Below are positions 1 to 32,991 of a DNA stretch of 32,991 nucleotides, piece by piece. Each line of letters starts with the position of its first letter. The stretch's first letter is position 1. Source of the stretch: a bacterium (lineage in GTDB: Bacteria; Gemmatimonadota; Gemmatimonadetes; Gemmatimonadales; Gemmatimonadaceae); NCBI GenBank assembly GCA_021813725.1, contig JAKAJN010000020.1:1-32991 (forward strand). The letters run 5' to 3'. The notes below the pieces were generated by a model. It was given only the letters and a program-made list of their open reading frames with translations, made no database searches and was not told the DNA's origin. A program made the position numbers and the translations under genes.

Positions 1-50
1 CTCTGTTTTCTCTCTGTTTTCTCTCTGTTTTCTCTCTGTTTTCTCTCTGT
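1..50 (-). repeat. 11-nt polypurine tandem repeat (family A), clipped by window edge
   Basis: About 4.5 copies of an 11-nt unit, CTCTCTGTTTT on the plus strand and AGAGAGAAAAC on the minus strand. The array begins 2 nt after the stop codon of the minus-strand gene that ends at position 53, and it is purine-rich on that gene's sense strand. It is related to the arrays near 22.9 and 23.4 kb, which have GC in place of the second AC of the unit. The left end lies outside the window, so total length and any partner arm are unknown. Confidence 0.9.
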
Positions 51-52
51 CG

Positions 53-517
53 CTAGAACATACTCATCGCCAGGAAGCTCCTCAGACTGTCGTTCGTCGC
101 CCGCAGGCGTGACGACAGCAGCCGCGTGCACGACCAGAGCACCTTGTAGGCCAGCTCGCGATTGAAGTCCAGCAGCAGCTCGAAGTCGCTGCGCGAGATC
201 GACAGCAGCTTGCACCCGCCGTTCGAAATGGCGTCGGTGGACCGCTCACTGCGATCGAACACCGCCATCTCGCCAAAGAGCGCTCCCTTCTTGAGGATGG
301 CCAGCGCCTCCTCGCCACTTCCCGGGATCATCCGGCTGATGCGCACCTCGCCGTCTACCACCAGGTACAGGCGGTTGCCCGGCTCCCCCTCCTTGAACAC
401 GTACTCGCCCGACACGAAGTCCTGCGTGCGGCAGACTTCGGAGACGCGGGCGAGCTCCCCTTCGTCGAGGTCCTGGAAGATGGCGACGCCCTTCAGCAGT
501 TCGGTGTAATCGGCCAT
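53..517 (-). CDS. Cyclic nucleotide-binding domain protein (Crp-like sensor domain without HTH)
   Basis: A 154-residue cytoplasmic protein that is almost entirely one cNMP-binding (CAP_ED) fold. It has the opening 'LLKGVAIFQDL', a Gly-rich beta turn around residues 43-57 (FKEGEPGNRLYLVVDGEV), and a phosphate-binding cassette FGEMAVFDRSERS at 81-93. In that cassette Glu83 and Arg92 sit where CAP places its cAMP-contacting Glu and Arg. The tail after about residue 120 is helical and too short for the DNA-binding winged helix of Crp/Fnr proteins, so it is probably a ligand-sensing module and not a transcription factor. The ATG at 517 is preceded by AGAGG at suitable spacing. It is divergent from the phosphatidyltransferase gene to its right. 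The ligand is not known. A polypurine repeat follows the stop codon directly. Confidence 0.88.
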   Translation of the reverse strand: MADYTELLKGVAIFQDLDEGELARVSEVCRTQDFVSGEYVFKEGEPGNRLYLVVDGEVRISRMIPGSGEEALAILKKGALFGEMAVFDRSERSTDAISNGGCKLLSISRSDFELLLDFNRELAYKVLWSCTRLLSSRLRATNDSLRSFLAMSMF

Positions 518-613
518 CGCGACCTCTGGGGTGACACGGGGGGTCCTTGGGCCAAGCTACCCCCCGCCCGCGGCGCTGGCAAGCATTTGCCACCGCGGGT
601 TATGTTGCCCCGC

Positions 614-1141
614 ATGGAGCGCGACTCGCTGGCCACGCTTCCCAACGCCATCTCGCTGTCCCGGCTGTTCCTGGCGGCGCTCTTTCCGGCCGTTCACGAA
701 CACGACCTGCGGCTGCTCATCCTGGCGGCCGCCGGCCTCACCGATTTCCTCGATGGCTGGCTCGCACGCCGCCGCCATCAGTTCAGTCGGGTCGGTGCGC
801 TCATAGACCCGTTCGCCGACCGCATCTTCATCTTCGTCGCCATCGGCACGCTGCTGCTCGAAGGGAAGGTGACGACGCTGCAGTACGGCGTCTTTCTCCT
901 GCGTGACATTGCGACTGCGGGGGCATTTGTCATTGCCAAGTCGGTGGCGTCGCTGCGGCATGCCACCTTCAAGGCCCGATTCTCCGGCAAGCTTGCGACG
1001 GTGCTCCAGCTCTTCGCGCTCCCCGTCATCGTCATTGACCGCCGCAGTACACCGTGGGCGGTGCTCGTGGTCGGGGTCGTGTCGCTCATCTCGATCGCGG
1101 ACTACACGGTTGCGCTCTGGCGAGCCCGGGAGCGCGCCTGA
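614..1141 (+). CDS. CDP-alcohol phosphatidyltransferase family protein (PgsA-like)
   Basis: Integral membrane enzyme of the CDP-OH-P transferase family, which transfers a phosphatidyl group from CDP-diacylglycerol to an alcohol such as glycerol-3-phosphate. The complete family signature D-x2-D-G-x2-A-R-x8-G-x3-D-x3-D is present, from 'DFLDGWLAR' to 'GALIDPFAD', including all four metal-binding Asp. Several hydrophobic segments follow. About 175 residues is typical for PgsA-type enzymes. In-frame ATGs also occur at 587 and 602; I prefer 614 because it gives the usual short cytoplasmic N-terminus before 'LPNAISLSRLF'. The next gene starts one base after the stop codon, so the two are probably co-transcribed. 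The alcohol substrate cannot be told from sequence alone, so no gene symbol is given. Confidence 0.85.
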   Translation: MERDSLATLPNAISLSRLFLAALFPAVHEHDLRLLILAAAGLTDFLDGWLARRRHQFSRVGALIDPFADRIFIFVAIGTLLLEGKVTTLQYGVFLLRDIATAGAFVIAKSVASLRHATFKARFSGKLATVLQLFALPVIVIDRRSTPWAVLVVGVVSLISIADYTVALWRARERA

Positions 1142-1142
1142 G

Positions 1143-1631
1143 ATGCGTCGTGTGCTGCTCGCTGTCCTGCTCGCCTCGGTGTTCGCTCCCCCACCGGCGC
1201 TCCACGCGCAGGGCTTCCGGTTCACGCCGCGCATCCAGCCCGAAGCGCGCCTCGACGCCGTCGCAGATCGCTACGCATCGGCCCTGCTGATGGCGGGCGC
1301 CAATGCGGCGATGGGTTACTATGTGCGCACCGGCGTCGCCGTCGGCGCCGGCGTTGCCGGCTCGCCCGACGGGACCGTGGGTGCCGTGCGAGCTGACCTC
1401 GCCGTCCGCTACCTGCTTGACCCGTTCGCCGAGTACAAGTGGGGGCCCTACGCCGGCGGCGGACTCACGGTGCGGCGCGATGGCGCCCGGCGAGCACGAG
1501 CGGGTCTCATGCTGGTGCTGGGCGTCGAGGGGCGCCGCGCGAAGCGCTGGACACCCGCGCTGGAGTTTGCGCTCGGCGAAGGCACGCGCCTTGCGCTGGT
1601 GCTGCGCCGCTCGCGCGCGAACGGTCGCTGA
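1143..1631 (+). CDS. Small exported protein, possibly an outer-membrane barrel; function unknown
   Basis: A 162-residue protein with a clear Sec signal peptide (MRRVLLAVLLASVF, then a Pro-rich stretch and cleavage near 'LHA-QG'). The mature part alternates short beta-like stretches rich in Gly, Ala, Arg and Tyr ('GYYVRTGVAVGAGVAG', 'YAGGGLTVRRDGARR', 'AGLMLVLGVEGRR'), which suggests a small beta-barrel or surface-associated beta protein. That reading is an inference from composition. It starts 1 nt after the phosphatidyltransferase stop codon and so is probably in the same transcript. I do not recognise the family. A hairpin with an 8-bp perfect stem follows about 35 nt downstream. Confidence 0.72.
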   Translation: MRRVLLAVLLASVFAPPPALHAQGFRFTPRIQPEARLDAVADRYASALLMAGANAAMGYYVRTGVAVGAGVAGSPDGTVGAVRADLAVRYLLDPFAEYKWGPYAGGGLTVRRDGARRARAGLMLVLGVEGRRAKRWTPALEFALGEGTRLALVLRRSRANGR

Positions 1632-1665
1632 CCGGCTTCCGCGCCACCGGTCGCCGGATGCGCGA

Positions 1666-1690
1666 AGCCCCGCCGGAATTCAGCGGGGCT
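1666..1690. terminator. Hairpin between convergent genes, probable bidirectional terminator
   Basis: AGCCCCGC at 1666-1673 pairs perfectly with GCGGGGCT at 1683-1690 around a 9-nt loop. It lies between a plus-strand gene ending at 1631 and a minus-strand gene ending at 1717. There is no good U-run on either side, so factor-independent termination is only likely, not shown. Confidence 0.5.
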
Positions 1691-1716
1691 CCGTCGTTCA
1701 ATCGATCGCGAGTGGC

Positions 1717-2004
1717 CTACGCCGTGGCGACGGCGTTGCTGCCTGCGGCAGCCGTGGCAGCCGAGCGCGGGGGCTGCGCGAACCGCTCGCCGAGCGTGCG
1801 CAGTTCGGCGATGTCCACCGCCGAGAGTTCGTAGAACCGTTCGGCGAGATACCGCATCGTCTCGTCGAACCACTCCCGCTGATGCTCCGGCTCACATCCA
1901 ACGACACCACAGCTGATGATATGCTGGAACAGCTCATCACGCGCTTGATCCTTCGGTGACGGCTCGTTGCTTGGCCTGCGATTCCTGTTTCGACCCTTGT
2001 TCAT
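1717..2004 (-). CDS. Small hypothetical protein with Cys pair
   Basis: A 95-residue soluble protein I do not recognise. The N-terminus is very basic and Asn/Arg-rich (MNKGRNRNRRPSNEP). A helical core follows, 'DELFQHIISCGVVGCEPEHQREWFDETMRYL', with two Cys five residues apart, then an amphipathic helix 'FYELSAVDIAELRTLGERF' and a low-complexity Ala tail. The start at 2004 is the only ATG that keeps the gene outside the hydrolase gene ending at 2105. No convincing Shine-Dalgarno is visible. The core looks like coding sequence by composition and helical periodicity. The two Cys could bind metal, but nothing in the sequence proves it. Confidence 0.6.
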   Translation of the reverse strand: MNKGRNRNRRPSNEPSPKDQARDELFQHIISCGVVGCEPEHQREWFDETMRYLAERFYELSAVDIAELRTLGERFAQPPRSAATAAAGSNAVATA

Positions 2005-2104
2005 TGCGTCCGGCAAGATGGTGAGAGTTGCGTCTCTGAAAGGTAAACGGGGCGGGCCTTGATTCCAAGCGCTATACGCATAGCCGCCGATTCGCGTTGG
2101 GAGG

Positions 2105-3028
2105 TCACGATTCGTGCTCGTGCAAAGCGCTTGGCGCTTCGGCGTCGCGCGCCACTGGCGCCCACTCGGCGAGCATCGCCGAGAGTGCGTCGGGCGCATC
2201 CTCCGGAATGAGCCGGCCGGCTCCCGCCACCGTGCGCAGGTCGGCGGCCGGAATCGCCGTGGCGAGCCGCGTCGCATCGTTCTGCGTGCACCAGGCATCG
2301 TGATCGCCGCGCAGCACGAGTGCGCGCGCGGTGATGCGGGAGAGATCCAGGTCGGCCGCGTCGCCGTCCGAGACGGCGTTCGCCAGCACCTGAAGGTGAC
2401 GCACGCCGTCCGCTCCGACGAACGGCGCCGAGTAGCGCGCCACCAGCTTGGGCGGCATCGCCTCGGGTGATGCCACCGCGCTCGTCAGCAGCGGGGCGAG
2501 CCACGCCGTCGCGCCGAGCATGCCACGCGTGGCCTCGAACAGGTGCGACGCGGCGGCACGCCCCAACTCGGCGAGGTCCTCGCCACGCGCGCGGCCCGGT
2601 GGCGGCGGGCTGATCAGCACGATGCCTTGCACGCGAGCCGGGCGCGTCGCCGCCAGTCGCAGGGCGACGACCGCACCGAGGTCCACCCCAACCAGCGTGG
2701 CGCGGCCGATCCGGAGCGACGTCATTGCCTGCTCCACACACAGGGCTTGGGCCGCGATGCCGAAATCCCCGTCCGCCGGACGGTCCGACTCGCCATGCCC
2801 GAGCAGGTCCATCGCCCACGCCGTCACGCGGCCAAGCGGCAAGGCAGGCGCCACCCGACGCCACAGGAAGGTGGAAGTGCCGAAACCGTGCAGGAGCACC
2901 ATCGGATGGTCGCCGAACCCGTAGCGTTCCGCGTGGAGCTCGCCCGGGCCGACGGGAATGCGCAGATGGTCGAGTCGAAGCACGGAGTCGGCGAAAGGCG
3001 GAAAGGGCGGCGCGCCGCGTCGGCGCAC
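2105..3028 (-). CDS. Alpha/beta hydrolase with Asp nucleophile position and no canonical His
   Basis: A 307-residue alpha/beta-hydrolase fold protein. The oxyanion-hole strand is 'VLLHGFGTSTFLWRRV' (about 44-59). The nucleophile elbow reads GVDLG with Asp116 where most hydrolases have Ser; haloalkane dehalogenases and epoxide hydrolases also use Asp. The acid strand ends 'RGDHDAW' with Asp244 the likely third acid. The position that normally carries the catalytic His reads 'AGAGRLIPEDAP', so Arg272 replaces the His of the common GxGHxxxxExP motif. I checked the codon: it is CGG, not a near-His reading. The start is GTG at 3028. The gene is divergent from the DsbA-like gene. Either it uses another His, or it is a binding protein or has altered chemistry. 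The substrate is unknown. Confidence 0.85.
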   Translation of the reverse strand: MRRRGAPPFPPFADSVLRLDHLRIPVGPGELHAERYGFGDHPMVLLHGFGTSTFLWRRVAPALPLGRVTAWAMDLLGHGESDRPADGDFGIAAQALCVEQAMTSLRIGRATLVGVDLGAVVALRLAATRPARVQGIVLISPPPPGRARGEDLAELGRAAASHLFEATRGMLGATAWLAPLLTSAVASPEAMPPKLVARYSAPFVGADGVRHLQVLANAVSDGDAADLDLSRITARALVLRGDHDAWCTQNDATRLATAIPAADLRTVAGAGRLIPEDAPDALSAMLAEWAPVARDAEAPSALHEHES

Positions 3029-3158
3029 GAATGCCTAAACCTACCCCGGGCGGTGTATCACTGCACCGCGCGTTCCGGCCGTGTCCACCGTCTCCCCCAT
3101 TGAGCCCCAACCCTCTCATCCTGTAGTTTTCTCCCACCTCCCAACCGACGGAAATTCC

Positions 3159-3872
3159 GTGGCCAACCAGAACAAGCGTGCCTCGCAGAAACAGTTCACC
3201 TTCCTGCTCGTCGCCATCGTCGTGATCGGCGCCGGCGCGCTGGGCTGGGTTGCCACCCGGCCCAAAGGGGGTGGCGAGACGATTGACCCGAACCTGCCGG
3301 TCGGCACCGCCGAAGGATTCCTGCTCGGCAAGGCCGACGCCCCGGTCCAGATCATCGAGTTCGCCGATTTTGAGTGTCCGGCGTGCGCGCAATTCGCGAT
3401 GCTCACCGAACCCGACGTCCGCGCGCGGCTCGTGAACCCCGGCCTGGTGTCCGTGCGGTTCTACGTCTTCCCGTTGCCGATGCACAAGAACACCTGGTCG
3501 GCGTCCAACGCGGCCTACTGTGCCAACGAGCAGGGGAAGTTCTGGGAGATGCACGACCGGCTGTTCTACACGCAGGACCTGTGGAACACCCAGTCCACGT
3601 CGAATCCGGACAAGAAGATGAAGGGGTACGCGGCGGACCTCGGGCTCGACGCGGGCAAGTTTGACGAGTGCTACGACAGCCAGCGGCACTATCCGAACAT
3701 CAAGGCGAGTGGCGTCGAGGCGCAGAATCGCGGCATCGATGAGACGCCCTCGTTCATCATCGGGGGCAAGAAGTACGCCGGGAGCCTGCCGTATGACGAA
3801 CTCAAGCGCCTCGTGGACGCGGAACTTGCCAAGACGGGCAAGGCCGACACCGCCAAGAAGAGCGCCAAGTGA
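3159..3872 (+). CDS. DsbA-family thioredoxin-fold disulfide oxidoreductase, membrane-anchored
   Basis: A 237-residue protein with a short basic N-terminus, one membrane segment ('FTFLLVAIVVIGAGALGWV'), then a DsbA-type thioredoxin domain facing the periplasm. The active site is CPAC (Cys73 and Cys76) in the context 'IIEFADFECPAC', as in BdbD-like proteins. The cis-Pro loop 'IDETPSFIIGG' is present. It should oxidise or isomerise disulfides in exported proteins. An in-frame ATG at 3081 would add 26 residues without a recognisable feature; I prefer GTG at 3159, which gives a normal anchor. The stop overlaps the VKOR start by 4 nt (GTGA), so the two are translationally coupled. The adjacent VKOR protein is the expected re-oxidant. 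Confidence 0.9.
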   Translation: MANQNKRASQKQFTFLLVAIVVIGAGALGWVATRPKGGGETIDPNLPVGTAEGFLLGKADAPVQIIEFADFECPACAQFAMLTEPDVRARLVNPGLVSVRFYVFPLPMHKNTWSASNAAYCANEQGKFWEMHDRLFYTQDLWNTQSTSNPDKKMKGYAADLGLDAGKFDECYDSQRHYPNIKASGVEAQNRGIDETPSFIIGGKKYAGSLPYDELKRLVDAELAKTGKADTAKKSAK

Positions 3873-4282
3873 CACGCCGCATGCTCATCGCCGTGCTCGC
3901 CCTCATCGGGCTGTTCGTGGCGATGTACCTCTGGTTCTTCAAGCTCGGGATCATCGGCTCGCTGACCTGCAAGATTGACGGCTGCGAGAAGGTCAACACG
4001 AGTCCGTGGGCGATGTTCTTCGGCCAGCCCGTGGCGATGTGGGGTGTGCTGTACTACGTCGCGATGTTCGTGGTGGCGTACGCGAGTACGCTCGAGCGGT
4101 TCGCGGCACATCCGCGGGTGCCGGCGGTGCTGGTCGTCCTCACCGGCTGGGGTGTGCTGTTCAGCGCGTACCTCACCTATCTCGAGCTCGCGGTGATCCA
4201 CGCCGTTTGCATGTACTGCGTGATCAGCGCGATTCTCGTGGTCGTGATGTTCGGGTTGGCCCTGATGGACCGGAAGCGATAG
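3869..4282 (+). CDS. Vitamin K epoxide reductase (VKOR) family protein
   Basis: A 137-residue polytopic membrane protein with four hydrophobic segments. It carries both Cys pairs expected of bacterial VKOR: a loop pair Cys34/Cys39 ('TCKIDGCEKV') and the redox CXXC Cys114-Met-Tyr-Cys117 ('VIHAVCMYCV'). Bacterial VKORs replace DsbB: they take electrons from a DsbA-like partner and pass them to quinone. The partner is encoded directly upstream with a 4-nt GTGA overlap. The GTG start is set by that overlap. It converges with the next minus-strand gene, with only 4 nt between the stop codons. Confidence 0.92.
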   Translation: MTRRMLIAVLALIGLFVAMYLWFFKLGIIGSLTCKIDGCEKVNTSPWAMFFGQPVAMWGVLYYVAMFVVAYASTLERFAAHPRVPAVLVVLTGWGVLFSAYLTYLELAVIHAVCMYCVISAILVVVMFGLALMDRKR

Positions 4283-4286
4283 GCGG

Positions 4287-4649
4287 CTACGCCCGCCGGA
4301 TGTCGGAGCCCTTCCCCCCCGACGCCTCGCTCAACCGCAGGCGCGGGCGCGGCTCCTCGCGCGGCTCCGCCCGGCGGGCGGGAAGCAAGTCTTGGCCGAG
4401 CACGACGAGCACGCGGGTGACCACCACCGACGCCAGCGGCTCGGCCAGCGCCATCTCGCGGATGTAGGTGTCGATGGCGCGGTCGAAGGGCAACTCCTCG
4501 GCCAGCGCGTCCACGAACGTCAGGGCGTTCTCGACGTGCGTGCGCACCAGCGCCTCTTCCGCACGCGCCTGTGCGAGCCGCATGCGCCGCTCGGCCGTGG
4601 CCGACAGCTTGCGCGGAAAGAGCGATTCGGGAAGGAGATGCTCCAGCAT
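4287..4649 (-). CDS. Hypothetical helical protein downstream of kinase gene
   Basis: A 120-residue soluble, mostly helical protein I do not recognise. Residues about 15-85 are amphipathic helices ('RMRLAQARAEEALVRTHVENALTFVDALAEELPFDRAIDTYIREMAL' region), followed by a hydrophobic stretch 'VVVTRVLVVLGQDLL' and a basic, Pro/Arg-rich disordered tail. The start at 4649 lies 30 nt after the kinase stop codon on the same strand, so the two are probably co-transcribed. That could make it a kinase partner or substrate, which is only a guess from position. No strong ribosome-binding site is visible. Confidence 0.65.
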   Translation of the reverse strand: MLEHLLPESLFPRKLSATAERRMRLAQARAEEALVRTHVENALTFVDALAEELPFDRAIDTYIREMALAEPLASVVVTRVLVVLGQDLLPARRAEPREEPRPRLRLSEASGGKGSDIRRA

Positions 4650-4679
4650 GATTGAATTACGATCCGGCAGGGACGGAAG

Positions 4680-5654
4680 TTACAGGCCGCGGGTGACCGC
4701 GATGCCAATGGCCGCCGCGGTCGAGAGCGCGGCGAGGAGCCACGGAAGCCACCAGGGGAAGCGCTGGAACGCGCCGCGGACACCGTCGCCCGTCGGCGCC
4801 GGGCGCAGCGCCGCAACCAGCTCGGCGGCGCGCCGCGGTCGCTCGTCCGGCGCCTTGGCCAGGCATCGCATGATGAGCTTGACGAGCGCCGCCGGCGCGT
4901 CCGGGCGGCGGCGCGCCAGCGGTTCAGGCACCTCTTTGGCATGCGCAATCATCACCGCCTGCGGCGACTTGCCGCGAAACGGCGGATGGCCCGTGAGCAT
5001 CTCGTACGCCACGCACCCCACGCTGTAGATGTCGGCGCGGTGGTCCAGTGCCGGATCGCCGGCCGCCTGCTCCGGCGCGATGTAGGTCGGCGTGCCGAGG
5101 CTGGTGCCCTGCAGCGTCAGTCGCGGCGCGGTGGTCGAACCGGAGTCGGGTTGCGTCGCGTCGCTCACCGCCTTGGCGATGCCGAAGTCGAGCACGACCG
5201 CCTGCCCGTGGAAGAGCATCACGTTTTCCGGCTTGATGTCGCGGTGCACCACGCCCTGCGCGTGCGCGAAGTCGAGCGCGCCCGCTACCTCGACGAGAAT
5301 CTGGCTCACCCGCTCGATGCTCATCGGCCGTTCGCGCGCCATCAGCTCGCGGAGCGATTCGCCCTCGACGTACGGCATCGAGTAGAAGAGCTTGCCGTCC
5401 ACGTCCCCCGCGTGCAGCAACGGCACGATGTGGGGGTGCTGCAACCGCGCCGCCAGTCCGATCTCGCGCTTGAACCGCTCGGCGCTCAGCGACGCCGCCA
5501 GCTCCGGATCGAGCACCTTGAGGACGACGCGACGGCGAAGCGACCGCTCCGTGGCGAGGAAGACCCGCGACATGCCGCCGCGTGGCAGTTCCTCCTCGAG
5601 CACATAGTCCGCCGCCAGCGCCTGCTGCATGTCCGCACGCAAGTCGGCTGTCAT
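4680..5654 (-). CDS. Hanks-type serine/threonine protein kinase with C-terminal membrane anchor
   Basis: A 324-residue protein kinase of the bacterial PknB-like type. It has a Gly-rich loop PRGGMSRVFLA (24-34), catalytic Lys46 in VVLKVL, alphaC Glu near 64 (FKREI), catalytic loop HRDIKPEN (137-144, Asp139), DFG 156-158 and APE in 'GTPTYIAPEQAAG'. All catalytic residues are present, so it should be active. After the kinase domain come a short linker and one membrane helix ('WWLPWLLAALSTAAAIGIAV'), then the end of the protein. Many relatives continue with a sensor domain outside the membrane; this one does not. The ORF extends upstream to 5723, but ATG 5654 fits the usual N-terminus. It lies 108 nt downstream of acs. 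Confidence 0.93.
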   Translation of the reverse strand: MTADLRADMQQALAADYVLEEELPRGGMSRVFLATERSLRRRVVLKVLDPELAASLSAERFKREIGLAARLQHPHIVPLLHAGDVDGKLFYSMPYVEGESLRELMARERPMSIERVSQILVEVAGALDFAHAQGVVHRDIKPENVMLFHGQAVVLDFGIAKAVSDATQPDSGSTTAPRLTLQGTSLGTPTYIAPEQAAGDPALDHRADIYSVGCVAYEMLTGHPPFRGKSPQAVMIAHAKEVPEPLARRRPDAPAALVKLIMRCLAKAPDERPRRAAELVAALRPAPTGDGVRGAFQRFPWWLPWLLAALSTAAAIGIAVTRGL

Positions 5655-5740
5655 CGGCACCTCAACGCCGTGGGGGCGGCGCCAGCCCCGTTGCCGGCGC
5701 CCATCGTCAGGCACGATCCTCAATCGAGATCAAGAGCCGC

Positions 5741-5762
5741 CATCCTGAGTCCAAGTCCTGAA
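5741..5762 (-). repeat. Family C repeat directly after the acs stop codon
   Basis: On the minus strand, GGACTTGGACTCAGGAT follows the acs stop with only TTCA between. The same sequence, with small changes, occurs after the genes that end at 10434, 16739 and 16870. A more degenerate piece may lie at 5713-5735. Here I see no clean second arm. Confidence 0.7.
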
Positions 5763-7727
5763 TCAGCTCTCCTCCGCCTCGTACTGATCCTTCAGCGACG
5801 CCACCACCGACGGGTCGGCGAGCGTCGTCGTGTCGCCCAGCGTGCGTCCTTCGGCAATGTCGCGCAGCAGGCGGCGCATGATCTTGCCCGACCGCGTCTT
5901 CGGAAGGTCGGCGCTGAACAGCACGTCGTCGGGGCGCGCGATGGCGCCGATCTTCTCGGCCACGAACTCGCGCAACTCGTCGCGCAGCGCCGGGCTCTGG
6001 TGGTAGCCATCGCGCAGCGTCACGAATGCGGCTATCGACTGCCCCTTGAGTTCGTGCGACTTGCCGACGACGGCCGCCTCGGCCACCGCCGGATGCTCGA
6101 CGAGTGCGCTCTCCACTTCCATGGTGCCGATGCGGTGCCCGGCGACGTTCAGCACGTCGTCCACGCGCCCCATGATCCAGAAGAAGCCGTCGTCGTCGCG
6201 CTTCGCGCCGTCGCCGGGGAAGTAGAGGTCGGGGCGATCGGCCCACTTGGTGAAATACGTCTGCACGTAGCGATCGTCGTCGCCCCAGATGGTGCGCAGC
6301 ATCGACGGCCACGGGCGCGTGAGCGCCAGCAGCCCGCCGCCCACGCCAATCTCATTGGCCTTCGAGTCGAGCAGCGTCGCGAAAAATCCCGGGAGCGGCT
6401 GCGTCGCGCTCCCCGGCTTCGTGGAGGTGAGGCCGGGAAGCGGTGAGATGACGATGGCCCCGGTTTCGGTCTGCCACCACGTGTCGACAATGGGGCAGCG
6501 CAGGCCGCCGATCACCTTGTGGTACCAGATCCAGGCTTCGGGGTTGATGGGCTCACCCACGGTGCCCAGCAAGCGCAGTCGCGACAAGTCGTGCCGCGCG
6601 GGGTGCTGCTCCCCCCATTTCATGAAGGCGCGGATGGCGGTCGGCGCGGTGTAGAAGACCGACACCCCGTACTTCTCGCAGATCTCCCAGAACCGGTTGC
6701 GCTCCGGCCAGTCCGGCGCGCCCTCGTACATCACGCAGGTCGTGCCGTTGGCGAGCGGGCCATAGACCAGGTACGAGTGACCGGTGATCCACCCCACGTC
6801 GGCCGTGCACCAGAAGACGTCGTCGTCCTTGAGGTCGAACACGTACTTGGTGGTGGCCGCGACACCGGTCAGGTAGCCGCCCGTCGTGTGCACGATTCCC
6901 TTGGGCTTTCCCGTCGTGCCCGACGTGTAGAGAATGAAGAGCACGTCCTCAGCGTCCATCGCTTCCGGCGGACACTCGGCCTTCGCGCTCTGCATCAGGC
7001 GATGCCACCAGTGGTCGCGCCCTTCGCGCATCTGCGCGAACGACTCGTCGCCCATGCCGCCCGGGCGCCGTTGCACCACCACGACATGCTTCACCGTCGG
7101 CGCGTCTTCCAGCGCCTTGTCGGCGTTGCGCTTCAGCGCCGTCACCTGCCCGCGGCGATAGCCGCCGTCGGCCGTGATGAGCACCTTGGCTTCCGCATCG
7201 TTCATCCGGTCGCGCAGCGATTCGGGCGAGAACCCGCCAAAGACGACACTGTGAATGGCGCCAATACGGGCGCAGGCGAGCATGGCAATCGCCGCTTCGG
7301 GGATGAGCGGCAGGTAGATCCCCACCCGATCCCCGCGCCTGACGCCGAGCGACTTCAGGACGTTCGCGAACTTCTGCACCTCGCGATACAGATCCCAGTA
7401 AGTCAGCACCCGCGAATCGCCCGGTTCACCCTCCCAGACGATGGCGGCCTTGTTGCGATGCGGACCGCGCACCCACCGGTCAATGCAGTTGACCGAGACG
7501 TTCAGGCGTCCGCCGTGGAACCACCTGGCGTGCGGCGGCGTCCAGTCGAGCGTGTCGGTGAACGGCACCATCCACTCGAGTTCGCGGGCATGCCGCGCCC
7601 AGAACGCCTCATAGTCGCGCTCCGCCTCGCGGTGCAGGGCGTCGTCGCGCACCAACGCCTGATGGCGGAAATGTTCAGAGGGCGGGAACGAGCGGTTCTC
7701 GGTGAGGAGCGTGTCGAGATCAGACAT
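5763..7727 (-). CDS. acs: Acetyl-CoA synthetase (acetate--CoA ligase, AMP-forming)
   Basis: A 654-residue adenylate-forming enzyme that makes acetyl-CoA from acetate, ATP and CoA with AMP and PPi as products. The N-terminus 'FPPSEHF...[14 protein letters not shown]' and '[16 protein letters not shown]' are typical of Acs. The ATP-binding motif [11 protein letters not shown], the adenylation motif '[11 protein letters not shown]' and the C-terminal '[13 protein letters not shown]' are all present. Lys615 in the last motif is the catalytic lysine that is acetylated in well-studied homologues. Length matches the family (about 650). An upstream ATG at 7811 would add 28 residues without similarity; 7727 is preferred. 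PPi produced here could be removed by the pyrophosphatase encoded about 3 kb away. A family C repeat abuts its stop codon. Confidence 0.97.
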
Positions 7728-7955
7728 GGACGGGCGTTGTAATGAATGCGGGAGGGGATCCCGTACGTGGGAGGCGGAGCGCCCAAGGAATGCGACAGAG
7801 GATAGCCGCACCGGCGCCGCTCAGCAACGCCGCGCGCGTCGTGATGTCAGGGCGCGCACGTTGTGACGGTGCGACGTCGCTTCGTGACTGAAACCGAATG
7901 TGACGGTGGTTGGCGGCTTGCGTTGCGCCGTGCGCGATAGGCCGCCAAAGCGTAC

Positions 7956-8007
7956 CGTCACGTTGTGACGATCTTGTAACGACATTACTGACAATGAGTT
8001 ACAACGT
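7956..8007. promoter_or_regulatory. Operator-like inverted repeats upstream of sigma-54 candidate
   Basis: Three overlapping symmetries are visible. CGTCAC-gtt-GTGACG is at 7956-7970. ACGTTGTGAC at 7960-7969 is opposed by GTTACAACGT at 7998-8007 (9 of 10 complementary). TTGTAAC at 7974-7980 is opposed by GTTACAA at 7998-8004 (perfect). They sit 10-60 nt upstream of the promoter candidate, a plausible place for an activator or repressor. The binding protein is unknown. Confidence 0.45.
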
Positions 8008-8016
8008 CAATTAGTT

Positions 8017-8032
8017 TGGCACGCTTCTCGCA
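8017..8032 (+). promoter_or_regulatory. Candidate sigma-54 (RpoN) promoter
   Basis: TGGCAC-N5-TCGCA matches the sigma-54 consensus TGGCAC-N5-TTGCA with one mismatch. The essential GG (8018-8019) and GC (8030-8031) are separated by exactly 10 nt. Transcription would start near 8043 and run into the STAS gene with a leader of roughly 180 nt. No activator gene is in view. Confidence 0.5.
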
Positions 8033-8226
8033 TCTCTTTTCGGGCAACAACTGACGCTGCATCACCCGAAAAGAGCACACCCGTCGCGAGGCGGGGCCGC
8101 AGAGCCAGGAATCTCGATGCCGAGATCGTCCGGCCGCCGAAGGTGAGCGAGGCCCAAGCGGGTCGCGCGGAAACAACCGGAGGCAGAATGCGGGCAGTAG
8201 CAATCGGGCGCGGCGAGGAGAGCACC

Positions 8227-8538
8227 ATGTACCCGCTGAGTGAAGCTGATCGTGTCGTCCTGCAGGCGCCCGAGCGTCTCGTCTCGGAGCACCGGCTCGA
8301 CTTCCGTCGCGACGCGCTCGAACGGCTTTCCAAGGCCGCCGCGAGCGGTGCAAAGCGGCTGATGATCGACCTGCGCGAGACGCGCGAAGTGGATGCCAGT
8401 GGCCTCGGCGTGCTGGTGCTGCTGCAGAAGCGGGCCCGCGAGCAGTACCTGGCCACCTGCCTCACGCACACGCCACCCACGGTGCGGCATCTCTTGCACC
8501 TGACGCAGCTCGAGGGACTCTTCGAGTTCGAGGAGTGA
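8227..8538 (+). CDS. STAS-domain protein (anti-sigma-factor antagonist-like)
   Basis: A 103-residue single STAS domain. The hallmark loop 'LMIDLRETREVDASGLGVLVLLQKRA' carries the conserved Asp-Ala-Ser-Gly-Leu-Gly, in which the Ser is the residue phosphorylated in SpoIIAA/RsbV-type antagonists. The usual C-terminal strand-helix 'VRHLLHLTQLEGLFEFEE' follows. Two starts are plausible: ATG 8227 with GAGGAG upstream, and ATG 8188 with GGAGG upstream, which adds 13 residues; an in-frame ATG at 8143 has no such site. No anti-sigma kinase or phosphatase gene is adjacent, so its partners must be encoded elsewhere. Expression may depend on the sigma-54-like promoter at 8017. A strong terminator follows about 60 nt after the stop. 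Confidence 0.88.
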   Translation: MYPLSEADRVVLQAPERLVSEHRLDFRRDALERLSKAAASGAKRLMIDLRETREVDASGLGVLVLLQKRAREQYLATCLTHTPPTVRHLLHLTQLEGLFEFEE

Positions 8539-8601
8539 CGCGGTTGCGCGCTCCGGGGTGAAGCCGGAGGTCAGCGCGGAGACTCCACGCGGCGTTAATC
8601 T

Positions 8602-8640
8602 ACCGGATCCGGCCAGAGCGGCCGGGTCCGGTCGTCTTTT
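8602..8640 (+). terminator. Rho-independent terminator after STAS gene
   Basis: ACCGGATCCGGCC at 8602-8614 pairs with GGCCGGGTCCGGT at 8620-8632 (12 of 13 positions as Watson-Crick pairs, the other A-G or T-G type) around a 5-nt loop, followed by CGTCTTTT. It ends 12 nt before the gamma-glutamyltransferase ATG, so the next gene's promoter must overlap it or lie upstream. Confidence 0.75.
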
Positions 8641-8652
8641 CTCCACCTTGCC

Positions 8653-10434
8653 ATGACCACACTTCGCGCCATCCGTCCGCGCGCCCTGCTCCTTGGCGCC
8701 GCCCTGCTCACCGCGTGCGGGCTGCAGCCGCCACAGGCTTCGCCGCCTCCAATGTTTGCCAAACGCGCCGAGTCGACGCGCGGGATGGTGACGGCGTCGC
8801 ACGCCGATGCCGCCGCCGCCGGGGCGCGGATCCTTCGTGACGGCGGCAATGCCGTGGACGCCGCGGTGGCCACGGCCTTCGCGCTCGCGGTCGTGGATCC
8901 GTCGCAGACCGGGCTTGGGGCCGGCGGCGGAATGCTGGTTTGGACGCGCGGCGGTGCGCACGCGGACGCGCTGGAATTCTACTCGCGCACCGGGGCGGAT
9001 CCCGACTGGGCACGCACGGACAGCGCCGCGTTTCGCGCACCAATCAATGGACGCGCGGCCGGCATTCCCGGCGCCGTCGCCGGACTGCTTGAGGCGCACG
9101 CCAAGTGGGGCAAGCTGCCGCGCGCCCAAGTGATGGCGCCGGCCATCGCGCTCGCCCGCGACGGCTTCATCGTCTCACCGCTCCTCGCGCGCACGACGGA
9201 GGCATCGCGTGCCAAGCTGTCGGCCGACTCGTCTGCCGCAGCGCTCTTCCTGCCTGGCGGCGCCGCCTTGCGACCGGGTGACCGACTGGTGCAGGCCCAA
9301 CTCGCGAAGACGCTCGAGGCAATTGCGCGCGACGGACGCACGGCTTTCTACGAAGGTCCCATCGCCGAGCGAACCGTCGCCCGGATGCGTGCGTTCGGCA
9401 GTCCCGCCACCGTGGCCGATTTCAAGGGCTATCCTGTTGCGTTCGAGCGCCCGCTCTGCACCAGCTGGATGGGCTACACGCTGCTCTCTGCCCCGCCGCC
9501 GCTCGGCGGCGCTGTGCCGCTCGAGGCGCTCAACTTGCTCGCGGCGAGCAACGCGCTGCCACTTGGCTCGCCGACCACGCAGGGGGCGGCCGCCGTGCAG
9601 ATCGTCAACGCGCTGCGCGTCGCTGGCACTGATGCCGGCCGCTTCCGCGGAGACCCCGCGTACTACGGCGTGCCGTCGCGCGGACTCGTGAGTCCGGCCT
9701 TTGCCGCCAAGCGCACGGACGCGCTCGCCGCACTCGATGGCGGGAGCGCCGCGGCGCCCGGCGATCCGTGGCCGGACGACGCGGTGGCGCCCACCGGCGC
9801 CTGCGCCGCGCTCGATCCGTGGGGGGCGAGCAAGCTCGGTCCCGACAAGGTGGCGGCGCCCCGCGCCCCGCGATCGGGTGATGATGACGCCGCGGCGTGG
9901 GAGGGGTCCAACACCACGCACTTCAGCGTCGTGGATGGCGATCACAACGCCGTTTCGATGACGTTCACGGTCGGCGTGCTCTTCGGGTCTGGCGTCTACG
10001 CCAACGGCTTCTTCCTCAACTCCGGCGCATCCAACCTGGACAACTCGACGCGCGGCCCCAATCGGTACGCGAGTTCCACGATCAATCCGACCATCATCCT
10101 GAAGGGGAACGACGTACGGATGGTCGTCGGTGCGGCTGGGTCGCAGTACATCCCGACCTCCACAACGCAGGTGGCGTGGCGGCATCTGGCCCTCGGCGAG
10201 GACCCGTGGACGGCCATTGCGTCGCCGCGACTGCAGCCGGCGCAGGGGCGGAACGTGGAGGTCGAGGCGGGCTTTGCTCCCGAGGTGTACGCTGCCCTGC
10301 GCGCCAAGGGATACAGTCCGCTGTCGCGCGTCGGCGACATCATGTTCGGTGGCGTGCACGCCATCGCCGTGGTGAAGGGTAAGCTGATCGGCGTCGCCGA
10401 CCCGCGGCGGGATGGAGCGGCGATGGGCTACTGA
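8653..10434 (+). CDS. Gamma-glutamyltransferase family lipoprotein
   Basis: A 593-residue Ntn-hydrolase precursor. The lipoprotein signal 'ALLLGAALLTAC' places Cys22 as the lipidated residue, so the enzyme is membrane-anchored outside the cytoplasm. GGT landmarks are 'GMVTASHADAAAAGARILRDGGNAVDAAVATAFALAV' (in parts), 'GLGAGGGMLVW' and the autoprocessing site 'SNTTHFSVVD', where Thr421 is the expected self-cleavage and catalytic nucleophile. The small-subunit motifs 'GVLFGSGVYANGFFLNSGASNL' and 'VVGAAGSQYIPTSTTQV' follow. It should release or transfer gamma-glutamyl groups from glutathione-like peptides. The acidic, Ala/Pro-rich stretch before Thr421 is long and poorly conserved-looking. It stands alone as a gene, with an inverted repeat after its stop codon. 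Confidence 0.93.
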   Translation: MTTLRAIRPRALLLGAALLTACGLQPPQASPPPMFAKRAESTRGMVTASHADAAAAGARILRDGGNAVDAAVATAFALAVVDPSQTGLGAGGGMLVWTRGGAHADALEFYSRTGADPDWARTDSAAFRAPINGRAAGIPGAVAGLLEAHAKWGKLPRAQVMAPAIALARDGFIVSPLLARTTEASRAKLSADSSAAALFLPGGAALRPGDRLVQAQLAKTLEAIARDGRTAFYEGPIAERTVARMRAFGSPATVADFKGYPVAFERPLCTSWMGYTLLSAPPPLGGAVPLEALNLLAASNALPLGSPTTQGAAAVQIVNALRVAGTDAGRFRGDPAYYGVPSRGLVSPAFAAKRTDALAALDGGSAAAPGDPWPDDAVAPTGACAALDPWGASKLGPDKVAAPRAPRSGDDDAAAWEGSNTTHFSVVDGDHNAVSMTFTVGVLFGSGVYANGFFLNSGASNLDNSTRGPNRYASSTINPTIILKGNDVRMVVGAAGSQYIPTSTTQVAWRHLALGEDPWTAIASPRLQPAQGRNVEVEAGFAPEVYAALRAKGYSPLSRVGDIMFGGVHAIAVVKGKLIGVADPRRDGAAMGY

Positions 10435-10443
10435 CCAAGGCCC

Positions 10444-10545
10444 TGGACTCAGGATTGCGAGTGAGGATGCCGATTCAGGACGACGATCTGCGATATCGCC
10501 AATGGTCGTCCTGAATCGTTATCCTTCATCGGTATCCTGAGTCCA
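10444..10545. repeat. Family C inverted repeat forming a long imperfect hairpin
   Basis: The outer arms TGGACTCAGGAT (10444-10455) and ATCCTGAGTCCA (10534-10545) are perfectly complementary. The inner arms CGATTCAGGACGAC (10471-10484) and GTCGTCCTGAATCG (10505-10518) are also perfectly complementary. The 15 nt between them pair partly, so the whole 102 nt can fold into one long cruciform or hairpin with a 20-nt loop. It starts 9 nt after the gamma-glutamyltransferase stop codon and ends 22 nt before the pyrophosphatase ATG. It has no T-run typical of a simple terminator. Confidence 0.88.
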
Positions 10546-10567
10546 TGTCCCCAATCGGCTTCCCCCC

Positions 10568-11116
10568 ATGCTTCACCCCTGGCACGATCTCCCTGTCGGC
10601 GCGCATCCGCCGGACACCGTCACCGCGGTCATCGAGATTCCCCGCGGCAGCCGCAACAAGTACGAACTCGACAAGGACTCGGGGCTGTTCAAGCTCGACC
10701 GCGTGCTGTACAGCGCCGTGCATTATCCGGGCGACTACGGCCTGATCCCGCGCACGCTCCACGAGGACGGGGATCCGCTCGACGTGCTGGTGCGCATCAA
10801 CGAGCCAACGTTCGTCGGATGCATCATTGACGTGCGCCCGATCGGCGTGCTGCACCTGCGCGACCGCGGCGAACCCGACGACAAGGTGCTCGCGGTGCCG
10901 GTGAACTCGCCGCACCACGAGGAGCATTTCGACATCGCCGACATGCCGCAGCACTACCTGCTCGAGATCGAGCACTTCTTCCACATCTACAAGGACCTGG
11001 AAGGCAAGCGCTGCGAGATCGTCGGGTGGGGGAAGAGCGAGGAGGCGATGAAGACGATCATCGAGTCCATGGCGCGGTACGACGCCAAGCGCGCGGCGCT
11101 GCTGGCGACGCGCTGA
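10568..11116 (+). CDS. ppa: Inorganic pyrophosphatase, family I
   Basis: A 182-residue soluble Mg-dependent pyrophosphatase. The family signature 'EDGDPLDVLV' gives the metal ligands Asp67, Asp69 and Asp72. 'IEIPRGSRNKYELDK' (Arg/Lys phosphate contacts), 'HYPGDYGLIPRT' and the late 'FHIYKDLEGK' with catalytic-site Lys are all present. It hydrolyses PPi made by biosynthetic reactions and so pulls them forward, including the acetyl-CoA synthetase reaction. Length fits the family. It stands alone, 22 nt after a long inverted repeat and convergent with the aquaporin gene. No clear promoter is recognisable between the repeat and the ATG. Confidence 0.96.
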   Translation: MLHPWHDLPVGAHPPDTVTAVIEIPRGSRNKYELDKDSGLFKLDRVLYSAVHYPGDYGLIPRTLHEDGDPLDVLVRINEPTFVGCIIDVRPIGVLHLRDRGEPDDKVLAVPVNSPHHEEHFDIADMPQHYLLEIEHFFHIYKDLEGKRCEIVGWGKSEEAMKTIIESMARYDAKRAALLATR

Positions 11117-11158
11117 TCGCCTTCCGGTGGTGGTGCGGCGTGCGGGCGCGGTGCGCGT

Positions 11159-11863
11159 CTACCGCTGCGAGCCGATGGCGCCGTGGTCCAGCGGCTCCGG
11201 CTCGTCGGTCAGCAGCAGCTTCTCGTAGATGAGCGCGGCGATGATCGCTCCGGTGATGGGCGCCAGCCAGTAGATCCCCTGCGCCTCATAGATTCCGCTG
11301 GCGAACGCCGGGCCGAACGACCGCGCCGGATTGACCGACGATCCCGTCAGGTTGCCGATCGCGAAATAGTCGCAGGCGAGCGCGAAGCCGACACCGAGCC
11401 CGCCGATGCGTGGCGCGCGATGGTCCACGGCGGTGCCGAAGATGGCCCACACGAGGAACATCGTGCCGAACATCTCGAGCACGAACGCCTGCCCCGACGA
11501 CACGTCGAGCGAGACGGTCTGGCCGCCGCCGCGGGTGGCGGCGAAGAGCGCGGTCGGGAAGGCGAACTTGAGAGCGAAGGCCGCGGCCGTGGCGCCGGCA
11601 ACCTGCGCCACCACGTACAGGCCGGCCATCACGGGCTCGATGCGCCGGACGACGAGCATGCCGATGGTGACCGCGGGGTTGAAATGCGCCCCGATGTGCA
11701 TGAAGGCCGAGACGAAGATTGCCAGCACGAGGCCGTGGGCGAGCGCGACGGCAACCAGGTTGCCGCCCCCCTGCGCCGCCTGCATGATGGCCGCGCTGCC
11801 GACGAAGGTCAGCGCGAACGTGCCGATGAACTCGGAGAGAAAATGCCGGACGGAGTCTCGCAT
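11159..11863 (-). CDS. Aquaporin / MIP-family channel
   Basis: A 234-residue channel with six membrane helices and both NPA loops: 'HFNPAVTIG' and 'SVNPARSFGPA'. It starts at ATG 11863 with the typical 'EFIGTFALTFVGSAAI' first helix. By hand alignment to E. coli AqpZ the selectivity-filter residues would be His, Tyr, Ser and Arg in place of Phe, His, Thr and Arg. Only the Arg after the second NPA is fully certain, because the alignment has a 1-residue gap in the first half. The lack of the extra Asp of glycerol facilitators after the second NPA argues for water or a small neutral solute. It is a lone gene, convergent with ppa. Confidence 0.94.
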   Translation of the reverse strand: MRDSVRHFLSEFIGTFALTFVGSAAIMQAAQGGGNLVAVALAHGLVLAIFVSAFMHIGAHFNPAVTIGMLVVRRIEPVMAGLYVVAQVAGATAAAFALKFAFPTALFAATRGGGQTVSLDVSSGQAFVLEMFGTMFLVWAIFGTAVDHRAPRIGGLGVGFALACDYFAIGNLTGSSVNPARSFGPAFASGIYEAQGIYWLAPITGAIIAALIYEKLLLTDEPEPLDHGAIGSQR

Positions 11864-11956
11864 GGCGGAATCCGGAAAGTGGACGGGGGCGCGAGGACGC
11901 TGCTGCGAAGGTAGGAGGCGCGCCGACGTGCGGCCACCCCGGCGTCGGCGCGCGAC

Positions 11957-12448
11957 TCAGGGCATGGCGTCCGGCGCGAATGCGCCGTAGCGGCGGAGCG
12001 CGTAGACGAGGGGCGGCGCATCGAACGCGCGGGCCGAGAGTACCTCACCGACGATGATCACGTGATCGCCGCCGGGGTGTTCCGCGACGCGACGACAGAC
12101 GAGGTGCGCGGCGGCGCCGTCCAACAGCGCCGGTCCCTCGCCCGCGTGCGTGAGGGGCACGCCGTCGAAGCGGACCACATCCTGTTCGGCGAACCGCGCC
12201 GAGAGCGCCTCCTGGTCGGCGGCGAGGATGCTTACACCGAACACCTCCGCGGCGCGCACGTGCGGCAGCACGGTGGCGGTGCGGTCCACGCAGGCGAGGA
12301 CGAGCGGCGGATCGAGCGAGAGCGACGAGAACGCGCTGACGGTCATCCCATGGTCGACGCCCGTCTGGTCGCGCACCGTCAGCACCGTCACCCCTGAGGC
12401 GAAGCGGGCCAGCGCCGTGCGAAACGTGGCCGCGTCCACGCGGCTCAC
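11957..12448 (-). CDS. Flavin reductase-like, FMN-binding split-barrel protein
   Basis: A 163-residue protein of the flavin reductase / FMN-binding family. The features are 'FRTALARFASGVTVLTVRD', 'GMTVSAFSSLSLDPPLVLACVDRTATVLPHV' (the FMN-phosphate-binding region), 'FGVSILAADQEALSARFA' and 'GGDHVIIVGEVLSA' with the conserved Gly-Asp-His. Such proteins reduce FMN or FAD with NAD(P)H for a partner monooxygenase; no monooxygenase is adjacent. The start is set by a 4-nt GTGA overlap with the end of the upstream DUF92 gene (GTG at 12448); longer readings into that gene do not resemble the family. The two are therefore probably translationally coupled, although their functional link is unclear. Confidence 0.88.
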   Translation of the reverse strand: MSRVDAATFRTALARFASGVTVLTVRDQTGVDHGMTVSAFSSLSLDPPLVLACVDRTATVLPHVRAAEVFGVSILAADQEALSARFAEQDVVRFDGVPLTHAGEGPALLDGAAAHLVCRRVAEHPGGDHVIIVGEVLSARAFDAPPLVYALRRYGAFAPDAMP

Positions 12449-13296
12449 GGCAGCCACGCTCCCACGGCCACGGCGCCGCCAAGGCAGGTCGCCAGCAGGT
12501 TCACCAGATCGTTGGTCATCCACCGAAACCCCCGCCGGTGGCGACTGCGGTAGCCGCACGTGTGCACGCGGCGCTCGGTCCACGCCTGGCACTCGTCGCA
12601 CCAGCGCCGGCTTTGCACCGTCGCACCGAGCAGCGAATCAGCGATCGTGCCGGCGAGCCCGCCCACAAAGACAGCTTCGAGGCGCGGGATATCAAAGGGA
12701 ACGGTCAGCGCGTACACCGCGCACAGCGCAATCACGAACGCGCCGACGACGGCGGCCGCGAGGCCAAAGGCGCTGACGCCGCCCGACGTGCCGGCGATGA
12801 CCGGCTGCCAGCCGAGGATCGAGCGCGGCGACGACTTCAACGCCATGCCGACCTCGGTGGCCCACGTGTCCGCGGTGGCGGTGGCGAGCGCTCCGAAGCC
12901 GAACAGTCCCACCTGCCACGTGCCGCTGAATGCCCAGACCACCGCGGCCACGGCGAACAGACCGCCGTTGGCGAGCACCTGCCAGGCATCACGCGACCGG
13001 GCGTCGGGAAGTACGGACAACGATCGCCGCCGCTTGTCGCCGGCCCGCCAGCGCGTGAGTTGCACCGAGCTGTAGAAAAACACGGCGAGCGAGATCAGCC
13101 ACGGGAATCCGCCGATCGCCGCCGCCGTGCCGACGGCAAACGCGGCGTACTCGCCGCCCAGCGTGAGCTGGTGACGACGGCGCGCGTAACCTGCGGCGAC
13201 GCCGGCGAGCGTGCCGCCGATCAGCATGCGGGGAATGAGGTCGAGCAGCACGGCGGCGAGAAATTCCGGAGAAGGTCGTATCGCGGCACGGCGCAT
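12445..13296 (-). CDS. DUF92 (TMEM19-like) integral membrane protein
   Basis: A 283-residue membrane protein with about six hydrophobic segments. The DUF92 hallmarks are 'GFGALATATADTWATEVGMAL' with the Ala-Asp-Thr-x-Ala-Thr-Glu core and 'FVGGLAGTIADSLLGATVQSRRWCDECQAWTERRVHTCG'. The latter has a Cys cluster (CDEC...C) that could bind a metal between helices. Relatives include plant VTE6-type proteins linked to prenyl-phosphate phosphorylation; whether this one has such activity is not shown. I chose ATG 13296; GTG 13368 is possible but abuts the divergent gene. The gene order DUF92 then flavin reductase with a GTGA overlap suggests one transcript. Confidence 0.82.
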   Translation of the reverse strand: MRRAAIRPSPEFLAAVLLDLIPRMLIGGTLAGVAAGYARRRHQLTLGGEYAAFAVGTAAAIGGFPWLISLAVFFYSSVQLTRWRAGDKRRRSLSVLPDARSRDAWQVLANGGLFAVAAVVWAFSGTWQVGLFGFGALATATADTWATEVGMALKSSPRSILGWQPVIAGTSGGVSAFGLAAAVVGAFVIALCAVYALTVPFDIPRLEAVFVGGLAGTIADSLLGATVQSRRWCDECQAWTERRVHTCGYRSRHRRGFRWMTNDLVNLLATCLGGAVAVGAWLP

Positions 13297-13370
13297 CGGC
13301 GCGCCACCGGGGAACGTATGCCGCGTGTCGCTTGTTGCGCCATACGGTGGCGCGTTAGCTTGCGTCACCG

Positions 13371-14000
13371 ATGCCCGGACCTGTCGATCCCCTCATTCCG
13401 TTGAGCCTCCTCGAGGCGGTCCGCACCGTGGACCTCCCCGACAACGACCACGAGGCGGAGTTCGTGCATGAGCTGCGCAACAAACGCCTTGGCCTCTCGG
13501 ACACGGTGTTCGCGCAGATCAAGCGATACACGGAGGCGGTGCGCCGTAAACAGCGCACCGATTTCAACGAAGCCGTCGGCATCGCGCGCCTCATCGGGCG
13601 ACGCCCCGACGCCGAGGCGGTCTTCCGCGAGGCGGGCCGCTCGTTCGCTCGACAGGTATACGGCACCATTTCTCCCGTCACGCGCAAGCTGATGCGATCG
13701 CTCCCCGCGCTGCTCACGCGCCCCCTCGCCCTGCGCCACGTGCGTCGCGTCGCCAGGCGATACCTGCGCGGCTCAGCGCGCCGCATGGGTGGCAGCATCA
13801 TGCTGGACGTGACGGAGTCCGTGACCCACGATGCTGCGCCCAAGCTCGGCGGCTGCGCCTTCTACGAGTCGGCGCTCCGCGAGCTCATTCAATTGATGGT
13901 CGGCGGAGTGGGCGCCGTTGACCATGTCCGCTGCGCCTCGCGCGGCGAAGGCAGCTGCGAGTGGCGCGCCGAGTGGCGGCCGCTCCGCGGCAAGGGATGA
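13371..14000 (+). CDS. Hypothetical protein with V4R-like C-terminus
   Basis: A 209-residue soluble protein. The C-terminal ~60 residues, 'GGCAFYESALRELIQLMVGGVGAVDHVRCASRGEGSCEWRAEW', resemble the end of V4R / heme-NO-binding-type small-molecule domains, where a 'Cys-x-Phe-Tyr-Glu' strand-helix is followed by a Cys-rich strand 'C...G...C.W'. The N-terminal part is helical and basic ('HELRNKRLGLSDTVFAQIKRYTEAVRRKQ'). I infer a ligand-binding or sensor role from this resemblance only. It is divergent from the DUF92 gene and ends 4 nt before the M24 peptidase ATG, so it is probably in an operon with that gene. Confidence 0.7.
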   Translation: MPGPVDPLIPLSLLEAVRTVDLPDNDHEAEFVHELRNKRLGLSDTVFAQIKRYTEAVRRKQRTDFNEAVGIARLIGRRPDAEAVFREAGRSFARQVYGTISPVTRKLMRSLPALLTRPLALRHVRRVARRYLRGSARRMGGSIMLDVTESVTHDAAPKLGGCAFYESALRELIQLMVGGVGAVDHVRCASRGEGSCEWRAEWRPLRGKG

Positions 14001-14004
14001 TGCC

Positions 14005-15183
14005 ATGCTGAACGCACAATTTGTTGCCACCCTTCAGGCCGCCCTGCGCGATGCGCGCGTGGACGGCTGGCTGCTGTACGACTTCCGCGGCATCAATGCG
14101 ATTGCCAGCGGACTCGTCGGCATCAAGGGATTCGTGTCGCGCCGGTGGTTCGTCTGGGTGCCCACGCAGGGCGCGCCGGTGGCCATCACGCACGTCATCG
14201 AACAGAACCCGTGGCACGACTGGCCGGCGGCGTGGGAGAACCGCCAGTATAGCGCCTGGCCGGTGCTCGAGGCCGAAGTGGCGCGGTGCGTGAAGGGGAA
14301 GCGCATTGTCATGGAATATTCGCCGGGCGACGCCGTCCCCTACGTGGACTACGTGCCGGCCGGCGTGCTCGAGATGGTGCGCGCGGCGGGCGCGACCGTG
14401 GAATGCTCGGGCGACCTCGTGACGCGCTGCCTGGCGGTCTGGAACGATGAACAGCGCCGCACGCATGACATCGCCGCCGAGCAACTCAAGGACATCGCGT
14501 ACGCCGCCTTCCGGAAGGCGGGTGCCGCGGCACGCGCCGGCACGCCGATCACCGAGTACGCACTCACCGACTGGATCCGCGGCGAATTCTCGCGACTCGG
14601 TCTCTGGACCGACCACGGACCCAACGTGTCGGCGACGGAAAACGCCGCCAATCCGCACTACGACCCGTCACCCGAGGCGCCGCGGCACCTCAAGCTGGGC
14701 GACATCGTGCTCATTGATCTCTGGGCCAAGGCGCCCGACGGGATGTGGGCCGATCAGACGTACATGGCGAGCATCGGTGAACCGAGTGCCAGGGCAGTCG
14801 AGGTGTGGAATGCCGTGCGCGACGCGCGTGACGCCGCCATCGCGCTGTTGCGCCAGAAGCTGGCGTCCGGCGCGCCGGTGCGCGGTGGCGAGGCCGACGA
14901 TGCGGCGCGTGCCATCATTGTCGAGCGCGGCTATGGTCAGTACTTCACGCATCGCACCGGTCACAGCATTGACGCCAGTGGACTGCACGGCTCGGGCGCG
15001 CATCTCGACAACCTCGAGACGCGCGAAGAGCGCGTGCTCATCAGCGGCAGCGGCTTCTCCATCGAACCGGGCATCTACATCGCCGGCGAGATTGGCATGC
15101 GCACCGAGGTCAATGCCTACGTGCTCGGCAACGAGCTCGTGGTGACGCCGAAGGAACCACAGGTGGCGTTGCTGGTGGTCTGA
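14005..15183 (+). CDS. M24-family metallopeptidase (Xaa-Pro aminopeptidase-like)
   Basis: A 392-residue pita-bread-fold peptidase. The five metal ligands are all visible: Asp238 ('IVLIDLWA'), Asp250 ('MWADQTYM'), His320 ('HRTGHSID'), Glu354 ('SIEPGIY') and Glu368 ('MRTEVNAYV'). The N-terminal ~170 residues form the creatinase-like domain ('GWLLYDFRGINAIASGLVG'). It should remove N-terminal residues from proline-containing peptides or act as a related dipeptidase. There is no signal peptide, so it is cytoplasmic. ATG 14005 lies 4 nt after the previous stop codon; the longer reading from 13918 would overlap that gene. Together with the two permeases, GGT and the M28-like protein it suggests a peptide-using lifestyle. 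Confidence 0.93.
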   Translation: MLNAQFVATLQAALRDARVDGWLLYDFRGINAIASGLVGIKGFVSRRWFVWVPTQGAPVAITHVIEQNPWHDWPAAWENRQYSAWPVLEAEVARCVKGKRIVMEYSPGDAVPYVDYVPAGVLEMVRAAGATVECSGDLVTRCLAVWNDEQRRTHDIAAEQLKDIAYAAFRKAGAAARAGTPITEYALTDWIRGEFSRLGLWTDHGPNVSATENAANPHYDPSPEAPRHLKLGDIVLIDLWAKAPDGMWADQTYMASIGEPSARAVEVWNAVRDARDAAIALLRQKLASGAPVRGGEADDAARAIIVERGYGQYFTHRTGHSIDASGLHGSGAHLDNLETREERVLISGSGFSIEPGIYIAGEIGMRTEVNAYVLGNELVVTPKEPQVALLVV

Positions 15184-15192
15184 TTCTTGGCT

Positions 15193-15373
15193 GCAACTGC
15201 TCACCACGGAGACACGGAGCATCACGGACGTTCACGGAAGACGGCAACTACGACTTCTTCGGGGAACAGCACTCGCCACTCCAGTCTCTGCGTGGCGGGC
15301 TGTCGTTCCATCTAGTGTTTGTTGTTCTCCGCGAATTTCCGTGTTGCTCCGTGTCTCGGTGGTGAGCAATTGC
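15193..15373. repeat. Family B (CACGGAG) inverted repeat
   Basis: Two 36-nt arms, 15193-15228 and 15338-15373, are complementary at 33 of 36 positions and separated by 109 nt. Each arm is built of CACGGA-type units (ACCACGGAGACACGGAGC...CACGGA), and weaker complementarity continues inward as TTCACGGAAGA. The left arm begins 9 nt after the M24 peptidase stop codon and is purine-rich in that gene's sense direction. The right arm ends 52 nt before the permease ATG. The spacer holds no gene. Most of the 242-nt intergenic region is this element. Confidence 0.92.
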
Positions 15374-15425
15374 TGTTTTCCGTGGTCTCTGCTGTAGCGT
15401 GCCAGTCACACCTCCCTCTCAATAG

Positions 15426-16739
15426 ATGGCACTGCAACGCCGCCTCGGTCTCTTCTCCGCCGCGCTTGTGGTCGTCGGCGGCATCATCGGCTCGGGCATC
15501 TTCTTTACCCCCGCCGCCACTGCCGCCGCCCTGCCGTCGGCCACGTGGGTGTTGCTGGTTTGGGCCCTCGGCGGGCTCGTCGCGCTCGCCGGTGCGCTCA
15601 CGTACGCCGAGCTGGGCGCGATGCTCCCCGAGGCGGGCGGCGCGTATGTGTACATTCGCGAGGCGTTCGGTCCGCTGCCGGCCTTCCTCTCTGCCTGGAT
15701 GAACGCCGGTCTCATCTCCAGCGGCGCCATCGCGGCAGTGGCGATGGGCTTTGCCGGCTATCTCGGACGGTTCATTCCACTCGGGGCTGTCGGCGGGCCG
15801 ATCGGCGCTGCCGCCATCACCATCGTGGTGCTCACCGCCACCAATGTGCTCGGCATCCGGCCGGGCGTGGTGGTGCAGAACGTCCTGACGATCGCGAAGA
15901 TCGCCGCGCTTGCCGGCCTTGTCGTGGGTGGACTCGTGCTGATGCTGGGTCCCGCCGCAACACCCGCCGTCCCCGCCACCGTGGTCGCATCGCCGGGGCT
16001 GGCGCAGGGATTCGCGGCCGCGTTCGTGGCCGTGCTGTTCACCATTGGCGGCTGGCAGCAGATGAACATGATTGCCGGCGAGATTCGCGACCCGGCGCGC
16101 AACATCCCGCGGGCGCTCGCCATCGGCATTGCCATCGTGATCGCCGTCTACCTCGGCGTGACCGGTGCGTACCTCTTCGCGCTGGGGCGCGACGGATTGG
16201 CCGCGAGCGCCGCGCCGGCGGCCGACACCGCCGCGCGCGTGGGTGGGGCGGCCGCTGCCACCGCCATCACCGTCGCCGCCATGCTCTCCATCCTCGGCTT
16301 CGTGAACGTGGCCCTGCTCACGAATGCACGCGTGGTCTTCGCCCTCGGCGGCGATGTCCGCGCGCTCAGCGCCGCCGCGCGCGTGCACGCACGCTTCGGT
16401 TCGCCGTGGGTCGCGCTCGTCCTGCTCGGCGGATGGTCGCTCGCGCTCCTGCTGGCCACGCGGGGAAGCATCGGCACGCTGCTGGGCGGCGTGGTCTTTG
16501 CCGACTGGATCTTCTTTGCCCTCGGTGCCGCATCGGTCTTCCGCCTGCGGAAGCTGCGCCCCGACGCCGTGCGTCCGTATCGCGCGCTCGGTTACCCTTG
16601 GCTCCCCGCGTTCTTCGTGGCCGCCGGCCTCGTTGGGATCGTCAGCGCGTACGTCAGCGAATTGCGGATGTCGCTGTTCGGGACCGCGCTGCTGGCGGTC
16701 GGGGCGGGGGTGTGGCGTCTGGCCGCAAAGCGTGACTGA
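15426..16739 (+). CDS. APC-superfamily amino-acid permease
   Basis: A 437-residue transporter with about twelve membrane helices. The first helix 'VVVGGIIGSGIFFTPA' carries the unwound GSGIF substrate-binding motif of APC carriers, and 'LTYAELGAMLPEAGGAYVYIREAFG' is the conserved helix 2-3 region. 'GEIRDPARNIPRAL' follows helix 6, as in the family. Substrate specificity (amino acid, antiport or symport) cannot be read from sequence. Its last sense codon and stop lie inside the left arm of a family C inverted repeat, and it converges with the heme o synthase gene. Confidence 0.92.
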   Translation: MALQRRLGLFSAALVVVGGIIGSGIFFTPAATAAALPSATWVLLVWALGGLVALAGALTYAELGAMLPEAGGAYVYIREAFGPLPAFLSAWMNAGLISSGAIAAVAMGFAGYLGRFIPLGAVGGPIGAAAITIVVLTATNVLGIRPGVVVQNVLTIAKIAALAGLVVGGLVLMLGPAATPAVPATVVASPGLAQGFAAAFVAVLFTIGGWQQMNMIAGEIRDPARNIPRALAIGIAIVIAVYLGVTGAYLFALGRDGLAASAAPAADTAARVGGAAAATAITVAAMLSILGFVNVALLTNARVVFALGGDVRALSAAARVHARFGSPWVALVLLGGWSLALLLATRGSIGTLLGGVVFADWIFFALGAASVFRLRKLRPDAVRPYRALGYPWLPAFFVAAGLVGIVSAYVSELRMSLFGTALLAVGAGVWRLAAKRD

Positions 16740-16865
16740 GCACTTGGCTCGAGGATTGCGATGAAGGACAGCGACGAAGGACCTCGATGAGCGACGGCCG
16801 CCCATCGCCAGTCGAGACCCGCAATCGGAATCCCAGATCGCAATCCTCGATCCAAGTCCTCAGTC
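16734..16865. repeat. Family C inverted repeat between convergent genes
   Basis: Two 29-nt arms, 16734-16762 and 16837-16865, are complementary at 27 of 29 positions around a 74-nt spacer. The core is ACTTGG-C/A-TCGAGGATTGCGAT. The left arm includes the permease's final GAC codon and TGA stop. The right arm ends 4 nt before the heme o synthase stop codon, so both convergent genes have a sense-oriented arm directly at their 3' end. It could terminate transcription in both directions, but there is no T-run. Confidence 0.9.
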
Positions 16866-16869
16866 GCTT

Positions 16870-17762
<893 letters not shown>

Positions 17763-17766
<4 letters not shown>

Positions 17767-18020
17767 GGCGCCACCGTCTGGTTGGCGCGCGTTTCCAGGT
17801 CGAGCCGCACCGCGTGCTCGCGCGAGGCCTGCCAGGTGGCGGCCAGCGCGACCACCAGCGCGACCGCCGGGACGACGGCATACGCCCATTCGATGCCGCG
17901 CCGCGCGCGGTCAGAAGCCGCCGCTCGCATGGCGCGTATGGTCGATCGCAGGATCATCAGCTGGCTGACCAGCACCAGCGCGATGGCGAGCCAGAACAGG
18001 GGAGACAGGGGGAGGGTCAC
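17763..18020 (-). CDS. Small two-helix membrane protein coupled to heme o synthase
   Basis: An 85-residue protein with two hydrophobic segments ('PLFWLAIALVLVSQLMIL' and 'WAYAVVPAVALVVALAATW') joined by a basic loop that should face the cytoplasm. I do not recognise the family. It precedes ctaB with a 4-nt GTGA overlap, so it may help heme or oxidase assembly; that is inferred from position alone. No ATG is available near the first helix; GTG 18020 is the likeliest start, while the reading from 18089 adds 23 polar residues. It is divergent from the second permease. Confidence 0.62.
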
Positions 18021-18124
18021 GATGGAAATTTCGCCCGGACAAGCATTCAATTCAACGGTTGCCTCGCGGTCAATTGACGGCGGCGCCACTCGCGCTCTCG
18101 CGCCGCGGTCGCTACACTAGCGCG

Positions 18125-19489
18125 ATGCCCGCACCCACGCCCCCCACCGCCACGGCGGCGCCGACGCTGCAGCGTCGCCTCGGTCTCTGGACCGCCATCG
18201 CGGTCGTCATCGGCTCGACCATCGGGTCGGGAATCTTCCGTTCGCCCGCCGGCATCGCCGACAAGCTGCCGGGGCCGCTGCCGATGCTTTCCGTCTGGGT
18301 AGTGGGGGGCATCTTCGCCGTCTGCGGTGCACTGACGCTGGCCGAGCTGGCGAGCGCGTTGCCGCAGACGGGCGGCATCTACGTCTTCGTGCGCGACGGA
18401 TGGGGACGGCTCGCGGCCTTCCTGCTGGGGTGGGGCCAGCTCGTGATGATCCGGGCGGCGTCGCTCGGGGCAATCGCGATCACCTTCTCCGAGTACTTCC
18501 ATCGCGTCATCGGCGTGGACCCGGTGGCGCCGGAGCACGTGACGCAGGTGCGCCTGGGCGCGGCGCTCGCGATCCTCGTCACCGGCACGTTCAACGTGCT
18601 CGGGGTCCGGCTCGGCGCGGCGGTGACCAACCTGACCGTGCTCGCCAAGTACGGCGGCCTGGTGTTCATCGTGCTCATTGCGTTCGCCATCGGCCTGCCG
18701 CAGACCGGCGGCAACTTCACCCCCGCGCTCCCCGACGCTCCCGTGACCGTCTCCGCGTTTGGCCTCGCGCTCGTCTCGACGTTGTGGGCGTTCGATGGGT
18801 GGGCCGACCTCAGCTACGCGGCCGGCGAGGTCAAGGATCCACAGCGGGTGCTGCCCCGCGCGCTGATTGGCGGCACGCTGATGGTCCTCGCCATCTACCT
18901 GCTGGCGAACGTTGCGTACCTCGCGGTGATGCCCATCAGCGAGATTCGCGCGTCGAAGCTCGTGGCCGCCGACGTGGCCCAGCGGCTCATCGGCCCCGCC
19001 GGCGTCGTCTTCGTGGCGGTGACGGTGATGCTCTCGACCTTCGGCACGCTCAACGCGTCGCTCTTCACGACGCCGCGCATCTTCTTTGCCATGGCCGACG
19101 ACCGGCTTTTCTTCCCGGCCGTTGCCAAGGTGCACCCGCGCTTTGCCACGCCGTGGGTGGCGATCACGCTCACCGCCCTGCTCGGCGCCATCTTCGTCTT
19201 GTTGCGGTCGTTCGAGCAATTGGCCGACGCGTTCGTGACCGCGTTCCTGCCGTTCTATGCGCTCGCCGTCGCGGCCATCTTCCGGTTGCGAAAGCGGCCA
19301 GGGTATGCGCCGTCGTTCCGCGTGCCGGGTTATCCCGTCGTGCCGCTGCTCTTCGTGGTTTCGGTGGTGTACCTGCTGGCGAACGGCTTCATTAATCCCG
19401 AGAGCCGATGGATGACAGCGTCGGTCTTCGGCGTGCTGCTGGCGGGCGTGCCCGTCTACTACTTGACGGTCGGCCGCCGCGCCGCGTAG
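18125..19489 (+). CDS. APC-superfamily amino-acid permease (LAT/CAT-like)
   Basis: A 454-residue carrier with about twelve membrane helices. 'VVIGSTIGSGIFRSPAGIADKL' holds the substrate-binding GSGIF motif, and 'LTLAELASALPQTGGIYVFVRDGWG' is the conserved helix 2-3 segment. 'YAAGEVKDPQRVLPRAL' and 'NASLFTTPRIFFAMADD' resemble the L-type (LAT) amino-acid transporter branch. It is clearly related to, but not a recent copy of, the permease at 15.4 kb. ATG 18125 is preferred over the ATG at 18059, which adds 22 polar residues. It is divergent from the small gene before ctaB. Confidence 0.92.
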   Translation: MPAPTPPTATAAPTLQRRLGLWTAIAVVIGSTIGSGIFRSPAGIADKLPGPLPMLSVWVVGGIFAVCGALTLAELASALPQTGGIYVFVRDGWGRLAAFLLGWGQLVMIRAASLGAIAITFSEYFHRVIGVDPVAPEHVTQVRLGAALAILVTGTFNVLGVRLGAAVTNLTVLAKYGGLVFIVLIAFAIGLPQTGGNFTPALPDAPVTVSAFGLALVSTLWAFDGWADLSYAAGEVKDPQRVLPRALIGGTLMVLAIYLLANVAYLAVMPISEIRASKLVAADVAQRLIGPAGVVFVAVTVMLSTFGTLNASLFTTPRIFFAMADDRLFFPAVAKVHPRFATPWVAITLTALLGAIFVLLRSFEQLADAFVTAFLPFYALAVAAIFRLRKRPGYAPSFRVPGYPVVPLLFVVSVVYLLANGFINPESRWMTASVFGVLLAGVPVYYLTVGRRAA

Positions 19490-19666
19490 CGCCGGCGGCG
19501 CGGGCCAAATACCCGCGATGGGTCGGTCGCGTCACGTGACCACAAAGTGACACTCGCTCGCGTTGACCGCTGTTGATGCGAGCGCCATCTTTTACGGATG
19601 CTGAACCTGACCCCCACTGGGGTTCGGGCGCATGTTCACCCCCATTCCCAAGGACCCCTTCAGCTT

Positions 19667-22600
19667 ATGAATCTCACTCGTCTGAGGGCCTACTTCGGTG
19701 CAGCGGTCGCCCTGCTCGTTCTGGCTGCCAATGCATCATATGCCCAGGTCACAACCGGCGCCGTCGCCGGCCGCGTGACGGACGCGTCTGGCGCGCCGAT
19801 CGAAGGCGCCCAGGTGCAGGTGCGTCAGGCCTCCACTGGCGTGAGCCGCGGAGCCATGACCAACGCCGACGGCCGGTATCGCGTCCCCGGTCTCGAGGTT
19901 GGCGACGGCTACGCCGTCACGGTCCGCCGCATCGGGTACACGCCGGTCACGCGCGACAACGTCAACGTCTCCATCGGGCAGGTCGCCCGCGTCGACCTGC
20001 AGATCTCGCAGGCCGCCACGACCCTCGCCGCGGTGACGGTCAGCACGGAGATCGACCCGGTCATCGCACCGTCGAAGAACGGCACGGGGACGACGGTCTC
20101 CGACTCGGCGCTGCTGCGCTTGCCGTCGCTCGGCCGCAACTTCACGGACTTCGTGGCACTCACGCCGCAGATTTCCAACTCCGGCCCAGGCCTCTCGGGC
20201 GGCGGTGTCAACAACCGCTACAACAGCATCCAGATCGACGGCTCCACCGAGTCGGACATGTTCGGCCTCGGCTCCACCGGCCAGCCCGGCGGCCAGGCGC
20301 GTGGCAAGTCCATCGGCCTCGAGTCGGTGAAGCAGTATCAGGTGCTTCTCTCGCCGTACGACGTGCGCTACGGCAACTTCGCCGGCGCGCTGATCAACGC
20401 CGTGACGAAGAGCGGCACCAATGACTTCAAGGGTTCGGCGTACTGGTACTTCCGCGACCAGGAAATCACCCGCGCCCAGCCGTATCTCTCGGACTTCCGT
20501 CAGACGCAGACCGGATTCTCGCTGGGTGGCCCGATCCTCAAGGACCGCGTGCACTTCTTCGTGAACCCGGAGTTCCAGTCGCAGAAGGCGCCGGCATCGG
20601 GCCCCTATATCGGTCTTGCTGGGGCGACGAACGTGCCAACCAACGCCGACCTCGACCGGTTCAACTCCATCAGTTCGAGCTACGGCCTGCCGACGTCTGG
20701 CGGCGGTTCGCGCATGAACTCGAACCCGCTGACGAACATCTTCGTGCGCTTCGACGTGCAGGGGTTGCCCTTCAACTCGTCACTGGTGCTGCGCCACAAC
20801 TATGGCAAGGCGCAGGACGACGTCTTCAGCCGGTCCTTCACGGGCACGACGTTCCAGCTCCTGAACAACGCCTACGCGTTCCGCTCGGACAAGGGCGCCA
20901 CGGTGGCGCAGCTTCGCTCCGCGTTCGCGAACGGCTGGTACAACGAGATTTTCGCGGGGCTCACGCGCATTCGTGACCGCCGCCGGCCGGAAGTTGGCGG
21001 CGTGCCCCAGTGGCAGGCCCGCACCACGACAGGGATCACGCTGATCGATGGCGCCGAGCGTTTCAGCCATGGCAATGAGCTCGATCAGGACATCCTTGAG
21101 CTCACCGACAACCTCCAGATCCCGGTCGGCTCGCACCGCTTCACGGTCGGCGCGACCTACTCGACGTACAAGGTCCGCAACCTGTTCGCACAGTCGATCT
21201 TTGGCGTCTGGAACTTCAACTCGCTCGACGATTTCCAGATTGGCAAGACCAATCAGTACATCGTAGGCGTTCCGTTGCCGGCCGGTACCGACGGCGCGGT
21301 GCGGTTCAACGCGAGCCTGCTGGGTGCCTACGTGCAGGATGAGTTCAATGTGACGCCGCGCTTGGCCATCACGGCTGGCGTGCGCGCCGACCTTCCGGCC
21401 TTTGGCGACAAGCCGCCCACCAACCCGACGATCGTGACGCAGTTCGGCCGCAACACGGCCGACATCCCGAGCGGCAACATGACGCTGTCGCCGCGCGTCG
21501 GCTTCAACTGGGACGTGACGGGTGATCAGAAGAACCAGTTGCGCGGTGGCGTTGGCGTCTTCGCCGGCCGTCCAGCGTACGTCTGGCTCTCGAATTCCTT
21601 CCAGAACTCTGGCCTCTCGGGTGTCGCACTGCTTACGTGCAACACGACGGCCGCACCGACGCTCACGGCGGCCAACGCCGCCAACGCGCCGCAAGCCTGC
21701 GCGACGGGCGGCACGGCGTCGCTCTCGGCCACGGCCGAAGTGGATCTGCTCAGCAAGGATCTCAAGTTCCCGCAGAGCCTGCGTGCGAATGTCGGCTTTG
21801 ATCGCGAGATCGTCGACGGCATCGTCGCTACGTTCGAGGCAATGTACACCAAGGGCATCAACACCTTGTTCTACGAGAACATCGCGCTCGGCGCGCCGCT
21901 GGGCACCGATCCGCACGGCCGCCTGATGTACGGCACGGCGCCGCTGACCCCGAACCTCAAGTTCACGGGCCGCAACACGGTGCTTGACGTCACGAACCAG
22001 AACAAGGACTACAGCTACCAGTTGACCGCCGGCCTGCAGCGCCGCTGGCGCAACAACTGGGAAGGCTCGGTCTTCTACACCTTCTCGAAGGCGTACGATA
22101 TCCAGAGCCTCGGGTCGTCCACCGCCTTCTCGCAGTACCGCTTCGGCCGCTCGGCGGGCTACTATCCGCAGGAGTCGACCCGTCTCACCAAGTCGATGTT
22201 CGAGCAGCCGCACCGCGTCGTCGCGAACGGGTCATACTCGTTCCAGAAGACCGGTACCGACCTCTCGCTCATCTACATCGGCGAATCGGGCATGCCGTTC
22301 CACTACCTGATCGGCGGCTCGAGCGCCGGCGACGTGAACGGCGACGGCATCGGCAACGATCTGCTCTACATCCCGAAGAACGTCACCGATCCGAACGAGA
22401 TCATCTTCGTGCAGAGCGGGTCCAATACGCCGGAGATGCAGGCCGCTGCCTTCGAGAAGTTCATCTCGAGCAACAAGTGCCTGGCCAAGCAGCGCGGCAC
22501 GATCATGGAGCGCCACAGCTGCGAGGAACCGTTCCGCAGCTTCGTCAACCTCACGGTCCGCCAGAGTCTCGGGAAGATGGGGCTGTCCAACGGGCTCCAC

Positions 22601-22873
22601 GCACCGGCGCTCAACAACGTGACGGTGAGCCTCGACATCTTCAACCTGGCGAACTTCCTCAACAAGAACTGGGGCCAGGTGCCGTCGGCGGGTGCCAACT
22701 CGGCCATCCTCGGGCCGCTGAACTACTCCACAAAGGAAACCGGTTCGATGGTCGGCGCGGCCGGCGTCGCGGCGCGTCCGAAGTTCACGTTCAGCCCGAC
22801 GTACTCGATGTTCAACCGGCAGAGCATCACGTCGAACTACCGGATGCAGCTGTCGGTGCGGTACGCGTTCTAG
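19667..22873 (+). CDS. TonB-dependent receptor, Oar-like, with N-terminal carboxypeptidase-regulatory domain
   Basis: A 1068-residue outer-membrane receptor. Signal peptide 'LRAYFGAAVALLVLAANASYAQ'; then a CarboxypepD_reg-like Ig fold at about 28-110 ('GAVAGRVTDASGAPIEGAQV...NADGRYRVPGLEVGDGYAVTVRRIGYTP'); then the plug ('NRYNSIQIDGS', 'VKQYQVLLSPYDVRYGNFAGALINAVTKSGTN' region) and a long barrel ending in Phe ('MQLSVRYAF'), the usual last residue of barrel proteins. The layout matches Oar-type receptors of Gemmatimonadota and myxobacteria; the substrate is unknown. ATG 19667 is preferred over 19598 because it begins the signal peptide. A weak TTGACC at 19563 could be a -35 element. A polypurine repeat follows the stop codon directly. 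Confidence 0.95.
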   Translation: MNLTRLRAYFGAAVALLVLAANASYAQVTTGAVAGRVTDASGAPIEGAQVQVRQASTGVSRGAMTNADGRYRVPGLEVGDGYAVTVRRIGYTPVTRDNVNVSIGQVARVDLQISQAATTLAAVTVSTEIDPVIAPSKNGTGTTVSDSALLRLPSLGRNFTDFVALTPQISNSGPGLSGGGVNNRYNSIQIDGSTESDMFGLGSTGQPGGQARGKSIGLESVKQYQVLLSPYDVRYGNFAGALINAVTKSGTNDFKGSAYWYFRDQEITRAQPYLSDFRQTQTGFSLGGPILKDRVHFFVNPEFQSQKAPASGPYIGLAGATNVPTNADLDRFNSISSSYGLPTSGGGSRMNSNPLTNIFVRFDVQGLPFNSSLVLRHNYGKAQDDVFSRSFTGTTFQLLNNAYAFRSDKGATVAQLRSAFANGWYNEIFAGLTRIRDRRRPEVGGVPQWQARTTTGITLIDGAERFSHGNELDQDILELTDNLQIPVGSHRFTVGATYSTYKVRNLFAQSIFGVWNFNSLDDFQIGKTNQYIVGVPLPAGTDGAVRFNASLLGAYVQDEFNVTPRLAITAGVRADLPAFGDKPPTNPTIVTQFGRNTADIPSGNMTLSPRVGFNWDVTGDQKNQLRGGVGVFAGRPAYVWLSNSFQNSGLSGVALLTCNTTAAPTLTAANAANAPQACATGGTASLSATAEVDLLSKDLKFPQSLRANVGFDREIVDGIVATFEAMYTKGINTLFYENIALGAPLGTDPHGRLMYGTAPLTPNLKFTGRNTVLDVTNQNKDYSYQLTAGLQRRWRNNWEGSVFYTFSKAYDIQSLGSSTAFSQYRFGRSAGYYPQESTRLTKSMFEQPHRVVANGSYSFQKTGTDLSLIYIGESGMPFHYLIGGSSAGDVNGDGIGNDLLYIPKNVTDPNEIIFVQSGSNTPEMQAAAFEKFISSNKCLAKQRGTIMERHSCEEPFRSFVNLTVRQSLGKMGLSNGLHAPALNNVTVSLDIFNLANFLNKNWGQVPSAGANSAILGPLNYSTKETGSMVGAAGVAARPKFTFSPTYSMFNRQSITSNYRMQLSVRYAF

Positions 22874-22875
22874 CT

Positions 22876-22919
22876 GCAGAAAAGAAGCAGAGAGAAAGCA
22901 GAGAAGAAGCAGAGATGAA
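22876..22919 (+). repeat. Family A polypurine repeat, left arm
   Basis: Degenerate 10-11-nt units (GCAGAGAGAAA, GCAGAGAAGAA, GCAGAGATGAA) begin 2 nt after the TonB receptor stop and are purine-rich in its sense strand. Positions 22885-22915 are complementary to 23421-23451 at 30 of 31 bases. The last unit runs straight into the hairpin at 22920. Confidence 0.9.
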
Positions 22920-22957
22920 GCAGAACTCCGGGGGCCGAGAGGCTCCCGGAGTTCTGC
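22920..22957. terminator. 17-bp hairpin with GAGA tetraloop, probable bidirectional terminator
   Basis: The left arm 22920-22936 pairs with 22941-22957 over 17 bp: 16 Watson-Crick pairs and one G-T (22933/22944). The loop is GAGA, a GNRA tetraloop when transcribed from the plus strand. It lies between convergent stops (22873 plus, 22962 minus) and 4 nt beyond the four-helix-bundle stop. Flanking T-runs are poor on both sides. Confidence 0.8.
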
Positions 22958-22961
22958 GTTT

Positions 22962-23339
22962 CTACCGTGCTGCCGGCAGCCGGGGCAGACGCATGACCCG
23001 GGCGCGCAGTCCCACCAGCATCAGCCGAATTTCCCGCGCTTCCGTCGCCGCGGCATTCGCTATCTCGACCGGAAGAAGCCCGCTGTCTGCGGCGATGAGC
23101 AGCAGCGTGTGCAGTTCGGCGGCCGATCCGATTGAAATGGACAGGAAGCGGGCAAAGTCGCGGCTCGAGCTTCGCATCGCGCCCTCGGCAATGTTGGCCG
23201 GCACGCTCGCCGCGGCGCGGACGATTTGAGGCCACGCAGTCACGGCAAAATGTCCCCGTGCGCCGGAGGCCGTCCGGTGAAGCGACGCGGCAAGCGCACG
23301 TGATCGCTTCCACACGGCGAGCTGCTCGTGCTGGTGCAT
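22962..23339 (-). CDS. Four-helix-bundle protein of the S23 / rRNA-intervening-sequence family
   Basis: A 125-residue all-helical protein. The family pattern is complete: 'QLAVWKRSRALAASLHRTA' in helix 1, 'QIVRAAASVPANIAEGAMRSSSRDFARFLSISIGSAAELHTLLLIAADSGLL' across helices 2 and 3 with the diagnostic Asn49-Ile-Ala-Glu-Gly53 and Gly71-Ser72, and a last helix 'EAREIRLMLVGLRARVM'. Members occur inside 23S rRNA intervening sequences, as Avd in diversity-generating retroelements and as free genes of unknown role; a basic surface suggests nucleic-acid binding. No reverse transcriptase or rRNA is nearby. The gene sits between inverted polypurine arms (22.9 and 23.4 kb) and close to a strong hairpin. 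The start is ATG 23339. Confidence 0.9.
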   Translation of the reverse strand: MHQHEQLAVWKRSRALAASLHRTASGARGHFAVTAWPQIVRAAASVPANIAEGAMRSSSRDFARFLSISIGSAAELHTLLLIAADSGLLPVEIANAAATEAREIRLMLVGLRARVMRLPRLPAAR

Positions 23340-23415
23340 GAGCGAAGGATAGGATTCGCCTCCGCACTGCCACCATCATTCCACCGCGCAGCACATCAAA
23401 GAAGCGCCGTCCCTC

Positions 23416-23505
23416 CCGCTTCTCTGCTTTTTCTCTGCTTTCTCTCTGCTTTCTCTCTGCTTTTTCTCTGCTTTCTCTCTGCTTTCTCTCTGCTTTCTCT
23501 CTGTG
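23416..23505 (-). repeat. Family A polypurine repeat, right arm
   Basis: About eight units, GCAGAGAGAAA or GCAGAGAAAAA on the minus strand, beginning 1-2 nt after the stop codon of the lptF/lptG-type gene that ends at 23507. The units alternate in two versions, so the array is not a recent perfect expansion. It is inverted relative to the arm at 22876. Confidence 0.92.
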
Positions 23506-23506
23506 C

Positions 23507-24592
23507 CTACGTCCTCACTCTCGCCAGCAACCCTATCCCCACCGCGCCGAACACGATGCCCGGCAGCCACGCCGCGAGATTCGGCGGCACGAGCCCCTTG
23601 GACCCGATGGCCTGCGTGAGCTGCACGAGCATCAGGAAGATGACCGTCGTGCCGAGACTGATGCCGACACCGAATGCCGTGCCGCCGCGCTGCGTGCTCG
23701 TCGCGAGCGGCGCGCCAAACAGCATGATGATCACGCACGTGACCGGAATGGCGATCTTGAGCATCCGGCCCACTTTCAGCGCGCCGACGTCGCTTCCCGA
23801 CCGCTCGAGCGCGCTGATGAACGTGCCGAGTTCCTCGTACGTCATCTCGTCCGGCACCTTGGAGCTCGCCATCAGTGCCCGCGGCTCCTCTGTCATGCGT
23901 CGGTCGCGCAGCGAGTCAAACGCGATGCTGATGTCGAGCGAATCGGTGGGGAGGATGTGCATCACGCCGCTCGACAGCGTCCACTGCTTGCGTCGCGCGT
24001 CGTACTTGCCCGATCGCGCGGTCACAAAGTACGTCGGGTACGCGGCGTCCTTGCCCTTGCGCTCCACCACCACCTGGTCGAGCGCACGCTGGTCCACATC
24101 GGCCCCGGCGACAGTGTACACCCGCCCGCCCTCGGCGGCGTACGTGAAATTGAAGCGGCTCGACCGGTTGCTGAACTGCCGCTCCTTCAGCAGTTCAACG
24201 CGCCGCGCGTTGGTGTAGGGCGATACGGCGCCGATCGTCAGTCCCGCACCGGTGGCGAGCAGTGCGCCGAACGCCATCGGCAGGATGAACCGATAGAAGC
24301 TGATGCCGCTCGCCTTGGCCGCCGTGATCTCGGAATGGCGGGTGAACGCACCAACCGAAAAGACGGTCGCAAACAGCACCGCCGCCGGCATCACCAGGAA
24401 CATCGTGTCCGGCACGCCGTACAGGTATGCGAGCGCGATGTCGCGCGGCGAGAGGTCGCGATTGAGGTATTTGTCCAGCTTCTCCGTCAGGTCGATGATG
24501 ATGACCAGCAGCGGAAAGCCGAGCGCGGTTCCCGAGAAGATCTTCACCCACTCGGCGAGCACATACCGGTCAAGCGGCTTGAGCAGGCGCAT
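23507..24592 (-). CDS. LptF/LptG-family LPS-export permease (second of pair)
   Basis: A 361-residue inner-membrane subunit of the type that, with LptB and a second permease, lifts lipopolysaccharide out of the inner membrane. Three N-terminal helices include the 'ALAYLYGVPDTMFLVMPAAVLFATVFSVGAFTRHSEITAAKASGIS' region with the coupling-helix motif 'SEITAAKASG'. A periplasmic beta domain follows (about 125-270), then three more helices ('IPVTCVIIMLFGAPLAT', 'GISLGTTVIFLMLVQL', 'WLPGIVFGAVGIGLLA'). The length is normal. ATG 24592 shares one base with the upstream stop (TGATG), so the pair is translationally coupled. Which of the two is LptF or LptG cannot be decided from sequence alone. Confidence 0.92.
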   Translation of the reverse strand: MRLLKPLDRYVLAEWVKIFSGTALGFPLLVIIIDLTEKLDKYLNRDLSPRDIALAYLYGVPDTMFLVMPAAVLFATVFSVGAFTRHSEITAAKASGISFYRFILPMAFGALLATGAGLTIGAVSPYTNARRVELLKERQFSNRSSRFNFTYAAEGGRVYTVAGADVDQRALDQVVVERKGKDAAYPTYFVTARSGKYDARRKQWTLSSGVMHILPTDSLDISIAFDSLRDRRMTEEPRALMASSKVPDEMTYEELGTFISALERSGSDVGALKVGRMLKIAIPVTCVIIMLFGAPLATSTQRGGTAFGVGISLGTTVIFLMLVQLTQAIGSKGLVPPNLAAWLPGIVFGAVGIGLLARVRT

Positions 24593-26178
24593 CACCGCCG
24601 CCTCCGGACCAGGCGCACGACGCGCCGGCGCGCGCGATCGAGCCACTCCGTGGTCTCACTGCCGCGGTTGGTCGTCCCCTCATGGCCGAGCCGCGCCGTG
24701 AGCACGAGGCCGATGCTGCCAAGGATGATGTTGGCCGCCCACATCGCCCAGAACGGCGTCATGTAGTCGCGGTCCGCCATCGTCTCACCGATGATGAGAC
24801 CCACGTAGTACACGCCGAAGACGGCCAGCGAGACGCCGATGGTCATCCCGACGCCGCCGCGCGGAAAGCGCAGCGCGATTGGTGCGCCGAGCAGGACAAA
24901 GACGAAACAGGCCACGGCGATCGCGAACTTCTTCTCGATTTCCACCGAGTGGCCGTCCACGATGTTCGCGGCATTGCCGAACTCGATCTTGAGTCCCTCG
25001 ACGATCACGGTCGTCGTGGAGGGGAGCAGGGTATCCGCGGCGGGCACGACTTGGCCAAACGTGGGCGGTACGCCGGCGGCGTGCAGCGCCGAGTCCGGAC
25101 GAGGTGGGACCGTGTCCGAGGGCGTGGTCGTCACCACGGGAGCCGGCGCCTTGAGCGTGTCCGGCCGCTGCCTGAGCGTGTCGGGCCGCGGTTTCGCCGT
25201 GTCCTGTGGCACGGTGGCCGCGGCGGCGGTCCGGATGCCGACGGCGGACAGCAGGCGACAGTACGCGGTGCCGATGCCGGGGCGGAGCACCTGCGGCTGC
25301 AGGGGCGCCGCCGTCTTGCGGTCGTACTTGTAGAGCAGCTTCCACGTGCTGTCGCGCGTCTTGGCGGCCCGCTCGACGCGCGACTCCAGTTCGCAGATCG
25401 TCATCTCGCGGTCGCTCTTGTAGGCGCTGTCCGGCGACTCGCTCTCGAACTGGTTGCCGACGCCGCGCACCTTGATGAAGTCGGTGGTGAAGAAGTTGCG
25501 CTGCAGCTTCGCCGGCTCCTGCAGCGAGACTTCGGTCATCGAGCCGCTGTACAGCGTCAGCAGCAGGTCCGACTGGTCGGCTGACAACTCCAGCAGTCCG
25601 CTGTCGGCGTGGATGGTGCGGCGCTTCTGCGGTGGCGACAGGTCGTAGATGGTGACGTCGCGCATCCGGCTCGTCGCCCGATCAATGTGCACCGCGCGCA
25701 GGTAGAGCCGGCTTGGCGACACTTCATTGATGATCTGTTCCTTGAAGGCGACGGTGGGCTTCTTGCGCGAGATGTCGCTCGTGAGCGTGGCCAGGCGATG
25801 GTTGGCGCGCGGCAGCACCTGGTCGTTGAACCAGACCATGAACCCGGTGAAGAAGAGCGCGGCTACGAGCACCGGCGCGACGAGGCGGTGCATGGACACG
25901 CCGCTCGCCTTGTAGGCGGTGATCTCGTTTTCCGACGCCAGCCGGCTGAATGCGTGCAGGGTGGCGACGAGAATCGCCATCGGCAGGGTCATTGCAACGG
26001 TGAAGGGAATCGAGAGCGCGAAGAACTCGACGATTGCCCGCACCGGCAGCCCCTTGCCCACCAGGTCGCCGAACTTCTTGGCGATGTAGTTGAGCAGGAG
26101 CAGCGACGTGAGCGCCGAAAGCGCAAACACGAGCGGCCCGACATGCTCCCTCAGGATGTACTTGGAAGTGATCTTCAC
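24592..26178 (-). CDS. LptF/LptG-family LPS-export permease with enlarged periplasmic region
   Basis: A 528-residue member, clearly longer than the usual ~360. Helices lie at about 15-35, 55-76 and 100-117, with coupling motif 'SENEITAYKASGVS' (83-95); the C-terminal helices are at about 417-437, 443-465 and 475-497. The periplasmic part runs from 118 to 415. Residues about 318-388 form a Pro/Thr/Ala-rich, apparently unfolded linker with repeated 'RPDTL' words. The jellyroll-like strands resume at 'TTTVIVEGLKIEFGNAANIVDGHSVEIEKKFAIAVACF'. The C-terminus adds a basic cytoplasmic tail. It is first in a two-gene operon and divergent from sprA. Confidence 0.92.
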   Translation of the reverse strand: MKITSKYILREHVGPLVFALSALTSLLLLNYIAKKFGDLVGKGLPVRAIVEFFALSIPFTVAMTLPMAILVATLHAFSRLASENEITAYKASGVSMHRLVAPVLVAALFFTGFMVWFNDQVLPRANHRLATLTSDISRKKPTVAFKEQIINEVSPSRLYLRAVHIDRATSRMRDVTIYDLSPPQKRRTIHADSGLLELSADQSDLLLTLYSGSMTEVSLQEPAKLQRNFFTTDFIKVRGVGNQFESESPDSAYKSDREMTICELESRVERAAKTRDSTWKLLYKYDRKTAAPLQPQVLRPGIGTAYCRLLSAVGIRTAAAATVPQDTAKPRPDTLRQRPDTLKAPAPVVTTTPSDTVPPRPDSALHAAGVPPTFGQVVPAADTLLPSTTTVIVEGLKIEFGNAANIVDGHSVEIEKKFAIAVACFVFVLLGAPIALRFPRGGVGMTIGVSLAVFGVYYVGLIIGETMADRDYMTPFWAMWAANIILGSIGLVLTARLGHEGTTNRGSETTEWLDRARRRVVRLVRRRR

Positions 26179-26229
26179 GAAGTCGGTCCCGGGGCGCAGG
26201 ATGGGCGGAACTGCCAGTCACGCCGAGGG

Positions 26230-26257
26230 TTGTAGGGTGTCGGACCGACCGTATATT
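26230..26257 (+). promoter_or_regulatory. Possible sigma-70-type promoter for sprA
   Basis: TTGTAG (26230-26235), 16 nt, then TATATT (26252-26257). The -10-like box matches TATAAT at 5 of 6 positions and is conspicuous in such GC-rich DNA; the -35 is weak. Transcription would start near 26264, about 120 nt before the likely sprA start and upstream of the repeat at 26325. Confidence 0.4.
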
Positions 26258-26324
26258 CCACCAGCCGACCGCTCAGATGCAAGGGTGAAGGGACACAGTG
26301 GGCCAAAGGATGCAAACGGCAACC

Positions 26325-26359
26325 GACTACCGCCTGCCGTCTACCGTCCACCGTCCGCC
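26325..26359 (-). repeat. Family D heptamer repeat (inverted copy) at the sprA 5' end
   Basis: On the minus strand it reads as four to five 7-nt units of the type GGACGGT, GGACGGT, AGACGGC, AGGCGGT. It is the inverse of the array at 32666. It lies 27 nt before the favoured sprA start and in an open frame with it, so it could be translated if an upstream start is used. Confidence 0.8.
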
Positions 26360-26386
26360 TTCATCGTACCCCGCCTGCCCCGCTTG

Positions 26387-29300
26387 GTGCGCGCACACCC
26401 CCTTCTCGCCGCCTGCCTCATAGCCGTGCCGCTGGCGGTCCACGCCCAGGGGGCGCCGCCGGCCGGGCGCGAGCCGTCGGTCCTGCAGCCATTCCATCTG
26501 GCGTTCGTTTCGCCGCCAGCCCTTCAGCCGGGCGGCAGCCTCGCTCGCGACCGCGAGAGCCCCGCCGAGATTGCCCGACGTGCCGCGGCGGCATCGCAGG
26601 CGCGCGCGCAACGCGCCTTCGCGGAGCAGTGGCGGCTTGCCGTGCAGCGCACCCTCCAGGGGACGGGGAGGGGTGCGGAGGCGGCCCCACCGGCTACGCT
26701 TGTGGTGAAGGCGGACACAACCCTGCGCGCGCAGGCCGCCGACCTCTTCGGCCAGTATGCCGACTTGGGCCTCGTCCTCAACGGCCGTCTCGAGAGCAAG
26801 ATCAACCGCACCCGGAACGAGCGCTGCATCAGCTCGCAGTTCTTCAGTCTCGCCTCGCAGTGCAAGGGGACCTTCCAACCGCTCTTCGACTTCCAGTTCG
26901 ACGTGCGCACCGGCGGCGTGGTGGCCGATCGCGTGCACCTTGATGTGGACTACGACAGCAAACGCGAGTTTGACGCGTCGAACAACATCCAGGTCTACTA
27001 CCAGGGAAAGACCGACGAGCTGATCCAGCGCCTCGAAGTCGGCAACGTCACCTTCCAGCCGCCGGCCAGCCGCTTCATCACCGGCGGCATTCCGAGCGGC
27101 AATTACGGCCTGCAGGCCATCGGCCAGCTCGGCCCGATGCGCTTTCGCACGATTGTCGCCCAGCAGAAGGGGAATGTCACCAAGGACCGCGTCTTCACCG
27201 TGGGCGATCGCACCGTGCAGGCGGTGGACCGCGAAATCGAGGACTACCAGGTCGAGCCGCGGCGCTTCTTCTTCACGGTCGACCCGCACCGCTTCGCCGA
27301 CTTCCCGAACGTTGACCTGCTGAACACGACGCAACTGCAGCGGCTCGCCGCGGCGCTCCCCGATTCAGTGCGGCCGTCGCGCATCTATCTGTACCGCCTG
27401 CTCATCGGCGGCCAGCCGCCCAATCCGAACGGTCCGCAGTTCCGCCTGATCGGCGATCCGGCCTCACGTCGCGGGCCGATCTACGAACTGCTGCGCGAGA
27501 ACGTCGACTACTACACCGACCCCTCGCTGCTCTGGGTGGCGCTCGTGCGTCCGCTCAATCTGAGCAACGAACGGCTGGTCGTGGCCTACACCGTGCGCCT
27601 GAACGGGCGCGACACGACCATGGCGTCCACGGGCGGTACGCCGGATTTCGAATACACCGCACGCGAGCAGTTCGCCAACCTGCTTTGGGATCCGCAGGTG
27701 CGTCCGACGGACGCTGCCTTCGACCGGGAAATCCGCTCGGTCTATCGCGTCGGCGGCGAGGATGTGCGACGCAGTACGGTGACGGCGCGCATCGTCACCG
27801 GCGCCTCCGGCGACCAGGAGAAGCCGGTGGCCGGCGCGAGCGAGACTTGGCTCCAGCTCTTCGGCCTTGCCCAGTCGGGAAACAGCGCGACCTTCGACAT
27901 CGACAACCGGCTCTTCCCGCGCCCGGGCGACCCGAACGTCACCGTCGGCGGCGCGGCTGGCACGAGGATCCTCCGCGACTACTTCCTCGTCTTTCCTTCG
28001 CTGCGTCCGTTCTCGCGCAGCGGGCTTGCCCAGCCCGCCGGCAATCCGGCGAGCGAGGCAATCTACACGACGCCCGGCGAGTACCTCTACTCGACGCAGC
28101 ATCCGCAGTCGACGTACCGCATTCGCCTGCGCTACGACGCCGAAGGCGGCGGCGACGCGGGGTCGCTGATGCTCGGCGCGACCCAGGTGCGCCCGAACTC
28201 CGAGCGCCTCACGCTCGACGGGCGGCTCCTCCAGCGCGACGTGGACTACCGGGTGGACTACGACCTCGGCCGCGTCACCTTCCTGCGCCCCGACACGCTC
28301 TTCCCGAGCGCCAGGCAGGTGTCGGTGCGGTTCGAGGAGAACCCGCTCTTCGCCGCGGCGCCGAAGAGCATCCTCGGCTTCGCCGGGCAATTCCCGCTCG
28401 ATGTCGGCGAGATCAACGTGATGGCGATCGCGCAGAACCAGCGCACCACCTTCACACGCCCGCCGCTCGGCTACGAGCCGCAGTCGTCGTTCATTGCCGG
28501 CATCAGCGGCACGTTCGATTTCACGGCCGCCCCGCTCACGCGTGCGCTCCAGCGATTGCCCTTCGTGCAGACGAGCACGCCGTCGCGCGTGCATCTCGAC
28601 GCCGAGGTGGCCACCAGCCGCCCGCAGGCGAACAGCGCGGGGCAGGCGTACCTCGAGAGCTTCGAGGGCGAGGGCGGCACGCTGGTTCCCCTGTCCGACC
28701 CGGCCTGGCTGACGAGCAGCCAGCCCGCGCTGGGACGTGCGCTTGCCTCGCGCATCGGGGGCGCGGCCAGTCTCGACCTCGCGCGCGCCGCGACGCTGGC
28801 ATGGCAGAACAACGGCCTCAGCGCCGCCGGGCAGACGGTCACCTTCACGCTGCAGCAGATTGACCCGCTCGTGAACATCATCGGGTCGGGGCTGCAGCAG
28901 CCCGAGCCGCTGCTCTGGCTTACGCTCTATCCACTGAGCGTCGGCGGCGCCTACAACGATGCGACGCGCGCGTACCAGTGGCGGATCAACAATGCGCCGA
29001 TGGGGCGGCGCTGGCGCTCCATTCGCACGGTGCTCAATGCCTCCGGCACCGACCTGTCGCGCATCGAGAACCTCCAGTTCTGGACGCTCATCGACACCAC
29101 GGCCGCGCACCGGCCGCGCAATCCGACGCTCGTCTTCGATTTCGGCGACGTCTCGGAGAACGCCGTCGGCGTCTCGCCCACGCGCCTCGTCGTCTCGCGC
29201 AACGGCGCAGCGGTGGATTCGCTGTATTCGGGACGGGCCGTGGTGGGCCTCGACTCGCTGCACTCCGAACGCGATGCGTTTTCGCGCGCCTTCAACCAGG

Positions 29301-32300
29301 AGCGCGACGACAAGGGCCTGCCCGGTGATGTCGTGCCGACGCTGCAGTTCACGTCGCCCGACTCCTCGGGAGTGCTGCGCGACTACCCGATCTGCCAGCG
29401 CGGCGACATCAAGCTCAACCGACTCGGCGATGCCAAGACCAACTGCACCGTGCGCAACGGACGCCTCGACGAGAACGACATTGACCTCGACAATACGCTG
29501 AACTTCGTGTCATCGCAGCGGGAAAGCGAACCGGTACTGCGCTACGTCGTCGACATGTCCGACCCGAAGGCGTACACCCGCGTCGGCAAGTGCGAAGTGA
29601 CGCAGGTGGACACGTCGGGCGGGGGCGTGGAAAACAACACGCTCTGCTGGGTCTTCGTTCGCCTGCCGTTCAACGCGCCGTTCGACACCATTGCCGGTGG
29701 GCCGTCCATCCGCCGCGTGCGCGCCCTGCGGCTCACGATGGTCAGCGGCGCCGGGGCGCGCGACGATGCCTTCACGCAAGTGCCCATTGCGCAGTTCCGG
29801 CTCACTGGCGCGGCCTGGCTCAAGCGCGCCGACCGGCCCATCAACGGCATCGCCGGCGACCGCACGCTCCAGGGTGCGGTGCAGGCCTCGACCATCGGCA
29901 CGATGGACCGCGACTCCACGAGCGGGCTCATCTACGAGTCACCGCCCGGCGTGAACGATGCCCCCGATCAGATCATCACGGGGCTCGAGAACCAGCGCGT
30001 GCAGATCAACGAGCGGTCGCTGCGCCTCACCGCGCAGCAACTGGCGCCCTATCAGCGCGCCGAGACGTACATGCGCTTCGCCGAGGGGAGTCGGAACTTC
30101 ATGCAGTACCGCGAGCTTCGTGTCTGGGCGCGCGGCCGCGGCAGCGGATGGGGACAGGACGGCGAAATGAATTTCTTCGTCCGGCTTGGGCGCGACGCCG
30201 ACAATTTCTACCTCTACCGCACGCCGGTGGCCGCCGGCGCCGGTCAGGCCGCGTGGCTGCCGGAGGTGCGCGTGAACTTCGAGAAGTTCTTTGCCCTGCG
30301 CGCGCAGCTGCAGAACGCCTTCCTGCAGAACAGCCCCGACTCGCTCGCCTGCCACGGCGCCGACTCGGTGCTCATCGCGCGCAGTGGCCTGCCGGCGGGC
30401 GTCAGCATTCGGCGCTACGCCGCGTGCCATGAAGGTTACATGGTGTATACCGTGGACCCGAACATCAGCGCGCCCAACCTCGCCGCGGTGCAGGACCTCG
30501 CCGTCGGCATGGTGCGCGTCGATTCGGGCGTCACCGGCGCGGGGCGCATCGTGCCGGGCGACACGCTGGAGCTGTGGGTGGACGACATGCGGCTCACCAA
30601 CGTGGACAACACGCCGGGCTACGCCGCCCAGGTGGGCCTGAACATCACCGCCGGCGACATCGGCTCGTTCCGCGCCGGCTTCAGCCACCGCGACGCGAAC
30701 TTCCGCCAGCTCAACGAAACGCCGTCGTACGTCTCGGACAATCAGTTCGACATCGGCACCTCGCTGCGTCTCGACAAGCTCCTCCCCGCCGGACTGGGCT
30801 ACGCGATTCCCGTCACCATCAATCATTCGAGTGGCGCCAACAATCCGCTCTTCGTCTCGCGCTCCGACCTGCGTGGCGATGGCGTGCGCGGCCTGCGCAC
30901 GCCCCGCAGCGGCGCCACCAACGTGTCCGTGGCCCTGCGGCGCACGACGCCGCTGCGCGAGGGGTGGCTGGCCGCAGTCGTCAACAACCTCGGCGCCACC
31001 GCGAACTACGGCACCGCGAGCGCGCGCAGCGAGTACCAGGACGGCACCTCCAAGAACTTGAACGCCAGCGTGGACTACAACCTCGCCTCTCCGGCGCGCG
31101 TGCGGCCAATGCCGCAGTGGGTGGACCACGCCCTCGGGGCCCTGCCGATCTGGCTGCAGAACACCGAGTGGGTGCAGGCCCTGCGCAATGCCGACGTGCG
31201 GCTCAATCCGGCCAGCGTGCGCTTCAGCAGCTCGATGGTACGCGCCGAGGACCGCCGACTGGCGTACCTCAAGCCCGCCGACGCGCTCTCCGACACGGGC
31301 CGGCTCGTCACGGGCCTCAGCCACGTCTGGCGCAATGTTGCCGGGGTGGAACTGCGCCCCTTCGACGCGCTGAACGCCCGTTGGGATTTCACCTCGCTGC
31401 GCGACCTCCGGCAGTACGGCGACTCTTCACCCACCGCGGTGATCGCGACCGGAGAACGGAACCGCCTCCTCGGACTCGACGTCGGGCTCGAGCGCGAGCG
31501 GCAGATGAACGCCGCACTCGGCTTCGCGCCCACCGTGGCCTTCTGGATGCGCCCGCGTCTCGACTTCACGAGCGCGTACTCGATGCAGCGCGACCCGACC
31601 TCGCGCACGCTCGTGCGCGACGCCGACAGCACCGGCGGCTACCACCTGCCGCGCCGCGTCAACAACACGCAGACGCTTGCGCTCGGCGCCAACATCGATG
31701 TCCCCGCCGCCCTGCGCGCGTACCTGCACGACTCACTCGTGACGCCCATCCTCGTGCAGATTCTCCAACCCATCGACGTGCAGGCGAGCCGTTCGCTCGT
31801 TTCGGCGTTCGACGGCGCGCCGTTCACCCCGGGGCTCGGCTACCAGCTCGGCCTCGGCGGTGTGGACCATTTCCGCACGCAGAACGGCCTCAATGCCACC
31901 AGCGCCGGCAGCAATGCGCAGGTCACGCTCAGCACCGGACTGCGCCTGCCGCTCGGCATGGCCGTGACGACACGCATGCAGAAGGTGAACACGCGCAACT
32001 GGACGCGTCGCTTCGACAACACGCAGACCATCATCGACGGCGAGCAGCTCACGCTCCCCGATCTGTCGCTGCGCATGACGCTGCGGCCGCGGTTCGCGAG
32101 CCGCGTGATCACGAGTCTCGGCGGGTCGGTGCGCTATCTCAACACCCGTCAGTCGAGCGTCGTGCCGAGCGAGCTCGAGGGTGCCGCCCCCGACGTGCGC
32201 GTCAGCCGCGTGACGTCCTATCCGATTAACGGCAGCATCACGTGGAATGTCGGCACCGGGCTGATGACGTCGTTCGGCATCGGCAGCACGCATCGCGTGG

Positions 32301-32665
32301 ATTCGCTCCCCGGGAGCATCGCCGAGTCGCGCTCGCGCGACCTGAACGCCGATCTGTCGCGCTCGGTCAAGATGCCAGCGCGCTGGAAGCTCAAGAACGA
32401 CCTGCGCACGCGCGTCAGCTACCAGCAGAGCGCCGCGCAGTCGTGGGTGCAGAACCAGTCGGCGACGGCAAAGCGCAGCCGCTTGGCCGACAACGGGCGT
32501 CAGGCGATCAACGTCAACGCCGACGCTGACGTGGCCGAGAACCTCACCTTCTCGCTCACGGGGGCGCGCATCGTGACCTTCGACAACAATTTCAACCGGC
32601 GCTTCTCGCAGCTGGTCTTCACGGCGGTGCTGCAGGTGTCGTTCTTCGCGGGGGAACTGAGATGA
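26387..32665 (+). CDS. sprA: SprA/Sov-type outer-membrane translocon of type 9 secretion
   Basis: About 2092 residues. SprA is the giant beta-barrel through which T9SS cargo crosses the outer membrane. From GTG 26387 the protein begins with a signal peptide (RAHPLLAACLIAVPLAVHA-QG). Family-like blocks include 'VDYDSKREFDASNNIQVYYQG' followed by 'IQRLEVGNVTFQPPASRFI', a long middle of barrel strands and 'YLESFEGEGGTLVPLSDPAWL', and late 'LELWVDDMRLTNVDNTPGYAAQVGLNITAGDIGSFRAGFSHRD', which matches the 'WVNELRLTGFDDKGGWAA' type block of Bacteroidota SprA. Length is near the usual 2300-2500. No ribosome-binding site is clear; TTG 26384 or GTG 26285 are alternatives. Its stop overlaps the next ATG (ATGA). 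No other T9SS gene is in view. Confidence 0.9.
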   Translation: MRAHPLLAACLIAVPLAVHAQGAPPAGREPSVLQPFHLAFVSPPALQPGGSLARDRESPAEIARRAAAASQARAQRAFAEQWRLAVQRTLQGTGRGAEAAPPATLVVKADTTLRAQAADLFGQYADLGLVLNGRLESKINRTRNERCISSQFFSLASQCKGTFQPLFDFQFDVRTGGVVADRVHLDVDYDSKREFDASNNIQVYYQGKTDELIQRLEVGNVTFQPPASRFITGGIPSGNYGLQAIGQLGPMRFRTIVAQQKGNVTKDRVFTVGDRTVQAVDREIEDYQVEPRRFFFTVDPHRFADFPNVDLLNTTQLQRLAAALPDSVRPSRIYLYRLLIGGQPPNPNGPQFRLIGDPASRRGPIYELLRENVDYYTDPSLLWVALVRPLNLSNERLVVAYTVRLNGRDTTMASTGGTPDFEYTAREQFANLLWDPQVRPTDAAFDREIRSVYRVGGEDVRRSTVTARIVTGASGDQEKPVAGASETWLQLFGLAQSGNSATFDIDNRLFPRPGDPNVTVGGAAGTRILRDYFLVFPSLRPFSRSGLAQPAGNPASEAIYTTPGEYLYSTQHPQSTYRIRLRYDAEGGGDAGSLMLGATQVRPNSERLTLDGRLLQRDVDYRVDYDLGRVTFLRPDTLFPSARQVSVRFEENPLFAAAPKSILGFAGQFPLDVGEINVMAIAQNQRTTFTRPPLGYEPQSSFIAGISGTFDFTAAPLTRALQRLPFVQTSTPSRVHLDAEVATSRPQANSAGQAYLESFEGEGGTLVPLSDPAWLTSSQPALGRALASRIGGAASLDLARAATLAWQNNGLSAAGQTVTFTLQQIDPLVNIIGSGLQQPEPLLWLTLYPLSVGGAYNDATRAYQWRINNAPMGRRWRSIRTVLNASGTDLSRIENLQFWTLIDTTAAHRPRNPTLVFDFGDVSENAVGVSPTRLVVSRNGAAVDSLYSGRAVVGLDSLHSERDAFSRAFNQERDDKGLPGDVVPTLQFTSPDSSGVLRDYPICQRGDIKLNRLGDAKTNCTVRNGRLDENDIDLDNTLNFVSSQRESEPVLRYVVDMSDPKAYTRVGKCEVTQVDTSGGGVENNTLCWVFVRLPFNAPFDTIAGGPSIRRVRALRLTMVSGAGARDDAFTQVPIAQFRLTGAAWLKRADRPINGIAGDRTLQGAVQASTIGTMDRDSTSGLIYESPPGVNDAPDQIITGLENQRVQINERSLRLTAQQLAPYQRAETYMRFAEGSRNFMQYRELRVWARGRGSGWGQDGEMNFFVRLGRDADNFYLYRTPVAAGAGQAAWLPEVRVNFEKFFALRAQLQNAFLQNSPDSLACHGADSVLIARSGLPAGVSIRRYAACHEGYMVYTVDPNISAPNLAAVQDLAVGMVRVDSGVTGAGRIVPGDTLELWVDDMRLTNVDNTPGYAAQVGLNITAGDIGSFRAGFSHRDANFRQLNETPSYVSDNQFDIGTSLRLDKLLPAGLGYAIPVTINHSSGANNPLFVSRSDLRGDGVRGLRTPRSGATNVSVALRRTTPLREGWLAAVVNNLGATANYGTASARSEYQDGTSKNLNASVDYNLASPARVRPMPQWVDHALGALPIWLQNTEWVQALRNADVRLNPASVRFSSSMVRAEDRRLAYLKPADALSDTGRLVTGLSHVWRNVAGVELRPFDALNARWDFTSLRDLRQYGDSSPTAVIATGERNRLLGLDVGLERERQMNAALGFAPTVAFWMRPRLDFTSAYSMQRDPTSRTLVRDADSTGGYHLPRRVNNTQTLALGANIDVPAALRAYLHDSLVTPILVQILQPIDVQASRSLVSAFDGAPFTPGLGYQLGLGGVDHFRTQNGLNATSAGSNAQVTLSTGLRLPLGMAVTTRMQKVNTRNWTRRFDNTQTIIDGEQLTLPDLSLRMTLRPRFASRVITSLGGSVRYLNTRQSSVVPSELEGAAPDVRVSRVTSYPINGSITWNVGTGLMTSFGIGSTHRVDSLPGSIAESRSRDLNADLSRSVKMPARWKLKNDLRTRVSYQQSAAQSWVQNQSATAKRSRLADNGRQAINVNADADVAENLTFSLTGARIVTFDNNFNRRFSQLVFTAVLQVSFFAGELR

Positions 32666-32991
32666 GAGACGGTGGACAGTGGACGGTGGACGGTGGACAG
32701 TGGAGCGTGCAGCGCATTCCCCGCAGTGCGCGCGTGGCGCTGGTCGTTCTGGCCGCGGTCGCCGCCGCGTGCTCCTCGAAGCCTGACGCCGCGCCCGCGC
32801 CGCCGGTGGTCACGACGGAGTTCGATGGCGAGGCCGCGCTCAAGTATGCCGCCGCACAGGTGGCATTCGGTCCTCGCGTGCCGGGGAGCGAGGCGCATCG
32901 CAAGGGGGGCGACTGGATTGTCGCGGAGATGAAAGCGCGTGGCGCGACGGTCGTGCAGCAGACCTGGACGCACCGAACCAAGACCGGTCGC
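32662..32991 (+). CDS. M28-type peptidase / glutaminyl-cyclase-like lipoprotein, 3' truncated by window
   Basis: The frame is open to the window end (110 codons seen). A lipoprotein signal 'RVALVVLAAVAAAC-SS' is followed by 'AALKYAAAQVAFGPRVPGSEAHRKGGDWIVAEMKARGATVVQQTWTH'. This is the characteristic N-terminal block of M28 peptidases and bacterial glutaminyl-peptide cyclotransferases; the metal-binding part lies outside the window. ATG 32662 overlaps the sprA stop (ATGA), but its first ~15 codons are repeat DNA. GTG 32707 just after the repeat would give a more normal signal peptide. Glutaminyl cyclases act on exported proteins in T9SS organisms, so the link with sprA is suggestive, but peptidase versus cyclase cannot be decided. 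Confidence 0.82.
   Translation, partial: MRDGGQWTVDGGQWSVQRIPRSARVALVVLAAVAAACSSKPDAAPAPPVVTTEFDGEAALKYAAAQVAFGPRVPGSEAHRKGGDWIVAEMKARGATVVQQTWTHRTKTGR
32666..32703 (+). repeat. Family D heptamer repeat after the sprA stop codon
   Basis: Five consecutive 7-nt units of GACGGTG or GACAGTG begin 2 nt after the sprA TGA stop. They lie inside the first codons of the downstream lipoprotein gene if its ATG 32662 is used, giving the residues DGGQWTVDGGQWSV. Confidence 0.92.

What the first reader, a model, noticed from the sequence alone, without database searches (positions are those of the whole stretch)
22876..23505. Four-helix-bundle (S23/IVS-type) gene framed by inverted polypurine repeats and a strong hairpin
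The arms at 22885-22915 and 23421-23451 are complementary at 30 of 31 bases and enclose 505 nt with the gene and a 17-bp hairpin. Known S23 proteins sit inside rRNA intervening sequences whose ends base-pair, and Avd of diversity-generating retroelements has the same fold. Here the same layout occurs between ordinary protein genes, with neither rRNA nor reverse transcriptase. It could be a free-standing intervening-sequence-like mobile unit, or the protein could bind the repeat RNA or DNA and help spread the gene-end repeats.
Basis: partly seen in the sequence, partly recalled or inferred. Interest (0 to 1): 0.78.

Follow-up and report, generated by a model that had tools for sequence, protein, structure and literature searches.

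The report
Four-helix gene partnered with scattered repeats
A small gene of unknown function (the S23/IVP four-helix-bundle family) sits between two mirror-image arrays of a short repeat, the same arrays are scattered between other genes of that genome, and relatives of the gene across many bacterial phyla sit inside similar arrays, which suggests that the protein and the puzzling short repeats of bacteria form one system.

Summary
In detail: an S23/IVP gene (22962-23339, minus) lies between inverted 11-nt arrays (22876-22924; 23421-23503) beside a 17-bp hairpin. Of 77 S23 loci in the window's order, 56 have inverted flanks above the 99th percentile of controls (2 of 320 ordinary genes do). 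Of 79 loci, nearly all from other phyla, 43 do (2 of 111 neighbouring genes), usually as 7-nt arrays. In the window's genus all 7 genomes with this S23 orthologue carry dispersed cognate 11-mers; the 4 without have none. Dispersed arrays match S23-flank units of their own genome (14/24 in one other genus; 1/24 match any other genome). Unit length follows the S23 tree. Reverse transcriptase and RAYT transposase were not found in this genome. The gene is syntenic and under purifying selection, with 3 empty sites, so frequent jumping is not shown. Best reading: a resident gene plus dispersed cognate arrays, working like RAYT/REPIN but with a non-transposase protein of the Avd fold. That S23 binds or spreads the arrays is inferred. 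Arrays also occur in some genomes without detected S23.

The parts
22962..23339 (-). S23/IVP four-helix-bundle gene, 125 aa
   Evidence: PF05635 E=1e-24, TIGR02436; model pLDDT 94, best PDB match 2gsc; dN/dS about 0.09 to the nearest orthologue
22876..22924 (+). Left tandem array, 4.5 x 11 nt (GCAGAGARRAA), purine strand reading inward; starts 2 nt after the stop of the outer-membrane gene
23421..23503 (-). Right tandem array, 7.5 x 11 nt, inverted with respect to the left one; starts 3 nt after the stop of lptG
22920..22957 (.). 17-bp hairpin between the left array and the S23 stop; likely shared terminator, kept in all 7 orthologous loci
   Evidence: terminator role is inferred
1..50 (-). 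Dispersed 11-mer array without an S23 gene, 2 nt after the stop of the gene at 53-517; contig end
32668..32704 (+). 7-mer array GACGGTG x 5.3, 2 nt after the stop of the SprA-like gene; a different unit family
23507..24646 (-). Neighbour: lptG-type gene, conserved border of the locus
   Evidence: PF03739; synteny in the genus
19598..22873 (+). Neighbour: TonB-dependent-receptor-like outer-membrane gene, conserved border of the locus
   Evidence: synteny

Best explanation
The S23/IVP gene and its inverted tandem arrays form one gene-plus-repeat system. A resident, vertically inherited S23 gene sits between two inverted arrays of a short unit (7 nt in most bacteria sampled, 10-11 nt in this genus's clade), and arrays or array pairs without the gene are scattered at gene ends of the same genome. 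Shown: the flanking, the dispersal, the match of unit between gene locus and many dispersed copies, the fit of unit length to the S23 tree, selection on the protein, and no RT or RAYT found in this genome. Inferred: the S23 protein (a four-helix bundle of the Avd fold) recognises its cognate array as DNA or RNA, and this recognition helps the arrays spread or be overwritten by the resident unit; the species-specific change of unit at the gene locus and at dispersed sites together would be the trace of that. The system would thus work like RAYT/REPIN, with host recombination or replication doing the copying.
For: 56/77 S23 loci of the order and 43/79 others have inverted flanks against 2/320 and 2/111 ordinary genes. 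7/7 against 0/4 congeners for cognate dispersed 11-mers. Own-genome match of dispersed arrays 14/24 in G016 (1/24 for all other genomes) and 12/24 in G001. Unit length on the S23 tree: 5 changes against 12.5 in shuffles. Unit differs between species at two syntenic S23 loci and at another orthologous site. dN/dS 0.09-0.2. RVT_1 and Y1_Tnp not found in G000.
Against: S23-less genomes can also hold arrays, and array density does not separate the two groups. G028 dispersed arrays do not match its S23 flanks (0/9). G002 has 13 hits of a 10-mer with no known S23 partner. Some S23 genes lack clear arrays. The genus test is 11 related genomes, so 7/7 against 0/4 is not 11 independent events. No binding, mobility or expression data.
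Confidence: 0.5

Rival explanations
1. Host regulon: S23 is an RNA- or DNA-binding protein and the arrays are its functional sites at gene ends (mRNA 3' ends, termination, antisense control). Its own gene is flanked for autoregulation, and the arrays are kept by selection rather than by spreading.
For: In G000 about 23 of 38 arrays lie within 15 nt of a stop codon with a constant strand sense (count); the arms of one pair are matched and can form long RNA stems; congeners without the S23 orthologue have none of these arrays; Avd of DGRs, with the same fold, works in an RNA-protein complex (established knowledge; DGR ribonucleoprotein structures appear).
Against: The unit changes between close species at gene and dispersed sites together, which is unusual for binding sites of a conserved regulator; at one orthologous site different genomes carry unrelated repeats or none.
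Confidence: 0.25
2. Passenger: arrays arise and spread by slippage and host recombination on their own, and S23 genes, moved by other means, settle or survive preferentially inside array pairs, which are safe intergenic sites.
For: Arrays exist without S23; many arrays in G001 and G028 do not match an own S23 flank.
Against: Does not predict the own-genome match, the fit of unit length to the S23 tree, or inverted arrays around S23 in most phyla sampled.
Confidence: 0.15
3. Classical mobile unit: the whole array-S23-array block jumps as one element, a free-standing relative of rRNA intervening sequences.
For: Three empty sites in congeners; S23 genes between cas6 and cas4, and between cas10 and a cmr3-family gene, on cyanobacterial plasmids; rRNA IVS have an S23 ORF between inverted ends (PMC4990558).
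Against: Two S23 lineages are syntenic in most of the genus; no identical multi-copy units were seen; no target-site duplication was resolved; the empty sites may be losses.
Confidence: 0.08

Closest known systems
RAYT/REPIN (REP-associated tyrosine transposase and REP doublets; PMC3116915, PMC2817692)
   Same: Resident gene, each type in one copy, beside inverted repeats whose relatives are dispersed between genes as inverted pairs
   Different: No Y1 transposase: the protein is S23, and Y1_Tnp was not found in this genome. The repeats are tandem 7-11-mers, not REP palindromes
rRNA intervening sequences with an S23 ORF (e.g. Coxiella burnetii; PMC4990558)
   Same: S23 ORF enclosed by complementary ends that can form a stem
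   Different: Not in an rRNA gene; ends are tandem arrays; relatives of the ends are dispersed over the genome
Heptameric intergenic repeats (Xanthomonas and Nostoc, PMC4692102; Beggiatoaceae, PMC4679880; cyanobacterial STRR)
   Same: Short tandem arrays between genes, often near stop codons; in Xanthomonas often as inverted pairs. S23 genes of Xanthomonas (L234) and Nostoc lie in such arrays
   Different: Those papers name no partner gene; at the window locus the unit is 11 nt
Avd of diversity-generating retroelements
   Same: Same fold (4dwl, TM 0.72 by query length, 0.82 by target length)
   Different: No reverse transcriptase found in this genome; sequence identity only about 15%

Membership tests
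S23/IVP protein family (PF05635, TIGR02436) | Profile match above the curated cut-off and four-helix-bundle fold | tested here: met
   87.2 bits against 33.8, 88 against 24; fold match 2gsc
rRNA intervening sequence | Lies inside a 16S or 23S rRNA gene | tested here: not met
   No rRNA in the window; protein-coding neighbours
rRNA intervening sequence | S23 ORF between complementary ends | tested here: met
rRNA intervening sequence | Excised from the transcript by RNase III | not testable with these tools
   Needs RNA data
RAYT/REPIN | Y1 (HUH) transposase encoded by the linked gene | tested here: not met
   Gene is PF05635; PF01797 not found in G000
RAYT/REPIN | Linked gene flanked by repeats that are also dispersed in the genome | tested here: met
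RAYT/REPIN | Repeat is a short palindromic REP | tested here: not met
   Tandem 11-mers, palindromic only as array pairs
Diversity-generating retroelement | Reverse transcriptase present | tested here: not met
   RVT_1 not found in G000; found in 1 of 11 congeners
Diversity-generating retroelement | Template and variable repeats | not tested
   Not searched, since no RT was found
Heptameric intergenic repeats (STRR type) | Tandem 7-nt units between genes | tested here: not met
   Window locus has 11-nt units; S23 loci elsewhere mostly have 7-nt units
Transposable unit | Same unit at different sites in close relatives, with resolved target-site change | tested here: inconclusive
   3 empty sites but no recent insertion pair; intergenic sequence too diverged to read the junction

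The most novel reading that the evidence does not exclude
S23/IVP proteins are the dedicated partners of the short tandem repeats, mostly heptamers, scattered between bacterial genes. The protein drives the spread and species-specific renewal of its cognate array, making a bacteria-wide gene-plus-repeat replicator without a transposase or reverse transcriptase, of which S23-bearing rRNA intervening sequences are a special case.
Probability: 0.35. Interest if true: 0.95.

Novelty: new variant of a known kind. Interest (0 to 1): 0.85.

Why it matters
Heptameric intergenic repeats have been noted in several bacterial groups without an explanation of origin, and S23 proteins have had solved structures since 2006-2007 without a function. 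If the two belong together, both questions become testable at once: which array a given S23 binds, and whether removing it stops the arrays from spreading or changes the ends of the mRNAs that carry them. It would also give S23-bearing rRNA intervening sequences, whose origin is unclear, a family context.

Tried and rejected
(2) RAYT as spreader: PF01797 in 2 of 11 congeners, not found here. (3) Retroelement: RVT_1 in 1 of 11. (4) Overall array density as a function of S23 presence: no separation. (5) Old-type units left at the outer edges of arrays, as a sign of growth from inside: not supported, 7/54 against 5/64. (6) Phages: no S23 match. (7) A family-wide alignment was too diverse for the collection scan; a narrower one worked. 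(8) The reversed-pattern control hits are attributed to the mirror symmetry of CAACAGAGAGACAAC, not to background.

Full report
OBSERVATION. The window is a whole contig (C70) of a 3.0-Mb draft genome. One genome of its family (G015) can be named through a matching contig as Gemmatimonadaceae. The arms, the spacing, the hairpin and the gene are as reported. The gene is an S23/IVP member. Its AlphaFold model (pLDDT 94) matches 2gsc and 2rld, S23-family proteins of unknown function, and more distantly Avd 4dwl. The nearest orthologue is 85% identical with dN/dS of about 0.09, and other pairs give 0.15-0.2: purifying selection.

SAME SITE IN THE GENUS. Between lptG and the outer-membrane gene, 7 of 11 genomes hold the S23 orthologue. 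All 7 have inverted arrays on both sides and the same hairpin, but the unit differs: GCAGAGAGAAA in G000 and G004, CAACAGAGAGA in G001, G005, G006 and G008, and a 9/10-mer with ACGACAGA in G010. G003, G007 and G009 have neither gene nor arrays there, only a terminator-like hairpin within 76-86 nt. G002 has a different S23 gene nearby with 8-mer arrays.

DISPERSED ARRAYS. In G000 the 3-unit pattern occurs 120 times, at 30 or more places. CAACAGARARA arrays are found in G005 (184 hits), G010 (102), G008 (88), G001 (85), G004 (78) and G006 (32). Neither unit occurs in G002, G003, G007 or G009. G004 is mixed: 16 hits of the G000 unit against 78 of the other, while its S23 locus carries the G000 unit. 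A 10-mer is present mostly as ACGACAGAGT in G001 and as ACGACAGAGA in G010, as at an S23 locus of each; G002 has 13 hits without a known partner. The 7-mer GGGAGAC, which flanks another S23 gene of G000 (L002), has 37 hits in G000 and at most 8 in any congener. In G000 about 23 of 38 arrays lie within 15 nt of a stop codon with the purine strand as sense (my count). Inverted pairs are separated by a few to about 75 nt, and arms of one pair resemble each other more than arms of other pairs (0 of 5000 permutations). At another convergent site the unit again differs between species, and genomes without this S23 have other repeats or none.

S23 LOCI IN GENERAL. Over 77 S23 loci from the order, upstream and reverse-complemented downstream flanks align above the 99th percentile of cross-locus pairs in 56; in direct orientation only 4 do. 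Ordinary genes in 400 kb of G001: 2 of 320. Over 79 loci, nearly all from other phyla (Chloroflexi, Planctomycetota, Acidobacteria, Proteobacteria, Firmicutes, Bacteroidetes, Verrucomicrobia and others), 43 exceed the same threshold, against 2 of 111 other genes in the same loci. Arrays on both sides: 59 of 79 against 11 of 111. The period is 7 or 14 in 59 of 65 upstream arrays; the upstream array is G-rich and the downstream one C-rich on the gene's sense strand. Several cyanobacterial plasmid S23 genes show the same, two of them between cas6 and cas4. These loci were chosen by similarity to a few S23 proteins and are not an unbiased sample of the family.

COGNATE MATCH AND COEVOLUTION. In G016, a different genus, 14 of 24 dispersed arrays in contig starts chosen without regard to repeats match that genome's own S23 flanks, and 1 of 24 matches any other genome's. 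In G001 12 of 24 match its own, as do congeners. In G028 none of 9 do. On the S23 tree of the order, unit length changes 5 times against 12.5 in shuffles (minimum 8 in 500); the 10/11-mers fall in one clade with an 8-mer relative, and one 9-mer lies elsewhere. A second S23 lineage with 7-mers is syntenic in 9 congeners and its unit differs in most of them.

WHAT SPEAKS AGAINST. Array density overall does not separate genomes with and without detected S23: G011 7.2, G013 5.1, G021 0, G034 1.1 per 100 kb without; G016 12.7, G019 8.2, G001 6.0, G028 4.5, G014 0 with. S23 absence rests on a search with one protein, so divergent S23 genes could be missed. Some S23 genes have no clear arrays. The genus test is 11 related genomes. 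No binding, mobility or expression data exist.

MECHANISM. Neither RT nor RAYT was found in this genome (94% complete), so copying, if any, probably rests on host enzymes. The species-specific change of unit at the gene and at dispersed sites together is easier to explain by spreading or conversion from a resident copy than by static binding sites. I therefore favour a RAYT/REPIN-like relation in which S23 recognises its array; recognition and spreading are inferences.

LITERATURE. Coxiella IVS: S23 ORF between inverted ends, origin unclear (PMC4990558). Xanthomonas and Nostoc heptamers: dispersed, in Xanthomonas with about 70 inverted pairs, near stop codons, and generally not tied to mobile elements (PMC4692102). 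Beggiatoaceae heptamers (PMC4679880). No held paper that I found links S23 to such arrays; preprints and most subscription journals were not searchable.

Noticed in passing
window 32668-32704 and 26322-26355: 7-mer arrays (GACGGTG after the stop of the SprA-like gene; ACCGTCT between the lptF- and SprA-like genes). Congeners have 7-mer arrays of other units at the lptF/SprA gap.
   Followed up: partly
window 8064-8141 (+): c-di-GMP-I riboswitch aptamer (48.5 bits, gathering 35), upstream of a small gene at 8227-8538.
   Followed up: no
L260, L264, L267 (G004, G003, G007): A different inverted repeat family (CACGGATGAACACGGAT type) occupies the TauE/S41 site where congeners with this S23 have CAGAGA arrays; no S23 partner identified.
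   Followed up: no
L287 10745-10869 and 12698-12784; L294 1631-1720 (G011): Inverted 8-mer pairs (GGTAGGAC type) in a genome with no S23 gene detected: an array family without a known partner.
   Followed up: partly
L004, L100, L106, L108, L111: A long-branched S23 lineage in the genus whose loci lack clear inverted arrays, some of them beside a YchF-like start; possibly freed from its arrays.
   Followed up: no
L273, L274, L282: S23 genes between CRISPR genes (cas6/cas4 twice, cas10/cmr3-family once) on cyanobacterial plasmids. A CRISPR survey lists 23S rRNA IVP in a figure legend (PMC10910872), which such arrays might explain.
   Followed up: partly
window 1-50: The contig ends inside an 11-mer array, as do others of this draft genome (C21, C38), so the arrays probably break the assembly and are undercounted.
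   Followed up: no
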